Below are positions 1 through 64,000 of a DNA stretch of 64,000 bases, in pieces (positions within the stretch are counted from its first letter, which is position 1; each line of letters opens with the position of its first letter). The translations under genes were made by a program, and so were the position numbers. The notes below the pieces were generated by a model, which saw only the letters and a list, made by a program, of their open reading frames with translations, was not told the DNA's origin and made no database searches. This DNA comes from a virus. The DNA lies in the IMG/VR virus record IMGVR_UViG_3300027736_000038, positions 1 through 64,000 of that record. One strand, written 5' to 3'.

Positions 1-13
1 CTCTAGTGTCCAT
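1..13 (-). CDS. Start of a gene running off the window (partial)
   Basis: Only the first four codons (M-D-T-R) are inside the window. An ATG at 13-11 is preceded by a strong ribosome binding site, TAGGAG, seven bases upstream on the minus strand. A TATAAT box at 46-41 lies about 30 bases upstream and is a likely -10 element, although no good -35 box is seen. The product cannot be told. Confidence 0.5.
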
Positions 14-40
14 GTAAATCTCCTAGGTAAGTTATAGCAT

Positions 41-46
41 ATTATA
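41..46 (-). promoter_or_regulatory. Candidate sigma70 -10 box for the edge gene
   Basis: TATAAT on the minus strand, directly after CTG. There is no convincing -35 hexamer at 16-18 bp, so this is weaker than the other early promoters in the window. Confidence 0.35.
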
Positions 47-97
47 CAGTATTCCTGGAAGAAAAGCTAGCATTAATCCCAACAATTGAGCCAAATG

Positions 98-1234
98 CTA
101 TTTTATGAAAAGTCGGTAAATCGTACTAACTATACCAATATTTTCAGCTTGTGCCCGGCGGGCAAACTCTCCAGACATGATATAGTCTTGGTTGTAACGA
201 CTAGATTCTTGAGTAGCATCAACAAGATCCTGGATACTGTACTGAGAAAACTGTTTTATCAAATTTACAATGCTAACTAACCGTGTGATGTTACCGGGAT
301 CTGAGTCCCAACTGGTATCAAATTTATAATCAAATTGAAATCCCAAACGTGAGAGTCTACCGTAGGTGTCATATTGTCCAACCGGCACAAATGCAGTTCC
401 GCCAACTAGACATTTAAGAGTTTTTTCAGTAATGAACGGCCCGGGACGAATGAACCTGCCTTGATCATTGTCCATATAACTGTAGTGCAAGCTTTCATTA
501 GTAAAGTGTATAGCAGCTTGTTGATATGCTGCACCCCATGGGTCAGCTGTGTACTGTTGATAATTCTTGTCTTCGGTGTAGTTATCCCCAATGTCCCGGG
601 GGCGGCCTGCGTATTTGTCCCAAAATATATTGGCCAGAGTGTCCAACAATTTGTTACCTGTTGGCTCTCGATAGTGAACATTTTTCTCCTCTACCCAGTT
701 GCTGAGTTTGAGCAAGCACTGATCTGTTCCGATATACTCTGCCAATGCAGTAAACACCAGCAGCTTGCTTTGTGTAATACGATTACAAAAGGCACTGGTT
801 AAATATTGTCGCTTGGTATCCCACCCAGGGTTTGGAAACCATTCCAGCATTTTTTTAATCTGTGAGTGCCAAAATATGTATGTAAAAGGATACACATTAC
901 TGGCATGAGGCCAGTTGTAATATTCTGAGTCTGACAAAACAATAATCGGCGCCTGAACTCGTTTTGCTTGTTGATTGACCCACTCGACATCCACTGGTTC
1001 CAAGTGGAAGCTTACTACATAACCATCACACCCCAATGGAAGATCTAACTTGCCTAGCCCTGGCAAAGATGGCCATCTTTGCCAAAGGGCAAGATACCAA
1101 GTATCGGGAAATTTTTTTAACCACTGCACATAGTAGTTCTGGGACCATCGATTGTCTAACTGACTAGGTCGACCTGTCCATTCCCTGGGCACTAACATAT
1201 TCCATTTATCAAGCATATGAATATATATGCTCAC
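98..1234 (-). CDS. Putative glycosyltransferase-like phage protein
   Basis: A 378-residue protein rich in Trp and Tyr. The segment PFITEKTLKCLVGGTAFVPV followed by GRLSRLGF resembles the ITEK-x(4)-L-x-G-x-PF motif of phage and bacterial glycosyltransferase-like proteins of the fucosyltransferase type, where it lies in the nucleotide-sugar half. That assignment is inference from one motif. The start used is GTG at 1234; an in-frame ATG follows six codons later, and neither has a good ribosome binding site. The frame stays open upstream without another usual start codon. A GC-rich structured segment (1238-1300) lies immediately upstream. It could modify phage or host surface sugars; a plain hypothetical protein is the alternative. 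Confidence 0.45.
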   Translation of the reverse strand: MSIYIHMLDKWNMLVPREWTGRPSQLDNRWSQNYYVQWLKKFPDTWYLALWQRWPSLPGLGKLDLPLGCDGYVVSFHLEPVDVEWVNQQAKRVQAPIIVLSDSEYYNWPHASNVYPFTYIFWHSQIKKMLEWFPNPGWDTKRQYLTSAFCNRITQSKLLVFTALAEYIGTDQCLLKLSNWVEEKNVHYREPTGNKLLDTLANIFWDKYAGRPRDIGDNYTEDKNYQQYTADPWGAAYQQAAIHFTNESLHYSYMDNDQGRFIRPGPFITEKTLKCLVGGTAFVPVGQYDTYGRLSRLGFQFDYKFDTSWDSDPGNITRLVSIVNLIKQFSQYSIQDLVDATQESSRYNQDYIMSGEFARRAQAENIGIVSTIYRLFIK

Positions 1235-1237
1235 TTT

Positions 1238-1300
1238 GGACCACAGGGTAGCGAATCCGTGATTCCCGGGCAGCAGCCGCCCACCGCACCTTAACGGTCC
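1238..1300 (-). ncRNA. GC-rich structured leader candidate
   Basis: A 63-base GC-rich island in AT-rich surroundings, lying between the stop of the 50-residue gene and the GTG of the glycosyltransferase-like gene. On the minus strand it can form an outer stem GGACC/GGTCC (1300-1296 with 1242-1238), a hairpin GGGC-7 nt-GCCC (1282-1268) and a hairpin GAATC-ACG-GATTC (1265-1253). An alternative stem ACCG/CGGT (1298-1295 with 1286-1283) excludes the outer stem. It does not fold as a tRNA. A cis-acting leader RNA is inference. Confidence 0.35.
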
Positions 1301-1452
1301 TAGGCTTGGTTCTGTTCGCGCTCTGAGCGCATTTTATATAGCATGTTTTGGATAACACGGATGTCATCCTGCTGTTGTACACTTTCTTGTACCAGTTTGA
1401 TAAACTCTAAACTGGCAGCGTCGTCTTCGAACAGGTCATCGACAATCATCAT
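1300..1452 (-). CDS. Small acidic hypothetical protein (50 aa)
   Basis: A short gene with start ATG at 1452 overlapping the TGA of the upstream 559-residue gene (ATGA), and a very good ribosome binding site, GAGGAG, encoded by the last Glu codons of that gene. The product begins MMIVDDLFEDDAASLEFIKL and is predicted largely helical, with an acidic N-terminal half and a basic C-terminal end. The overlap and ribosome binding site make real, coupled translation likely. The function is unknown. Confidence 0.65.
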   Translation of the reverse strand: MMIVDDLFEDDAASLEFIKLVQESVQQQDDIRVIQNMLYKMRSEREQNQA

Positions 1453-3128
1453 TGCTCCTCGATGTAGTCAGCCGACTCAAGTTTTTGGCGCCGGTGTGAG
1501 CGATACATTTCACATGCCAGGCCAGCTTCGTCTAGACTCTTGAACTTGACCCTGCTGGGACGACCCTTGATACTGATACGGAATCCGTCGTCTTCGTTGC
1601 CGTGAATCTTGAGATCATGCCCGTCATCAGTTGTGACAGTTTTGACTGCAGATCCAATTGTGTCACTGCTGTGGGTAGGTGTGTGTTTGCTGGCCAAGGC
1701 AGCGTCATGCTTGACTGCATCGGCTACACTTTGCAAGTAGTCGCCCAGTTTGCGCTTTTCTTTGTCTAACACATCTTCCTGTGCGATGGCCTCGTCAATC
1801 TGGGGTTGCCAGTAAGACTCTTCAACTTCGTCTACTGCAATGTTTTCACCACCGGCTTCGATAGCACCAATACCATCAGCATCATGTGCAACCTGTTCCA
1901 GCTGCAGCCAGTAGCGGCGCGGCACAGTCATCATGCCCGACTCAGGGTCTTGCTCGACCACATCACCAAATCTCTCCATCACAGCATTGTACGCACGTTC
2001 GGTATCCAAGTGGAATCCGACCCGATCTGTGCTGGCTTCTTCTACCTGTCCCTGGTTGTGTGCTTTCCATGTGGTAGCATACGCAATGGCTTTTTCTTTA
2101 CCGGTCAGTTTACCATCTCGAGCATAACCTTGCTTGATGTGCTTGACCATGCGTTCGGCTTTAGCACCCGGGGGTGCGACTTCATCTACACCTTGAGCTC
2201 GTTTTTGGTATGCTGCCTCACGACGGGCTAATTCTTTTTTGGCATCTTCGTATGGGACTAATGCTCTTGAACCTGGTCCTGCGGCCACCACTCCTTTTAA
2301 GTATCCGACGCCGTACCGAGCCATGCTTTCCTCATGCTCTTTAGCTTCGGCATCCTTTGTTGCTTGTACACGCTGATTTAAGGTTTGTTGAGCGTCGGGA
2401 GTAAAGCTGCCACCGGACCCGGGCAACGAGACGCCGCCTGCACTTGCACCCATGGCCATCGAACCTGCCAACGCTGCTGCACCAAGCTTTTGTTTCCAGC
2501 CTTCCTCAACATCTTGCTCTTTTTTAACAACAAAAGATACATGCTTGTTTCCGGTGTTGGGATCTGTATATGTGCTCTTGAATACCTTGCCGCCGTGAGT
2601 TTTGGCATGTGCAAATGCTTCTGGCTTGCTGTCAAAACGATTAGAGGGCGGCTTAACCATCGGGCTTGCTTCTTCCGCCACACCTGATTGACCTTTTAAT
2701 GCCTGTAATAACGCTTCTGCTACTACGCGGTCTATGTCTTGTTGGTCTTTTGTTAATTGATTAAATGGCACCATTTGTGCTATTCTATCAGCCATTTTTT
2801 TATCAAACTTTCCTTTTGCACGTAACGTCTCGGTATCATCAAATTGATCAGGATCGTCTACAAATTTTTGTGCCACTGACCACCAACCTTTATGAACAGC
2901 ATCACTTATTTGATCAATATTAGTAATACCAGATTCAATTGCTTGTTTAGCATAGGCGGCGCTGGCTAAATTAGCTTGCCATCCAAATGTGTTACCAGGA
3001 CTACTACGACCATAGTGATATTTGTCATCTAATGCCTTGTCACTAATCTGTGCTAGCTGGCTAATGTCCATGTTTTCATTAATCATGTCAATATATTTTC
3101 TAAACAATTCACTAACATTCTCGTCCAT
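1449..3128 (-). CDS. Large virion-type protein, possible internal head or core protein
   Basis: A 559-residue, low-complexity, Ala/Glu/Lys-rich protein. It contains the segment GYARDGKLTGKEKAIAYATT (near residue 335), of a type I recall from structural or head-core proteins of marine T4-like phages. Several acidic linkers of the form VEEG, VEEA and VDEV separate compact blocks, which suggests a multi-domain polyprotein that could be cut by a prohead protease; that is inference. A short Ala/Gly-rich hydrophobic stretch lies near residue 220. It follows the 119-residue structural gene by 10 bases and is coupled to the 50-residue gene downstream. Enzymatic function is unlikely but not excluded. 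Confidence 0.5.
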   Translation of the reverse strand: MDENVSELFRKYIDMINENMDISQLAQISDKALDDKYHYGRSSPGNTFGWQANLASAAYAKQAIESGITNIDQISDAVHKGWWSVAQKFVDDPDQFDDTETLRAKGKFDKKMADRIAQMVPFNQLTKDQQDIDRVVAEALLQALKGQSGVAEEASPMVKPPSNRFDSKPEAFAHAKTHGGKVFKSTYTDPNTGNKHVSFVVKKEQDVEEGWKQKLGAAALAGSMAMGASAGGVSLPGSGGSFTPDAQQTLNQRVQATKDAEAKEHEESMARYGVGYLKGVVAAGPGSRALVPYEDAKKELARREAAYQKRAQGVDEVAPPGAKAERMVKHIKQGYARDGKLTGKEKAIAYATTWKAHNQGQVEEASTDRVGFHLDTERAYNAVMERFGDVVEQDPESGMMTVPRRYWLQLEQVAHDADGIGAIEAGGENIAVDEVEESYWQPQIDEAIAQEDVLDKEKRKLGDYLQSVADAVKHDAALASKHTPTHSSDTIGSAVKTVTTDDGHDLKIHGNEDDGFRISIKGRPSRVKFKSLDEAGLACEMYRSHRRQKLESADYIEEQ

Positions 3129-3138
3129 TTTATTTTCC

Positions 3139-3498
3139 TTAATAACTTAATTTAACGTAATTAACTAAACCTTGATTGAAATCTACAATCTTTGCTCTCA
3201 TATATACAAAGTTACCGGTAACATTTGTGTATTGTGTAGCGTTTGGATTGTCGCTCCCGTTAAACTCATATACATCAAACCATTGATTATCCACTGTTGC
3301 AGGATTCGCTAGTGTTGCTTGTATAACAATGTTTCCAATAATATTGGTTACACTAAGATTAACAGTCTGTAAATCTCTGTTCCCTAAATAATATGCTGCG
3401 GCTGGTTGAGCATTCCCCACAACTGTGTAAGGTGCTCCGTTGCCTGGATTTACATAGGCTGTTTGTGGTAACAGAATAAGTGTAGTAGATTGGCTCAT
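3139..3498 (-). CDS. Small beta-rich virion protein
   Basis: A 119-residue protein of alternating beta strands. The C-terminal half (GNIVIQATLANP through NQWFDVYEF to VNYVKLSY) looks like a small beta-sandwich of the type found in baseplate or fibre proteins. The C-terminus of the protein at 60014-60700 has the same pattern (NTTIQGSSIVDNDWYDI, then a long strand ending near the C-terminus), so the two probably share a domain. It overlaps the upstream 55-residue gene by one base and probably uses the same late promoter (3683-3690). Exact position in the virion is unknown. Confidence 0.55.
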   Translation of the reverse strand: MSQSTTLILLPQTAYVNPGNGAPYTVVGNAQPAAAYYLGNRDLQTVNLSVTNIIGNIVIQATLANPATVDNQWFDVYEFNGSDNPNATQYTNVTGNFVYMRAKIVDFNQGLVNYVKLSY

Positions 3499-3665
3499 TA
3501 TGCTTTTACCACTTCAACTACCACGTGTTGTCCCACTAATTCTTGGGCAACTTGCTCAATTGCCGCTTGTATTTCTTCGGAAATGCAGGTTGTTTGCTCT
3601 GCTGCCCCGTCTTTTACAAGCGAACTAAATTTGATTACGATTACATCTTCTACGATTTGTGCCAT
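3498..3665 (-). CDS. Conserved small phage protein (55 aa)
   Basis: The chosen start is ATG 3665 (MAQIVEDVIVIKF), with GGAG eight bases upstream; an earlier in-frame ATG at 3692 overlaps the late promoter and would add nine residues. The product is a short alpha/beta protein with a helix (EEIQAAIEQVAQELVG) and a terminal strand (HVVVEVV). Similar short proteins occur in other T4-like environmental phages as far as I recall, without a known role. First gene of the late unit that continues to 98. Confidence 0.6.
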   Translation of the reverse strand: MAQIVEDVIVIKFSSLVKDGAAEQTTCISEEIQAAIEQVAQELVGQHVVVEVVKA

Positions 3666-3682
3666 GATAATACTCCATAGAG

Positions 3683-3690
3683 TATTTATC
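3683..3690 (-). promoter_or_regulatory. T4-type late promoter
   Basis: GATAAATA on the minus strand, 18 bases before ATG 3665, with a ribosome binding site between them. It matches the late promoter motif (TATAAATA in T4, NATAAATA in cyanophages). Confidence 0.65.
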
Positions 3691-3693
3691 ATT

Positions 3694-4428
3694 TTAGACA
3701 GGATCGGGACGTTTTTCTAATTTGTATCGTTTTCCAAGCATATGGCCATACATTAGCACCAGATAACTTAATGTACTTTCATTATCGTAATCAATAGAAT
3801 GAGTTCCACTAGTATAACGATAACTCCAACTGTTAAGTGCAGCAATCGGCCGTTTAACATACCCGTCTAACCATTTGCATAGCGCATCGCTAGGGACTAA
3901 TTCTTTACTTTTACTAACAGTATCATATAAATCTTTAACAAAAGTTTTATCTTCAATGTACGCAGTTTTTAAGTAAATCCTGTAGTTATGCTTTGGCTTA
4001 TTAACATAGTATTTTGTACCAGCAAACTGCTCTACTTGTACCTCAGTAATTTTTACAGTAATCGGTCCAAGGTCCTTTAATGTCAGCAATAATTCTAAAT
4101 CATTACTATAAACTGAAGATGTATCACCCTCAAGTCTAAACGTTATTGATCCGGGCTTTTTGTTACTATTACGCCAATCAATGAAGTTAGTAATTTCGTT
4201 GAAATTTCCTACAACCATAGCTTTTCTATCTACTCTTAATCTATTGTATCCAGTAGAATCTATTCGTTTTACTAAATCTTCTGGAGTTTCAACATAGCTA
4301 GAAAGACCCAACCCATCTATTCTGAATTTAGCACGATATCTATATTTACCGTAATAGTTGTTTTCCTTATATTCATAATAATCAATATTAGGAACGTCTT
4401 TAACTGACCTCAATAATCCCATTTTCAT
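3694..4428 (-). CDS. Hypothetical protein after ClpA
   Basis: A 244-residue protein whose start lies 29 bases inside the end of clpA, so it is translated from the same transcript. It is Tyr/Lys-rich, with mixed alpha/beta content and no signal peptide or membrane segment. I do not recognise a family. The segments ITFRLEGDTSSVYSNDLELL and TVKITEVQVEQF look like beta strands. Its place in the DnaJ-ClpA unit suggests a role in host takeover or protein quality control, but nothing in the sequence proves this. Confidence 0.6.
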   Translation of the reverse strand: MKMGLLRSVKDVPNIDYYEYKENNYYGKYRYRAKFRIDGLGLSSYVETPEDLVKRIDSTGYNRLRVDRKAMVVGNFNEITNFIDWRNSNKKPGSITFRLEGDTSSVYSNDLELLLTLKDLGPITVKITEVQVEQFAGTKYYVNKPKHNYRIYLKTAYIEDKTFVKDLYDTVSKSKELVPSDALCKWLDGYVKRPIAALNSWSYRYTSGTHSIDYDNESTLSYLVLMYGHMLGKRYKLEKRPDPV

Positions 4429-6661
4429 TTACTTTCGCTGTTAATTTTTGTGTTACTGCAAAATCAATTGCACCGTCTGTCATCACAACATTGATTGTAG
4501 CAGATTTAATGCGTTCAAACAATACTTTTTTACTTAGAGGCACCCGAATCAATTCATCAATCTTACGTGCTAATGGTCGTGCGCCCATTTTCTTATCGTA
4601 ACCTTGTTCTGCCAAATACTCAACTACTGGCTCACTCAAGTTCAATGTGATATCATGCTTATCAACCAAACTCTTTTTCAAGTCATCGGTAAACTTGATA
4701 ACAATCTTCTTAATAGCAAGGGTATCTAACTTGTTAAACTTGCAAATCAAGTCAACACGATTTCTAAACTCAGGTTTAAAGAATTCTTTCAATGCTCTAT
4801 CATCTTCACCGGTCTTCTCTTGATTACCAAATCCAATGTTGTTGCGTTCACTATCACTACTACCCAAGTTACTGGTCATGATAATGATACTGTTCTTACA
4901 GTTAACTTGCTTGCCATTAGATCCAGTGATATGACCTTCATCCAACATCTGTAAGAAGATATTAAAGATATCTGGATGTGCTTTCTCAACTTCATCAAAT
5001 AACATGATACTATGTGGGTTCTTACTCAAGTCATTAATCAATCGTCCACCACTCACTTGACTGTCACCAAAGCCAACATATCCAGGAGGAGGTCCAATCA
5101 AACTGCTAACACTATGCTTCTCTCCATACTCACTCATATCATACTTAAGCAATGGCATATCTAAGTTCTTACTCAATAGTTTAGCAAGTTCAGTCTTACC
5201 AGTACCAGTTGGTCCTAAGAATAAGAAACTTGCTGTAGGTTTCTTATCATTGCCGATACCAGCAAATGAAACATAAACACGTTCAAGTACCTGTTGTACA
5301 GTTTCATCTTGTCCGTATAGTTTGTCCTTAATGTTTGATTCTAATTTATGAATCAATTCAAAGTTATCACCCTTCATCTTATCAGCAGGTACGCCAGTGA
5401 ATCGTTCAACTTGGTCAAACACAAGTTCTTTAGTAATCATTGCGCCCTTGTTCTCTGCTACACGTTGTTTAGCACAAGCGGCATCAAGCAAATCAATACT
5501 CTTGTCCGGGTTCTTTCGGTCATGAATGTAACGGTCAGCACTTTCAACTGCTGCTTTGATAGCTTCATCTGTGATTTCAACGTTGTGGAAATCATTCAGT
5601 CGGCTACTCAACCCATTCAGAATACGAATTGTTGTATCATGGTTAGGTTCGTCAACAGTTACACGATAGAACCTACGCATCAATGCACGATCCTTCTCAA
5701 AACTTTCGTAGTATTCTTCCCAAGTTGTGCTAGCAATAACTTTAAGAGTGCCCTTAGTGATTGCGGGTTTAATCATATTAGCAAAGTCAACTGACCCATT
5801 GTTTGAGCCACCTGAACCCTGCATAGTGTGTGCTTCATCAATGAAAAGAATAGTCTTTTTCTTTGTGTTCAGTGCATCTAATACTGCTTTGACCTTTTCT
5901 TCAAAGTCTCCGCGATACTTACTACCAGCAAGCAAACTACCCACTTCTAAACTATATAGTTGATGATCCTGCAAAAATTCTGGAACTTCTTTGTTAATCA
6001 TCATCTGTGCTAGACCTTCAGCAATTGCTGTTTTACCAACGCCAGGATCACCGACCATCAATACGTTTGACTTGAAACGTTTAGCAAGTACGTTAATGAT
6101 ATCATCAAGTTCTTTTGTGCGACCGATCAATGGTTCAAGTTTGCCCTGTGCTGCTAGTTGAGTTAGATTGATTGTATATTCCTCAAGGATCTCGTCAGCT
6201 TGACCATCTGTTAGATTAGTAGTTTCGTTATGTTTATAATTTTTCTGCCAATGTGCTACGAATTCATTTTTGCTAATTCCATACTTCAATAAGAAATAAT
6301 GAGCATGACTATTGCCTTCGGATGCGATACTTAGATATAAATCAACTGTAGTGACTTGTCTACGACCAGTAAACAAAACTTGTGTTACTGAACGATTCAT
6401 TACACGTTCCAAACTATTTGTTTTGCGTGGAACTACTTCATCTTCTTTGCTTACGATAGCATGTAGACTATCCAAATATGAACCAATTTCCAGGATCATA
6501 GTTTCTACATCAGCACCATAACTTACTATACATTTTTTAAATGAAGTGTGGCTTATTAGTGCTAGCAATAAATGTTCTACTGTAACATATTGGTGTTTAC
6601 GACTTTTAGCAAACTCAATTGATTGTTCAATAATGTTTTCGATTTCGGGTGAATGTGTCAT
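4400..6661 (-). CDS. clpA: ClpA-type AAA+ unfoldase
   Basis: A 753-residue Hsp100 protein with the full ClpA layout: N-domain (about 1-140), AAA+ module 1 with Walker A GDPGVGKT (204-211) and Walker B ILFIDEAH (271-278), and AAA+ module 2 with Walker A GPTGTGKT (483-490), pore loop GYVG (527-530) and Walker B IMLFDEVEKAH. No long ClpB-type middle coiled coil is present. Residues 609-611 are IGF in a loop just before the conserved FKPEFRNRVD segment, the place where ClpA carries IGL and ClpX carries IGF to dock on ClpP. The enzyme would unfold proteins with ATP and could feed host ClpP. Its start overlaps the dnaJ stop (ATGA). Confidence 0.93.
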   Translation of the reverse strand: MTHSPEIENIIEQSIEFAKSRKHQYVTVEHLLLALISHTSFKKCIVSYGADVETMILEIGSYLDSLHAIVSKEDEVVPRKTNSLERVMNRSVTQVLFTGRRQVTTVDLYLSIASEGNSHAHYFLLKYGISKNEFVAHWQKNYKHNETTNLTDGQADEILEEYTINLTQLAAQGKLEPLIGRTKELDDIINVLAKRFKSNVLMVGDPGVGKTAIAEGLAQMMINKEVPEFLQDHQLYSLEVGSLLAGSKYRGDFEEKVKAVLDALNTKKKTILFIDEAHTMQGSGGSNNGSVDFANMIKPAITKGTLKVIASTTWEEYYESFEKDRALMRRFYRVTVDEPNHDTTIRILNGLSSRLNDFHNVEITDEAIKAAVESADRYIHDRKNPDKSIDLLDAACAKQRVAENKGAMITKELVFDQVERFTGVPADKMKGDNFELIHKLESNIKDKLYGQDETVQQVLERVYVSFAGIGNDKKPTASFLFLGPTGTGKTELAKLLSKNLDMPLLKYDMSEYGEKHSVSSLIGPPPGYVGFGDSQVSGGRLINDLSKNPHSIMLFDEVEKAHPDIFNIFLQMLDEGHITGSNGKQVNCKNSIIIMTSNLGSSDSERNNIGFGNQEKTGEDDRALKEFFKPEFRNRVDLICKFNKLDTLAIKKIVIKFTDDLKKSLVDKHDITLNLSEPVVEYLAEQGYDKKMGARPLARKIDELIRVPLSKKVLFERIKSATINVVMTDGAIDFAVTQKLTAKVNENGIIEVS

Positions 6662-7464
6662 TTAGACTCCTTTAGTTTTTGTTGAGAAATGCTATTGATA
6701 ACCGCTTCATCAATGATATCAGGAATAAACGGTTTTAGCAAGATTATTTGGTCACCGTATCCACTAGTGTTGTAGATGGGCATACCTTGTCCTGTTAATT
6801 TCAATTGTATATAGGGTTGTGTTCGTGGTTTTACTGTTACCTCAAGTGTTTTTCCAGATAAGGTCGTGAATTCAAAAGTAGTTCCAATAATCAAATCTAA
6901 TACTGATATAGAATGGTTACAAACTAAATCATTACCTTGTCTATCATATTTAAGATGCGGGTCGATACGAAAATCTACTACTAAACTAGCACCATCTAAT
7001 ACGTTATCGATTTTCATTTGATTACCATTTTGTACCCCTTTGGGTATTTGAATAGTTACCGCATGAACATTAGTAGGTGTTTGTAATTTCAATAATTGTT
7101 CACCGCCGTTGAATGCTTGTTCTAGTGATATGTTTATTGTAGTACGGAATACTTGTTGTTGTGGTTGTTGTCTACGTTGATTAAACGGGTCAAACGGGTT
7201 ACCGCCACCAAACATCTGCCCAAATATGTGTTCAAATCCTTGAGGCATTCCACCCTGATGGTGAAATCCTTGTGGCATGGGATTATCATATTGTTGACGT
7301 TTTTCTGGGCTGCTTAATGTATCGTAAGCCGCTTGTATATCTTGAAATTTAGCCTTGTCGCCGCCTTTATCAGGATGATGCTGACTAGCCAATTTGCGAT
7401 ATGATTTTTTTATTTCATCAGGGGTTGCATTTTTACTAACACCCAAAGTATTGTAATGGTCCAT
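6658..7464 (-). CDS. dnaJ: DnaJ-like co-chaperone (Hsp40, type B)
   Basis: A 268-residue J-domain protein. The J domain (1-65) has HPD at 30-32. A Gly/Phe/Met/Pro-rich linker (about 65-115) follows, then two C-terminal substrate-binding beta domains. The Cys-rich zinc domain of DnaJ itself is missing, so it resembles CbpA (type B). It would stimulate the host DnaK ATPase. First gene of an early unit behind a consensus sigma70 promoter (7471-7499) and translationally coupled to clpA by a four-base overlap. Confidence 0.92.
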   Translation of the reverse strand: MDHYNTLGVSKNATPDEIKKSYRKLASQHHPDKGGDKAKFQDIQAAYDTLSSPEKRQQYDNPMPQGFHHQGGMPQGFEHIFGQMFGGGNPFDPFNQRRQQPQQQVFRTTINISLEQAFNGGEQLLKLQTPTNVHAVTIQIPKGVQNGNQMKIDNVLDGASLVVDFRIDPHLKYDRQGNDLVCNHSISVLDLIIGTTFEFTTLSGKTLEVTVKPRTQPYIQLKLTGQGMPIYNTSGYGDQIILLKPFIPDIIDEAVINSISQQKLKESK

Positions 7465-7470
7465 TTAAAC

Positions 7471-7499
7471 ATTATAGCATACTACTATGCTATTGTCAA
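7471..7499 (-). promoter_or_regulatory. Consensus sigma70 promoter for dnaJ-clpA
   Basis: On the minus strand TTGACA (7499-7494), exactly 17 bp, then TATAAT (7476-7471): a perfect match to the bacterial consensus, a few bases before the dnaJ start. The spacer also forms a palindrome, ATAGCATA-GTAG-TATGCTAT (7493-7474), overlapping the -10 box, which could be an operator. Confidence 0.85.
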
Positions 7500-7504
7500 C
7501 ACTT

Positions 7505-8104
7505 TTAATTAGCGCCGGCAACCTTTTCTTTAGTGCGGCCATATGCTGCGATACCCAATACAGCACCCATAGCAATATGATATAGTCCTGCACCCTGTAA
7601 GGTTAGTGGTTGCCACTGACTAGTAACTTGTCCATGGTTTAATGCTTGCAATAGACTCCAAAGAACGGGAAACAAAATAAAATCTGCAAAACAGGTAGAC
7701 ATATATAACCATCCCATCATAGGGCGCCATTTTGAATTTACCCAATGTTCGCTTTCTTTGTCATGTGCAACTAATATATCGGCACCACTTGCTGCATTAG
7801 TGGGTGCAGCACCAGTTAATACGGGTTGCTGTCCTGTTGATTGATTAATGTTTTGTGTACTTCCAAATCCTGTACTTGGTTGTTGATTGAATCCTGGGGA
7901 GTTAAAACTGTTTTGATTGAATCCAGACGTTCCTGTTCCAAACGTTGAATTTCCACCAAAGCCTGTTGTAGTGCTGATAGTTCCATAAGTGCTTCCTTGT
8001 GGAAATTGAGATATAGTAGGATCAGCCGCTAACATATCGTGGTGATCGTCACTCTTTGCTACTGCTGAATCTGTTGTTGACTTTTGTGCTAATATAGTTG
8101 CCAT
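7505..8104 (-). CDS. Putative holin with FG-rich N-terminal region
   Basis: A 199-residue protein in two parts. Residues about 35-100 are low complexity, rich in Gly, Asn, Gln, Ser and Phe with FG pairs. The C-terminal 85 residues hold a conserved-looking block: HWVNSKWRPMMGWLYMSTCF, two hydrophobic helices (FADFILFPVLWSLLQALN and LYHIAMGAVLGIAAYGRT) and a basic tail. RPxxxW before the first helix and the GRTKEK tail resemble three-helix phage and GTA holins. It would permeabilise the inner membrane for the endolysin at 18271. Last gene of the late unit starting at 9280; family assignment is by pattern only. Confidence 0.6.
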   Translation of the reverse strand: MATILAQKSTTDSAVAKSDDHHDMLAADPTISQFPQGSTYGTISTTTGFGGNSTFGTGTSGFNQNSFNSPGFNQQPSTGFGSTQNINQSTGQQPVLTGAAPTNAASGADILVAHDKESEHWVNSKWRPMMGWLYMSTCFADFILFPVLWSLLQALNHGQVTSQWQPLTLQGAGLYHIAMGAVLGIAAYGRTKEKVAGAN

Positions 8105-8105
8105 T

Positions 8106-8654
8106 TTATAACCCTGCCATTGATATAAATGCTTTTAATTCGCTATCTGGTTCGCCGTGTAGATTTATTGTATCTAATCCTGCACGATGACGCATCTCAT
8201 TTAAACCTTCTTCATCTTCATTTTCTTCACGATATTCATGTGGACTAATAGTAATTTTTTGTTTCAATAAATCTGCATCAGCATCATAATCTTCTTCATC
8301 AATATTTATAGTCCACTCGGTTACTTTTAAATCTGTTAATGTTTCTAAATCTTCTATTAATTCTACAATACGTTCTGGGACTTTTGTTCTGCGTTTCATC
8401 TCAACAAATACTAGATATTTGCCTGGACTTAATTCACCTTCACTTAAACTAGCATCAAGTACCCAATCATACCCACGTTCAAACCAATCAACTAAATCAT
8501 TGCCTGCTGCTTCACTTTTAACAGTAAATGCTAATGTAACAATATCACTGTCTTTACCCATCTTAGCAGAATATTCATCTACGGAAACGGTAGGTTCAAT
8601 TTGGTCTACCATATCCAAATAATCTAATCCTTCATTAATGATTCTTCTTGTCAT
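8106..8654 (-). CDS. Conserved T4-like phage protein, virion-associated candidate
   Basis: A 182-residue acidic protein with mixed alpha/beta content (for example DLVDWFERGYDWVLDA and GKYLVFVEMKRR). I recall similar proteins in T4-like cyanophages near virion genes, but without function. The N-terminus MTRRIINEGL carries an I-x-E pattern that could be a prohead-protease site; this is weak. It sits one base before the holin candidate and eight bases after the upstream acidic protein, so the three share one transcript. Confidence 0.55.
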   Translation of the reverse strand: MTRRIINEGLDYLDMVDQIEPTVSVDEYSAKMGKDSDIVTLAFTVKSEAAGNDLVDWFERGYDWVLDASLSEGELSPGKYLVFVEMKRRTKVPERIVELIEDLETLTDLKVTEWTINIDEEDYDADADLLKQKITISPHEYREENEDEEGLNEMRHRAGLDTINLHGEPDSELKAFISMAGL

Positions 8655-8662
8655 GTTATACC

Positions 8663-9280
8663 TTACATTGCGGGTGCAGGAGGTGCTCCGGGTGGGGCGC
8701 CTGGAGGCATTCCACCCATTCCCATACCTGCATCTTGTTCTTGTTCTTCCTGATCAGTAGTAGAATCTTGATCCAAATCTTCATCATATGAATCATCTAG
8801 TTCTTCCAAATCAATTGTCTGCCCAGCTAAGTCAATAGAGCCTTCTTTAATATCATCCAATAAGTCTTTTGGTATCTCTATGTAAACAAACCAAACTTTC
8901 TTTGGTGCCATCTTAGGATAACGTGTACCAGGAACATAATCTTCATAATCTTTAACTTCTACTGGAACTTCAACTTCAGATTTAGCAAACTTAACCTTAC
9001 ATCCAATTGCTACTAAACGTCTAGCACCTTTGGGATTAGGCATTAACTTGTATGGCCACATGAATATGCAACTAACTGTATAGCGTTTTATGTTAGGACC
9101 TTGAACTAATTCACCTAATTCCCAGTTACGGTAGGCGTAAAGATCGGATTCGTCTAGTACTCGTTCAAAGTCTAGTAGGGTGTTCATTGACCCGTCACTG
9201 GTAAATATACCCTTTACGGTGTCTACAATGCTGACATAATCAACATTATCAAAGAAATTGTCGGCGGCTTCGTGCTTCAT
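8663..9280 (-). CDS. Acidic hypothetical protein with Gly/Pro/Met tail
   Basis: A 205-residue protein. Residues 1-160 form a compact alpha/beta region with aromatic segments (SCIFMWPYKLMPNPKGARRL, KVWFVYIEIP). Residues 160-205 are disordered: a Glu/Asp stretch followed by Gly-Met-Pro-Pro repeats. First gene of a three-gene unit with a late-type motif (9293-9286) only five bases before the ATG, so the message may have almost no leader. No family is recognised. Divergent from phoH across 172 bases. Confidence 0.55.
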   Translation of the reverse strand: MKHEAADNFFDNVDYVSIVDTVKGIFTSDGSMNTLLDFERVLDESDLYAYRNWELGELVQGPNIKRYTVSCIFMWPYKLMPNPKGARRLVAIGCKVKFAKSEVEVPVEVKDYEDYVPGTRYPKMAPKKVWFVYIEIPKDLLDDIKEGSIDLAGQTIDLEELDDSYDEDLDQDSTTDQEEQEQDAGMGMGGMPPGAPPGAPPAPAM

Positions 9281-9285
9281 TAATA

Positions 9286-9293
9286 TATTTATC
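9286..9293 (-). promoter_or_regulatory. Late-type motif close to a start codon
   Basis: GATAAATA on the minus strand, ending five bases before ATG 9280, with no clear ribosome binding site between. If used as a T4-type late promoter, transcription would begin at or near the start codon. Confidence 0.4.
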
Positions 9294-9452
9294 TTTAATT
9301 GATTAATAGCACTATTTCAATATTTTGCTGTTAAGCCAAGTATTTAGTCTAAAATATTGCGTTAAAAGTCTGATACATTACACAAGATTTTTGGCTTTAA
9401 ATAATATTGAGTATTATGAGTACTCACCCGCTCTTATAAAGGAGAATTTACA

Positions 9453-10235
9453 TTGAGCAAACGGAAAACCAGTGCTTTACGCACTACTCAGCAAGATCCA
9501 CGCTTTTCAAGCAAAAAACAAACAAATCAAACTTTTTACATGAAAGAATCAAAAACAATAGATTTCTCGCAAGCAAAATCTGTAAGGATCAATAAGCGGC
9601 CCGTACAGTTAGTCCCCAAATCTCTAAATCAAGAAAATTACATAATGTCTCTATTAGATGAGAACACCGATATTGTTGTTGTCACTGGTCCGGCCGGTAC
9701 TGGTAAAACTTATTTAGCAATGCAGGCGGCTATTAAAGCAATGCGTGACGGAGAATGTGATAGAATCATATTGTCTCGTCCCGCTGTAGGAGTAGATGAC
9801 GAAAAACACGGCTTCTTGCCTGGTGATATCAATCAAAAGATGGAACCTTGGACAAGACCCTTAATGGATGTATTACGTGAGTATTACACACAAGCAGAAA
9901 TTACTCATATGTTGGAAGAACAGATTATAGAGATTGCTCCATTAGCATTCTGTCGTGGTCGTAACTTCAAACATAGTTGGGTAGTGTTAGATGAAGCGCA
10001 AAATGCAACACCTGGTCAACTCAAAATGATTATGACTAGAATCGGCGTTGGCAGTAAGATTGTAATTACTGGCGATATTGAACAAGCCGATAGAAAATCA
10101 GCCGACAATGGGCTACTAGACTTACAAAATCGATTGGGGAAGGGGGTGATACCAGGGTTGCAGTTATGTACTTTTGACATTAAAGATGTTCAACGGCACC
10201 GCATCATTGAACATGTACTAAACTTGTACAGTTAA
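9453..10235 (+). CDS. phoH: PhoH-like P-loop ATPase
   Basis: A 260-residue PhoH family protein: Walker A GPAGTGKT (79-86), Walker B VVLDEAQN (177-184), the SRPAVG segment after the first module and the ITGD sensor region. A basic N-terminal extension of about 50 residues precedes the core. PhoH is frequent in aquatic phages; it is an ATPase or putative RNA helicase whose benefit to the phage is unclear. The start is TTG 9453, chosen because AAGGAG lies ten bases upstream. Monocistronic, on the plus strand between two minus-strand units, closed by a strong terminator. Upstream 9294-9452 shows no consensus promoter that I trust. Confidence 0.92.
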   Translation: MSKRKTSALRTTQQDPRFSSKKQTNQTFYMKESKTIDFSQAKSVRINKRPVQLVPKSLNQENYIMSLLDENTDIVVVTGPAGTGKTYLAMQAAIKAMRDGECDRIILSRPAVGVDDEKHGFLPGDINQKMEPWTRPLMDVLREYYTQAEITHMLEEQIIEIAPLAFCRGRNFKHSWVVLDEAQNATPGQLKMIMTRIGVGSKIVITGDIEQADRKSADNGLLDLQNRLGKGVIPGLQLCTFDIKDVQRHRIIEHVLNLYS

Positions 10236-10259
10236 AAAGAGGGGCAATGCCCCTCTTTT
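10235..10259. terminator. Rho-independent terminator, convergent
   Basis: An 11-bp stem AAAAGAGGGGC/GCCCCTCTTTT with loop AAT. It is flanked by A and T runs, so it can stop phoH transcripts and the opposing early operon that ends at 10258. Confidence 0.85.
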
Positions 10260-10524
10260 ACTTCTGAACTTCTGATTCAGTATTATTCTTTTGTAATTGA
10301 TCAATTAACGTTGGATATACCTTTTTGTAGTATTCAATCATCTTATCCCAATCACTATCTACTACCTTACTTTCAATTACGCATTTGTCAATTTTCTTTT
10401 TATTAAAATCTAAAATGACATTGCAGGTTTGAATGTCAGAGGTGCGTACACGCTTACTAATACTAACTTGTTCATCAATCTGTCCATTAGGTTTACGGAC
10501 AAAGGTAATCAATAAATATCTCAC
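10258..10524 (-). CDS. Conserved small phage protein downstream of gp44
   Basis: An 88-residue basic alpha/beta protein (MRYLLITFVRKPNGQIDEQV) with a helical C-terminal part. Its ATG overlaps the stop of the clamp loader gene by four bases (ATGA), so it is coupled to it. Small proteins of this kind follow replication genes in other T4-like phages as far as I recall, with no assigned role. It is not recognisably gp62, the small clamp loader subunit. The stop codon lies inside the terminator. Confidence 0.6.
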   Translation of the reverse strand: MRYLLITFVRKPNGQIDEQVSISKRVRTSDIQTCNVILDFNKKKIDKCVIESKVVDSDWDKMIEYYKKVYPTLIDQLQKNNTESEVQK

Positions 10525-11447
10525 GATGTTAACTCCACTAATGTTGCTGCTAATGAGATTTCAGGAATTCCAACTAACGGCAAGTTTGCTAGACCATTAC
10601 GAATGACAATGATACTAGCATCACGTTTTTCTTGTTGCTTTCCCCATAAGTCTAAGTTGTCATACATCCACCTGTAAGTATCTTCAATACGTGTTGGGTA
10701 CAACGCAATGTATTGCATCAGTTGCTGGCGACCCTCAAGAATTTTACCAGCTTTAAACAATGTTGTTGCTTCTAACAGTAACTCGTGTTCACTATTACCT
10801 TCTGATTGTGGGGGCAATAGCTTACCTGTGCTGCTATTGACTTGTAGTTGATTCAAACATTTACGCAAGTCTGGATATGCTACACGAACATAACTATCCA
10901 ATGTATCCAAATCAAACTCAATGCCCTCAGTTACAAGAACAGTTGCTGCCCTTGCAGTGTACTCAGTACGATCGGGTTTAGCGATATGAAACTTGTGACA
11001 ACGACTTTCACGCAATGCTGGAATGATTTTGTGTTCATAGTTACAAGTAAGAATGAATCTTACTGTATCAGCATATGCTTCCATATCATTACGCAATGCT
11101 GCTTGAAACTCTGGACTTGTATAGTCAGCTTCATCAAGTAGAATCACTTTAAACTTACCGAAGGGCATTGTTTGAGCAAATCCATTAATCTTATCACGCA
11201 CAACTGCCACACCATTCTCACGACTAGCATTGATTTCTAATACATCATAATCTTCTACACCAAGTTCATTAATTAAAACTTTAGCAAGAGTAGTCTTACC
11301 TGTGCCCGGGTCACCACTTAGTAATAGATGTGGGATAGAACCATTAGCGATCCAACCTTCTACTTGTTGTTTTTGTCGTTCATCTACAAAGACATAATCT
11401 GTTACAGATTTTGGACGATAACGCTCAACCCAAAGTTGGTTCTTCAT
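10521..11447 (-). CDS. 44: Sliding clamp loader large subunit (gp44-like)
   Basis: A 308-residue AAA+ clamp loader ATPase. It begins LWVERYRPKSV, the typical start of gp44/RFC small subunits. Walker A SGDPGTGKTT (44-53), Walker B LLDEADY (103-109) and the SRC arginine-finger motif (148-150) are intact. It would open and load the phage sliding clamp onto primer-template DNA. The subunit gp62 and clamp gp45 are not in this window. It is coupled on both sides by four-base overlaps within the early operon starting at 13025. Confidence 0.93.
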   Translation of the reverse strand: MKNQLWVERYRPKSVTDYVFVDERQKQQVEGWIANGSIPHLLLSGDPGTGKTTLAKVLINELGVEDYDVLEINASRENGVAVVRDKINGFAQTMPFGKFKVILLDEADYTSPEFQAALRNDMEAYADTVRFILTCNYEHKIIPALRESRCHKFHIAKPDRTEYTARAATVLVTEGIEFDLDTLDSYVRVAYPDLRKCLNQLQVNSSTGKLLPPQSEGNSEHELLLEATTLFKAGKILEGRQQLMQYIALYPTRIEDTYRWMYDNLDLWGKQQEKRDASIIVIRNGLANLPLVGIPEISLAATLVELTS

Positions 11448-11755
11448 TTTCTAAGCATCTCCAATGTTATAATGTGTGAAATACCTTGACCTAAGTCTTG
11501 ATCACTAGTAATGATATGCAATGCAGTATTGCGTTCATCTGTTCTAGGATCGTATTTGTTGTACTCCATAACATATCCGCCGTTTGCTGAATGTATTGTA
11601 AAGTTCATACCATTTGACTGATCTATCCTACGACCTGAATTAATAGTACCAATACCAATAGATTTTGAAGGTAAGTTTACATCCCCGTCAGAACGGACTT
11701 TATTCCAATCTTCTCTAACCCAGCTAATAACTTTTTGCTTAAACCAATTTATCAT
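11444..11755 (-). CDS. Conserved phage protein between GroES-like and gp44
   Basis: A 103-residue protein beginning with an amphipathic helix (MINWFKQKVISWVREDW) followed by beta strands (MNFTIHSANGGYVMEY, ALHIITSD). The pattern, with Gly-rich turns and a C-terminal HIITLEMLRK, looks like a family shared by many environmental T4-like phages; I know no function. Its start overlaps the end of the co-chaperonin gene by one base and its stop overlaps gp44 by four, so it is fully embedded in the early operon. Confidence 0.6.
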   Translation of the reverse strand: MINWFKQKVISWVREDWNKVRSDGDVNLPSKSIGIGTINSGRRIDQSNGMNFTIHSANGGYVMEYNKYDPRTDERNTALHIITSDQDLGQGISHIITLEMLRK

Positions 11756-12135
11756 TAATACACCTTGTCGCTAAATGTTTCGTCATATACTTGTTCATCT
11801 GACGCTAATAGTATATCACTAGGATCAACTCTACGCAATGTTTTCTTACCCGTTTCATCTTCAATGTCGATACCACGTGTCCAACGACCATGACTTACCA
11901 TGACCCATAATTCTTCATACAAATCAGGGTCTTTATTCTCTGCACCAATCTTGTATATCTTTCCCCAACGAGGCCTGATACCTGCACTTTTCATATCATC
12001 ATTTGGTAATAGTATACCACTAGTGGTAATACGAACATCAAAACTCATATCATAAACAATGATATGTGCGCCGATTGGTCTGAATTGGTCTTTAGTGAAT
12101 TTATGCGGGTCAAATGCTAATTTCTTTTCTTCCAT
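11755..12135 (-). CDS. GroES/gp31-like co-chaperonin
   Basis: A 126-residue protein with the beta-barrel pattern of GroES: FRPIGAHIIVYDM, then a flexible loop (RITTSGILLPNDDMKSAGIR) where GroES carries its mobile GroEL-binding loop, then WGKIYKIG and a C-terminal DILLAS strand. In T4, gp31 replaces GroES so that host GroEL can fold the major capsid protein; a similar role is likely here. The start ATG 12135 lies one base after the upstream stop (TAACATG) and is preferred over an upstream ATG overlapping that gene. Assignment rests on fold pattern, as sequence identity to GroES is low. Confidence 0.7.
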   Translation of the reverse strand: MEEKKLAFDPHKFTKDQFRPIGAHIIVYDMSFDVRITTSGILLPNDDMKSAGIRPRWGKIYKIGAENKDPDLYEELWVMVSHGRWTRGIDIEDETGKKTLRRVDPSDILLASDEQVYDETFSDKVY

Positions 12136-12136
12136 G

Positions 12137-12499
12137 TTATTTCTTCTTTGTTTCTTTGGCTTTGATTTGTTCAACTTCCAAATCATCATTAAACGATTCT
12201 TCCAATTCCAATTCTTCTGGGGTTAACTCAATCAAATCAAGTGTTGGGGTAGGGGCAGAATCTGGTTGAATTGTTGGTCTAGGTCTTTTTAGCGGTTGAG
12301 CAGAACGATTACCTACTGTTTTGCTGTATGCATTATTTACCTTTTCAGTCACGGGTTTGATAACTTTACCAAATGCATCAATGGTATCACCACGTGCATT
12401 TAGATTTTTAACATTACCCACTGCTCTTGTTTTTTCATTTTTGGATACTAGTGCTGACATATCAACACTTTTTCCCATTGCGGATCTAACTATAGCCAT
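12137..12499 (-). CDS. Conserved basic/acidic phage protein
   Basis: A 120-residue protein starting MAIVRSAMGKSVDMSALVSK with a segment RAVGNVKNLNARGDTID that I associate with a family widespread in T4-like environmental phages. The middle is Pro-rich; the C-terminus is strongly acidic (LTPEELELEESFNDDLEVE) and ends in lysines. Probably disordered outside the N-terminal block. A role in DNA binding or as an adaptor is a guess. It lies between the DnaE-like fragment and the co-chaperonin. Confidence 0.6.
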   Translation of the reverse strand: MAIVRSAMGKSVDMSALVSKNEKTRAVGNVKNLNARGDTIDAFGKVIKPVTEKVNNAYSKTVGNRSAQPLKRPRPTIQPDSAPTPTLDLIELTPEELELEESFNDDLEVEQIKAKETKKK

Positions 12500-12509
12500 T
12501 TTAATCTCC

Positions 12510-13025
12510 TTATTTTAAAAATTCATCTACCGATAATTGGTAGTACAAACTATTTATACGATGAATTCCAATCAAATACAATACATAGCTTGCTACACTA
12601 CTACCACGACCTACGCCCCATACAATATTGTTTCTACGCATTGTGTCAACTAGATATTTTAAATACTTCAATAATGGGAACATATCCCTATCATGGAATT
12701 TTATTAATTCGTTGCCTGCACGTTGCAGTTCTTCTTCGTTTTTACATTGATCTAATACCCATTTAGCAATATCCATTTCGTAGTATTCTACGGGCATTTG
12801 CCACTGAGATTGATTTTCTTTATCAAATTCTTCAACTGATAATTTTTTATCTATGTATTCTACTAATGTAGGTAGATTTTCTTCTGAGAGAAAGATGTGC
12901 GTACTGTCCAGATTTATTTGCTTATCTACAAGACAATCTTTAATGGTGCGGGCTGGATCACTCATATACAAATCACACAGATCATCTTCTGTGAGAATTA
13001 TTTGTCCATAATTATCAATTTTCAT
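12510..13025 (-). CDS. N-terminal half of a miniature DNA polymerase III alpha
   Basis: A 171-residue protein. Residues 110-171 match the DnaE palm just before the catalytic aspartates: FPLLKYLKYLVDTMRRNNI, then WGVGRGSSVASYVLYLIGI (136-154; GRGS at 139-142) and YYQLSVDEFLK at the very end, corresponding to the DnaE stretch ending in FERFLN. The PHP domain is absent. The protein stops exactly where DnaE would continue into its catalytic D-x-D motif, which instead begins the separate gene at 61190-61801. No intein-like sequence is seen at the C-terminus. First gene of the early operon, behind a sigma70 promoter. It is probably inactive alone. Confidence 0.75.
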   Translation of the reverse strand: MKIDNYGQIILTEDDLCDLYMSDPARTIKDCLVDKQINLDSTHIFLSEENLPTLVEYIDKKLSVEEFDKENQSQWQMPVEYYEMDIAKWVLDQCKNEEELQRAGNELIKFHDRDMFPLLKYLKYLVDTMRRNNIVWGVGRGSSVASYVLYLIGIHRINSLYYQLSVDEFLK

Positions 13026-13031
13026 CTATGT

Positions 13032-13060
13032 ATTATAACATAGACTTTTGTGTAAATCAA
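13032..13060 (-). promoter_or_regulatory. Sigma70 promoter for the DnaE-N to gp44 operon
   Basis: On the minus strand TTGATT (13060-13055), 17 bp, TATAAT (13037-13032), directly upstream of ATG 13025. The -10 is perfect and the -35 has four of six consensus bases. Confidence 0.75.
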
Positions 13061-13666
13061 CTATAATGGTTGTTTTTCATGGTCATTACTAAAAATAATT
13101 TCAGTAGTGGTATATTCTTTTTGTTCCCAATCTAACCCAACGCTCCACCAATCAGAATGTTGTTTTACCAGTCTAACAATTTTATCCTTTTTGTTAGATT
13201 TGGTTATATCTGACATATTAGTAGAACTATCACTCCACCAGCCCTTATTACCAAATGGGTGATTAGACACATTTTCTATGTCATATACAAATTTAACATC
13301 ATCACTTAACCCAGACATAAGTGAAATATCGGTAATATGCAGTTTGCCTTCTGTTATTGCATTTAGTTTAAGCAATAATAATATGGTTATGATTTGATCA
13401 TATGGTTCGTCAGGTAATGTACAGACTTTGATATCAGCTTGCATATACTTTTCTATAGCTTTTTTTTCTGAATCTTGTACAAAGATACTATTACCCAAAC
13501 ATTCATGCAAGAAGTAATGTATTCTGTCCATTGCTATATTCTGTTCTTTAATAGATGCTGTATCAACTTCCATTTTTAATGCAAGTTCATATATGGTCAT
13601 TAAGAATTCACCTTCAAAATAAACCCCAGCTTGGAATGCGAATTCACGTTCTATTTTTGTTGCCAA
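13061..13666 (-). CDS. Hypothetical protein
   Basis: A 201-residue protein with a helical N-terminal half (IYELALKMEVDTASIKEQNI) and a Trp-rich C-terminal part (GNKGWWSDSS, HSDWWSVGLDW). The start is TTG 13666, chosen because GAGGATC lies a few bases upstream; it overlaps the end of the 87-residue gene by 23 bases. I do not recognise the family. It shares a late transcript with the 87-residue protein, so a virion or assembly role is possible. Confidence 0.55.
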   Translation of the reverse strand: MATKIEREFAFQAGVYFEGEFLMTIYELALKMEVDTASIKEQNIAMDRIHYFLHECLGNSIFVQDSEKKAIEKYMQADIKVCTLPDEPYDQIITILLLLKLNAITEGKLHITDISLMSGLSDDVKFVYDIENVSNHPFGNKGWWSDSSTNMSDITKSNKKDKIVRLVKQHSDWWSVGLDWEQKEYTTTEIIFSNDHEKQPL

Positions 13667-13907
13667 TTTGATCCTCTTTTTGTATTGATACTTGACCTTG
13701 AATGTTTTGTTTTTTCATAACATCGTCAAGTTTTTTGCTGGCTTCATTACGATACGTTTCAATTACCATATGAAGCTGATTAATTAATGGCCTATTACCT
13801 GTACGAGAAGCAAAGGTTAGTTTATTCATCAGACCGGTTAAATCAGTCTGGATTTCCTCTAATGTCTTTTCGGCCAGTTTTTTCTTATCTAAGAATGGAT
13901 GTTCCAT
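13644..13907 (-). CDS. Conserved helical phage protein (87 aa)
   Basis: Predicted almost entirely helical: LDKKKLAEKTLEEIQTDLTG, then NQLHMVIETYRNEASKKLDD. Short proteins with a similar helical pattern occur near virion genes in T4-like cyanophages as I recall, without known function. A late-type motif (13920-13913) ends five bases before the ATG and no ribosome binding site is visible, so the message may be nearly leaderless. Confidence 0.55.
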   Translation of the reverse strand: MEHPFLDKKKLAEKTLEEIQTDLTGLMNKLTFASRTGNRPLINQLHMVIETYRNEASKKLDDVMKKQNIQGQVSIQKEDQIGNKNRT

Positions 13908-13912
13908 TCAAA

Positions 13913-13920
13913 TATTTATC
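13913..13920 (-). promoter_or_regulatory. Late-type motif overlapping an upstream stop codon
   Basis: GATAAATA on the minus strand. Its first bases are part of the TGA that ends the 510-residue fibre-like gene. It ends five bases before ATG 13907. Confidence 0.45.
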
Positions 13921-15451
13921 ACCAAGAAGATAGTGCGATTCTTTTCCAGATATCATTGCCAACATAGAATGTTGCAGTTGTTGCAGTAGTATTACCAGAT
14001 AGGACAACGGTAGTATCTGCTACTCCATTTGATCTACTTAAACTTACTGTAATATTGGCGCCGGAGAAGGATTTAACATAATAAACAGTGTTTGAAACTA
14101 ATCCTCCCATATTAGCAGCAAAAATGATTGGGGCATTATTTGCTAAACTTCCAGTATTGCCACTTAAGGTTATCATGCCATTAGCATATGTTTGTGTTAC
14201 TGATGTTCCGTATGATGAAGAATTATATGAGTCTGTAGCGACATATACATACGACACTGGGTTTGCATACATTGTACCAGACCCGCCTGCCAAGTTTACA
14301 TTGGCACCACCAATAGTTGATGAAACTGTAAAGTATGTATTAGCAGAAACATTTCTAACATAATATGTAGCACCGCTAGTGATATTAGCTTCAAAACTAG
14401 TACCAGTGAATACAATTGGCAAATCGGTATATAGTTGAGTAGTATCTGCTACATTTAAATATCCATTATTAACTTTATATGTTAAACCAGTAGGTGTTCC
14501 GGTTGTTGTTGTAATGTTTGAGCCGCCGCTAGTAGTTGATAATTGAAAGTTAGTTGTTCCATTGGTAGCTATAATATAATATGTACTAGGATCTGAATAC
14601 CCACTGATACTACCTGTGCCACCTGCAGTTCCAGATATTCTCAATTGTTGATCCACTGCTAATGGTAATGATGTCGCACTACAAGTAAACCCACCTGAAG
14701 TATTTGAAATCACTACGGTAGACAGAGACATTCCTGTATTTGACGATAACACAGATAATTGATTAAACGATGGCCCAACTGCGATATCACCATTAACATC
14801 ACCTTGAAATCCTTTAGGGGAAATAAGTTTTTGTTGAATCTGAGTTGATTGTCTTGGTCTATTGATTGGTTGAATATACAATGTGTTGCCGCAATCAGTT
14901 GAACTTATCAAATAGTTAAGTTGTGTTACTCCATTTGGTACTGTAACAGTTGGTATAGTACCAATATTAGCAAAGTTTTCAAGTAACATAACACCATCAT
15001 CATTGGAGATTACTAATTCACTTGGAAAACTGATTACAGCATTAGCATTTGAAACTGATAGATTTAGTTGCACATTGCTTTGAGTACCAGTTGGTGCCCA
15101 ACTACCAAAATTGATTGTAGTATTTGCAGCAACTGTTCCATACTGTACATCACCTAATGACACATCAACTAGTACAGTACCGGCTAATGCGTTACCTAAA
15201 TTATAAGTTGTTGCTCTAAAGCCACGTGTACTTGCATTACTGATAAGTGTATTAGCCATATCATTATTAATTGTAGTGCCTAGTAATGCTTGTTTAACTA
15301 CAACTTTATTTTGTAGGTCAGTTATTTCATTGCCGGCGGCATTTAAATTGTTTACGATAGAAGCAAAATTATCTCTGAATCCCTGGCTGTTATTGTTAAC
15401 GCCCGGGACAGGGTAATTTACATTTATTGCGGTTGTGTTGATTGTACTCAT
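13919..15451 (-). CDS. Fibre-like virion protein with repeated beta modules
   Basis: A 510-residue Ser/Thr/Asn/Gly-rich structural protein. The N-terminus (NYPVPGVNNNSQGFRDNFAS) resembles the attachment end of T4-like fibre proteins. The second half contains three copies of a beta-rich module with a core such as PIVFTGTSFEANITSGATYY followed by FTVSSTIGGANV and a Gly-rich turn; the same module occurs in three other proteins in the window. It is followed closely by the 87-residue gene and preceded by a late-type motif (CTAAATAT near 15470). A tail-fibre or baseplate-attached role is inferred. Confidence 0.65.
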   Translation of the reverse strand: MSTINTTAINVNYPVPGVNNNSQGFRDNFASIVNNLNAAGNEITDLQNKVVVKQALLGTTINNDMANTLISNASTRGFRATTYNLGNALAGTVLVDVSLGDVQYGTVAANTTINFGSWAPTGTQSNVQLNLSVSNANAVISFPSELVISNDDGVMLLENFANIGTIPTVTVPNGVTQLNYLISSTDCGNTLYIQPINRPRQSTQIQQKLISPKGFQGDVNGDIAVGPSFNQLSVLSSNTGMSLSTVVISNTSGGFTCSATSLPLAVDQQLRISGTAGGTGSISGYSDPSTYYIIATNGTTNFQLSTTSGGSNITTTTGTPTGLTYKVNNGYLNVADTTQLYTDLPIVFTGTSFEANITSGATYYVRNVSANTYFTVSSTIGGANVNLAGGSGTMYANPVSYVYVATDSYNSSSYGTSVTQTYANGMITLSGNTGSLANNAPIIFAANMGGLVSNTVYYVKSFSGANITVSLSRSNGVADTTVVLSGNTTATTATFYVGNDIWKRIALSSW

Positions 15452-15473
15452 GTTTTTATTCCGTTATATATAT

Positions 15474-18269
15474 TTAGTATTGTGATTCGTCCGGTAAAAT
15501 AGTTTGTCTAGGGAATAACACATAAAAATCTTGGCTATTTAATGGATTGGGAGTAGGGGTAGCACTTGGTAGTCCGGTCCAAGCAGGTGGGTTTAATCCA
15601 TTATCCCAATCATATGTAGCACTCTTATTAACGGTAAATCTATCAAGTTCAAAATTAATTTGATTCAATGAGTAATGTACAAAGTTACCTTGTGCGTTTG
15701 TATATCCCCAATTTGTTTCTATATTTGTTTTTATAACTTCCGCAGGACTTATTCCACCGGTTTCTCTTGGTTTTGTATAACATATAACCCAAGCCTGAGT
15801 ATATCCCAATGTACTACCATTTTCTTGTTGACTCGTCATCCATTGCGGTAATAATGTACTATTATACACTTGTCCTAATACATCGGCTACTTGATTACGC
15901 ATATTGAACAAACTATTAGGATATAACGTTATAGCATAGCCCGGAGTTAAACTGGTATAGAAGGTAGGCTCATATATAATACAATCCATCAAACCTGTAT
16001 CAGTAGTTAATACCATAGCAGTCCCATTGTAGGGGGTAGTAGATACCGTGAATTCAGTTGTACTATCAACACTAAGAACATAATAAGTAGTACCTGCTTC
16101 AATGTTTCCAAAAGTAGTGCCAGAAAACATTATTTGTCTACCTGACAATAAACCCACAGTTGAACCGCAAGTAATCTGATTGGTTGTGGCAGCAGTAGCA
16201 GTTACACTTAACGTACTTCCCGGTTGACCAAAATAATAGCTTGTAAAAATATTAGTTACACTAGTATACCATGCCCCTAAATTTAAATCTATTGGGCGAG
16301 GCCAGTTTATTTCAGCAGGAACACTTACACCGGACGGATTAACTAAGTTATCTATTACTTCACTATACACCACTTCATATATAATCTCGCCTGCATCATT
16401 TTTTGCCACCGCAGTTTTTAATTCACCTAAAGTAATATTTCTCCAATAGTGATTTTTTCTTTGTATTGCTGCAATATATTGATTTATATCACTAGCATAT
16501 ATTCCATACGCATGTTCATATATAACATTAGTAGCTTTTCCAAAATGAACGTCAGTTGGTCTATATAATAATAGAGGGTCTATTAGAGCGTCATTATCTA
16601 ATAATGTATTAAGAAGTTGTCTATCCTGTATGCTAGGCGATGCTTCTATGTACAATATGTCAGTTGGTTGATTATATTCTTGATATACATTTACTTCAAA
16701 TGTTTTACTAGAAAATATTGAATTATATGTAGTTGAATATGCCTGTACTGTGAAACTAAAATTAGTAGTAGTGGATGCATCTAACATTTGTGATGTAGGT
16801 TGATCCGCTATAATACCTATTATTTCTCCGTTAGATAACAATTCTAAGTCAGGAGGTAATGATCCTGAAGTTAATCTATATTGTAAATCTTCTGTGTCAG
16901 ATACTGCTTCAACTTTTAATGTACTGATACTACCGTTGTAAACAGTCCCTAAATTTTCAGTAGTAATCCATATAATATTACCTAATATATCAAAACTTAA
17001 TGTAAGTGAGAAATTAAAATTACCTGATGTTATAGATGGGCTATTTACTTTTCTCACGCTTACTGTAAAATTATAATTAATTATACTCTTTACATCTAAT
17101 ATAGGATATCCAGTCAACCATCCTGTAGTTGAATTACCTGACATCCAACTTGGCAAGTTAGAGAATATATATTCTAAATTATTTCCATCAAAATCGTAGC
17201 CTAACACTTTAAATGCAAAGTAGTTATCACTTTGAATTGTTCCTATTTGTGCAGCCTGTGTAGGTGGGATAGGTGGTAAAATATAATAACCATAATATGG
17301 ATCATTATCAGTTGGAGCAATAACTAATGGTCTTGTATTTAATATAGTTGGTGGTCTAGTATTAGGCTGTAATCCTAATGTACCCCCTTGACTTAAGGGC
17401 AAGTTTTGATTAATAACAGTAATTGAATAAGAAGCAATATTGCCGCCAAGTGGGCTTAATAGTCTTAACACAAATGAATATGTTCTTTTTGTGGGTTGTC
17501 CGGTAGAGATACTCGGTAACGTAACATTCATTGTGCCCGACGCATCGGCCAATGGTAATGCAGTACCAAATTCAGTAGCAGATATTGAAAATGAATTATT
17601 TGATGTATTAACATCTCTTATATAGTAAGTTTGATTAGATACAATATCCCCGAATGTATTAGTAAATACAACCGGTCTTCCTATCATAGTACTGTTTATA
17701 GAATTGTCAAAACATGAAATATAATCAGTAGTTGAACTTGATGACAATGCTACAGTTGTTACAGTGGGTAGTGTTAAATTAATTATTGGCGGGAGTGCAT
17801 AACCTTGAATAAGCCCTGATTCAGATAATTCAAGCCCCGGAGGTAATAGTCCTTCTTGCAAATCAACTATTACATTATTTGTCGTATCAGGATTAGCGTA
17901 TTGTACTTGAATTTGTGTCCATGTGCTATCGTTTACATTTTTCAACGAACCAGCGGGAGTGGTAAATTGTGGTACAGCAGTCCCTGACACGGTTATGCTA
18001 AACGTCCTGTCACGTATATTACCCAAGTTATCAGTTGCACGAATAGTAAATGAAGTTGTAGTATTTTGTGTAACTAGTGTAGGTACACCACTTATTAATC
18101 CGTTACTTGTTTTCAATGTTAGATTAGTAGGAAGTGATCCGGATAATAAAGTATATGTTATTGTAGCTGCCGGATCCACTGGAGTGGCTGAAACCAAAAA
18201 AGTCATAGTATATCCATAGGGATAAGTTCCTATAGAACCTGCGGGGGTAATCCAAGTTGGTTGTGCCAT
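15474..18269 (-). CDS. Large virion protein with Ig-like repeats
   Basis: A 931-residue protein. Residues 1-95 and at least three later segments have the putative-Ig (cadherin-like, He_PIG) pattern: LPTNLTLKTSNGLISGVP, LPPGLELSESGLIQGY and LPPDLELLSNGEIIGI. Two copies of the dispersed beta module occur (PVVFTNTFGDIVSNQTYYIR; QIMFSGTTFGNIEAGTTYYV). The C-terminal third (from about residue 540) is a different, conserved-looking alpha/beta region with TDILYIEASPSIQDRQLLNT. A baseplate- or fibre-associated adhesin is the likely role. It follows the endolysin gene directly, sharing its late promoter. Confidence 0.65.
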   Translation of the reverse strand: MAQPTWITPAGSIGTYPYGYTMTFLVSATPVDPAATITYTLLSGSLPTNLTLKTSNGLISGVPTLVTQNTTTSFTIRATDNLGNIRDRTFSITVSGTAVPQFTTPAGSLKNVNDSTWTQIQVQYANPDTTNNVIVDLQEGLLPPGLELSESGLIQGYALPPIINLTLPTVTTVALSSSSTTDYISCFDNSINSTMIGRPVVFTNTFGDIVSNQTYYIRDVNTSNNSFSISATEFGTALPLADASGTMNVTLPSISTGQPTKRTYSFVLRLLSPLGGNIASYSITVINQNLPLSQGGTLGLQPNTRPPTILNTRPLVIAPTDNDPYYGYYILPPIPPTQAAQIGTIQSDNYFAFKVLGYDFDGNNLEYIFSNLPSWMSGNSTTGWLTGYPILDVKSIINYNFTVSVRKVNSPSITSGNFNFSLTLSFDILGNIIWITTENLGTVYNGSISTLKVEAVSDTEDLQYRLTSGSLPPDLELLSNGEIIGIIADQPTSQMLDASTTTNFSFTVQAYSTTYNSIFSSKTFEVNVYQEYNQPTDILYIEASPSIQDRQLLNTLLDNDALIDPLLLYRPTDVHFGKATNVIYEHAYGIYASDINQYIAAIQRKNHYWRNITLGELKTAVAKNDAGEIIYEVVYSEVIDNLVNPSGVSVPAEINWPRPIDLNLGAWYTSVTNIFTSYYFGQPGSTLSVTATAATTNQITCGSTVGLLSGRQIMFSGTTFGNIEAGTTYYVLSVDSTTEFTVSTTPYNGTAMVLTTDTGLMDCIIYEPTFYTSLTPGYAITLYPNSLFNMRNQVADVLGQVYNSTLLPQWMTSQQENGSTLGYTQAWVICYTKPRETGGISPAEVIKTNIETNWGYTNAQGNFVHYSLNQINFELDRFTVNKSATYDWDNGLNPPAWTGLPSATPTPNPLNSQDFYVLFPRQTILPDESQY

Positions 18270-18270
18270 A

Positions 18271-18891
18271 TTAACTTGTTAAATAATGCATCGCTAATTC
18301 GTAATGATGCTTTCTATCTTCTAAACCAATTGTACCACCATTGATACGTTTAGTTAATGTTACAAAATCTCCACTATCACAGTATTGATTTAGTTTGTTA
18401 TTATCCCAGAACCATCCAGCACTTGCTACAGCACCGTTTGGCGTTTCTAAGTAAGCTATTGTATCTTCTAAACTCATGCCTAAATCTGCTGCAAATTTTG
18501 TATAGTTAGCACGACCTGTTAATTGAATTAGTCCACGACCACAGAAGCGATATCCATCACCTGATTCTTCTGGGCCATTACTCATACGATTAGCATAGAC
18601 ACGATTAGCAATACGTTCTGGCTTTTTAGCATATTGATTTGCTAGTTCATCGTTGGGAAAATATTTACCAAATGTACCACGTAGACCCTTAGCACTATAG
18701 TTTAAATTTTCTTTAATAGCAGTATATCCACCGGATTCATGTGCTGTTTGTGCTAGAAAGCCTGCCAATCTTGCTGGATTAACATTCATGTCATAGTATT
18801 CAGCCACTGTGTTTAGTGGTTCTAAGTATCCCTCAAGAATACTTGATTTTGTTCGGGGACACATATGTGTCAATAAATCTAGTGTTACCAT
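18271..18891 (-). CDS. Endolysin, glycoside hydrolase family 19
   Basis: A 206-residue single-domain muralytic enzyme. The GH19 features are visible: FLAQTAHESGGYTAIKENLN with the catalytic Glu in AHESGG, then YRFCGRGLIQLTGRANYTKF, and ASAGWFWDNNKLNQYCD. It cuts peptidoglycan glycan strands at lysis and would need the holin to reach the periplasm, because no signal peptide is present. Late promoter at 18917-18910 and ribosome binding site AAGGAAG before the ATG. It lies within the fibre block rather than beside the holin. Confidence 0.9.
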   Translation of the reverse strand: MVTLDLLTHMCPRTKSSILEGYLEPLNTVAEYYDMNVNPARLAGFLAQTAHESGGYTAIKENLNYSAKGLRGTFGKYFPNDELANQYAKKPERIANRVYANRMSNGPEESGDGYRFCGRGLIQLTGRANYTKFAADLGMSLEDTIAYLETPNGAVASAGWFWDNNKLNQYCDSGDFVTLTKRINGGTIGLEDRKHHYELAMHYLTS

Positions 18892-18909
18892 AATACTTCC
18901 TTATTATAG

Positions 18910-18917
18910 TATTTATC
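18910..18917 (-). promoter_or_regulatory. T4-type late promoter for the endolysin unit
   Basis: GATAAATA on the minus strand, 18 bases upstream of ATG 18891, with AAGGAAG between. Confidence 0.65.
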
Positions 18918-18942
18918 GTTTTGATTGAAGGTTGTTGATGAC

Positions 18943-20037
18943 CTATATACTTGACGGGAAAGATCGTGTTGATCCAGGCCAGACTATATATACGGCTCCG
19001 TCGCCGCCTGGACAAGCACCGCCTGAACCTCCTCCGCCGTATGCACCACCCGCTACACCATATGTAGCAGATGCCCCGGAGCTGCCGCCCGAACCTCCAC
19101 CTCCTCCGCGACCACCGTCAATATCATAGACCCCGCCGGCACCATTGTTACTTTGACCATATATTCCTACACCTCCGCCGTTACCGGCTCTTTGTGAGCC
19201 GCCGCTAACCGACCCGCCGCCACCGCCGCCACCTCCTCCTGCGCCATCGCTACCATTCTGGTTGCTAGCAGTTGATCCGTTCCCGCCGTTACCTGAGTAG
19301 CCGCCGGCGCCACCGCCGCCGCCGTAGCCTCCCCAAAAGGTTCCGCCGTTGCCGCCCGTGCCGCCACCGGTGGCGCCTGAATATCCACCACCTGACCCGC
19401 CGCTGCCGCCGCCCAATCCTCCATTGCCAAAAACTGAATTATTAAAATGTGATGCACTTCCATCACAATCCGGTGACGAAAAAGATCCTGCGCCACCGGG
19501 ACCAACGTAAACCGGATATGTATTTCCCGGCACAACTGCAATATTATTTTGCCAGCCTAGGCCACCACCTCCACCTGCATTATTATATCCTCCGCCGCCG
19601 CCGCCTATTGTAACTACACTAACTGATGTTACGCCAGCTGGTGCTGTCCATATATAGTATCCAGCAGTTGTATATGCTTGTTGCCCGGCTGCTGCGGTTG
19701 TAGTAATTTGATTGCTTGCAGAACTAGGAGAACTTGTACCAATTGAATTTGTTGCAGTAACAGTAAATGTATATGCTGTACCCGGTGATAATCCAGTAAT
19801 ATTAATAGTGCCTGACCCTGCTTGACTCAATGTACCAGATCCGCCGGCGGGATTTGAGGTTGCAGTATAACTAGTTATAGTAGAGCCACCGTTATATGCA
19901 GGGGCAGTATAAGTTAATGTAGCTGTTGTTGTTCCAGTAGCAGTTGCAGTACCTACTGTGGGTGCATTAGGTACTGAAATTATTACCGCAGTAAATCCCG
20001 ATATTCGCATTGGTCCAAATGATATTCCCATTATCAA
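18943..20037 (-). CDS. Fibronectin III plus glycine-rich adhesin
   Basis: A 364-residue protein. Residues about 20-112 form one fibronectin type III domain (PNAPTVGTATATGTTTATLT to GLSPGTAYTFTVTATN). Residues 120-155 are the usual entry to a glycine-rich tail domain (YYIWTAPAGVTSVSVVTIGG), and the rest is dominated by runs of Gly with Ser and Asn. Such Gly-rich domains in T4-like receptor adhesins (gp38 of phage S16) form packed polyglycine-II helices at the fibre tip. It lies nine bases after the giant fibre gene, as expected for a tip adhesin or fibre chaperone. GC content here is locally high because of the glycine codons. Confidence 0.7.
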   Translation of the reverse strand: MIMGISFGPMRISGFTAVIISVPNAPTVGTATATGTTTATLTYTAPAYNGGSTITSYTATSNPAGGSGTLSQAGSGTINITGLSPGTAYTFTVTATNSIGTSSPSSASNQITTTAAAGQQAYTTAGYYIWTAPAGVTSVSVVTIGGGGGGYNNAGGGGGLGWQNNIAVVPGNTYPVYVGPGGAGSFSSPDCDGSASHFNNSVFGNGGLGGGSGGSGGGYSGATGGGTGGNGGTFWGGYGGGGGAGGYSGNGGNGSTASNQNGSDGAGGGGGGGGGSVSGGSQRAGNGGGVGIYGQSNNGAGGVYDIDGGRGGGGGSGGSSGASATYGVAGGAYGGGGSGGACPGGDGAVYIVWPGSTRSFPSSI

Positions 20038-20046
20038 CTTTCAATG

Positions 20047-28437
<8,391 letters not shown>

Positions 28438-28449
28438 GTTAGTGTTACC

Positions 28450-28468
28450 TATTTATAATGTATTTATC
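28450..28468 (-). promoter_or_regulatory. Tandem late promoters for the giant fibre
   Basis: Two motifs on the minus strand: GATAAATA (28468-28461) and a perfect T4 late box TATAAATA (28457-28450), both upstream of ATG 28437, followed by AGGTAACACT as the probable ribosome binding region. Confidence 0.75.
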
Positions 28469-28489
28469 GTTATTTGAGAAACGGTGACC

Positions 28490-28520
28490 CAAAAAAATAC
28501 CCGACTATTGCCGGGTATTT
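28490..28520 (-). terminator. Rho-independent terminator
   Basis: A nine-bp stem AAATACCCG/CGGGTATTT with an eight-base loop and a run of seven T on the minus strand. It ends the transcript of the 953-residue gene just before the fibre promoters. Confidence 0.85.
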
Positions 28521-28535
28521 TAAAGTACGATTCTT

Positions 28536-31397
28536 TTATAGACCGCTTAATTTTCTGTAGTCTTTTAATAAATCATTAGACTCTTTCATTGGACTACCTA
28601 ATCCATCAACTCCCATACGATTCTTTTGACCATTGATAACTGGAACTGTTGTTTGACCAGTAGATTTTTGTTTATTCAATCCACCACTGATAACCTTAGT
28701 CATAAAGTCAATGTCAGCTTCAAAAGTATCATCTGCGCTATTAGCGTATGATTCATCTACTTTTGTGTCTTTCTTGTATTTTTCGTCTTTCTTGTCATCG
28801 TATTCAATATCTTTTTTTACTTCTTTACCGGCTTCTTCACCAGTAGTATCTTCTTTACCTTCAGTAGGACTTGAATATACTTGACCTTCTTCTTCATCAG
28901 CACCTGCATCCGCTGTTGCTAATGCGCTATTAGCCGCTGCATTACCTGCGACATCAGCATTAGTATTATCAGCACCAGAGTCTGGAGCATTTTCAGATAC
29001 TTCAAATTCCATTTGATCTTCTGATTCTACTTCATCTACCATTTCTTTTGAACCACAAGAATGACCAGCTTCCATCATGCCGCCGCATTCATTGCAAGTT
29101 TCTTCTTCACCGTGCATATGATCTTCTTCGCCGTGTCCTTCGTGACCTTCTTCACTTTCGTAATCACCGCCACTTGGCATTTCGCCGCCTGCGCCTGATA
29201 ACTTTCTCATCAATGCCATCATACCGTCATGGTCATCAACTACTTCAATGCCACCAGGAGCTTGTGTTGAGCCTTGTGGTGCGCCATAACCATTGTGTTC
29301 ATCACCGCCAAACAAACCCATGCCTGCTGACTTGATGATACTTAACAACTGGTCAGCTTCACCATCTTGTGCTGATACACTTACTGAATCAGGAGAACCT
29401 TGTTGACCTTTACTGATAGAAACTGTCATGCCTTCTGAAACTTTTTCTTCGCTTTCAAGTAGTGCATTCAATTGCTTGTCCAATGATTCAAACGCAAATT
29501 CTTCTAAATTTGAATCATAGCGTGTTCTATCAGTAAATGTATTTCCACCTACTTTAAACTTGCCACCTTGTGGTGTTCTAGCAAGCCCGGCAGTGAAAGG
29601 ATTGCCTTCATCCATACCCATGTCATCTGCACCATAACTAGCCATTGTGCCTACTTCGTTTTCACCAAATGCTTGTTGAACAGGCTTTCCTCTTTTTTGT
29701 AATGTTTGAATTAAACGACTATTCATATCTTGAGCGCGGCCCATGCCTATTGATGCTAGAGCAGGATGAGCACCCGGAGTCTTATACAAATTGATTTCAT
29801 CTTGGTATGCTTTGTGTTCTTCTGGAGAAGCCTCATCACCATAATGATCATATTGATTAGATGGACTAGCCACATAAGCCTCGTCTACTTCACCAACTCT
29901 TGTACGACCAAGTATTGGCATTTGACCATAGCACTCATCTAGGCCTTCTTTAAAGCCATCATGGTAGCAACGTGCTTCTTCCATATTATCGTGTGTGCAA
30001 TTGTAAGGCATTTTTCTTAGTGCGTGACTCTTACCTTCAAGTCTTGCTGCTTGTAAATGATGTTCCATACCTTCTTTCACTTTCTTTTTCTCAGTTTTCT
30101 TAGCAAAAGGATTTACACCTTTCTTAGGTGCTGCACCTTTTTTCTTTGTATCGTTTGGACCGTTACCATCTTCAGCATAGTCAGGGATACCGTTCTTGTT
30201 GGCATCTGGCTTTTTCTTATCGTCTTTTTTGTCATCTTTCTTAGCGAAAGGATTAACACCTTTTTTGCTTTCTAACACACCGCGATTAGCAGTGCTTAGT
30301 GGGCTTGATTGTGCAAAATGTTGCGGTTGTTCTGCTTCTGGCAAATTAGGTCTTGCATGTTGACCGTGAACATTTTTAATACTTTGTTTCAAACTGGTAA
30401 TTTGATCTCTTGATGGCAAGCCTGCTCTTTTGCCCTGAGTGTTTATACTATTTTTAGCCGACCTACGATGCCATTTTTCTAATGGATCACCGGTGCCACT
30501 GTGCATTGGGCTTTTTCTGCCAGCGTAGTCATCGGGGTAGTCATTATCGTAAGCATCATCCATGTCAGGGCCAAACGTATGGTCTAGTGGTTCCTGTGTG
30601 TACAATTGGTCTTTGTATTTAGGATCACGATACTTAGCTGCTTCTTCTATTTCACTTTCTTTCATTTTTTGAAATTGTGAGCCTGCAATTTTTGTAGCAG
30701 CTTCTTTGCCGTACTTAGGTGTCAATTTACGAACCAATGCGTCAAATCCTGTAGAGGCATTGTTATGCTTACCAACATCTCCTGTTTCTTTCATTGGTGC
30801 AACTTGTGAGCCTGCACCTGCAGCGGGTGCAGCACCAGGTGCAGTTGGGGCAGCGCCTGGCTTCTGCATTGACATTGTACCATTCTTAGCTGCTTGTACC
30901 ACTGCTGGATCTTGAGTAGTGATAGCTGGCATATTAGGATTAGCAGGATCTTTAATCATAAAAGATGGCTTTGTTGCCATTTGCTGCTGTTGCTTCTGTT
31001 GCGGTGTAGCTGGCATTGGTTGTACTGCTAGTCCTGCTTCGCTTAATGCTTCGTCCATTATATCAAAGTATTCTTTAAGACTATGCTTAACACTAGGCTT
31101 GCCAGTTGGCTTAGGTGCTTTACCGACACCCATTGCTTTGTTTAGTGCTGTGCTATCGTACTCTTTTGCTTTGTCAGGATTTGGTGGACGACCTTTGCCG
31201 CGCTTTGGTTCATTTGCAAGACCCATTTTACCTAAACTCATACGAGCAATTGGTTTACCATATTGATCAGTAACATCTTCTGATCCATGTTTATTTCCAT
31301 ATCCACCTGGGCCTGCTTTGTGAACTGTACCTTTATCAGTAGCTGTTGTTGCTTCTGATAAATTGTCGAATGATTTTAATATATCTCTGATATCCAT
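28536..31397 (-). CDS. Large acidic internal-head or core-like polyprotein (953 aa)
   Basis: A mostly disordered, very hydrophilic protein. Visible parts: N-terminus MDIRDILKSFDNLSEAT; a Gln/Ala/Pro-rich stretch (about 125-200); two VNPFAKK repeats around a Ca-binding-like DANKNGIPDYAEDGNG segment; a helical block with Cys (NCTHDNMEEARCYHDGFKEG); a compact segment (ISKGQQGSPDSVSVSAQDGE, LLSIIKSAGM) of a type I recall from T4-like head-core proteins; a His/Glu-rich stretch with a Cys pair motif CNECGG-x(6)-CG; and an acidic C-terminus. Recurrent IEEA, VKEG, VDEA and VSEG linkers suggest proteolytic processing in the prohead. Role inferred, not proven. Confidence 0.5.
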   Translation of the reverse strand: MDIRDILKSFDNLSEATTATDKGTVHKAGPGGYGNKHGSEDVTDQYGKPIARMSLGKMGLANEPKRGKGRPPNPDKAKEYDSTALNKAMGVGKAPKPTGKPSVKHSLKEYFDIMDEALSEAGLAVQPMPATPQQKQQQQMATKPSFMIKDPANPNMPAITTQDPAVVQAAKNGTMSMQKPGAAPTAPGAAPAAGAGSQVAPMKETGDVGKHNNASTGFDALVRKLTPKYGKEAATKIAGSQFQKMKESEIEEAAKYRDPKYKDQLYTQEPLDHTFGPDMDDAYDNDYPDDYAGRKSPMHSGTGDPLEKWHRRSAKNSINTQGKRAGLPSRDQITSLKQSIKNVHGQHARPNLPEAEQPQHFAQSSPLSTANRGVLESKKGVNPFAKKDDKKDDKKKPDANKNGIPDYAEDGNGPNDTKKKGAAPKKGVNPFAKKTEKKKVKEGMEHHLQAARLEGKSHALRKMPYNCTHDNMEEARCYHDGFKEGLDECYGQMPILGRTRVGEVDEAYVASPSNQYDHYGDEASPEEHKAYQDEINLYKTPGAHPALASIGMGRAQDMNSRLIQTLQKRGKPVQQAFGENEVGTMASYGADDMGMDEGNPFTAGLARTPQGGKFKVGGNTFTDRTRYDSNLEEFAFESLDKQLNALLESEEKVSEGMTVSISKGQQGSPDSVSVSAQDGEADQLLSIIKSAGMGLFGGDEHNGYGAPQGSTQAPGGIEVVDDHDGMMALMRKLSGAGGEMPSGGDYESEEGHEGHGEEDHMHGEEETCNECGGMMEAGHSCGSKEMVDEVESEDQMEFEVSENAPDSGADNTNADVAGNAAANSALATADAGADEEEGQVYSSPTEGKEDTTGEEAGKEVKKDIEYDDKKDEKYKKDTKVDESYANSADDTFEADIDFMTKVISGGLNKQKSTGQTTVPVINGQKNRMGVDGLGSPMKESNDLLKDYRKLSGL

Positions 31398-31407
31398 TTT
31401 CTTTTCC

Positions 31408-32037
31408 TTAACGGTTATATGCTGCGCCAGTCTTTGGCTTTGGTGGCATTTTGATAGTAGTCATTGGACTCTTATCACCCAACTTCTTATCATCTAAATA
31501 TGGCTTGAACGGGTCAAACGCATCTTTTGTTTTTGTTCCTGCATATGGAATATCAATCTTAGACTCTTTAGCTTGATCTTTGATTGAAGTTAAATATGAA
31601 TCTCCATACGCTTTGCTTGCTGCTTTAGCGTCTGGCTGTTGACCCATTTCTTCTTTGTCAAGTAATGGACTATTTTTCATTTCATTTTCATAGCCGGCCA
31701 TTTCGCTGTCAATGCTATCATCAAAGTCTGTTGATACCATACGCACCATGTTAACATTGTATCCACATAGTTGAGCAAGTTGTTGTACCATTGGCTCTGT
31801 AGCTGGGTATCTAAACTCAACTTTAATCAATGTTACGCTTTCATTCTCTAAATTAGGAAATCCATATGGTGACTTCTGTATCGGGGTAGACTTTGGTTCA
31901 CTGATTTCCACTGGGTCAAACTTGGTTAGATTGTATTTAAACATATCTAAAAAGTTTTTGTCAATGGTGCCGGCAATTTTGATAGTATACTTGTAAGTAT
32001 GTATACTTTCCATAATATGTTGTTTGAGGCTTCGCAT
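31408..32037 (-). CDS. Head-targeted internal protein candidate
   Basis: A 209-residue protein. The first ten residues, MRSLKQHIME, line up position by position with the capsid-targeting signal of T4 internal proteins (MKTYQEFIAE, from memory), including the I-x-E site cut by the prohead protease. The next 90 residues form an alpha/beta domain (YKYTIKIAGTIDKNFLDMFK, VTLIKVEFRYPA) and the C-terminal half is hydrophilic. Late promoter at 32064-32057 and a good ribosome binding site (AGGAAT). It is followed by the 953-residue core-like protein in the same transcript. Confidence 0.55.
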   Translation of the reverse strand: MRSLKQHIMESIHTYKYTIKIAGTIDKNFLDMFKYNLTKFDPVEISEPKSTPIQKSPYGFPNLENESVTLIKVEFRYPATEPMVQQLAQLCGYNVNMVRMVSTDFDDSIDSEMAGYENEMKNSPLLDKEEMGQQPDAKAASKAYGDSYLTSIKDQAKESKIDIPYAGTKTKDAFDPFKPYLDDKKLGDKSPMTTIKMPPKPKTGAAYNR

Positions 32038-32056
32038 TTTTTATTCCTGTATATAT

Positions 32057-32064
32057 TATTTATC
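32057..32064 (-). promoter_or_regulatory. T4-type late promoter
   Basis: GATAAATA on the minus strand, 19 bases before ATG 32037, with AGGAAT between. It overlaps the region just after the stop of the small terminase gene. Confidence 0.65.
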
Positions 32065-32067
32065 TTT

Positions 32068-32544
32068 TTAGTCGGATTTCGCTGCCAACATCTTAAGTAA
32101 CTCATTTCTGTCAAGTTCTCTACCCTCACCTAACGGGGTAGCCTCAATCTCTTTGTCTCTACTTGCTTCTTTTTGATCTAATTGCGCTTTTTTTAGTTGC
32201 AAATCAATCATCTTTAACTTCTTATTTAGTTTAGCAGTCTTTGCTGTGATAGCATGTCCTAGCATAGTTCCAGCAACATTGAATATCTCGCTAGCATATC
32301 TACTATCAACTTGCATTCCCAAGTCCATCAAGTCTTTATAGCTATCTTGTGCTAGTGTAGCAAGACTATCCATCTCATCGTCAGCAGCTTCTAATCCACG
32401 TACTTGTGGTAATGCTTGTTCTATTTTTGATAGACTATCTAATGCTTCAGTGGTAATTTCTTGTGCGTTCTCTGGCGTCGGTTTTGCCAAAGTGTCTATT
32501 TCATTTTGGGGAAGTTCAAATAATTCTTCTAGCTTTTTTGTCAT
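32068..32544 (-). CDS. 16: Terminase small subunit (gp16-like)
   Basis: A 158-residue helical protein. The central part (MDSLATLAQDSYKDLMDLGM, then EIFNVAGTMLGHAITAKTAK) has the pattern of T4 gp16: two long helices around a conserved region, with a Lys-rich C-terminal coiled coil (KLNKKLKMIDLQLKKAQLDQ). The protein forms a ring that recognises concatemeric DNA and regulates the large terminase gp17. The ATG is preceded at five bases by CTAAATAC, a late-like motif, and no clear ribosome binding site is visible. It neighbours gp4 and the internal head candidates, an assembly context. Confidence 0.72.
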   Translation of the reverse strand: MTKKLEELFELPQNEIDTLAKPTPENAQEITTEALDSLSKIEQALPQVRGLEAADDEMDSLATLAQDSYKDLMDLGMQVDSRYASEIFNVAGTMLGHAITAKTAKLNKKLKMIDLQLKKAQLDQKEASRDKEIEATPLGEGRELDRNELLKMLAAKSD

Positions 32545-32556
32545 AAAAGTATTTAG

Positions 32557-32994
32557 TTACTTTCGTGACCCGTTTCTAAAAAGGTCATCTTCAGTTATGA
32601 CTCTAAACGCAAACCCTTGCATTTTACAATATGCAGTAGCAGCGGCCCATTTAGCATGATTTACAGCAACTACTGCTCTATCTCTTGCGCTTGCCGCACG
32701 GCTTTCAATTAGACTTTGTTTCTTGGGTTTAATCTCTACTACTTCAGCAATTGCTTTTCCATACTTGTTTTGATAAACAACAAAGAAGTCTGGAATATAG
32801 TTATGCACTTTACCATCTAATGGACTACGATAAGGAATAGACATTGATTCGCTAGCCCAATGTGTTACGTTATTATGTGTATCACAAAAGGTCATGAATG
32901 TTAATTCCCATCCTGAACGGTATTTAGGTTTATGTTTCCCTACATATTTTTGTGGGTTTTTAGGAGTATATATGCCTTGTGCCCAGTTACCCAT
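32557..32994 (-). CDS. 4: Head completion protein (gp4-like)
   Basis: A 145-residue protein with the T4 gp4 (gp50) pattern: QGIYTPKNPQKYVGKHKPKY, YRSGWELTFMTFCD, HWASESMSIPYRSPLDGKVH, YIPDFFVVY and AEVVEIKPKKQ. The PDF-x(n)-E-I-K-P-K arrangement is that of a nuclease-like (TnsA-type) fold. In T4 it completes the packaged head before tail joining. It sits between the small terminase and the tail genes and follows the 119-residue gene by two bases. Confidence 0.85.
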   Translation of the reverse strand: MGNWAQGIYTPKNPQKYVGKHKPKYRSGWELTFMTFCDTHNNVTHWASESMSIPYRSPLDGKVHNYIPDFFVVYQNKYGKAIAEVVEIKPKKQSLIESRAASARDRAVVAVNHAKWAAATAYCKMQGFAFRVITEDDLFRNGSRK

Positions 32995-32996
32995 GA

Positions 32997-33356
32997 TTAT
33001 TGTACGATATTACGTGCTACGGGTAAATTAGGTTTTGGTACTGTACCTATACCATAAAGAGATGTTTTGCTTTTGAAACTATTCATATAGTAAGCAAAAA
33101 TTTGATTCATCTCCATCTTTTTTTTGCCTTTTATTTGGTCTAACAAATCAAGTGCATCTATTCCGGTTTCTTGTGATATTCTGAATAACACCGCAGTGAA
33201 ATTATTTGCAATATTTTTTGTAGCACAAATTGATAGAAAATATCCACGAACGATATCATATTCGTTTCCGTTTATAGTTAAAGTGATGGCATAAAAGGAG
33301 TCAAATATTCTAACCGTTTGATCCATTGAAGTGCGTTGATCTAGTATTTGTGGCAT
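32997..33356 (-). CDS. Conserved virion-module protein (119 aa)
   Basis: A conserved-looking protein (FDSFYAITLTINGNEYDIVR, CATKNIANNFTAVLFRISQE, MNQIFAYYMNSFKSKTSLYG). I associate this pattern with a protein found next to tail genes in other T4-like environmental phages, with no assigned function; a baseplate or tail-assembly role is plausible. A late promoter (33384-33377) lies 21 bases upstream and contains the stop codon of the preceding gene. Confidence 0.6.
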   Translation of the reverse strand: MPQILDQRTSMDQTVRIFDSFYAITLTINGNEYDIVRGYFLSICATKNIANNFTAVLFRISQETGIDALDLLDQIKGKKKMEMNQIFAYYMNSFKSKTSLYGIGTVPKPNLPVARNIVQ

Positions 33357-33376
33357 AATAAATTAATAGTTTATAC

Positions 33377-33384
33377 TATTTATC
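33377..33384 (-). promoter_or_regulatory. T4-type late promoter over an upstream stop codon
   Basis: GATAAATA on the minus strand; the TAA inside it is the stop codon of the 420-residue tail gene. It lies 21 bases before ATG 33356. Confidence 0.55.
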
Positions 33385-34642
33385 TGCCGCCTCGCGGGGA
33401 ATTAGTAACTCCGCTATTACTAGTACCCGCATAAGGAGCTCCGCCGAGTTGTTGAGGGGTAGATTGTGCATTACTTGGTGGTGCTCCGGCGGTGCCACTA
33501 GTTTGAGGTGCTGCCCCAAAGATAGGGGTACTAACAATTAAATTTCTATTAGGGGTTTGTCCAACTGCATTTATTATACCGGCAGTAAGTTCTGATTTAA
33601 CCAGACTGCCTAAATTAGTATTTTTAAATGTGTTATATGCTGTCCCTGCTTTTTGAATAGCACCTAGTAGGTTTACTTCTCCGGTGACTGGATCAGGAGT
33701 TAAATTATTGATAATACCACCTGCTGCATCTAGTAATCCGCCTTGACCTAATATAGTTTTATTAGCGCCTGGTCTCATTATTGGACTAGGCGTTCGATCA
33801 TAATTAGCATCATCACCAAATCCAGTAACAATATTTCCCGGTGCCTTTCCGCTTAATCCACCATCATTGTATACTACCGTTTCATAATCGATAGACATTT
33901 GATGTTCCATAGTACCAGTACCTTGAGCATAGTCATATGTATCGTGTGTAAATCTAGTTATGACTGGGTTAATCAACGTGTAGGCAGTCCAATTATGTTG
34001 ACTTAGACCAAATACAGTTATTTGTTTAAAGAAAGGTATTTTTGAACCAGACGGGTCAGGAGAGTCTCCTGAATATCCCCAATTGTCATTGCCTGTTATA
34101 GACGGTTTATATTGATTACGATTGTTATATGTAGCATCAGTAGAGAATGGATATGCACCACTAACTAATTTTCTGGGAGGGGCACCGGGTGCACCTGGCA
34201 ACACAACTTGAGGCACAGTACCATCAGCATAATAATAATTGTAATATGCTTTCCACAAACTTCTTATTGTGCCACCTGAATTTGGAGTATTAGGTGCAGT
34301 GCCGTGATCATCATGGAAAGTAATATCTATGGTATCATATTTTATTTTTGATTGAACCAATCTTTTGCGATTATATTGATTCATTACCGCTACGTCAAAA
34401 GTAAAACTAGGGAGTTTTACTGTTTTAACTAGAATACCAAAATTAGATCCTGTACTAATACCTTCGCCGTATGCTGCTGGATTTATTTCAAAATATGTAT
34501 GAAATAGATATTTAAACTTAGGAGCGTTTTGATATGAATTAGGTCTAAATGTCTTACTAGCATGAGTATAATCCCGTAGGTAATCGCCGCCGAAAAATGT
34601 TCCGGCGGCGCCTTTAAGTAAGTCTTGAAAAAATCCAGACAT
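33380..34642 (-). CDS. Tail-tube-fold protein, tube initiator candidate
   Basis: A 420-residue protein. Residues 40-260 have the tail-tube pattern: YLFHTYFEI, VKTVKLPSFTFDVAVMNQYN, KIKYDTIDITFHDD and a terminal strand MEHQMSIDYETVVY. This is the fold of gp19 and of the T4 baseplate-tube proteins gp54 and gp48. The C-terminal 150 residues are Gly/Pro/Asn-rich and probably flexible. Lying next to the tube gene, it is best seen as the baseplate-side tube initiator; which T4 counterpart is not settled. A CTAAATAA motif lies nine bases before the ATG. Confidence 0.65.
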   Translation of the reverse strand: MSGFFQDLLKGAAGTFFGGDYLRDYTHASKTFRPNSYQNAPKFKYLFHTYFEINPAAYGEGISTGSNFGILVKTVKLPSFTFDVAVMNQYNRKRLVQSKIKYDTIDITFHDDHGTAPNTPNSGGTIRSLWKAYYNYYYADGTVPQVVLPGAPGAPPRKLVSGAYPFSTDATYNNRNQYKPSITGNDNWGYSGDSPDPSGSKIPFFKQITVFGLSQHNWTAYTLINPVITRFTHDTYDYAQGTGTMEHQMSIDYETVVYNDGGLSGKAPGNIVTGFGDDANYDRTPSPIMRPGANKTILGQGGLLDAAGGIINNLTPDPVTGEVNLLGAIQKAGTAYNTFKNTNLGSLVKSELTAGIINAVGQTPNRNLIVSTPIFGAAPQTSGTAGAPPSNAQSTPQQLGGAPYAGTSNSGVTNSPRGGR

Positions 34643-34663
34643 GCTAGATTTATTTAGCGTTGA

Positions 34664-35296
34664 TTATGAACCAGCGCCAATACCTGTAGATAATGAACCT
34701 GCTGTTCTACCGATAGTAGCACCTACACCAGAACCAATTGCAGATTGAATTGCATTATCAAAGCGTATTGTCAATGATATTGTCACAACCTCATTTGTAC
34801 CATAGTTCAATGTGTTGTAGTTAGCTGTTTGCAAGAAACATCCATATAGTTCCCATGTCTCTAATACTACAGGAGCATTTGTACCATTACCACCATCTAA
34901 AATTTCGATGTTGGTTTGGAATTTATAGTCTTGTCCTGATGCAGCACTTGCCATTTCAACAAAGTCTAATTGCTTCTGTAGTTGTTGACCAACTAATTTT
35001 GAAACGCTACCAGTTGCGTCATCACGAATGTTGACTGACATTGTTTGCCAAGCATATTTACCTGCCAAATACATTGTTGAATTGTATACTGGTAGTGTAA
35101 TTTCTTGGAACTGTACTTGTGGACGTGAGCAGTCAATAACTTGTTTAGTTAACTCTACTGTACTTGTGTCTGTTCCAAAATTCAAAAAGTTTACTCTGAA
35201 TCTGAATTGTAGTTTTGGCATTAGTAAGCCCTGATTGCCACCGGCATTATCAGATGCTACTGTCATGTTGAACAATGATTGTGAGGCTGTTGCCAT
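34664..35296 (-). CDS. 19: Tail tube protein (gp19-like)
   Basis: A 210-residue protein of the right size for a T4-like tube subunit. Beta-strand pattern: LQFRFRVNFLNFG, QVQFQEITLPVYNSTMYLAG, AWQTMSVNIRDDATG and VVTISLTIRFDNAI, with a Gly/Ser/Thr C-terminal tail. It stacks as hexamers to form the inner tube that carries DNA. Late promoter 35326-35319 and a strong ribosome binding site (AGGAG). It follows the sheath gene, as gp19 follows gp18 in T4, but with its own promoter and a hairpin between. Confidence 0.88.
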   Translation of the reverse strand: MATASQSLFNMTVASDNAGGNQGLLMPKLQFRFRVNFLNFGTDTSTVELTKQVIDCSRPQVQFQEITLPVYNSTMYLAGKYAWQTMSVNIRDDATGSVSKLVGQQLQKQLDFVEMASAASGQDYKFQTNIEILDGGNGTNAPVVLETWELYGCFLQTANYNTLNYGTNEVVTISLTIRFDNAIQSAIGSGVGATIGRTAGSLSTGIGAGS

Positions 35297-35318
35297 TTTA
35301 TATATCTCCTGTTAATCT

Positions 35319-35326
35319 TATTTATC
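35319..35326 (-). promoter_or_regulatory. T4-type late promoter for the tail tube
   Basis: GATAAATA on the minus strand, 22 bases before ATG 35296, followed by AGGAG. Confidence 0.7.
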
Positions 35327-35337
35327 TTAAATAAACA

Positions 35338-35359
35338 GATAACCCCTTTCGGGGTTATC
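35338..35359 (-). terminator. Terminator-like hairpin after the sheath gene
   Basis: A perfect nine-bp stem GATAACCCC/GGGGTTATC with a GAAA tetraloop on the minus strand. The tail (TGTTTATTTAAG) is only moderately T-rich, so it may terminate partially or set the 3' end of the sheath message. Confidence 0.7.
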
Positions 35360-35367
35360 CTAGCTTA

Positions 35368-38300
35368 TTATAATGATGCTATCTCACCTGTGTTTAGAAC
35401 ACGAACCGGGATGTAAATGAATTCAGCGGCTTTCACTGGTTCAAGTGCAACGTCAATCCAAAGTTCATTTCTATCGATTCTTGCTGGGGTATTGTTACTT
35501 TCGTCACAAATTACCAAGTAATCATAGATACCGCGTTTAGCAACTAAATCAACCATCAATGTTTGAACCACACCTGCGATTTGATTACGAGTCAATGCAT
35601 CGTTAGGTTCAAATACAAACGGTCTTGCTGCTAATGTTAATTGTCTACGTACATAAGCAATTAGTCGTGCAACGTTAACTCTATCTAATGCGCTAGAACT
35701 GTTATAACTTGTCTTGTTACCATAATTTAGTAACCCAACGCCTGTAAAGAATACCAACGGATTGATAAAGTTAATGTACAATACATCACGAATACCAATT
35801 TGTGTCTTAGTAGTAACAAACTCACCAGTAGCTGAATCAATATAACCAATGTTTGTAGCATTGTCAATGATACCGCGGCGTGTGCCTGCTGCTGCTAACC
35901 AAGGATAGCTGATGGTGTCATTACGTAAGAATGTACGCAACATCATGTGACTTGGAGGAACAGCAACTAAGTTACCACTTAGGTCACTTGTGATACCACT
36001 TGGATAGAACAACCCTAAGTATGTATTACGTGTTACACAACCTTCTTCGCCTGTGCTTGTTGCACCTGCGGCGTTAGTTGCCCATGCTTGAATATCAGTA
36101 GCACTTGGAGGCAATCTCATTGGAGTGTCACCAATAATATAACCTGTCTCACCGCGATCCGCATTCAATACAACCATGTTAGGTTGTAATTCTGGATAGT
36201 TAGGTGTAGCCATTAAGTTGAAGAAGTTATCTTCGTCGCGGATATCAGTATTAGTGTCAATCGCTGAACGCAATGATTTTACAACCATATTACGTTGTGC
36301 TTGGCGACCCATATACGGACTGCCGTTACTTTGTAATCCACTTTGACTTACCCATGTATAGCTAACCAATGGTAAGTTATCTATGTTAGTAGGATCCCCT
36401 GCATCATATGATCCGGCATTTGGATAATTAGCACTTGTAAAATATCCTGTTGTGAATTCTTTTACATTGTATCCTGAACGGCGTGTGTTGAACAACAACA
36501 TACCTGTTGGGTATGCAGCTGGATTCGGAACATCTAAATCAACATAATCACTAATTAACAAACTCTTGATAGTTGGAATCGGATCATCAACTGGGTTGAT
36601 TGCACCAGAACTGCTCCAACGTGCATCATAGAATGCTACACCTTTGCTGCTAGTTTGATCTGCATTGTCAATCAATACCCACTGATCTACAGACTCAACA
36701 CTTTGCCAACGACTAATAACCGGATACATTTCTAAATCAGTTGTGTTGATCCATAAATCACCGTATGCTAATGCAGTTGTGCCGTCACTTTGAGTTGTTG
36801 GTTCAGTTGCAGCAATTATAGGACCATTTGGATCTGTTGCATTACTGCCTGTTGCTGATGGGAAACCAGTAGAATCGTAATTTATATTTCTATAACCATT
36901 CCATTGACCATTAGCTTGCACTAGTATATCAACTTGGTCAATAACACTGTAGAACCAGTTTGTACCATTTGTTGGAGTTGCTACTGGGGCACCTTCGTTA
37001 GCAGTAAAGTCTAATTCTACCCAATTACTACATTCTACTGAATAATTAATACTAGAAGTACCTGAAACCCATGCAGTTGCGGTTACTGGACCAGTTGCGC
37101 TGTCACCTGATATAGCAGTAACTTGAACTACTAAATCGTTTGCCGGGCTTGTTCCACCTAATTGTGTACCCAAGAACGTTAATTGATCACCTATTGCATA
37201 TCCAGTTCCAGCGGTTGCTACACCATTACCATTTAATACATACTTTCCATAATTGCCTGTTATAGTTACCGTTGCATTAGTTCCTGTAGCACTATCAGTG
37301 GAATTAGGAGTAACTGATGTAAAAGTAACAGTTGGTTGATTTCCATATTTAGTAAATAGTGTATCCCCTACTATGAATCCAGCTTGATCTAAAATACCTG
37401 CAGAATATCCTTTAAGTGCGCCCGCAGTTTGAATAACATCATTCATTACAATTACACCGCCTAGGGTGTGTTGTAGTTGAATTGCGCCGTCAGTAGTAAT
37501 GCTTGCACTAGTATTAGGTATACCTGATGATTGCCATGCAGTTACAAAATCTGTGTTATCCATTCCGTCCTCAACTACAAAGCTATACACTGCTGATAAA
37601 TTAGTGGAACCAGCTGCGCTTACTTGAACATACAAAGATACATCTGGATTAGTCATGGTCATTGTACCAGTTGCATTAGCTAATTGGAATGTACTTCCAC
37701 CTAGGGTAGCAGAAATTGTTACTGCGGTTGCAGTTGGCTTATCTAAGATATAATATGTAGTTTCAACCACTACATTACCAAAAACACTGCCTGTAAATAC
37801 TACCGGGTCACCAATATTAAAAGCAGCAGAACTTGCTACAGTAATTTGATCACTTGATGCTGTTGTTGCAGTACAACTAGTAGAACTAGTAAGCCCAGCA
37901 AATACAACATCAGTTGTTGTTCCTGTTACTACTGTTGGGCCAGATGCTAATCTTTCCCATAAGTAAACCGGACCTGCATTAAATTGTCCATTAAAATTAT
38001 ATTGACCATAAACTTCACCTGCTGCAATCAATGCTCCGCCTGATGGATCTAACGTAGCGGTAACTGACCAATCAGATTGAGCCAATGATACAGATTTTGC
38101 AACCCATGATGCAGTTGTAGTACTATATCTAGATACAATTGGTTCCAATCCGTTTCCAGAAGAACCAATTTTCATCCAAATAGAACCAGTTGGACGAGGA
38201 GTTGTTTGACTACTAGACCACAATGGCATCTGAGATGAAGTGCCGTACTGTAATATTGGTTGATAAACGTTTGTTGATAAAGGAAGTCCCATTGCAGTTG

Positions 38301-39231
38301 CCGGTGTTCCTGTAGTATTTGTTATAGAGAAATAACCAAGACTTGTTGAAGTTTGTACAGAATAAATCAACAATCTACCTGAACTTACTCTTGCTGAAAT
38401 AATGCCTAATCCTACATCATTAATAGCACTTGCAACTCCTTCAACAGTATTATCTGCTGGAACTTCTATTACAATGTTGTATATACCACTTACATTTATA
38501 GTAAATGTATTAGTTGCAATTAATGTAGGATTACTTACAGTACCTTGAATTGTAGGAACAGAAGCCATCCATTCATTTGATCCCAATGGAACCCAAGTAT
38601 TATTGTAATTCTTTAAAAAGAATTGGTGTGTTGTAACAGGGGCGCCTGTTCCAGTCACTGTTGCATTTACTGCATAACTTCCAATGTTACCAATACTATC
38701 TAATGGATATCCACCTCCAGTTAATGAAGCTGCATCACTAATAACAAGAGGAGATACTGGGACAAATTGTCCTGTTGTTGCATTGAATATATTTATACCC
38801 CAAGTTGAAGTAAGAGTATCTAACCAATATGCGCCGTCAGCAGGGGCACCTGTTGGACGTGCTGTTTGTCCAACTAAACTTGCTAAATCAATATCAGCAC
38901 GTAATACATAACAACGGTTAGTAACGCCTAATAATGAATATGCTGCTAATAAACCATATTCATTTAATTCGTAACCTTGAATTGGTGTTCCAGCTGTTGT
39001 AGTATAGAAGAATGGTGTTCCATACAAACTTACTAAATCTCTTTGGCTTGTAACTTGATACAACTTATTTGCATTTGCAGCAGTTGTAGCGGGTGCTACG
39101 CCTGTACCTGTTGGATTGGCTTTGTTTTGCGCTGTAGCTAATACTACTAGCGGAACAGAACCAGCAGCCGCTGGTAAATATTGACTCTGGTCAATGATCG
39201 TTACTTCTACGCCGGGTGATGTTAATGCCAT
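35368..39231 (-). CDS. 18: Tail sheath protein, strongly enlarged (gp18-like)
   Basis: The N-terminus (MALTSPGVEVTIIDQSQYLP) and the C-terminal region (FFTGVGLLNYGNKT, LTLAARPFVFEPNDALTRNQ, EFIYIPVRVL) are those of myoviral sheath proteins. At 1287 residues it is about twice T4 gp18 (659). The extra sequence lies in the middle (about 150-850) and holds beta-rich inserts, including one copy of the dispersed module (PVVFTGSVFGNVVVETTYYI). The inserts would project from the sheath surface. Ribosome binding site AAGGAAAAATAAAATG; a late-like AATAAATA motif lies about 54 bases upstream. Confidence 0.88.
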   Translation of the reverse strand: MALTSPGVEVTIIDQSQYLPAAAGSVPLVVLATAQNKANPTGTGVAPATTAANANKLYQVTSQRDLVSLYGTPFFYTTTAGTPIQGYELNEYGLLAAYSLLGVTNRCYVLRADIDLASLVGQTARPTGAPADGAYWLDTLTSTWGINIFNATTGQFVPVSPLVISDAASLTGGGYPLDSIGNIGSYAVNATVTGTGAPVTTHQFFLKNYNNTWVPLGSNEWMASVPTIQGTVSNPTLIATNTFTINVSGIYNIVIEVPADNTVEGVASAINDVGLGIISARVSSGRLLIYSVQTSTSLGYFSITNTTGTPATAMGLPLSTNVYQPILQYGTSSQMPLWSSSQTTPRPTGSIWMKIGSSGNGLEPIVSRYSTTTASWVAKSVSLAQSDWSVTATLDPSGGALIAAGEVYGQYNFNGQFNAGPVYLWERLASGPTVVTGTTTDVVFAGLTSSTSCTATTASSDQITVASSAAFNIGDPVVFTGSVFGNVVVETTYYILDKPTATAVTISATLGGSTFQLANATGTMTMTNPDVSLYVQVSAAGSTNLSAVYSFVVEDGMDNTDFVTAWQSSGIPNTSASITTDGAIQLQHTLGGVIVMNDVIQTAGALKGYSAGILDQAGFIVGDTLFTKYGNQPTVTFTSVTPNSTDSATGTNATVTITGNYGKYVLNGNGVATAGTGYAIGDQLTFLGTQLGGTSPANDLVVQVTAISGDSATGPVTATAWVSGTSSINYSVECSNWVELDFTANEGAPVATPTNGTNWFYSVIDQVDILVQANGQWNGYRNINYDSTGFPSATGSNATDPNGPIIAATEPTTQSDGTTALAYGDLWINTTDLEMYPVISRWQSVESVDQWVLIDNADQTSSKGVAFYDARWSSSGAINPVDDPIPTIKSLLISDYVDLDVPNPAAYPTGMLLFNTRRSGYNVKEFTTGYFTSANYPNAGSYDAGDPTNIDNLPLVSYTWVSQSGLQSNGSPYMGRQAQRNMVVKSLRSAIDTNTDIRDEDNFFNLMATPNYPELQPNMVVLNADRGETGYIIGDTPMRLPPSATDIQAWATNAAGATSTGEEGCVTRNTYLGLFYPSGITSDLSGNLVAVPPSHMMLRTFLRNDTISYPWLAAAGTRRGIIDNATNIGYIDSATGEFVTTKTQIGIRDVLYINFINPLVFFTGVGLLNYGNKTSYNSSSALDRVNVARLIAYVRRQLTLAARPFVFEPNDALTRNQIAGVVQTLMVDLVAKRGIYDYLVICDESNNTPARIDRNELWIDVALEPVKAAEFIYIPVRVLNTGEIASL

Positions 39232-39284
39232 TTTATTTTTCCTTTATGTAAAATTTTGAGGTTTACTACCTGATTGCATACTAT

Positions 39285-39292
39285 TATTTATT
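39285..39292 (-). promoter_or_regulatory. Late-type motif upstream of the sheath gene
   Basis: AATAAATA on the minus strand, 54 bases before ATG 39231, giving a longer leader than the other late genes. Confidence 0.45.
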
Positions 39293-39350
39293 AATAAATT
39301 CAAAAAAGTCGGTTTAACCGTACCTTCGAAGGTTTCTAACTAAATACTGT

Positions 39351-39704
39351 ATGCTAAATCAACGCCCAATTTGTATTAAATGTAACAAAAATCATACCGC
39401 TATAAATTATAAACGTGACGGAGTTACACATTACAGAAGTACATGTGATGAATGCGGCCGAAAGAAAAACAAACTAAAGCCTAGAAAGGCTAATTGGACC
39501 AAAAGTGGATATAAAAAAAAAGCCACATGTGATTTATGTGGGTTTAAAAGTCTATTTCTTACACAAATAACCGTGTTTCATATTGACGGAAACTTAGAAC
39601 ATACTGAACATACTAATCTACGTAGTATTTGTTTAAATTGTATAGAAGTAGTTAAGAAAAAAGATGTTACTTGGCGTCGAGGTGATCTACAAATTGACTA
39701 CTAA
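39351..39704 (+). CDS. HNH-like zinc-finger protein
   Basis: A 117-residue basic protein with three Cys pairs: CIKC, CDEC and CDLC, plus a closing CLNC. The segment VFHIDGNLEHTEHTNLRSIC matches the HNH core (His-x-Asp-Gly-Asn ... Asn-Leu) preceding a CxxC, as in small phage HNH endonucleases. The first His of the usual H-H motif is replaced (VFHID), so activity is uncertain. It could be a homing-type nuclease or a DNA-binding protein. It is a plus-strand gene inserted between minus-strand genes, with a CTAAATAC motif three bases before the ATG, and its 3' end overlaps the convergent dNMP kinase gene by 38 bases. Confidence 0.6.
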   Translation: MLNQRPICIKCNKNHTAINYKRDGVTHYRSTCDECGRKKNKLKPRKANWTKSGYKKKATCDLCGFKSLFLTQITVFHIDGNLEHTEHTNLRSICLNCIEVVKKKDVTWRRGDLQIDY

Positions 39705-40326
39705 TTATTCCGTACATAGTGTTGTGTAATTCATCAATGGTACTGTTGTTATCTACCATATGGTCATAGTCTAGTCCTACACTACTGTACTCACTAGCAT
39801 GAATGTGTAGTTTGTCTAACTTCATTTTGCTTAGAGACCAAGCTGAGTTACCGTTTGGCCCTCTATTGTATGCCACTGCTGAATCATACCATTCAGGATC
39901 AGGGCCTCGTTTTACTCTAATTGCTATACCGCCTATGTTTCTAATAGCATTTACCTCATTGGCAAATCTACAATCGGTAATTACAATATCTTCATTAGAG
40001 TTTAATAGCTTGTGTTCTACGCTTGCTACCCAGATATCATTGTGAAAGTGATTACGACATACATCAGTTCCCCAATATTGTAGTATCCATCTTGGGGTAA
40101 TGTCCATACCCAAACGATTGCTCCACCATTCATCTTTCTGTTCACGCCAAACTCTACTAGCTTTTGTTGTGCCTTCTAAGTATTCACGGTTCCATCCAAA
40201 GATTACTGCTATTGCATCTTTAAGACTGGATGCAAAACTGATTCGTTTAAACCCGTGATGGGTAGTAAGATAGTCAGCAATTGTGTCTTTGCCTGAACCA
40301 ATTAAACCAGTGATACCTATAATCAT
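39667..40326 (-). CDS. 1: Deoxynucleoside monophosphate kinase (gp1-like)
   Basis: A 219-residue P-loop kinase: GLIGSGKDTIADYL (7-20) with Walker A GLIGSGKD, then HGFKRISFASSLKDAIAVIF, WILQYWGTDVCR and IVITDCRFANEV, which matches T4 gp1 dNMP kinase. It would convert dNMPs from host DNA breakdown to dNDPs for phage replication. Upstream TAGGAAC serves as ribosome binding site, with a TATAAT box about 30 bases upstream but no clear -35. The C-terminus overlaps the convergent HNH-like gene. Confidence 0.85.
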   Translation of the reverse strand: MIIGITGLIGSGKDTIADYLTTHHGFKRISFASSLKDAIAVIFGWNREYLEGTTKASRVWREQKDEWWSNRLGMDITPRWILQYWGTDVCRNHFHNDIWVASVEHKLLNSNEDIVITDCRFANEVNAIRNIGGIAIRVKRGPDPEWYDSAVAYNRGPNGNSAWSLSKMKLDKLHIHASEYSSVGLDYDHMVDNNSTIDELHNTMYGIISSQFVDHLDAK

Positions 40327-40385
40327 ACAATGTTCCTATAAGTACTTATTATATTACAGTAACAAGACAATAGAAAGCATTTAGG

Positions 40386-41183
40386 TTAACCCTGTACCCA
40401 TGTTAATGGTTGACTGTAATCTACATATTTCTTCAATTCTTCAATCAATAATTCCATTCCAGCTTTGCCTTCTGCTTTCATGGCAGTACCGTTCAATGTT
40501 GTACCGCCACCTGGACCGGCGATAGTGCCAAATTTCTCACGGGCTTCACCAATCATAACTTTAAGATTAGCTAAAATAAAATCACCAATCCATACACCAG
40601 CGCCCGGGTCTTGTAGTAATATTTCTTCTGTCTTTTGTACATCGGCCCATATCAATACACGCTCTCCCGATCCTTTTGGATCACGAACAATACGCAATAT
40701 CTTGGACACTGGGTTGAATGTGTATGTTACATAACCACCGAACATTCTTGCTGCTAACTCAACATAACCTGCATAAAAGTCATATGTTGCCATACCGCCA
40801 GCATAATTATAGTTAAGCAAATAGGTGTTTAGAATAGCACTACTAAACGGATCAAAACTGCTGCTTGATGGCCCAGTTTCTAAACCAATTGTTCTACGGA
40901 AAATACTTCTTACATTGATAAACTCAGCAGGAAGAGTGTAGGTATCTACATTCTTTTCAATGGTCATTAGAATATAAGATTCTTCCGTAGCGGCTTGTGC
41001 CCGTTGACGATAGACCTTAATAGCGTAATTGTACGCTGCCTCGTAATGTTGAGGATCCAATTCAATATCAATCATCCCGTCACCAAGACGATATCTAAGA
41101 TTACTGAATAATCCCTCTTTTAATTCTGATAAAGTTAACCCGGTTGGAGTTGAAAGAACAGAAGCGGTTGGATATGTTGACAT
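40386..41183 (-). CDS. 13: Neck protein (gp13-like)
   Basis: A 265-residue protein with the gp13 pattern: an N-terminal helical region (LFSNLRYRLGDGMIDIELDP, YEAAYNYAIKVYRQRAQ), a middle beta section, then WIGDFILANLKVMIGEAREK and a Gly-rich GPGGGTTLNGTAMKAEGKAG preceding a C-terminal helix. gp13 closes the filled head and forms the neck with gp14. It is on the minus strand although gp14 and gp15 are on the plus strand 2 kb away. Late promoter 41210-41203. Confidence 0.75.
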   Translation of the reverse strand: MSTYPTASVLSTPTGLTLSELKEGLFSNLRYRLGDGMIDIELDPQHYEAAYNYAIKVYRQRAQAATEESYILMTIEKNVDTYTLPAEFINVRSIFRRTIGLETGPSSSSFDPFSSAILNTYLLNYNYAGGMATYDFYAGYVELAARMFGGYVTYTFNPVSKILRIVRDPKGSGERVLIWADVQKTEEILLQDPGAGVWIGDFILANLKVMIGEAREKFGTIAGPGGGTTLNGTAMKAEGKAGMELLIEELKKYVDYSQPLTWVQG

Positions 41184-41184
41184 A

Positions 41185-41220
41185 AGTGTTACCTAATAAT
41201 ACTATTTATCAGGTAACACT
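41185..41220. repeat. Inverted repeat around a late promoter
   Basis: AGTGTTACCT (41185-41194) and AGGTAACACT (41211-41220) are perfect 10-bp inverted arms; the 16-base interval contains the gp13 late promoter. The right arm ends just past the mazG stop, so it may also terminate that transcript. Confidence 0.7.
41203..41210 (-). promoter_or_regulatory. T4-type late promoter for gp13
   Basis: GATAAATA on the minus strand, 20 bases before ATG 41183, with leader AGGTAACACTT, nearly the same leader as that of the giant fibre gene. Confidence 0.7.
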
Positions 41221-41232
41221 ATGGTTCATGTA

Positions 41233-41679
41233 TTACAAGTCGCCGTCTTTACGATTTTCGCTGTAAAATGCGTCAAACTTTCCACCGGGATAGCGTGACT
41301 CTAACTTGCGTATATTCTCAGCAATCACTTCGTTGGGGTCAAGATTCAACGCACGACATGCATTTACCCAGTACCACATAATGTCACCGAGTTCACGTTT
41401 CATATGAAATACATTCTCGTCAGTCAATGCTTTACCCTGAAAAATGATCTTCTTGGGCACTTCAATAAATTCACCACTTTCAGCCGCTAATCCAAAACAT
41501 GCTGTGATTAGTAGTGGAATATTAACATCAGGTCCATGCTTCATCTGATTGTCTGCTAAGTCTAGTTCATAGTTAGCATCTAACCGATCTATCGTATCAT
41601 GGAATGTAGTCAGGTCATTGCTTGCTTGACTAGTAACTGCCTCTACAAACTCTTGGTATTTGTTTAAATCAATTTTCAT
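41233..41679 (-). CDS. mazG: MazG-like nucleotide pyrophosphohydrolase
   Basis: A 148-residue all-helical protein. The MazG metal site is visible as GLAAESGEFIEVPKK, followed by RELGDIMWYW. Such enzymes hydrolyse NTPs or dNTPs; in phages they may tune nucleotide pools or lower (p)ppGpp to delay starvation signalling, though this is debated. Its ATG overlaps the stop of the 58-residue membrane protein gene (ATGA). Last gene of the early unit starting at 43205. Confidence 0.82.
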   Translation of the reverse strand: MKIDLNKYQEFVEAVTSQASNDLTTFHDTIDRLDANYELDLADNQMKHGPDVNIPLLITACFGLAAESGEFIEVPKKIIFQGKALTDENVFHMKRELGDIMWYWVNACRALNLDPNEVIAENIRKLESRYPGGKFDAFYSENRKDGDL

Positions 41680-41852
41680 GGTGTTGTTGCAGTATCAATT
41701 CCAATGACACCTCCCAAGAAAATCTGCAACCAGCCATTTGCACTTTGTCCGCTAGCAAGCAAACTTAACCCACTCAAAATATTGAGTCCGGCAACTGTAT
41801 ATCCAATCGTTTTACGGTTACGATCAAACCATATAAAAAATTTATCTGTCAT
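41676..41852 (-). CDS. Small membrane protein (58 aa)
   Basis: A short gene, ATG 41852 to TGA 41676, with four-base ATGA overlaps at both ends. The product starts MTDKFFIWFDRNRKTIGYTV and has two hydrophobic segments (GLNILSGLSLLA and WLQIFLGGVIGI), so it probably sits in the inner membrane as a hairpin. I recall similar small membrane proteins in other T4-like environmental phages. Role unknown. Confidence 0.75.
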   Translation of the reverse strand: MTDKFFIWFDRNRKTIGYTVAGLNILSGLSLLASGQSANGWLQIFLGGVIGIDTATTP

Positions 41853-42037
41853 ACATAATCCTTAAACATTTCTTTTCTTCCTTCTACACCCAATTCAGAC
41901 TCAAATATCTCTTTAGACCTCTGCATCATAGCACAGGCTAACATTAATATTTCATTTCTGTCATCGGTCATTGCTATTGACTGGTCAATCATAACCATAA
42001 TCTCTGTCATTCGTTGTTGTACCTCTTGTCTGTTCAT
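41849..42037 (-). CDS. Small helical hypothetical protein (62 aa)
   Basis: A helical protein (MNRQEVQQRMTEIMVMIDQS, EILMLACAMMQRSKEIFESE), Met-rich, with an acidic and Lys-rich C-terminus. It begins one base after the stop of the 388-residue gene and overlaps the following membrane-protein gene by four bases. Early unit. No family recognised. Confidence 0.6.
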   Translation of the reverse strand: MNRQEVQQRMTEIMVMIDQSIAMTDDRNEILMLACAMMQRSKEIFESELGVEGRKEMFKDYV

Positions 42038-42038
42038 T

Positions 42039-43205
42039 TTAAAACGCTTTCAAAATCAACATATTTTCGTTGAACCTTCCATTGGGCACTGCACCTACTG
42101 CTTTGATATCTTTGAAATACTTACGTGCTGCGGGCTTGCTTCCCATCACTTCTTTGATTTGCTCGCCGGGCTTACGTAATGTTTTCATCTCACTAGTATT
42201 CGCATCAAACCCTAGCAATGTGTTACCCTTAACACTGAACACTTTGCTATAATCGTCAGCAATGTAGTGATGTAATTTACGCTTACCAGTATCATAAACC
42301 CACGCTTCACTTGCCCCGTGAAGTTTTGTAGGATGTACACTAACTAAATCAAGTTTAGATTGAACATCCTTGAACAACTTCAAGTATTTCAGTTTAGCAA
42401 CAATCTTTTCAACAGGGACTGCTTTACGTTTGCGCGGAGCCTTGCTTGCTTTCTTAATGCTGATATAGCTATTCAAGTCACCTAGCACACCCTCAATAAA
42501 TTTCAGAATGTTACGAATCTGAATCTTGCCTAGGAACGCATAACCCTCTTTTAGAGACTCGTCACCGTCACTTAGACGTTGAAATTCATCTTGCTTACGT
42601 TTCCAGATTTCAACAATGATTGGGATATGTTGAGGCATGACATTGTATTTTGCAACAATATCAACTGTCTTTTCCAACGCTTTGCCCTTAGTAACAAAAT
42701 CGTCAATCATCCCTTCCATTTCGCCGGCGGCATCTCGTGCCTTTTCTTTCAGAATTTCCTGAATGTTGGGGCGTGTTGCAACCACTTCTTCTTTTACGAT
42801 ACTGGTTGCGCTAGTTTTTGTTTCTGTAGAATTCAATGATTTGACTAGTCGTCCAATATCATTTTGCAATGTCAGTTCTTCATGCTCGGTTAATTCTAGC
42901 CCGCGCATTGTCATACGTGCTACCCAGCACAATGTAATAATGAATTCGCTTTCATGGACCTTACGAACCAACTTAGCCTCGTCTGTTCGCTTATTGTAAT
43001 CCAGATATTGACACAATAGTTCTTTTGCGTCTTTTTTAGTATAGAAACGGGTGTACCACGTAAAACTTCTAGCAAGTGCTGAAAATCTTGTTTCGGGTTC
43101 GGGCTGGGTCGGGAAGAATGGTTCTTCACCCATATACTTTGTATCAGCATCTCTGGGGTTGAGTGCTTTTACAAAATGATCGTCTGTATGCTTACGTGTA
43201 GCCAT
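42039..43205 (-). CDS. Conserved early phage protein (388 aa)
   Basis: A soluble, basic protein with no signal peptide. Residues 1-130 contain SALARSFTWYTRFYTKKDAK and a helical region; the middle (KALEKTVDIVAKYNVMPQHI, GYAFLGKIQIRNILKFIEGV) is helical; the C-terminal third starts with KASKAPRKRKAVPVEKIVAK and looks like an alpha/beta domain (SEAWVYDTGKRKLHHYIADD). I recall this arrangement as a conserved T4-like cyanophage or pelagiphage protein without known function. It is the first gene behind a near-perfect sigma70 promoter and heads the unit ending with mazG. Confidence 0.6.
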   Translation of the reverse strand: MATRKHTDDHFVKALNPRDADTKYMGEEPFFPTQPEPETRFSALARSFTWYTRFYTKKDAKELLCQYLDYNKRTDEAKLVRKVHESEFIITLCWVARMTMRGLELTEHEELTLQNDIGRLVKSLNSTETKTSATSIVKEEVVATRPNIQEILKEKARDAAGEMEGMIDDFVTKGKALEKTVDIVAKYNVMPQHIPIIVEIWKRKQDEFQRLSDGDESLKEGYAFLGKIQIRNILKFIEGVLGDLNSYISIKKASKAPRKRKAVPVEKIVAKLKYLKLFKDVQSKLDLVSVHPTKLHGASEAWVYDTGKRKLHHYIADDYSKVFSVKGNTLLGFDANTSEMKTLRKPGEQIKEVMGSKPAARKYFKDIKAVGAVPNGRFNENMLILKAF

Positions 43206-43235
43206 ATATTACTCCAAAGTTTCAATTGAATACGT

Positions 43236-43264
43236 AGTATAACACAATAACCATTTAATGTCAA
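43236..43264 (-). promoter_or_regulatory. Sigma70 promoter for the 388-aa to mazG unit
   Basis: On the minus strand TTGACA (43264-43259), 17 bp, TATACT (43241-43236): perfect -35, five of six at -10. It lies about 30 bases before ATG 43205. Confidence 0.8.
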
Positions 43265-43296
43265 GTTTTTGGTAATACGCCGTCGTCTGTATTTAC

Positions 43297-43304
43297 GATA
43301 AATA
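43297..43304 (+). promoter_or_regulatory. T4-type late promoter for gp14-gp15
   Basis: GATAAATA on the plus strand, 20 bases before ATG 43325, followed by AAGGTAGG as ribosome binding site. It is divergent from the early promoter at 43236-43264. Confidence 0.7.
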
Positions 43305-43324
43305 AGTAATAAGGTAGGTTAATT

Positions 43325-45028
43325 ATGCCCCGGCTTTCACTTTGGCGTCCCAATAAAACTAATGATTATAACTTTTTTGATAAGATAATATCAGAACAGT
43401 TCACCGCAGGTTCCACGGATTTGTATGTACATAAGTATATGGGTCCAACAAACCAAGGTCCATCAATTGATGCTACCCAACCTGAATATGATGTATTAGC
43501 CCCGACTAATATACAAGATTTGTTATTCTTGGAAAACCGTGACAGAACATATGACCCAAATGTATATCGTTTACGTGGACATTACAATGTACAGAATTTA
43601 GATTTTGATTTAAGTCAGTTTGGATTATTCTTAAACAATGATATTATATTCATTACAGTTCATTATAATGATATGATTGATTTGATTGGTAGAAAGTTAA
43701 TGGTTGGTGATGTAATTGAATTACCTCATTTACTAGATTACAACCCCTTAAAGGAAACTATCCCAACTGCATTGAAACGTTTCATGCAAATTACCGACGC
43801 TAATTATGCTAGCGAGGGGTTTAGTCCAACTTGGTTCCCGCATCTATGGCGTATCAAATGTGAACCATTGGTTGATAGTGAAGAATTTAGTCAGATATTA
43901 AGTGCTCCAATAGACCAAGATACTTATTTAGGTATATGGGACAAAAATAAAACATATCCTGCAGGATATGTAATTACTTACGGTGATAAAAATTACAAGG
44001 CATTAATTGATGTTCCGGCCGGGACATACCCACCTGATCCTACATATTGGCAATTAGATACCGCGGATAATCTTAAAGATATTCTTGCTACTTACAATAA
44101 GAACATTGAAATTAACAATGCTGCCCTTGTTGAAGCAGAACGTCTTGTACCTAAGGCAGGTTACGATAGAAGTAATCTATATATTGTACCCACGTACGGT
44201 GAATATTCAAGTGATGGAGTTTTATCCCGAGCCATTAATAATCCTGCACCACCGGTTGGGGTTAATACAAATGGTAGTAATCCAGTTATAAATGTTAGAG
44301 TAATGATGGTTCGTAACTCTAATTTTAAAAATCCTAGCCCAGTACTTAAAATTTCTAAAGCAGCAATAAAAAGTATTTGGGACATGACGGCTGATATGGG
44401 ATATGATAAGTTAGATATTTTCAACACTGTCAATTTAGAAACAGTTACCTTAGCACCTGAAAGAACAGATACTAATTCAGGGCAGGTAACAGGGAACAAA
44501 ATATTAACAGTATATTCAATGGGACAAATTACCGGACCATACGGTACTGCTGATAATACATATGCAACTGCTGATGCTAACCCAGAACTACCGGGATTTA
44601 CTGGTACAATTAATCAGGATATGGATTGGAGAGCAGATTGTGATCCGGCATTCCAATTCATTGCACGTAGTAGCCCAAGAAGTTTTGGATATACGACAGG
44701 ATATTTAGATGGCACCGGAGAAGCACCAAATGGATTCCCAACTGGAGCTGGTATAAGTTTCCCACAAAATCCACAAGTTGGAGATTACTTTTTACGTATT
44801 GATTACTTCCCGCAATTGCTATATCGCTGGGATGGTAGAATATGGGTTAGAATATCTAAAAATGTCAGAACGCCTACAGGCATGACGGAAGCAGATAAAT
44901 CACAGAAATCTAGCTTTATTAATGATAGGGCGCAAACAAAACTTACAGATGGAACATTTGTTCCGCAACGTCAAGCGTTGTCAACTATTTTAGGATTGAC
45001 ACCTGACCCGTTGCCCCCAGTAGTATAA
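43325..45028 (+). CDS. 14: Neck protein (gp14-like) with carbohydrate-binding-like insert
   Basis: A 567-residue protein, about twice T4 gp14. The first 195 residues show the neck pattern: NDYNFFDKIISEQFTAGSTD, IQDLLFLENRDRTYDPNVYR, GDVIELPHLLDYN and HLWRIKCEPLVDSEEF. Residues 200-246 (YLGIWDKNKTYPAGYVITYG, then YKALIDVPAG and YWQL) form a short CBM5/12-like carbohydrate-binding module inserted after it. The remainder is beta-rich. With gp13 it would form the neck platform for tail and whisker attachment. Ribosome binding site AAGGTAGG; gp15 follows after 10 bases. Confidence 0.75.
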   Translation: MPRLSLWRPNKTNDYNFFDKIISEQFTAGSTDLYVHKYMGPTNQGPSIDATQPEYDVLAPTNIQDLLFLENRDRTYDPNVYRLRGHYNVQNLDFDLSQFGLFLNNDIIFITVHYNDMIDLIGRKLMVGDVIELPHLLDYNPLKETIPTALKRFMQITDANYASEGFSPTWFPHLWRIKCEPLVDSEEFSQILSAPIDQDTYLGIWDKNKTYPAGYVITYGDKNYKALIDVPAGTYPPDPTYWQLDTADNLKDILATYNKNIEINNAALVEAERLVPKAGYDRSNLYIVPTYGEYSSDGVLSRAINNPAPPVGVNTNGSNPVINVRVMMVRNSNFKNPSPVLKISKAAIKSIWDMTADMGYDKLDIFNTVNLETVTLAPERTDTNSGQVTGNKILTVYSMGQITGPYGTADNTYATADANPELPGFTGTINQDMDWRADCDPAFQFIARSSPRSFGYTTGYLDGTGEAPNGFPTGAGISFPQNPQVGDYFLRIDYFPQLLYRWDGRIWVRISKNVRTPTGMTEADKSQKSSFINDRAQTKLTDGTFVPQRQALSTILGLTPDPLPPVV

Positions 45029-45038
45029 AGAGTATATA

Positions 45039-46415
45039 ATGGCAGATTTTTTCTATGACAATCAGGTACGCAGATTTTTAATTCAATTTGCAAAAATTTT
45101 CAGTAACTGGCAAGTTACTAAAGGCAAAGATCCAGCGGGTAATGAAATATTAGTTCGTGTTCCTGTTATGTATGGTGATAGCAGCAGACAGGCATCAACT
45201 ATTATTGCTAATAATAGTGCCAGTAACTTACCAAGCGCACCTCTAATAACATATTATATTACTGCATTGGAATACGATCAACGCAGAACACAAGATCCTA
45301 CATTTATTGATAAGGTGCAAGTTCGACAACGATCTTATAATAACGACACACAAGAATATGAAACTGTGCAAGGACAGGCATTCACGGTAGAAAGATTAAT
45401 GCCAGTGCCTTATACATTAAGACTTACTGTAGATTTTTGGACTACAAACTATAATCAAAAACTGCAATTAATAGAACAATTAGGCACATTGTTTAACCCT
45501 GCATTAGAGATACAAAGTACTGATAACTTTATTGATTGGACCTCATTAAGTGTTGTATACCAAGATGGATTAACTTTCAGTAGTCGCAGTATTCCAGTAG
45601 GCACCGGTAATCCAATTGATGTTATGAGTTGGAAATTCTATATGCCAATTTGGATTAGTACAGCAAGTAAACTTAAGAAGATGGGTGTTATTGAAAAAAT
45701 TATTGCATCAATCTTTAAAGGCACAGCATTAACTGATATACAAGATGATGATTTGCTGTTAGGAACTAGACCAAAAATCACACCATACGGATACAAATTA
45801 TTGCTATTGGGAAATACATTACAAATATTGCCACAAGCAGTTGCGTTTGATCCAAGTAATTTTAATACAGAATTACCTGATAATCCCAATACTGATATAT
45901 ATTGGTCTAGTGTGTTAAATGTGTATGGAACAGTTAAACCAGGTATTAGTCAAATTTGGCTACAAAATCCATTTATGGATCACGAAATTGTAGGCACTAT
46001 TGTACCTAATCCCAATGATGATAGATTATTAATCTATAACATTGACCCTGATACATTACCACAAAATACATTGGATCCAGTTGACGGTGTGATAAACCCT
46101 CAATTAACTGGTCCAAATGCAGGATTGCCCGGGCCAGTTAATGGACGTAGATATCTTCTAGTAGATAACATTGGTGCTCCCGGTGATAGCACTGTTGCAT
46201 GGGGTAATGTAGTAGCATTTGCTAATGACATTATTGAATACAATGCCGGCGCTGGAGAATGGTTTGTAAGTTTTGATAGCACTATTGCAACCCCAACTAC
46301 ATTAGAATATGTAACTAACTTAACAACTAATGTCCAATATCGTTTTGTAGATGATACTTGGATGAAATCATACGAAGGATGGTATGATCAAGGGGATTAT
46401 TCTATCGTCATCTAA
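45039..46415 (+). CDS. 15: Tail completion / sheath stabiliser protein (gp15-like)
   Basis: A 458-residue protein; T4 gp15 has 272. The N-terminus FFYDNQVRRFLIQFAKIFSN, then VRVPVMYGDSSRQAST, ERLMPVPYTLRLTVDFWTTN and LIEQLGTLFNPALEIQ match gp15, which forms the hexameric tail terminator binding the top of tube and sheath. The C-terminal extension (about 270-458) is beta-rich. It is co-transcribed with gp14, in the same order as in T4. Confidence 0.8.
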   Translation: MADFFYDNQVRRFLIQFAKIFSNWQVTKGKDPAGNEILVRVPVMYGDSSRQASTIIANNSASNLPSAPLITYYITALEYDQRRTQDPTFIDKVQVRQRSYNNDTQEYETVQGQAFTVERLMPVPYTLRLTVDFWTTNYNQKLQLIEQLGTLFNPALEIQSTDNFIDWTSLSVVYQDGLTFSSRSIPVGTGNPIDVMSWKFYMPIWISTASKLKKMGVIEKIIASIFKGTALTDIQDDDLLLGTRPKITPYGYKLLLLGNTLQILPQAVAFDPSNFNTELPDNPNTDIYWSSVLNVYGTVKPGISQIWLQNPFMDHEIVGTIVPNPNDDRLLIYNIDPDTLPQNTLDPVDGVINPQLTGPNAGLPGPVNGRRYLLVDNIGAPGDSTVAWGNVVAFANDIIEYNAGAGEWFVSFDSTIATPTTLEYVTNLTTNVQYRFVDDTWMKSYEGWYDQGDYSIVI

Positions 46416-46434
46416 TACTGTGATAAATCATAGT

Positions 46435-46851
46435 ATGAGCAATACATCAGCCGGAGTTTTCTTTTATAGTAGTAAAACAAATCGCTACCTATATCTATTA
46501 CGCACAGACAACAAAAACCCTGGCAATTGGGGTATTCCCGGCGGCAAGATAGAAGATGATGAAACTCTGTTTGAGGGTATTGCTAGAGAATGTCAGGAAG
46601 AAATTGGAATGTTTCCAATTAATGCTAAATTAATACCTATACAGAAATTCATCAATCACACCTTTACCTATCATACATTCTTTTGTGAGGTAGAAGATGA
46701 GTTTGTTCCTGCACTTAATGAAGAACATTGTGGATATGCATGGGTAGGAGATAATCAATATCCCAAGCCATTACATCCTGGATTGTTTAGTACTGTGAAT
46801 TTTGATGTTGTCCAGGACAAGTTAAAGACACTTACAAAAAAAGAGACCTAA
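46435..46851 (+). CDS. Nudix hydrolase
   Basis: A 138-residue protein with a perfect Nudix box, GKIEDDETLFEGIARECQEE followed by IGM (G-x5-E-x7-REUxEExGU). It would hydrolyse nucleoside diphosphate-linked substrates; the exact substrate (oxidised nucleotide, ADP-ribose, capped RNA) cannot be told. The start ATG 46435 is preferred because the earlier in-frame ATG at 46384 lies inside the gp15 gene. A GATAAATC motif sits six bases upstream. Followed by a strong terminator. Confidence 0.85.
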   Translation: MSNTSAGVFFYSSKTNRYLYLLRTDNKNPGNWGIPGGKIEDDETLFEGIARECQEEIGMFPINAKLIPIQKFINHTFTYHTFFCEVEDEFVPALNEEHCGYAWVGDNQYPKPLHPGLFSTVNFDVVQDKLKTLTKKET

Positions 46852-46863
46852 GTCTCTTTTTTT
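46839..46863. terminator. Rho-independent terminator, convergent
   Basis: A nine-bp stem AAAAGAGAC/GTCTCTTTT with loop CTAA and further T on the plus side and A on the other. It serves both the Nudix gene and the convergent 104-residue gene. Confidence 0.85.
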
Positions 46864-47176
46864 ATTTTAGCAATGTTGACACTGTATTGAATCCCATAGA
46901 GCCGATTATTACACCTGCTCCCATCATCATCCAGCGCCATTTTTCTAAAACTGAAATCTTTCCAGCTAATTCGCTATGTTCCTTAACATCTTGTTCACGC
47001 ATAGTTTTCAACATTTGTCTAGTTTCTTCTGCGTTCTCATCTAGGGCATCACGAATTGACTTCAAATCCATTTTAAGATCACCAATTTTATCCTCGATGT
47101 TCTTAACTTGGACTTGAAGTACCGCAATTTCAGTTTCAGGTTGCATTTTAACGGCCTTACTTGATGCGGTTGCCAT
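46862..47176 (-). CDS. Coiled-coil protein with C-terminal membrane anchor
   Basis: A 104-residue protein: residues 15-75 form a coiled coil (EIAVLQVQVKNIEDKIGDLK and following heptads) and residues about 82-100 (WRWMMMGAGVIIGSMGF) are one membrane helix. The layout is like XhlA-type hemolysin or lysis-accessory proteins and like small tail- or head-linked coiled coils. The start ATG 47176 lies one base after the upstream stop; five upstream residues are possible from 47191. A lysis or membrane-binding role is inference. Confidence 0.6.
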   Translation of the reverse strand: MATASSKAVKMQPETEIAVLQVQVKNIEDKIGDLKMDLKSIRDALDENAEETRQMLKTMREQDVKEHSELAGKISVLEKWRWMMMGAGVIIGSMGFNTVSTLLK

Positions 47177-47177
47177 A

Positions 47178-48452
47178 TTATGCGCTAGCAATAGTTACGA
47201 TTGCGTAAGGTTGTCCACCAGTCGCATTTGCTGCTACTGCTGTGTTGAATGTTGCAAATACTGGAGCAGCATTTTGGAACACTATATTACCAGTAGCAAT
47301 TGGTCCTGAAGTAGCAGTAAACAACTCACCAGTGTGGTCAGAAAGACTTTGTACTGTTTGAGTAGCACTATTAGCATATGTAGCAAGGATACGCATTGAG
47401 TTTGGTGTCAATGCTGTGTTTGCAACGTTTGCTGTAAAGCATTGTGCTGTTAAACCAGTTACTGTTCCTGTTACTAGATATTTTTGTTTACCCTTTTGAC
47501 GAACAATATAACCTGCTTCATCATTAGCATAGATGAATGAAGCATTACTTCTGACAACGTTAGCATTGGCTGTTAGTACAACACGATTCATAAGAGCATT
47601 AGCTGTTACTGACGCATTAGCGGTGACAGCTTGTACCGGTCCACCTTGACTAGTAGAAACGGTGAATGCTGCTGCGTTAGCGATAGTTTTAACAAAATAT
47701 GTTGTACCTGTAGTTAAACCGCCAAAATTTGCGCTAAACTGTATTGGCATATCTGCTATAAGAGTTTGTGCATTACCCGAAGTTCCAATAACGCTACCTG
47801 ATACTGTTGTATTGGCAACAGCTACTGAAACATTACCGTGTGTAGCAGAAGCAAACCCAAGACTAACATAATCAGTACTACCGTTATTATTAGCAACTGC
47901 AATTTGTAGTGCTGCGCCAGTAGCTAAGTTAGCTAAATCAGTACCTACACCAACTACTACATTACTAGTATTAACTGCTAAAGGTGTGTATAATGTACCT
48001 GTACCACTGATACCAATAGCAACTTGTGCTAATACTTGTTTACCAATGATTGCTGTATTACCACCAACTACACTGTATGTGTTAGCATTAGTAGCAGGGA
48101 AACCTGTTCCACCAACTGGGTTGTTAAAGTATGCATCAACAACATTAAATGAAGCACTAACTGATTGACCAGTTGTGTCTGTTAATGGTTGCATTATTTG
48201 TGGCTGTACACTTAACTGAGTCTGTGATGCATTAAATGTAGTATTTGTTAGTATTGAATTTACATAATAAATTGTGTTAGCTGTTAATCCACCAACAGTT
48301 GTAGCAACTATAAATGACATACCTTTAGCTACACCTACAGTAGGTGATGTAGTTAAATTTCCACCTGATATTGTGACGATACTGCCGGTTTCTGCTGTAT
48401 CAGTTACTGTTAAGACTGCTTGAGCCTTTGCGATTTTTAGAGGGCGTCCCAT
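47178..48452 (-). CDS. Beta-rich virion protein with dispersed modules
   Basis: A 424-residue Ala/Thr/Val/Asn-rich protein. Two copies of the dispersed module are visible: MSFIVATTVGGLTANTIYYV and PIQFSANFGGLTTGTTYFVK, each followed by an F-x-V/A-S strand. A further block (GISGTGTLYTPLAVNTSNVV) resembles one in the neighbouring 185-residue protein. The C-terminal part has YIVRQKGKQKYLVTGTVTGL, a pattern I recall from structural proteins of environmental phages. Late promoter 48542-48535 with a long structured leader and a strong ribosome binding site (AAGGAG). Confidence 0.6.
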   Translation of the reverse strand: MGRPLKIAKAQAVLTVTDTAETGSIVTISGGNLTTSPTVGVAKGMSFIVATTVGGLTANTIYYVNSILTNTTFNASQTQLSVQPQIMQPLTDTTGQSVSASFNVVDAYFNNPVGGTGFPATNANTYSVVGGNTAIIGKQVLAQVAIGISGTGTLYTPLAVNTSNVVVGVGTDLANLATGAALQIAVANNNGSTDYVSLGFASATHGNVSVAVANTTVSGSVIGTSGNAQTLIADMPIQFSANFGGLTTGTTYFVKTIANAAAFTVSTSQGGPVQAVTANASVTANALMNRVVLTANANVVRSNASFIYANDEAGYIVRQKGKQKYLVTGTVTGLTAQCFTANVANTALTPNSMRILATYANSATQTVQSLSDHTGELFTATSGPIATGNIVFQNAAPVFATFNTAVAANATGGQPYAIVTIASA

Positions 48453-48534
48453 TTGTTTCTCCTTGAAATATTAGTGAGTTCTAGTCACTACGCGGCGGGG
48501 ACCGCATAAACTCGCCGAATGCGAATGTATTATA
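48453..48534 (-). promoter_or_regulatory. Structured GC-rich leader
   Basis: The 82 bases between the late promoter and the ATG of the 424-residue gene contain hairpins GCGG-TCC-CCGC and AGTGA-CTAGAAC-TCACT on the minus strand before AAGGAG. Most other late leaders in the window are only about 17-30 bases. Confidence 0.4.
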
Positions 48535-48542
48535 TATTTATC
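48535..48542 (-). promoter_or_regulatory. T4-type late promoter
   Basis: GATAAATA on the minus strand, 83 bases upstream of ATG 48452, just after the stop of the 185-residue gene. Confidence 0.6.
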
Positions 48543-48556
48543 TTAAGGAGTAAAAT

Positions 48557-49114
48557 TTACTTCTTTGGACCACCATTAACAGGGGTTGCCAATATACCTG
48601 ATGTACCCGTATTAGAATGAGGCATGCCCAATTCAGTAATACTGAATATAGAATTAGCACCGGCTAATGTTAAGTAAGATACAATATTACCTTGTCCTAC
48701 TATGATACTATTTTCTACAGTGTTTGCAGGAATAACTTCGCTATTGGCATTTGCTACAGTATACGGAACACCATATGGACTATATCTTGCGGTAGTATTT
48801 GCTATTGCCACAGAAGCATTTGCTGTTAGTGTTAAACTAGTATTATTAGCAATTGCTTTAACAATGCCGGCTGAGTTTCCGGCAGTATTGCCTATCCAAT
48901 ATCCAATTCCCAATTCGGTTAAAAATAATGTTCCCACTCCAGTTACTGTACTAGTATTAGTAGCACAAGTTACATTACCGGTTAATGCTACATTAGGGAA
49001 ACTAGTAGTATATTGAATAGCTGCATTAGAAGTGGCTATTCTTACTTTATCTGTTGCAATGTTTGCTGAAGCTGCCGGTGTTGCAATGTTTGCTGTATAT
49101 GCGTATGTTGTCAT
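48557..49114 (-). CDS. Small beta-rich virion protein (185 aa)
   Basis: A Thr/Ala/Asn/Ile-rich structural protein. The middle (VTGVGTLFLTELGIGYWIGN, then GIVKAIANNTSLTLTANASV) matches a short beta module common in phage surface and fibre proteins, where T-x-V-T-G-x-G-T-x-F starts the unit. No enzyme motifs. Late motif 49140-49133 and ribosome binding site AGGAAT. It lies between the second long fibre and the 424-residue protein, so it may be part of the same fibre or surface complex. Confidence 0.6.
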   Translation of the reverse strand: MTTYAYTANIATPAASANIATDKVRIATSNAAIQYTTSFPNVALTGNVTCATNTSTVTGVGTLFLTELGIGYWIGNTAGNSAGIVKAIANNTSLTLTANASVAIANTTARYSPYGVPYTVANANSEVIPANTVENSIIVGQGNIVSYLTLAGANSIFSITELGMPHSNTGTSGILATPVNGGPKK

Positions 49115-49132
49115 TTTATTATTCCTATATCT

Positions 49133-49140
49133 TATTTATT
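49133..49140 (-). promoter_or_regulatory. Late-type promoter
   Basis: AATAAATA on the minus strand, 19 bases before ATG 49114, followed by AGGAAT. Confidence 0.55.
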
Positions 49141-49141
49141 A

Positions 49142-52100
49142 TTAAAGTCTGCCAACCGCTACTTCAATAACGCCTTCACCTTCAAAGTTTTCTAGTGATT
49201 TTCCGATTACCATTCCCATTACAGGTAATTGAGATGGTCTAGCAAATCCATTGCCGCCGCTTACAAGCATATCGCCCTTATGTATTGTTCCACGAACTTT
49301 ACATGGCACACGTCCTTGCAATGCTACAGCAACAACATGTTCACCCTGGCATTGTGAATTCATTACATAGGCTGGGTTAGTTGATACTACCCCAGCAACT
49401 CTTGTTGTGCCATCTTCAGCTATTGTAACTTCTTTTTCACCGCCAAACTCTACTACAGTACCAGGTTCGTATGATTTATCTGATTCATAGTATTCTGCCA
49501 AGTCAGCGTATGTTGCTTGTAATTTACTACCGGCACTTAATGACCAGTTGCCTGTAATGGTTCCAAGAAGCGTATTTGCACCAGTAGTAAGTGTCATATT
49601 ATTGCCGCTGATTGTTTGTGCATTGGCAAAGGTAAGGTTAGTGAATGATGTACTTACACTAGTGATGTTTGGCTGTGCTGCTGTTGTTAATGTACCGGTT
49701 AAGTAACTGGCACTAACTAGATTACCACCAGTAACATTGCCGTTTGTTATATTACCTGTTACCGCCAAACTTGTTAATGTACCTGTACTTGTAATATTTG
49801 GTTGTGCTGCTGTTGTTAATGTACCGGTTAAGTAACTGGCACTAACTAGATTACCACCAGTAACATTGCCGTTTGTTATATTACCTGTTACCGCCAAACT
49901 TGTTAATGTACCTGTACTTGTAATATTTGGTTGTGCTGCTGTTGTTAATGTACCGGTTAAGTAACTGGCACTTACTAAATTTGCACCTGATATTTGTGAT
50001 GATGCACCACTTTGTGTTATGTTTCCGTTGGCAGCAAATGTAATACCTGATGAAGAAAATACTACAACATTGGCTGCAGTTTGGTTTGCACTACCAGATG
50101 CAATTGCAGCAGCTACACGAATTGCTACGTTGCCGGGTGTTCCTGTACCAGTTCCTATTCCACCTGTAATAGTAATGATACCGCCGTTTGTGTTAGTGCC
50201 TCTTCCTGCACCGCCTCTTAATATCAAGTCACCGCCGCTGCTAGAAGAATTAGAGGATCCGCCGTTTGCTTGAATGAACGCTCCGGTGCCTGCGCCCAAA
50301 CCACCTACTAAGCCTACATAGCCCCCAAGTCCATTTGCAGAAGCAGCCCCACCGGAAAGAGTAACTACTCCGCCGATGGTAACTCCTGATGAATTGCCAT
50401 TACCACCTTGTATGCCAATTGATCCACCTTGTTCAGAATCACCTGCAGCTCCTATCTTTCCTACTATATTTAGTCCACCTTGGTAAGCATCATTCCCTAC
50501 AATATAATTAGCATTTATATTACCTGTGCTATTGATATTACCTGAAACAGTCAATGAAGTTAATGTACCAACACTTGTAATATTTGGTTGTGCTGCTGTT
50601 GTTAATGTACCTGTAAATAATGTGGCACTCAATGTACCCGTATTGACAGCAAATGATAAATTAACATTACTACCTAACTGATAATTAGCACTTGCGCTAG
50701 CACTGACCATTGTTGGATAGAAAGTGCCTGCGGTTTGTGATACAACATTACCATATTCTGATACATTAGACCTTGCCACATATAAATTAGGAACTACAGT
50801 TGTACTTTGTACACTTAATGGAGCAGTACCAGTAGCTACATTAGATATGAATTGCGGGGTAGTAATATTAGCACTTGCCAATACTTGTGCAGTTCCTAAA
50901 TTACCAACGTTAGCGTTACCACCAACGTTAGCAGTACCGGGTATATTTGCACCAGTTGCAGTTACAGTCAATTGACTAGTAGTATTACCAGTGACAAAGT
51001 GAGAGATATTGGCATTAGCAGTAATGGTAATATTGCTATTGCCGTTTTGCATTAATCCACTATTAATAGTAGTAATATTACCTGTTGTAATTGTTGCAGT
51101 TGATGTAACTAAGGTAACAACATTAGCAGTACCTGGTATATTTGCGCCAGTTGAAGTAACTACAAATTGTGCAGTAGCATTGCCACCAATAAAGGTAGAA
51201 ACATTGCCGGCGGATGCAATGGTAATATTACTTGTACTATTCTTCATCAATCCACTGTTGATAGTAGTGATATTACCTGTTGTAGCAACCAATGTAGTTG
51301 TACCCAAATTACCAGTATTGGCATTACCAGTTACATTTAATAATGTAGTAGTTAAATTACCGGTTGAAGCATTGAATGATAGATTGGCATTTGCACCTTG
51401 TGCTAAATTTCCCGACGTTGCGTTTACAAATAACGGATACCAAGTTCCAGTGGTTGTTAACGCAGTATTAGCATATTCAGAAACATTTGACCTAGCTACA
51501 AACAAATTAGGAACAAGTGTTGTACTTGTTACAGTTAGTGGGGCTGTGCCAACAGCAACGTTTGAAACTATTACTGGACCAGTAACTGCGGTGACCGCAT
51601 TAATGTTTCCAGCAACAACATTGCCAGAAGAAACGGTTAATGTAGTTGTGTTTTTATCAAAGGTAAACGCAGCAACACCATTTGAAATATTTTGATCATT
51701 AAACTGTACAGTAGTATTTGAACCACCTACTACTCCACTGCCACTACCACCTAATGCAGCAGTGGCTATTCCAGAATTCGCTACATACGTTAACAATCCT
51801 GCACCATTGGCAGTTGCTGTTAATCCTAAATCAGTATATAATACTACATTGCCTGAGGTAGCGTAATCCCCATTTAATTTTAAATAAAATGTATGACCAT
51901 TAATATTTGAATTTGCCCCGGAATTAGTAATTGTTGCACTAGTAATAGTTACAATCTGTCCATTGGTATATGGGGTCAAATTAGAAACTGTCATAGTAAC
52001 AATATTACCAGTAATGTTGTTTGTTAATCCTTTGATTGTAGTATACAATGTATTCTTAGGAGTCCAAGAAAGATTTCCTAACCCGTCTGTTTCTAAGATA

Positions 52101-52471
52101 TATCCAATGGCCCCACCGGTCATTGAAATATTTGATACATTACCTAATTTAAGTTTGGCACCACCGAGTTGTGAATTTAATCCGGTGTAGTTTTCCCATG
52201 TATCGGTACTTGATACATATGTCAATATTTGTCCATTCAATGGTACGGTTATGTTAAAGTTGCCACCATCACTACCGTTAATTTGACTAAAACTTATATT
52301 GGAATATGAAGTTAATACCTCAATATTCTCATCTGCATAAGTGTTTCCGGTTCTTCCAATGAAAAGTCTATTTTCATCAGTTGCCCAGCCAAATTCACCG
52401 TTGTCTAGCTGTGGTAAGTCAACTAGGTTACCTGCTCTTTGCTGTATCTTTGAGATTTGTACTATGGCCAT
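49142..52471 (-). CDS. Second long tail fibre with C-terminal chaperone-like domain
   Basis: A 1109-residue protein. The N-terminus (ISKIQQRAGNLVDLPQLDNG, EFGWATDENRLFIGRTG) is a common phage receptor-binding attachment repeat. The centre is built of repeated ANVGNLGT and [14 protein letters not shown] modules, also present in the giant fibre, and a Gly-rich stretch (GGNGNSSGVTIGGVVTLSGG). The C-terminal 130 residues (ATYADLAEYYESDKSYEPGT, VAGVVSTNPAYVMN, GDMLVSGGNGFARP) resemble the Peptidase_G2-like intramolecular chaperone that caps and may autocleave from trimeric fibres. Late promoter 52504-52497. Confidence 0.75.
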   Translation of the reverse strand: MAIVQISKIQQRAGNLVDLPQLDNGEFGWATDENRLFIGRTGNTYADENIEVLTSYSNISFSQINGSDGGNFNITVPLNGQILTYVSSTDTWENYTGLNSQLGGAKLKLGNVSNISMTGGAIGYILETDGLGNLSWTPKNTLYTTIKGLTNNITGNIVTMTVSNLTPYTNGQIVTITSATITNSGANSNINGHTFYLKLNGDYATSGNVVLYTDLGLTATANGAGLLTYVANSGIATAALGGSGSGVVGGSNTTVQFNDQNISNGVAAFTFDKNTTTLTVSSGNVVAGNINAVTAVTGPVIVSNVAVGTAPLTVTSTTLVPNLFVARSNVSEYANTALTTTGTWYPLFVNATSGNLAQGANANLSFNASTGNLTTTLLNVTGNANTGNLGTTTLVATTGNITTINSGLMKNSTSNITIASAGNVSTFIGGNATAQFVVTSTGANIPGTANVVTLVTSTATITTGNITTINSGLMQNGNSNITITANANISHFVTGNTTSQLTVTATGANIPGTANVGGNANVGNLGTAQVLASANITTPQFISNVATGTAPLSVQSTTVVPNLYVARSNVSEYGNVVSQTAGTFYPTMVSASASANYQLGSNVNLSFAVNTGTLSATLFTGTLTTAAQPNITSVGTLTSLTVSGNINSTGNINANYIVGNDAYQGGLNIVGKIGAAGDSEQGGSIGIQGGNGNSSGVTIGGVVTLSGGAASANGLGGYVGLVGGLGAGTGAFIQANGGSSNSSSSGGDLILRGGAGRGTNTNGGIITITGGIGTGTGTPGNVAIRVAAAIASGSANQTAANVVVFSSSGITFAANGNITQSGASSQISGANLVSASYLTGTLTTAAQPNITSTGTLTSLAVTGNITNGNVTGGNLVSASYLTGTLTTAAQPNITSTGTLTSLAVTGNITNGNVTGGNLVSASYLTGTLTTAAQPNITSVSTSFTNLTFANAQTISGNNMTLTTGANTLLGTITGNWSLSAGSKLQATYADLAEYYESDKSYEPGTVVEFGGEKEVTIAEDGTTRVAGVVSTNPAYVMNSQCQGEHVVAVALQGRVPCKVRGTIHKGDMLVSGGNGFARPSQLPVMGMVIGKSLENFEGEGVIEVAVGRL
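49671..49985. repeat. Tandem 129-bp repeats in the second fibre
   Basis: Units starting at 49671, 49800 and 49929 repeat every 129 bp (43 residues: NITNGNVTGGNLVSASYLTG and AQPNITSTGTLTSLAV). The last unit is partial. Confidence 0.85.
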
Positions 52472-52497
52472 AAGTGTAATTCTTCACGTTTACACTT
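52472..52497 (-). repeat. Leader inverted repeat before the second fibre
   Basis: AAGTGTAA (52472-52479) and TTACACTT (52490-52497) are perfect inverted arms with a 10-base loop. They lie between the late promoter and ATG 52471, so a hairpin would end directly at the start codon. Confidence 0.55.
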
Positions 52498-52504
52498 ATT
52501 TATC
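52497..52504 (-). promoter_or_regulatory. T4-type late promoter for the second fibre
   Basis: GATAAATA on the minus strand, 26 bases before ATG 52471. Confidence 0.65.
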
Positions 52505-52522
52505 ATAATATTGACTTAACCG

Positions 52523-53209
52523 CTATACAAATTTCATATAGTATTGCTCTACCCGCTTAAACCACATGTCACTATACTTGTCAAATTCAGTACCTTCAAT
52601 GATGAATTCCTGATAAACAACATCAGCGGTACACATAAAAATGACGCCTTTGCGTATCTTAGTCCCGTGTACTTCATTGTGAGCATTGGCATACGCTGCT
52701 AGTTGAATAAAGTAATCGTCAATCCACTCACGCTTTTTGAATTTGTTAGATTGTTTGTGGTCCATAATAGCATCACTTCCATCATGCACCCCGCACAAGT
52801 CAGTTGTGCCTGCATAGATTTTAGGGAAGTATAAAGGAACTTCTGTTCCCCAGTATTCGTTACATTTCACTAATCCCTGTTCAATAATTTGCTTTGCCAT
52901 TTTGTGACTTTGAATACTGTAGGGATTGCTGCCAGGCTCAGTAACTATACCTGTCTTGATATAATCCTCAAGAAACTTGTGCATACGTGTGCCACGTCCT
53001 GCTGCCTCAGTTGTAATCTCTTGTGCTTTTTGAACACCAACTCGTTTGCGCCAGTTATGTAATGCTTGTTTACTTTCTTCTGACTTGGTTGCGTCTAGTA
53101 TTGTTGTAACGCTTGGAAGTTTCTCACCATCTGGTGTAGCATATCTACGTTTGCCTTCAATTTCTACCCTGCTCATGAGTATATAGTTGTATTTGTTTGG
53201 ATTGTACAT
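52523..53209 (-). CDS. PD-(D/E)XK exonuclease (RecB/Cas4-like)
   Basis: A 228-residue nuclease with the RecB-family layout: SVTTILD near residue 33, AAGRGTRMHKFLEDYI (motif around His), GTTDLCGVHDGSDAIMDHKQ with the catalytic D-x-K of DHKQSNKFKK, and the QLAAYANAHNEVHG motif. Such enzymes process DNA ends in recombination or host DNA degradation. It stands alone behind a perfect sigma70 promoter, in the middle of late genes, which marks it as early. The ORF starts at 53209; a second Met 11 codons later (MSRVEIEGKRRYATPDGEKL) is an alternative start. Confidence 0.85.
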   Translation of the reverse strand: MYNPNKYNYILMSRVEIEGKRRYATPDGEKLPSVTTILDATKSEESKQALHNWRKRVGVQKAQEITTEAAGRGTRMHKFLEDYIKTGIVTEPGSNPYSIQSHKMAKQIIEQGLVKCNEYWGTEVPLYFPKIYAGTTDLCGVHDGSDAIMDHKQSNKFKKREWIDDYFIQLAAYANAHNEVHGTKIRKGVIFMCTADVVYQEFIIEGTEFDKYSDMWFKRVEQYYMKFV

Positions 53210-53217
53210 TATAGTAA

Positions 53218-53246
53218 ATTATAGTTGATTATAATACTAATGTCAA
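53218..53246 (-). promoter_or_regulatory. Consensus sigma70 promoter for the exonuclease
   Basis: On the minus strand TTGACA (53246-53241), 17 bp, TATAAT (53223-53218): perfect match. It begins next to the IscA stop, so it separates an early gene from the late unit upstream. Confidence 0.85.
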
Positions 53247-53567
53247 TTAGATTCGGAAACTTTCTCCACACCCGCATCTATCACGTTCGTTAGGGTTACG
53301 AAATTCAAAACCCTCATTAAGTCCATTGCGGACATAATCTATTGTCATCCCTTGAAGATAAGCACAACTTTTTGGATCAACATATAATGAGCACCCATCA
53401 CAATCAATCTTTATATCTTCTGACATTGGTTGATCAACATATTCAAGAACATAGGCTAAACCAGAACAGCCTGTCGTTTTGACACCTATTCTAATTCCTA
53501 ATCCTTTGCCTCTTTTTGCAAGAGTTTGTTTTACTTTGTTTGTTGCTTTATCTGTAACAGTTATCAT
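53247..53567 (-). CDS. iscA: A-type iron-sulfur carrier (IscA/ErpA-like)
   Basis: A 106-residue protein with the three invariant cysteines of A-type Fe-S carriers: Cys34 in KTTGCSGLAYVLEY and Cys98/Cys100 in the C-terminal RCGCGESF. GIRIGVK and FEFRNPNE also match. It would accept and pass Fe-S clusters or iron to host or phage apoproteins. Extra cysteines lie at DCDGC and KSC. It is the third gene of a late unit, its start overlapping the previous stop by four bases, so it is probably made late. Confidence 0.9.
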   Translation of the reverse strand: MITVTDKATNKVKQTLAKRGKGLGIRIGVKTTGCSGLAYVLEYVDQPMSEDIKIDCDGCSLYVDPKSCAYLQGMTIDYVRNGLNEGFEFRNPNERDRCGCGESFRI

Positions 53568-53896
53568 TGTGTTGGCATAGCACTTTGTGCCATTTGTTGT
53601 ACAACTTGTTGACTTTGTGATTGATCTGGATTTTCCGGAGTCTCATCATGTCCTTTGAAGATAATCTGATCACCTTGAATATTTTTAATTACAGTATTTA
53701 AAGGAGGGTTCTTTATCATATCATACAAGTCGGTGACATCTAAAACAATATCACCTTTATCTTGTAGATAAGTTAAAAACTCGTCCGTCGTGTAACTACT
53801 AGGATCTATTATACCGTTATCTAAATCAGTTTTAAGTTGATTGACAAGAACGATAAGTTTAGCACTCGCCGGATCAGCAAGTTCAAAGAGAAACAT
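53564..53896 (-). CDS. Conserved T4-like phage protein
   Basis: A 110-residue protein: FLFELADPASAKLIVLVNQL, FLTYLQDKGDIVLDVTDLYD, NTVIKNIQGDQIIFKG, then a disordered Gln/Ser tail. I recall the same layout in a widespread T4-like cyanophage protein without function. The start ATG 53896 lies one base after the upstream stop (TAATATG) and is preferred over an earlier ATG inside the previous gene. It is coupled to IscA by a four-base overlap. Confidence 0.65.
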   Translation of the reverse strand: MFLFELADPASAKLIVLVNQLKTDLDNGIIDPSSYTTDEFLTYLQDKGDIVLDVTDLYDMIKNPPLNTVIKNIQGDQIIFKGHDETPENPDQSQSQQVVQQMAQSAMPTQ

Positions 53897-53897
53897 A

Positions 53898-54608
53898 TTA
53901 TCTCTTTGCTCTACCAACACCACCTGATGGGGGCATATCTGGTTCTTCAGCAGGAGGGGGAACATCACCCATACTCATATCAGCACCAGCATCCATGCCT
54001 GCGTCCATGCCAGCATCTACCCCTGCTTCTGCACCCATGTCAGCACCAGCATCAAATGCTGCGTCTACTGCTTGACCAGTTAAACCATTCAACGCATTTT
54101 TTAATGCAGTTGATGCTTCTTTCAATGAAGCAGATAATGTATCTAATTGACCTGAAACTTGATCATTGTATGTTTGACTTTCGTTAACACCAATTTCGCT
54201 TTCAATGCTTGATACTAACGCAGGCAATTCTTTAACTTGCATCTGACCTACATCTTCAAGCATCTTCTGTACTTGGTCTACCATGTCTTGCGCTGCTAAT
54301 ACAACTTGTGACTTCTCAACTTCTTCATTCTCAACCATGATTCTTGGCTGTGGAAGTGAACGTAGTTCGTTGTAGTGGTCACTAAGTGCTTGCTCCATGA
54401 ACACCAATTTCATATAAGAATTTGATGATTGACTATTATGATAGTCAGGAGATTGCTTTGACTCACTCAGTAACCCACGTACTTTTTGAAGCATAGTGCG
54501 GGTAGATGACATGGACATACCATCTACGTTAAATGAGGTTTCGTACTGTTCTTTCAATACTTTAGTAGAGAAAGAGCGGCGATTGTGGTTTAATTCAGTT
54601 AGTTTCAT
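53898..54608 (-). CDS. Head-core-like structural protein candidate
   Basis: A 236-residue protein, mostly helical (MDQ- and MEQ-rich, DMVDQVQKMLEDVGQMQVKE, GQLDTLSASLKEASTALKNA), ending in Ala/Gly/Asp/Met repeats (GVDAGMDAGMDAGADMSMGD) and a Pro/Arg tail. The N-terminus MKLTELNHNRR followed by VLKEQYE resembles short head-targeting leaders. Comparable proteins are found among T4-like cyanophage structural genes as I recall. Late promoter 54643-54636. First gene of the unit ending with IscA. Confidence 0.5.
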   Translation of the reverse strand: MKLTELNHNRRSFSTKVLKEQYETSFNVDGMSMSSTRTMLQKVRGLLSESKQSPDYHNSQSSNSYMKLVFMEQALSDHYNELRSLPQPRIMVENEEVEKSQVVLAAQDMVDQVQKMLEDVGQMQVKELPALVSSIESEIGVNESQTYNDQVSGQLDTLSASLKEASTALKNALNGLTGQAVDAAFDAGADMGAEAGVDAGMDAGMDAGADMSMGDVPPPAEEPDMPPSGGVGRAKR

Positions 54609-54635
54609 ATTTGTATTCCAGAGAAATATATAATA

Positions 54636-54643
54636 TATTTATC
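54636..54643 (-). promoter_or_regulatory. T4-type late promoter
   Basis: GATAAATA on the minus strand, 28 bases before ATG 54608. Confidence 0.65.
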
Positions 54644-54656
54644 TTTTCTTTCGTTA

Positions 54657-55130
54657 TTATGCGGATTTGTTAAATCGTTTGTCTTGCCAAATTCTGGAAC
54701 TATTCACATAACCTGCTAATTCGTCGGCTATCTGCTTGCGTTCCATCTTTTCTTCACCCAATTTAGCTAGGTAAATCAATTTTTCTTCTAAATTTTTGGA
54801 CTTTTTTACCAATTTTTGATGCAATTGAATCTCAGTATCTACACTAGATAATCTATTGTCTAAATCTAAAATCCGATTGGATTCATATATACTGTTTCGT
54901 TTATCAAATGTACACCAAGATACTGCGTTTTTTAACACATTGAATGATTTGGTTCCTGCTATATTATCTTTTTCCACTATATAACAATCATTGTTTTTTT
55001 TAATTGCATATTGATTGAATAGAAAATAAGAACCTTCCGGGCCTTGAATTATAGTTAATTCGCTTAATTTTTCCATTTCTTGATTGGATATTGTTTTTGT
55101 AAATTTGTGCAGTAGTTTGTCGCTTATCAT
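54657..55130 (-). CDS. Conserved phage protein (157 aa)
   Basis: An alpha/beta N-terminal part (ELTIIQGPEGSYFLFNQYAI, DCYIVEKDN) and a helical C-terminal part (LDLDNRLSSVDTEIQLHQKL, KKSKNLEEKLIYLAKLGEEK) that may be a coiled coil. The pattern is one I associate with T4-like environmental phages near structural genes; function unknown. Its start overlaps the end of the 148-residue gene by four bases. Confidence 0.6.
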   Translation of the reverse strand: MISDKLLHKFTKTISNQEMEKLSELTIIQGPEGSYFLFNQYAIKKNNDCYIVEKDNIAGTKSFNVLKNAVSWCTFDKRNSIYESNRILDLDNRLSSVDTEIQLHQKLVKKSKNLEEKLIYLAKLGEEKMERKQIADELAGYVNSSRIWQDKRFNKSA

Positions 55131-55573
55131 TTGGTTAACACTTTAAAATATATATTTCTCAACTCATCGCTAGTATCTAAGAATGTGGGGAGTTGGTCCC
55201 ATTCAGTATGGCATTTAATCATTGGTACTTGGTCACAATCTCTATATAATGCTCCCAATTCAGTTACACCATCATAAAACACACTAGGATGTTGTACCGC
55301 AAAATCAAAGTTCCAGCATGGATAAGTCTCTTTATCTTGTTGCTCAAATAAGAACCCAAACTCAGTGAATTCGTCAAATCTTATTTCTATTTTTTCAGGG
55401 ATACGAACAACATCGGGCTGGCTACGTAATGAGATTGCTTGTTGCACCGTGTCAAAATTACTTTGTGTATTGCGTTTATGATGCCATTCTTTGTCCATAT
55501 CAGGACGATGGCGGTTTGGTACATTAGTTTGCGTGATATCAAATAGGGTATAGCAAGAGATAATGTAACTCAT
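55127..55573 (-). CDS. Conserved phage protein (148 aa)
   Basis: A soluble, aromatic-rich alpha/beta protein (MSYIISCYTLFDITQTNVPN, RFDEFTEFGFLFEQQDKETY, CWNFDFAVQHPSVFYDGVTE). No signal or membrane segment. A TTAAATAG motif lies five bases before the ATG and no ribosome binding site is seen. It is coupled to the 157-residue gene. I recall relatives in T4-like phages but no function. Confidence 0.6.
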   Translation of the reverse strand: MSYIISCYTLFDITQTNVPNRHRPDMDKEWHHKRNTQSNFDTVQQAISLRSQPDVVRIPEKIEIRFDEFTEFGFLFEQQDKETYPCWNFDFAVQHPSVFYDGVTELGALYRDCDQVPMIKCHTEWDQLPTFLDTSDELRNIYFKVLTK

Positions 55574-55593
55574 ACTACTATTTAACAGAGGTA

Positions 55594-55622
55594 AAAAAAC
55601 CCTAGAAAATCTAGGGTTTTTT
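55594..55622 (-). terminator. Rho-independent terminator
   Basis: A 13-bp stem (CCCTAGA/TCTAGGG extended by A-T pairs) with loop of three bases and a T run on the minus strand. It closes the one-gene transcript of the 129-residue protein. Confidence 0.9.
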
Positions 55623-55635
55623 ATACAGATATTGA

Positions 55636-56025
55636 TTAACCTGTGAATGTAGCTGTAGCTGTAGTAACAGTTGTGTTAGCAACACCACCTGCTGTCAATT
55701 CAGCAATGATAGCTGCGTTCAATGTAGTAGTTGTCCAAGCGCCAGTTGGATACACAGCCATTGCCAATGTATCAGGACCCGCAGTTGTAAACTCATAGAT
55801 GTAAACTGTAGCTAATTGTTGTGTAGCTTGGATGATCAAGCTAACTTGAGTACCAGAGAAAGCACCTGAACTAGCTGCTGTAACTGTGAAGAAGTCTAGT
55901 TTAGGACCTTGAGGTTGTACTGTAGCAGCAGAACTAACTGCGTTTGCACCACTGTTGGTGTATGAGAATGAATCAAAGTTGATTACCGGTAGAAAGTCAC
56001 CGTTTGTTTTTGTAAATTGTGCCAT
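55636..56025 (-). CDS. Small virion protein in its own transcription unit (129 aa)
   Basis: A Thr/Ala/Ser/Val-rich beta protein (MAQFTKTNGDFLPVINFDSF, PQGPKLDFFTVTAASSGAFS, MAVYPTGAWTTTTLNAAIIA). It carries its own late promoter (56078-56071), a leader hairpin (TGAAGC-AGTAG-GCTTCA) and a strong terminator, the layout expected for an abundant protein. A capsid decoration or tail surface protein is a reasonable guess. I recall similar sequences in environmental phages without function. Confidence 0.6.
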   Translation of the reverse strand: MAQFTKTNGDFLPVINFDSFSYTNSGANAVSSAATVQPQGPKLDFFTVTAASSGAFSGTQVSLIIQATQQLATVYIYEFTTAGPDTLAMAVYPTGAWTTTTLNAAIIAELTAGGVANTTVTTATATFTG

Positions 56026-56070
56026 TTTGAAATGCCTTTAAATAAGTTGAAGCCTACTGCTTCATACACT

Positions 56071-56078
56071 TATTTATG
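56071..56078 (-). promoter_or_regulatory. T4-type late promoter with hairpin leader
   Basis: CATAAATA on the minus strand, 46 bases before ATG 56025. The leader contains a six-bp hairpin TGAAGC/GCTTCA. Confidence 0.6.
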
Positions 56079-56106
56079 CCAGAACTAAAAAAAACACGGA
56101 TTTGGC

Positions 56107-57306
56107 TTAGCGGCCGGCTAGATTTTGGCGACTAAAACCCATTCTATCAACGAATTTTAAGCCATTAGATACAAAACCCTCATGTGTTTCAGTACCATCA
56201 TCTAAATATCCTTTGACCGGGGATTCTTTTGCTGCTTGATTAAGCTGTTCTACGATAGACATTTTTAACTTGTACATCTCTACCCAAATAGTAAATGCCC
56301 CCTTAATTGCTTCGGCATTCTGTTGTAAGTATCCAGGAACAAGTACTTCTTTCTTTGTCTTTGGATCTAATGTAGTGTATCCTAACAATTTCTTACGCAT
56401 AGGTTCTGTCATGGGTCTAGCTTTTACAAAATCCATAAAGCCTTGTGCTAAATCATTTAAGTTACCCTCTACGATTCGTTTGTTAATGAATACTGTAAAC
56501 AATTGATTAAATGAATTACGTGCTTGGGGGGCATTATCCATAAATTGATCCACTAATGCTCCGTAACTTTTAATAGCATTTTGAGTACTTTTAACTAAAG
56601 ATGTGTTGATTTTCATCTTGGGGGTAATAGGCATAGCACTAGGGACAATAGCAACATTGCTATTATTCTTTAGCTGCCCTATAGTTCCATCTAATGTACT
56701 AGCATCATCTGTTGTCATGGCATTAGGTGCTAGATATTGATGCACAGCGATACCAGCTTGCTTGCCAGCCATTAATTTACCTAAATCACTTTCGGCATTT
56801 ACTTTATACGTAATGCCTTTGGGATTCGCTTTGAACATGTAGATACCGTTCTTTTCTGATAATGGTTGACTGAATAACAAATCCCCCCAATAATAACCTT
56901 TACCGCCACTAGATGATTTTGCTAGCCCTGGCCAAATCTCTGCCATTAATGAGTGTAGACCTGAACGGTCTACGCCCCTGGCTTGGTCATATTGCATAAA
57001 CTGTTCTGGACTGAATACTTGTCTACCTGACCCGTCTTTCTTGTTGAACATATGCTTGTCCATAATACTAAACTGTCCACGACTATTACGGCCAAATATC
57101 AATGCAGGATATCCGTCCCACTTAATAGTAACAGTCTTGGGATTCTTTACGGTAGCTATACTTGCTTGTAATGCACGATTTGCACCCTGACTTCCTCCCA
57201 AAAATATTAAATCTTCAGGATGATCTAGGTGTCCCTTATCTTCTTTCAAAGAGGCAATTTTATCTACTTTGTCTCTAAGTATCGCTAACGATTCAGATAG
57301 GTTCAC
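56107..57306 (-). CDS. Ligase-like nucleotidyltransferase-fold protein
   Basis: A 399-residue protein. KWDG at 62-65 (TVTIKWDGYPALIFGR) has the form of motif I (KxDG), the AMP-accepting lysine of DNA and RNA ligases. YYWGDLLFS (138-146) could be motif III, and HEGFV (375-379) followed by LKF resembles motifs IV and V. This arrangement is known to me from a phage family of uncharacterised function (DUF6267-like). The spacing between III and IV is much longer than in true ligases, so activity is uncertain. It overlaps the 82-residue gene by 14 bases and shares its late promoter. Confidence 0.55.
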   Translation of the reverse strand: MNLSESLAILRDKVDKIASLKEDKGHLDHPEDLIFLGGSQGANRALQASIATVKNPKTVTIKWDGYPALIFGRNSRGQFSIMDKHMFNKKDGSGRQVFSPEQFMQYDQARGVDRSGLHSLMAEIWPGLAKSSSGGKGYYWGDLLFSQPLSEKNGIYMFKANPKGITYKVNAESDLGKLMAGKQAGIAVHQYLAPNAMTTDDASTLDGTIGQLKNNSNVAIVPSAMPITPKMKINTSLVKSTQNAIKSYGALVDQFMDNAPQARNSFNQLFTVFINKRIVEGNLNDLAQGFMDFVKARPMTEPMRKKLLGYTTLDPKTKKEVLVPGYLQQNAEAIKGAFTIWVEMYKLKMSIVEQLNQAAKESPVKGYLDDGTETHEGFVSNGLKFVDRMGFSRQNLAGR

Positions 57307-57541
57307 GGTTTTTCCTTAATGATTTAGAAAATCTCTGCTGGTCTTTGCTCTTAATAGCACTTAATAGTTTTCGCTCTAATATTTGCGCCTGTTCTTCAGG
57401 GTAATGCTTATTAATCAACTCAAGTAAATTAATAGCACTGGTTATGATATTATGAGCCCTACTTTCAATAATGTGACTTGTATCGCGGTTATTGCCGAGT
57501 GCTTCTAATTCCTGCAAGAGGGAGCGGGTTTGTTTTTGCAT
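57293..57541 (-). CDS. Small helical conserved phage protein (82 aa)
   Basis: A helical protein (TRSLLQELEALGNNRDTSHI, ITSAINLLELINKHYPEEQA) with a basic C-terminus. Ribosome binding site TAGGAT and a late promoter (57565-57558) precede the ATG. The 3' end overlaps the ligase-like gene. No function known. Confidence 0.6.
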   Translation of the reverse strand: MQKQTRSLLQELEALGNNRDTSHIIESRAHNIITSAINLLELINKHYPEEQAQILERKLLSAIKSKDQQRFSKSLRKNREPI

Positions 57542-57557
57542 ATAATTATCCTACTAG

Positions 57558-57565
57558 TATTTATG
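57558..57565 (-). promoter_or_regulatory. T4-type late promoter
   Basis: CATAAATA on the minus strand, 17 bases before ATG 57541. It drives the 82-residue and ligase-like genes. Confidence 0.6.
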
Positions 57566-57579
57566 CGTGTATGGTATAA

Positions 57580-59022
57580 TTATTTCTTTAAGGAATTCAA
57601 CAATGTCTTAAATTTTGATCCCTGTATTTCAGCATGAACTGTTCTAGTCAACGGTTCTAATGTTATTTCTTCAGTACTTTGATCAACAGTATAATCTGTA
57701 ACTGTAGCTTGTGGTTTTAATGTACTCATTATGTCATTTGCGCTTGGCTTTGGTGTGTAACTCTGTTCACCATCGACCCCGGGGTCACTGATACGCATAG
57801 TCTCAACATCATATTCTAAATCAATCTTCATTCCTACGCCAGTTGAACTACGACTTTTCATACATTGAATCTGATACTTGCCACGCTCACGCATACTGCG
57901 ACTTGTGAAGATACCAAACACGTTATCTGCTGTGTTAATCTTACTGATACCGCCTGCAATATGACTATGGTCAAATTCTTGTTCGTCAACAGCACTACGA
58001 TTTAACTGACTTGCGGTAACTAACAAGACACCAAGTTCCTTTGCTAAATTACGCAATTCTTCTGCTACATACTTATCTTTAATAAACTGATCAGTGGGGC
58101 TAACATTAATAGACACTGGCATAACCAAATCTAAGTAATCAATCATAACAAAGTCAATTTTAATACCAGTTTGAATTTGCACCTCTTTTAAATAAGCACG
58201 AATATCATTTACATTGCTTTGTGCCGGTAATGCTTTAACCCGATACTTTCCAGACTTCTTACCTGCTATCTTAACTCTAAGTTCTGTTGTATCAATATCT
58301 TTACGAATTGCTTTTGTACCCATCATGGTTAACATTGCATCTGTACGCAACGATGTTAATTCTTCACTCAATTCCAGGGTAATATATGCACCACTCAATC
58401 CCATTTGTAACCAGCTTAATGCAATGTTCATCATCACAAGTGATTTACCTGAACCTGAACCACCTGCAAAGATATTCAATTCACCTCTACTCATGCCACC
58501 ATACAAAATACGATCCATTTGTGGCCAGCCTGTTGATACTTGTCCACCACTATTAAAATATTTGTTGATACGACCTTTAGGATCAGCAAAGTAATCTGTA
58601 CCCATGTCTCTTTGTAAACTAATTTGTACCGCATCTTTGATTAGTTTTTCAACTGGTTCAAAATCACCCTTCTCAAGTAAGTCTGCTGCCTTAAGAATAG
58701 CACGTTCTAATTCTTGTCTTTTGGTAAATGATTCAAATTCGTCAAAGAACCATTCATAATGACCTTCATTCAATTCTGGGATAGGGTCAATATCTATTCC
58801 GGTTGTTGCTTTAATTTGTGTAGAGTCCGGTAATACTCTATATTTGTCGGTATGTGTTTTAAATAATTCAGCCACTGGTTTTAGCGAACGATCAAAATTC
58901 TCGCTATTCATAATATTCATAACACGGGTATACAATTCCGCGTTTGTAATCATCATCCTCAGAAACAGCTTCTGAACATCAGATGTGTATTCTAATTGTT
59001 TTTTAGATTCCTGCTTTGCCAA
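57580..59022 (-). CDS. 41: Replicative DNA helicase (gp41-like)
   Basis: A 480-residue DnaB-family helicase. An N-terminal helical domain (1-150) precedes the RecA-like core: GGMSRGELNIFAGGSGSGKS with Walker A GGSGSGKS (187-194), IDFVMIDYLDL (Walker B), VLLVTASQLNRSA and the C-terminal IQCMKSRSSTGVG segment with the Arg finger region. It unwinds DNA 5'-3' at the fork with the primase. Translated from the primase transcript, which overlaps it by 20 bases. Confidence 0.93.
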   Translation of the reverse strand: MAKQESKKQLEYTSDVQKLFLRMMITNAELYTRVMNIMNSENFDRSLKPVAELFKTHTDKYRVLPDSTQIKATTGIDIDPIPELNEGHYEWFFDEFESFTKRQELERAILKAADLLEKGDFEPVEKLIKDAVQISLQRDMGTDYFADPKGRINKYFNSGGQVSTGWPQMDRILYGGMSRGELNIFAGGSGSGKSLVMMNIALSWLQMGLSGAYITLELSEELTSLRTDAMLTMMGTKAIRKDIDTTELRVKIAGKKSGKYRVKALPAQSNVNDIRAYLKEVQIQTGIKIDFVMIDYLDLVMPVSINVSPTDQFIKDKYVAEELRNLAKELGVLLVTASQLNRSAVDEQEFDHSHIAGGISKINTADNVFGIFTSRSMRERGKYQIQCMKSRSSTGVGMKIDLEYDVETMRISDPGVDGEQSYTPKPSANDIMSTLKPQATVTDYTVDQSTEEITLEPLTRTVHAEIQGSKFKTLLNSLKK

Positions 59023-59977
59023 TTTTTTTCCTTTGCATTTCTATTTTGATTTTACTATTTGTTGCACATTGTAGTATACTTAATAGGGTAGGTAATTTAC
59101 CATATTTAACTACTGCATCATTTACATCTTTTACATCACTATCCCAATTTGGTAAACTAACACTATAACCCAATTCCAATGCTTTATCACACAATTCTAA
59201 TCCCGTCTTATCTCTATCTGGGACTAGTATAATTTGTTTGTTCAATGTGCTTAATAGTAATGCTTGTTCAGGATTGATATCATTATGCATTATTGCCACA
59301 CCGTCAATACTCAATGCATCAAATATTCCTTCAGTTACAATACAAACGCTCCAGTCTGGTTTTTGCATATCAATATTAAATACATAACCGTGTTGTTGTT
59401 CATTGATATACTTAGGTATTTTATCATCTAAAAATCTACTTGTATGACCTACTATAGTATTATTATAGGTGTAAGGGATGATTACTCTATTACCCATCCT
59501 GCCTTTTGCATTTGGAGTGATTAAAAAAGGATAAGCATTAATATCTATCTTTCTCAATTGCAGATAGTCTACATATACTTTGTGCAATGGATTATTAATA
59601 TCCACAATATCGCCGGCGGGCAATTGGTGTTCGTTAAAGGTAATCTTTATGCGTTGTTTTACTGGACGAGTGAAATCTATCAAATCTTTATTCTGTAGAC
59701 TTTGTAAATTCCACCTTTGAATTTGAATATCATCTATACCGCACCATTTTAATAATGTTCTAGTTTTTATTAAAATAGGTTGCCCTAAAGTGAAGCCTGT
59801 TTTGAATCCACAATTAAAACAAGCATATACCCAATTTCCCCCATCGAACATGATGCCACCGCGCAATCTTTGATCTGGTCGATGATTAAAGTGGTGACAA
59901 CAAACCGCGTTAAAGATAGTCCAACCAGTACTAGTTTTTCTTTTTTTGCCGGGTATTATTGACAGGATATCAAACAT
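59003..59977 (-). CDS. 61: DNA primase (gp61-like)
   Basis: A 324-residue primase. Residues 26-56 hold a zinc-binding pattern (CCHHF, then CFNCGF). The TOPRIM core shows VTEGIFDALSIDG (catalytic Glu) and LVPDRDKTG (D-x-D). It makes RNA primers for lagging-strand synthesis and works as a primosome with gp41, encoded directly downstream. A sigma70-like promoter (59984-60012) lies just upstream. Confidence 0.9.
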   Translation of the reverse strand: MFDILSIIPGKKRKTSTGWTIFNAVCCHHFNHRPDQRLRGGIMFDGGNWVYACFNCGFKTGFTLGQPILIKTRTLLKWCGIDDIQIQRWNLQSLQNKDLIDFTRPVKQRIKITFNEHQLPAGDIVDINNPLHKVYVDYLQLRKIDINAYPFLITPNAKGRMGNRVIIPYTYNNTIVGHTSRFLDDKIPKYINEQQHGYVFNIDMQKPDWSVCIVTEGIFDALSIDGVAIMHNDINPEQALLLSTLNKQIILVPDRDKTGLELCDKALELGYSVSLPNWDSDVKDVNDAVVKYGKLPTLLSILQCATNSKIKIEMQRKKIGKAGI

Positions 59978-59983
59978 CTATTG

Positions 59984-60012
59984 ATTGTAACACAATCATA
60001 ATGTTAAAGCAA
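59984..60012 (-). promoter_or_regulatory. Sigma70-like promoter for primase-helicase
   Basis: On the minus strand TTGCTT (60012-60007), 17 bp, TACAAT (59989-59984). It is weaker than the other early promoters (three of six at -35, five of six at -10). Confidence 0.5.
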
Positions 60013-60013
60013 A

Positions 60014-60700
60014 TTATCTGGTCAATATATTTGTTACTGCGCCCGCATTGCTAGTGAATTGCATACGAACATAAGGATGAAATCCTTCAATTACATATCC
60101 AACCGTTTGTGTAACATTAGAGACTTCCTCAGTAGTTACAATATCATACCAATCATTATCCACAATACTGCTACCTTGAATAGTTGTGTTTCCATAGAAT
60201 TCAATGTACTCAGTTTGGATAGTTAGTATTGGATTGTTATTAGTACTCAGTACACTAGTAGTGTAAGTGATGCTACTTCCATTACTGTTAGGACTATTAG
60301 GAAAGGCTTGCCCAGTTGGGATTGTGATATTGTATGATGGGACAAAGTTAGGTAATACACTATTAACAATATTCATCTCGCCACGGGCGCCGGCGTTTTG
60401 ATCCACAAACACAGGGAAGTCAAACTCATTAACTGGTATTTCTAAGGTATAATAGCATTTTTGAGCCTGTATATTCTCAAGGTCCGCAGCATTTAAATAT
60501 AACGCACAAATACCGGTGGCAGCAAACTGCAAGGTCAATGCTTTCTGTATTAAGATTTCATTACCTGTGTAGTTTAATATACGGCAAGTGATACTTTTTC
60601 CAGTAACATCTACGGGTTTTTGCTCTTGATTCAGGAATTGAAACTGGATTTGATTATCCACTCCCTTATGTAGGGTTAATGGTTTGGCATAGACTGGCAT
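60014..60700 (-). CDS. Virion protein, baseplate-type
   Basis: A 228-residue beta-rich protein. The N-terminus (MPVYAKPLTLHKGVDNQIQF, NQEQKPVDVTGKSITCRIL) resembles the first domain of BppU-like baseplate proteins; the C-terminal 60 residues share the pattern of the 119-residue protein at 3139. Start ATG 60700 is chosen because GAGGAA lies four bases upstream and the MPVYAK start fits the domain; a GTG at 60778, nine bases after AGGAG, would add 26 residues and cannot be excluded. A CTAAATAC late-like motif lies near 60800. Confidence 0.6.
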   Translation of the reverse strand: MPVYAKPLTLHKGVDNQIQFQFLNQEQKPVDVTGKSITCRILNYTGNEILIQKALTLQFAATGICALYLNAADLENIQAQKCYYTLEIPVNEFDFPVFVDQNAGARGEMNIVNSVLPNFVPSYNITIPTGQAFPNSPNSNGSSITYTTSVLSTNNNPILTIQTEYIEFYGNTTIQGSSIVDNDWYDIVTTEEVSNVTQTVGYVIEGFHPYVRMQFTSNAGAVTNILTR

Positions 60701-60840
60701 ATATTTCCTCGGTGAATAGCCTGACAATAACACAACAATGTTGCGCTGAACGTAATAAAATACTGATGTTGAATACACAAATGTAGGCTCCTATAACGTA
60801 TTTAGTCTATATATTTTAATTTAATTAACTTTGGTTACCC

Positions 60841-60848
60841 GATAAATA
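60841..60848 (+). promoter_or_regulatory. T4-type late promoter
   Basis: GATAAATA on the plus strand, 17 bases before ATG 60866. No clear ribosome binding site follows. Confidence 0.6.
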
Positions 60849-60865
60849 AACTGTTAACTAAAATA

Positions 60866-61246
60866 ATGATCCAAAACGAATTCTTTAAACGATTGACAGA
60901 AAATCACCCGTTCATTACAGTATGTTCATATGCCAACCAAGATTATGTAGGTATTGTTCAAAACCGTGATGACATGGTCACCACTATATATGATTACGGT
61001 GCTATAACCGATAACACAATCAAAGAAAAGTTCTTAGAATTAGGAGAAGTTTGGTGGTGGGAAAGTAATCGTCTTGTCCCTATCAATCTGTTTTTAAAGG
61101 ATGATTGGCTACCCTTTAAACCCTACTTAAGGACCTTTACTAACAAAAGTCTAGTAGTGGTTCACGGTCCAACGTGCAGTATGAATGAATTAAGTAAACG
61201 CCGTAGTAAACGCCGTAGCATCACCCTCGTTAAGAGAATGCCCTAA
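60866..61246 (+). CDS. Conserved T4-like phage protein (126 aa)
   Basis: An alpha/beta protein: FITVCSYANQDYVGIVQNRD, TTIYDYGAITDN, GEVWWWESNRLVPINLFLKD and a basic end with SKRRSKRRS. I recall the pattern as well conserved across T4-like cyanophages, without assigned function. Monocistronic plus-strand gene with its own late promoter. Its last 57 bases overlap the convergent polymerase III alpha fragment, and the overlap contains a 12-bp tandem duplication. Confidence 0.65.
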   Translation: MIQNEFFKRLTENHPFITVCSYANQDYVGIVQNRDDMVTTIYDYGAITDNTIKEKFLELGEVWWWESNRLVPINLFLKDDWLPFKPYLRTFTNKSLVVVHGPTCSMNELSKRRSKRRSITLVKRMP

Positions 61247-61801
61247 CAAATTCATGTGAACAACTACTAGTTGTGCGTAGGCTACACTATGACTACGTTT
61301 GAATACATACCCATCAGTTCCCTTATCCCATACAGTTTTACTAATCTCACTCCAAGATTTCCCAATCAAATGCTTTTTACCAGGACGAATAACTGCTAAA
61401 AACATAGATAATCTTGGGATACTATCTATAGGTTCTGGCATCTTCTCTAAATTGTAGTACTGATTATTCAAGTGAATAAGTTTTTCAACAAAAGATTTAT
61501 CCTTCAGTTTACTCCAATCAGGCTCAACCATCAATTCATTAAGATGTTGTTCATCTCTGACATTCTCATAAACATGAACATTCAACAAATCTAGTTTGAA
61601 GTAACCACGCTTCTCGGCTTCTGTATAGTCAATACTTGCGATATCATGTATTGGATCATAGGGAATAGGTGTAACATATACACCAGTAGCATGTTTACGA
61701 ATAGGATTGACATTACGCATTGCTGCGCTTGTATGTTTAATCAGTTCAAGCAATTTATCTCTTGAACCAAAGTCAATGTCAATATCACTATCTATTCTCA
61801 T
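61190..61801 (-). CDS. C-terminal half of a miniature DNA polymerase III alpha
   Basis: A 203-residue protein that begins where the 171-residue protein at 12510 ends. SDIDIDFGSRDKLLELIKH holds Asp8 and Asp10, matching catalytic D401 and D403 of E. coli DnaE (DVDF). RKHATGVYVTPIP matches GKHAGGVVIAP; FKLDLLNVHVYENV gives Asp71 for D555; SMFLAVIRPG (132-141) and FKRSHSVAYAQ (167-177) match ALFRPGP and FNKSHSAAYAL. PHP, fingers, tau-binding and C-terminal domains are missing. With the other fragment it would rebuild a palm-like core. Coupled to the 105-residue gene by an overlap; a DEDD exonuclease gene lies just upstream. Confidence 0.78.
   Translation of the reverse strand: MRIDSDIDIDFGSRDKLLELIKHTSAAMRNVNPIRKHATGVYVTPIPYDPIHDIASIDYTEAEKRGYFKLDLLNVHVYENVRDEQHLNELMVEPDWSKLKDKSFVEKLIHLNNQYYNLEKMPEPIDSIPRLSMFLAVIRPGKKHLIGKSWSEISKTVWDKGTDGYVFKRSHSVAYAQLVVVHMNLLGHSLNEGDATAFTTAFT
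61193..61218. repeat. 12-bp tandem duplication in a coding overlap
   Basis: AGTAAACGCCGT occurs twice in a row (61193-61204, 61205-61216). It is read as SKRRSKRR on the plus strand and as repeated TAF residues at the end of the minus-strand gene. Confidence 0.8.
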
Positions 61802-62115
61802 CCTCTGAACCCCGGTAGATTATCCCAGTCACCGTTCCAATCGGGGGGTAACCACGGGTTAGTGAAATCACGTTCGGAAGGCCCTTCTACTTTTAAATCA
61901 AACGCCTTTGCAAACTTTTTTGCGTCTTTTTTAAATTTAAAACTAAACTCTATTACCTCTTTATTATCTACTAAATCAGTACAATCTTCAGCATCAATGA
62001 CAGTTATGTTGTTATCAACTAACCAAGTCATCAACTTAAAATCATCTTCATTCTGCATATAGTCATCATATTCTTTTTCCGTTTCAAATTTATATGCTAC
62101 AATATATACCATCAT
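61798..62115 (-). CDS. Hypothetical acidic protein (105 aa)
   Basis: An alpha/beta protein (VYIVAYKFETEKEYDDYMQN, FKLMTWLVDNNITVIDAEDC, VIEFSFKFKKDAKKFAKAFD) with a beta-alpha-beta ferredoxin-like pattern and a Pro/Trp/Gly-rich end (NPWLPPDWNGDWDNLPG). Its ATG overlaps the exonuclease stop and its stop overlaps the polymerase fragment start. It could be a partner of the replication proteins around it, which is inference only. Confidence 0.6.
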   Translation of the reverse strand: MMVYIVAYKFETEKEYDDYMQNEDDFKLMTWLVDNNITVIDAEDCTDLVDNKEVIEFSFKFKKDAKKFAKAFDLKVEGPSERDFTNPWLPPDWNGDWDNLPGFRG

Positions 62116-62660
62116 GGTGCCATTACTCCTGCTTTAATTAGTTTAGTATACGCTTTTTGTACAACAATTGCTTGTCTTTCGGCATCTTCTACTGCTTTGT
62201 GACTAGTAGAATGTCCGCCATCACTTAGTTTGACTCCTGCAACTTCATACAACGTTCTAGTATCTCGTACGGTATAGAATGGCCACGGTATTCGCACTCC
62301 AAGTTGCCTCCATGCGGTCTCGCAAGCAACGATATCAAATGCAGCCCCATTAGACCACACAGCACGGCGATTCCAACAAAACTTATAAAGGGTTTCCATA
62401 CATTCACTAAATGAAACACGTCCTTCATCTCCCATCGCTTCTTCAAGTGCGGCAGGGCTTTGTTTTGCCCACCATTCAATTGTACTGTCATCAATTATCC
62501 TATCATATTTTTCTGTCTGTTCTTCAATCGTAGGACGCAATTCTAATCGTTCTACTACACCATTACCCTTAGGATCAAACCGCACAGCTCCTATAGTTAA
62601 TATAACACAATATGGACTTGTGTCAAGTGTCTCCAAATCAATCATTATATCATTTGCCAT
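62112..62660 (-). CDS. DEDD 3'-5' exonuclease (DexA-like)
   Basis: A 182-residue DnaQ-fold exonuclease. IMIDLETLDTSPYCVILTIG (Exo I: D-x-E), WSNGAAFDIVACETAW (Exo II Asp) and STSHKAVEDAERQAIVVQKA (Exo III: H-x4-D) supply all catalytic residues. STIEWWAKQSPAALEEA matches T4 DexA. It would degrade or proofread DNA. The start ATG 62660 shares one base with the upstream stop (TAATG); a GTG 12 bases earlier is possible. Placed upstream of a polymerase III alpha fragment, it recalls the epsilon proofreading subunit. Confidence 0.82.
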   Translation of the reverse strand: MANDIMIDLETLDTSPYCVILTIGAVRFDPKGNGVVERLELRPTIEEQTEKYDRIIDDSTIEWWAKQSPAALEEAMGDEGRVSFSECMETLYKFCWNRRAVWSNGAAFDIVACETAWRQLGVRIPWPFYTVRDTRTLYEVAGVKLSDGGHSTSHKAVEDAERQAIVVQKAYTKLIKAGVMAP

Positions 62661-62932
62661 TACATCTGCCACATTTCATACATTGTTATAAATCTATCAT
62701 CCCACAACTCTATTGTAACACATCCTCCAGCTAAAGAGAAGTCCCAACCTTGGTGTCTTTCACCAAAATTTCTTCTCATCCATTTTACAATGATAGATGG
62801 ATCCTCTTTATGATATCTACAATCTCTTTGATAGACTGTTTTGTGTCCTGCTTTATATTTGTTATCCTTACATAAAGAGCCTGAGGCATTGGGATATGCT
62901 GGATGGAAACATTCTGTGTATTTTATTGCCAT
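62660..62932 (-). CDS. Small protein at the 3' end of the LRW array
   Basis: A 90-residue protein with a Cys/His-rich N-terminal part (YTECFHPAYPNASGSLCKDN, RDCRYHKED) and a C-terminal part (IIVKWMRRNFGERHQGWDF, then CVTIELWDDRFITMYEMW) with the same helix-strand-strand plan as the LRW proteins upstream, ending MYEMWQM. The start ATG 62932 lies one base after the upstream stop, with GGGGAT as ribosome binding site. Function unknown. Confidence 0.6.
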   Translation of the reverse strand: MAIKYTECFHPAYPNASGSLCKDNKYKAGHKTVYQRDCRYHKEDPSIIVKWMRRNFGERHQGWDFSLAGGCVTIELWDDRFITMYEMWQM

Positions 62933-62933
62933 A

Positions 62934-63203
62934 TCATCCCCATTTTAATAAAAATATTAAATAGAGTTTTTCATCTACTATCTGATAACCATCTGTTATA
63001 TTGCCATTGGTAATATTCATTCTTACACCGTACTTCTTTTGTAGATAATCTTCAAAATCATATGCGTCAAAATCAGTTTTGTTTTCCATGTACTCTACAC
63101 GAACTTTTTTCAATGCTTCCCAATACTTCCAACGATTCTTTCGTTGATGTAATGCCGGATCATCGTCATCATAATCTTGAAATGATTTTGATATATTGGT
63201 CAT
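62934..63203 (-). CDS. LRW-array protein 1
   Basis: An 89-residue protein ending LYLIFLLKWG. N-terminal part basic and helical (HQRKNRWKYWEALKKVRVEY); C-terminal part beta (VRMNITNGNITDGYQIVDEK). The start ATG 63203 (MTNISK) overlaps the previous stop by ATGA; the preceding LRW codons (TTGAGATGG) supply a weak ribosome binding site. Same family plan as its neighbours. Confidence 0.62.
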   Translation of the reverse strand: MTNISKSFQDYDDDDPALHQRKNRWKYWEALKKVRVEYMENKTDFDAYDFEDYLQKKYGVRMNITNGNITDGYQIVDEKLYLIFLLKWG

Positions 63204-63403
63204 ACCCATCTCAATGCAAAGTAAGTACTGTATTCTTCTTTGTAGAAATTAAACACTGCTCGGCGATCTCTTGTATCATATGTGGAAGAACGATGATATG
63301 CCCAATCAAAATCTACTCCATCAGTCCAGCCGTGTGCTTGCATTTGATGTAATATTTCTATTACTTCATTCGCACTTTTGCCGTAGATGGTTACAGATTT
63401 CAT
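63200..63403 (-). CDS. LRW-array protein 2
   Basis: A 67-residue protein: SVTIYGKSANEVIEILHQMQ, then WAYHRSSTYDTRDRRAVFNF and the C-terminus TYFALRWV. Beta-alpha-beta pattern with an aromatic, arginine-rich end. ATGA overlaps on both sides. It is the shortest member of the array. Confidence 0.62.
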   Translation of the reverse strand: MKSVTIYGKSANEVIEILHQMQAHGWTDGVDFDWAYHRSSTYDTRDRRAVFNFYKEEYSTYFALRWV

Positions 63404-63645
63404 TCCCAGCGCAATAAAAACAATGTTAAATCTTCGTCACGGGTAAGCATTATCTCACATTGCTTAATATTATCTACCCAACGATTACTTCCAGTTTCAT
63501 CATCATACCCTGAATTGCCGTAATTCTTTTTACACCATTTCTTGATTTCTTTAGGGTCAACATCATCTTGGTTCTTCCAAGAGATAGTATGTATATTAAC
63601 TTTGCTACCAAAATAGCGTTCTGTTTTGTGTGTAAATTTACTCAT
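63400..63645 (-). CDS. LRW-array protein 3
   Basis: An 81-residue protein: KVNIHTISWKNQDDVDPKEI, KKWCKKNYGNSGY, then CEIMLTRDEDLTLFLLRWE at the C-terminus. The start ATG 63645 overlaps the previous TGA, and the previous gene's LRW codons TTGAGGTGG provide GAGG five bases before it. An in-frame ATG two codons earlier lies within the LRW codons and is less likely. Confidence 0.65.
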   Translation of the reverse strand: MSKFTHKTERYFGSKVNIHTISWKNQDDVDPKEIKKWCKKNYGNSGYDDETGSNRWVDNIKQCEIMLTRDEDLTLFLLRWE

Positions 63646-63902
63646 GACCACCTCAATATGAAAAATGTAGCATCACTACCTTCTTTGAAAGCAATTCTGC
63701 CGTCCCAACAATGATATTCATGATATTCAATTTTATTTTCTTCTAACCAATCTGTTACACTATTACGCACACTAGGAATGTACCATGGATGCGGTATGTT
63801 AACAACAGTCCAACCCATAGCATTATACAATACTTCTGTATCAATGCTGTCAGCCATATCTTTAGCAAGTTTGTCAATGTATTCGTGTTCTATATCTATC
63901 AT
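63642..63902 (-). CDS. LRW-array protein 4
   Basis: An 86-residue protein: an acidic helical N-terminus (EHEYIDKLAKDMADSIDTEV), TVVNIPHPWYIPSVRNSVTD, then CWDGRIAFKEGSDATFFILR with the end LRWS. Start ATG 63902 in an ATGA overlap with the next gene upstream. Confidence 0.65.
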   Translation of the reverse strand: MIDIEHEYIDKLAKDMADSIDTEVLYNAMGWTVVNIPHPWYIPSVRNSVTDWLEENKIEYHEYHCWDGRIAFKEGSDATFFILRWS

Positions 63903-64000
63903 GACCATCTCAATATAAAATGTGTAGCATCTTTTGCGTCTACGAAATAGAATGTACTACCAGCCCACTCATTTTTTTGCAAACAACAATCACGCCTAGT
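63899..64000 (-). CDS. LRW-array protein 5 (partial)
   Basis: The last 33 codons of a further member, open to the window edge: CCLQKNEWAGSTFYFV, then DAKDATHFILRWS. The C-terminus ATxFILRWS is almost identical to that of protein 4. The array therefore continues beyond 64000. Confidence 0.65.
   Translation of the reverse strand, partial: TRRDCCLQKNEWAGSTFYFVDAKDATHFILRWS

Follow-up and report, generated by a model that had tools for sequence, protein, structure and literature searches.

The window analysed here, a stretch of 64,000 nucleotides from the virus record IMGVR_UViG_3300027736_000038, carries on its minus strand two small genes, about 48 kb apart, whose products correspond to adjoining parts of DNA polymerase III alpha (Pol III alpha, or DnaE). 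The initial annotation had reported both open reading frames, and we found them with the coordinates, lengths and strand that it gave. We refer to the products as the N-half and the C-half. The features at the two loci are as follows.

13032..13060, minus strand: sigma70-like promoter TTGATT-17-TATAAT, a 10/12 match ending 6 nt ahead of the N-half ATG
12510..13025, minus strand: N-half of the split minimal Pol III alpha, 171 aa (PF07733, phrog_11127; predicted model aligned to DnaE)
12137..12499, minus strand: conserved small protein, next after the N-half (phrog_14844, E 3.7e-7)
11755..12189, minus strand: GroES-like or 'head morphogenesis' protein (phrog_931, E 7.1e-8)
10521..11447, minus strand: gp44-type clamp loader ATPase (phrog_168, E 1.4e-69)
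62112..62672, minus strand: DexA/Rv2179c-type DEDD 3'-5' exonuclease (PF16473, E 6.6e-33; phrog_255 exonuclease, E 1.1e-42)
61798..62115, minus strand: 105-aa open reading frame between the exonuclease and the C-half, with an ATGA overlap at both ends
61190..61801, minus strand: C-half, 203 aa, palm and shortened fingers (phrog_11778; predicted model aligned to DnaE; catalytic residues shared with relatives)
60866..61246, plus strand: convergent conserved gene (phrog_11637, E 6.7e-31), its 3' end overlapping the 3' end of the C-half gene
59003..59977, minus strand: toprim primase (PF13155, E 1.1e-4)
57580..59022, minus strand: DnaB-type helicase (PF03796, E 7.3e-19)

The initial annotation had expected profile searches to recognize both proteins, and they did so, the N-half in Pfam and PHROG and the C-half in PHROG. 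The N-half matches the Pfam model DNA_pol3_alpha (PF07733) over its cut-off with E 1.5e-8, and this model is over the cut-off on the N-half in 16/16 records searched. It also matches PHROG 11127, 'DNA polymerase', with E 2.9e-40. A profile built from 11 N-halves finds E. coli DnaE residues 318-392 (E 3.8e-6), and hhalign of an N-half alignment (A1) against 40 DnaE cores gives E 8.7e-10 and probability 96. In the protein, about 70 N-terminal residues are followed by palm helices and by GRGS at 139-142, and the chain ends just ahead of the catalytic DxD. The first ~70 residues have no assigned fold, and this counts against reading the pair as two subunits of one enzyme.

The C-half matches PHROG 11778, also 'DNA polymerase', with E 5.8e-56, and three longer phage Pol III families weakly at the finger motif (E 0.006-0.012). 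Searched alone it has no Pfam match, which again counts against the two-subunit reading, and as a single sequence it returns weak unrelated matches only among solved structures. Of the C-halves in 15 records, only those of XacN1 and CM1 score against the Pfam Pol III finger model, each marginally above the cut-off. The profile built from 11 C-halves reaches DnaE at E ~2, at 606-641 and 738-767 and in the correct order, which may be taken as weak, collinear support for kinship with Pol III. With hhalign, C-half alignments against 40 DnaE cores give E 9.7e-4 and probability 22 (alignment A2) or E 1.6e-4 and probability 51 (A6); against DnaE plus a single-chain phage core, the values are E 3.5e-6 and probability 88 (A2) or E 1e-4 and probability 58 (A6). 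That the larger A6 does no better than A2 once the phage core is included is perhaps owing to its narrow lineage range.

The two proteins adjoin at the active site. The N-half terminates in DEFLK-stop and the C-half opens with MRIDSDIDIDF, and the junction falls where it had been proposed, with the alignment of the former to E. coli DnaE ending at residue 393 and that of the latter starting at 397. DnaE-like sequence occupies the N-half end and the C-half start with no extra segment, and no split intein is visible at the junction, as the initial annotation had also noted. Cyanobacterial split DnaE is likewise encoded by two distant genes, but there the cut lies at another site and the parts are rejoined by an intein, whereas here it lies at the active site. 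In motif alignments, SDIDIDF at residue 5 of the C-half corresponds to PDFDVDF at residue 400 of E. coli DnaE, so that D6 and D8 are equivalent to D401 and D403, D10 to D405, and D71 to D555. We take D401, D403 and D555 to be the catalytic set of the E. coli enzyme, which makes D6, D8 and D71 the presumed triad of the C-half. Asp8, Asp10 and Asp71 had been named instead; three catalytic aspartates are indeed present, but the first two are shifted by one step.

Conservation was assessed in 90 sequences per half, drawn from 80 metagenome loci and 10 isolates. Besides the catalytic aspartates D6, D8 and D71, the C-half carries K69 and the motifs HxxG, RPxK and SHxxxYA. Invariant in 90/90 are G137, G139, R140, G141, S142 and S146 of the N-half and D6, D8, D10, H37, G40, K69, D71, R139, P140 and K142 of the C-half; H171 and Y175 are found in 89/90, one sequence being cut off. 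The RP and SHxxxYA motifs are therefore kept, as claimed, and both the GRGS and the three catalytic aspartates of C-family polymerases are found in the 90/90 relatives and in the motif alignments. Compared with close relatives, dN/dS is 0.05-0.09 for the N-half (4 pairs) and 0.10-0.16 for the C-half (5 pairs; 0.07-0.14 when restricted to residues 1-186); synonymous sites show partial saturation. From about residue 187 onward, the tail of the C-half is antisense to the convergent gene at 60866..61246.

Predicted folds agree with the profiles. AlphaFold2 models of each half, made singly, reached pLDDT 86.4 (N) and 87.5 (C). In Foldseek, Pol III alpha and PolC chains are the top matches for both halves, with probability near 1 and nothing else credible, although the best E-values are 1.1e-3 (C) and 1.2e-2 (N) and none for either half reaches 0.001. 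In VIA-align, with rows ranked under the Pol III entries left out, N-half residues 72-171 superpose on E. coli DnaE 279-393 (2hqa; Z 9.7, rmsd 2.7, 97 aligned) and C-half residues 1-199 on 397-833 (4jom; Z 8.2, rmsd 4.0, 194 aligned). The best C-half matches are 3e0d and PolC 3f2c, at Z 9.2, and its Z of 6.8-8.4 on E. coli entries is close to the level reachable by unrelated models. The models tile without overlap at 393/397, and therefore cover adjoining parts of one catalytic domain. Independent chance matches of the two halves are ruled out: each has its own PHROG family, and both are found in the same phages and have the same fold relative.

Much of Pol III alpha is missing, in line with the loss of PHP and most accessory domains claimed at the outset. 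A PHP domain was found in 0/15 of the relatives' 27 records and not in the window's 77-kb record, with 14/14 control genomes positive, and the N-half alignment starts only at DnaE residue ~279, beyond the PHP domain that marks C-family polymerases. At the other end, the C-half alignment stops at DnaE 833, leaving out the clamp-binding, OB and tau-binding C-terminal regions. K36 follows D10 by 26 residues, whereas in E. coli DnaE K510 follows D405 by 105, so the thumb is missing; P140 and H171 are separated by 31 residues, against 120 from P640 to H760, so the fingers are short. With the thumb gone and the fingers reduced, the grip on DNA has no explanation, and this counts against a polymerase. 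Compared with DnaE and PolC as a whole, GRGS, DxD, HxxG, KxD, RP and SHxxxYA follow one another in identical order on a palm fold, but the split pair is two chains of 374 aa in total rather than 1160 and is devoid of PHP, thumb, clamp-binding and OB regions.

The two genes travel together, as the initial annotation had predicted. Among INPHARED records, 62 match the N-half and 63 the C-half, and among the matches listed, 58/60 N-half records are also in the 60 C-half records. The unshared entries are two Alishewanella phages, CM1 and a Klebsiella record of 109 kb; profile searches find both halves in CM1 and in one of the Alishewanella phages, Slickus01. Profile searches of 11 isolate phages, chosen for matching at least one half, found exactly one N-half, one C-half and a family B polymerase in 11/11, with the halves separated by 10.9 to 224 kb in linear coordinates; phages with the pair include RaK2, GAP32, PBECO4, PA5oct, Atu_ph07, SCTP-2 and XacN1. 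In 16 metagenome records, which may be fragments, the N-half was found in 13, the C-half in 14, both in 11 and a family B polymerase in 9; no family B polymerase was found in the window's own 77-kb record, itself a fragment, and this counts against the two-subunit reading. IMG/VR holds at least 587 N-like and at least 597 C-like stretches. A fusion of the halves was sought but did not turn up, with no C-half match in 80 N-half loci and no N-half match in 80 C-half loci (flanks of up to 10 kb, often less), and no N- or C-half frame in the 27 records is long enough for both, save for a separate 570-codon frame in the relative G011.

Some deposited gene models obscure these proteins. That of the Atu_ph07 C-half (L005:5986-6066, NC_042013.1) starts late and omits the catalytic DxD, that of the Vibrio 2.275.O N-half (L014:4770-4940, MG592671.1) starts late and omits part of the N-terminus, and several C-halves are annotated as 'putative membrane protein'.

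The N-half gene lies with the clamp loader, the C-half gene with primase and helicase. Scored by downstream position and not by strand, the N-half is followed in 62/62 related loci with room by the gp44-type gene, as expected from the claimed association with a clamp loader, and in 62/62 by the GroES-like gene; the conserved small protein lies at most 600 bases after it in 57/62. On the same scoring, both the toprim primase and the DnaB-type helicase are downstream of the C-half in 57/57 loci with room. The searches that yielded the metagenome loci ranked them by how similar they are to the window, and the neighbourhood counts therefore describe the window's lineage. In the isolate regions viewed, clamp loader genes near the N-half and primase-helicase genes near the C-half recur in most, as in the window.

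The sigma70 promoter claimed for the N-half gene is present, although sigma70-like matches in this region are as a class no more frequent than in shuffled sequence (21 against 24.9 expected). Its position would put transcription initiation on or close to the A of the ATG and predicts a leaderless mRNA. We took the best promoter with at least 9 of 12 matching positions at each of 78 related N-half loci that have a start codon: its -10 box lies at -13 to -11 in 52 and elsewhere in 3, and 23 have no such promoter; a Shine-Dalgarno-like stretch occurs in 3 of the 78. Reducing the set to 51 representatives below 70% identity leaves a -10 box (at least 4 of 6, with T1, A2 and T6 kept) exactly at -12 in 23 and at -11 in 7. 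Control genes of the same loci mostly have no such promoter (none in 77/79 for the C-half, 59/71 for gp44 and 27/28 for the helicase). The isolates differ from the window's lineage in this respect: a TAnnnT box at -13 to -11 was found in 0/9 isolate N-half genes examined, and an own promoter of leaderless type before the N-half is a feature of the window's lineage.

Other genes in the window have similarly placed promoters. Two perfect TTGACA-17-TATAAT promoters at 7471-7499 and 53218-53246 (minus strand) end 6 and 8 bases before ATG codons at 7464 and 53209. In related loci, the best promoter has its -10 box at -13 to -11 in 39/45 for the gene at 6658-7464, in 35/68 for the primase (start 59977) and in 9/26 for the exonuclease at 52523-53209, for which 14/26 have none. 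The genes starting at 7464, 53209 and 59977 are predicted to form a set with leaderless mRNAs. Separately, GATAAATATATTA at 9281-9296 (minus strand) stands immediately 5' of the ATG of the gene at 8663-9280, with similar sequence in the relatives shown; it resembles a T4-type late promoter.

Upstream of the C-half, the DexA/Rv2179c-type exonuclease is encoded on the same strand in 57/65 related loci with at least 700 upstream bases. The spacing in these 65 is an ATGA stop-start in 29, otherwise at most 15 bases in 7 and 16-1300 bases in 21, with no exonuclease seen in 8. Among 31 representatives below 75% identity, the corresponding counts are 9, 5, 13 and 2, with 2 more having no upstream sequence. 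The exonuclease is within 0.8 kb upstream and on the same strand in 12/14 metagenome records, and no exonuclease-C-half fusion was seen in 67 loci carrying both. The 105-aa frame between them in the window has a match with a start codon in only 1 related locus. Sequence context of this kind makes the exonuclease a candidate proofreading partner of the C-half in the window's lineage. Counter to this, the place and family of the exonuclease vary among isolates: an RNase_T-type exonuclease is within 5 kb of the C-half in 6/11, upstream in RaK2, GAP32, PBECO4 and the Vibrio phage and downstream in XacN1 and CM1 (that of CM1 also matching the Rv2179c model), and the RNase_T and Rv2179c models detected none near the C-half in 5/11. 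Furthermore, an exonuclease at this position is unsurprising, as the C-half sits in a replication cluster anyway. On the opposite strand, the phrog_11637 gene is present in 76/77 C-half loci with room, at most 300 bases from the C-half's end in 47/77. Its protein, aligned also from 9 isolates, has conserved WW, R and P and a basic tail, and the gene is a single reverse gene retained inside a long operon.

A split Pol III of this kind is already on record. Comparing genomes, Iyer et al. 2021 (PMC7824862) described a minimal Pol III divided in two in jumbo phages of 'group 2.2' and proposed the split form as a model for the ancestor of Pol III. The split-core reading of the window is thus correct yet was published in 2021, and the window is an additional member of this known kind. 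That paper reports the same distant genes and the same cut between NTP-binding and metal-binding parts, with no PHP found, and the family B polymerase of our isolate relatives is also a group 2.2 trait there (PMC7824862). As for a further trait, the absence of other Pol III domains, G011 carries an extra single-chain core and the window's record is a 77-kb fragment. An exonuclease partner had already been suggested for relatives, and the CBB paper (PMC5259590) reports an alpha-like protein truncated to 172 aa along with an epsilon of the DnaQ type. The window's lineage, known from metagenomes, differs from the isolates in having a DexA/Rv2179c-type exonuclease close to or directly before the C-half. 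Its ATGA coupling to the C-half and the leaderless promoter go beyond the portions of the published descriptions available to us. A jumbo-phage paper (PMC5312081) notes that phage transcripts are often leaderless, and we therefore do not claim this trait as new in kind. Fragments of fewer than 200 residues were excluded from a survey of DNA polymerases of bacteria published in 2026 (PMC12926913). A literature search of open-licence papers found no report of a laboratory test of a split Pol III.

Another reduced phage enzyme is the single-chain core of G011 (L187:6890-8569, plus strand). At 559 aa, this Pol III core without a PHP domain (PF07733, 1.3e-42; PF17657, 1.4e-16), which has a relative in the uncultured phage LR756508, is encoded by a phage that carries the split pair and a family B polymerase as well. 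It shares with the split pair its phage origin, the reduction of Pol III, the lack of PHP and the company of a family B polymerase, but it is one chain, with a longer stretch of about 80 residues from DxD to KHCGG and a Pfam finger domain. In addition, lengths and match positions in PHROG 13169, 7513 and 12219 hint at phage Pol III proteins that end near DxD (~460 aa) or start just before it (~820 aa). They may represent an additional, larger enzyme divided at about this position.

Looking across the analysis, the split pair is real, homologous to Pol III and under selection. Profiles, tiling predicted folds, co-occurrence and invariant catalytic residues support the proposal that these are a reduced core of Pol III alpha, divided immediately ahead of its aspartates. 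The two halves are very likely one functional unit, of which polymerase activity is a prediction, and we consider it probable that together they form a two-subunit, reduced C-family polymerase core. The N-half would supply the first palm helices and the GRGS that holds the phosphates of the incoming nucleotide, and the C-half the metal-binding D6, D8 and D71, the active-site K69, the remaining palm and short fingers. We infer that the halves most likely assemble non-covalently, giving one Pol beta-like palm that would add nucleotides to a primer. Because the PHP, thumb, clamp-binding and OB regions are missing, such an enzyme would probably be accessory, serving to fill gaps or to synthesize DNA on the lagging strand or in repair, next to the family B replicase. 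The DEDD 3'-5' exonuclease, which is produced immediately ahead of the C-half in the window's lineage, may proofread for it. A possible though doubtful extension is a three-part minimal replicase in which the GRGS half, the aspartate half and the translationally coupled DEDD exonuclease would make up a proofreading, clamp-free and thumb-less enzyme of ~560 aa, its active site available only when two separately regulated genes, one leaderless and one in the primase-helicase cluster, are both expressed.

Alternatively, the same palm could serve a nucleotidyl transferase that copies no template, such as an end-tailing or nucleotide-sensing enzyme. The absent thumb, shortened fingers and lack of PHP or C-terminal domains would fit this, as would the family B replicase that the isolates already have. 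Yet the nucleotide-binding GRGS, RPxK and SHxxxYA and the three aspartates are invariant or nearly so, and the genes sit with those for clamp loader, primase, helicase and exonuclease. We regard a transferase as unlikely, and the 'non-polymerase derivative' that the initial annotation had kept as an alternative as less likely than a polymerase.

Host replication is a frequent phage target, and likeness to a host subunit might suggest decoys or inhibitors of host Pol III for which catalysis is unnecessary. In Pol III alpha, distinct regions bind beta and tau and the PHP domain binds epsilon; these are precisely the parts that are missing, and a decoy would have no need to keep each catalytic residue in 90/90. 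Such a role is very improbable. It is also highly unlikely that the halves act separately rather than as a single enzyme. Their genes are indeed non-adjacent in the 11 isolates, and within the window's lineage a dedicated promoter precedes the N-half and none the C-half, but neither half alone contains a whole Pol III active site and both are kept in 11/11 isolates. Decay of a captured dnaE, for which one could cite the short, split proteins and in-frame stop codons in one N-half frame (G003) and one C-half frame (G015) among 27 records, is refuted by conservation, given dN/dS of 0.05-0.16, the invariant active site and hundreds of relatives.

If the halves form an enzyme as we propose, it would be, to our knowledge, the smallest C-family polymerase. 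It would also offer a natural experiment on the parts of Pol III that catalysis requires. The gene order, in turn, yields a concrete, testable hypothesis on small proteins, namely that the exonuclease is the proofreading subunit. Finally, such an enzyme would bear on whether the split form is a Pol III reduced to its core or, following the proposal of Iyer et al., a model of its ancestor.
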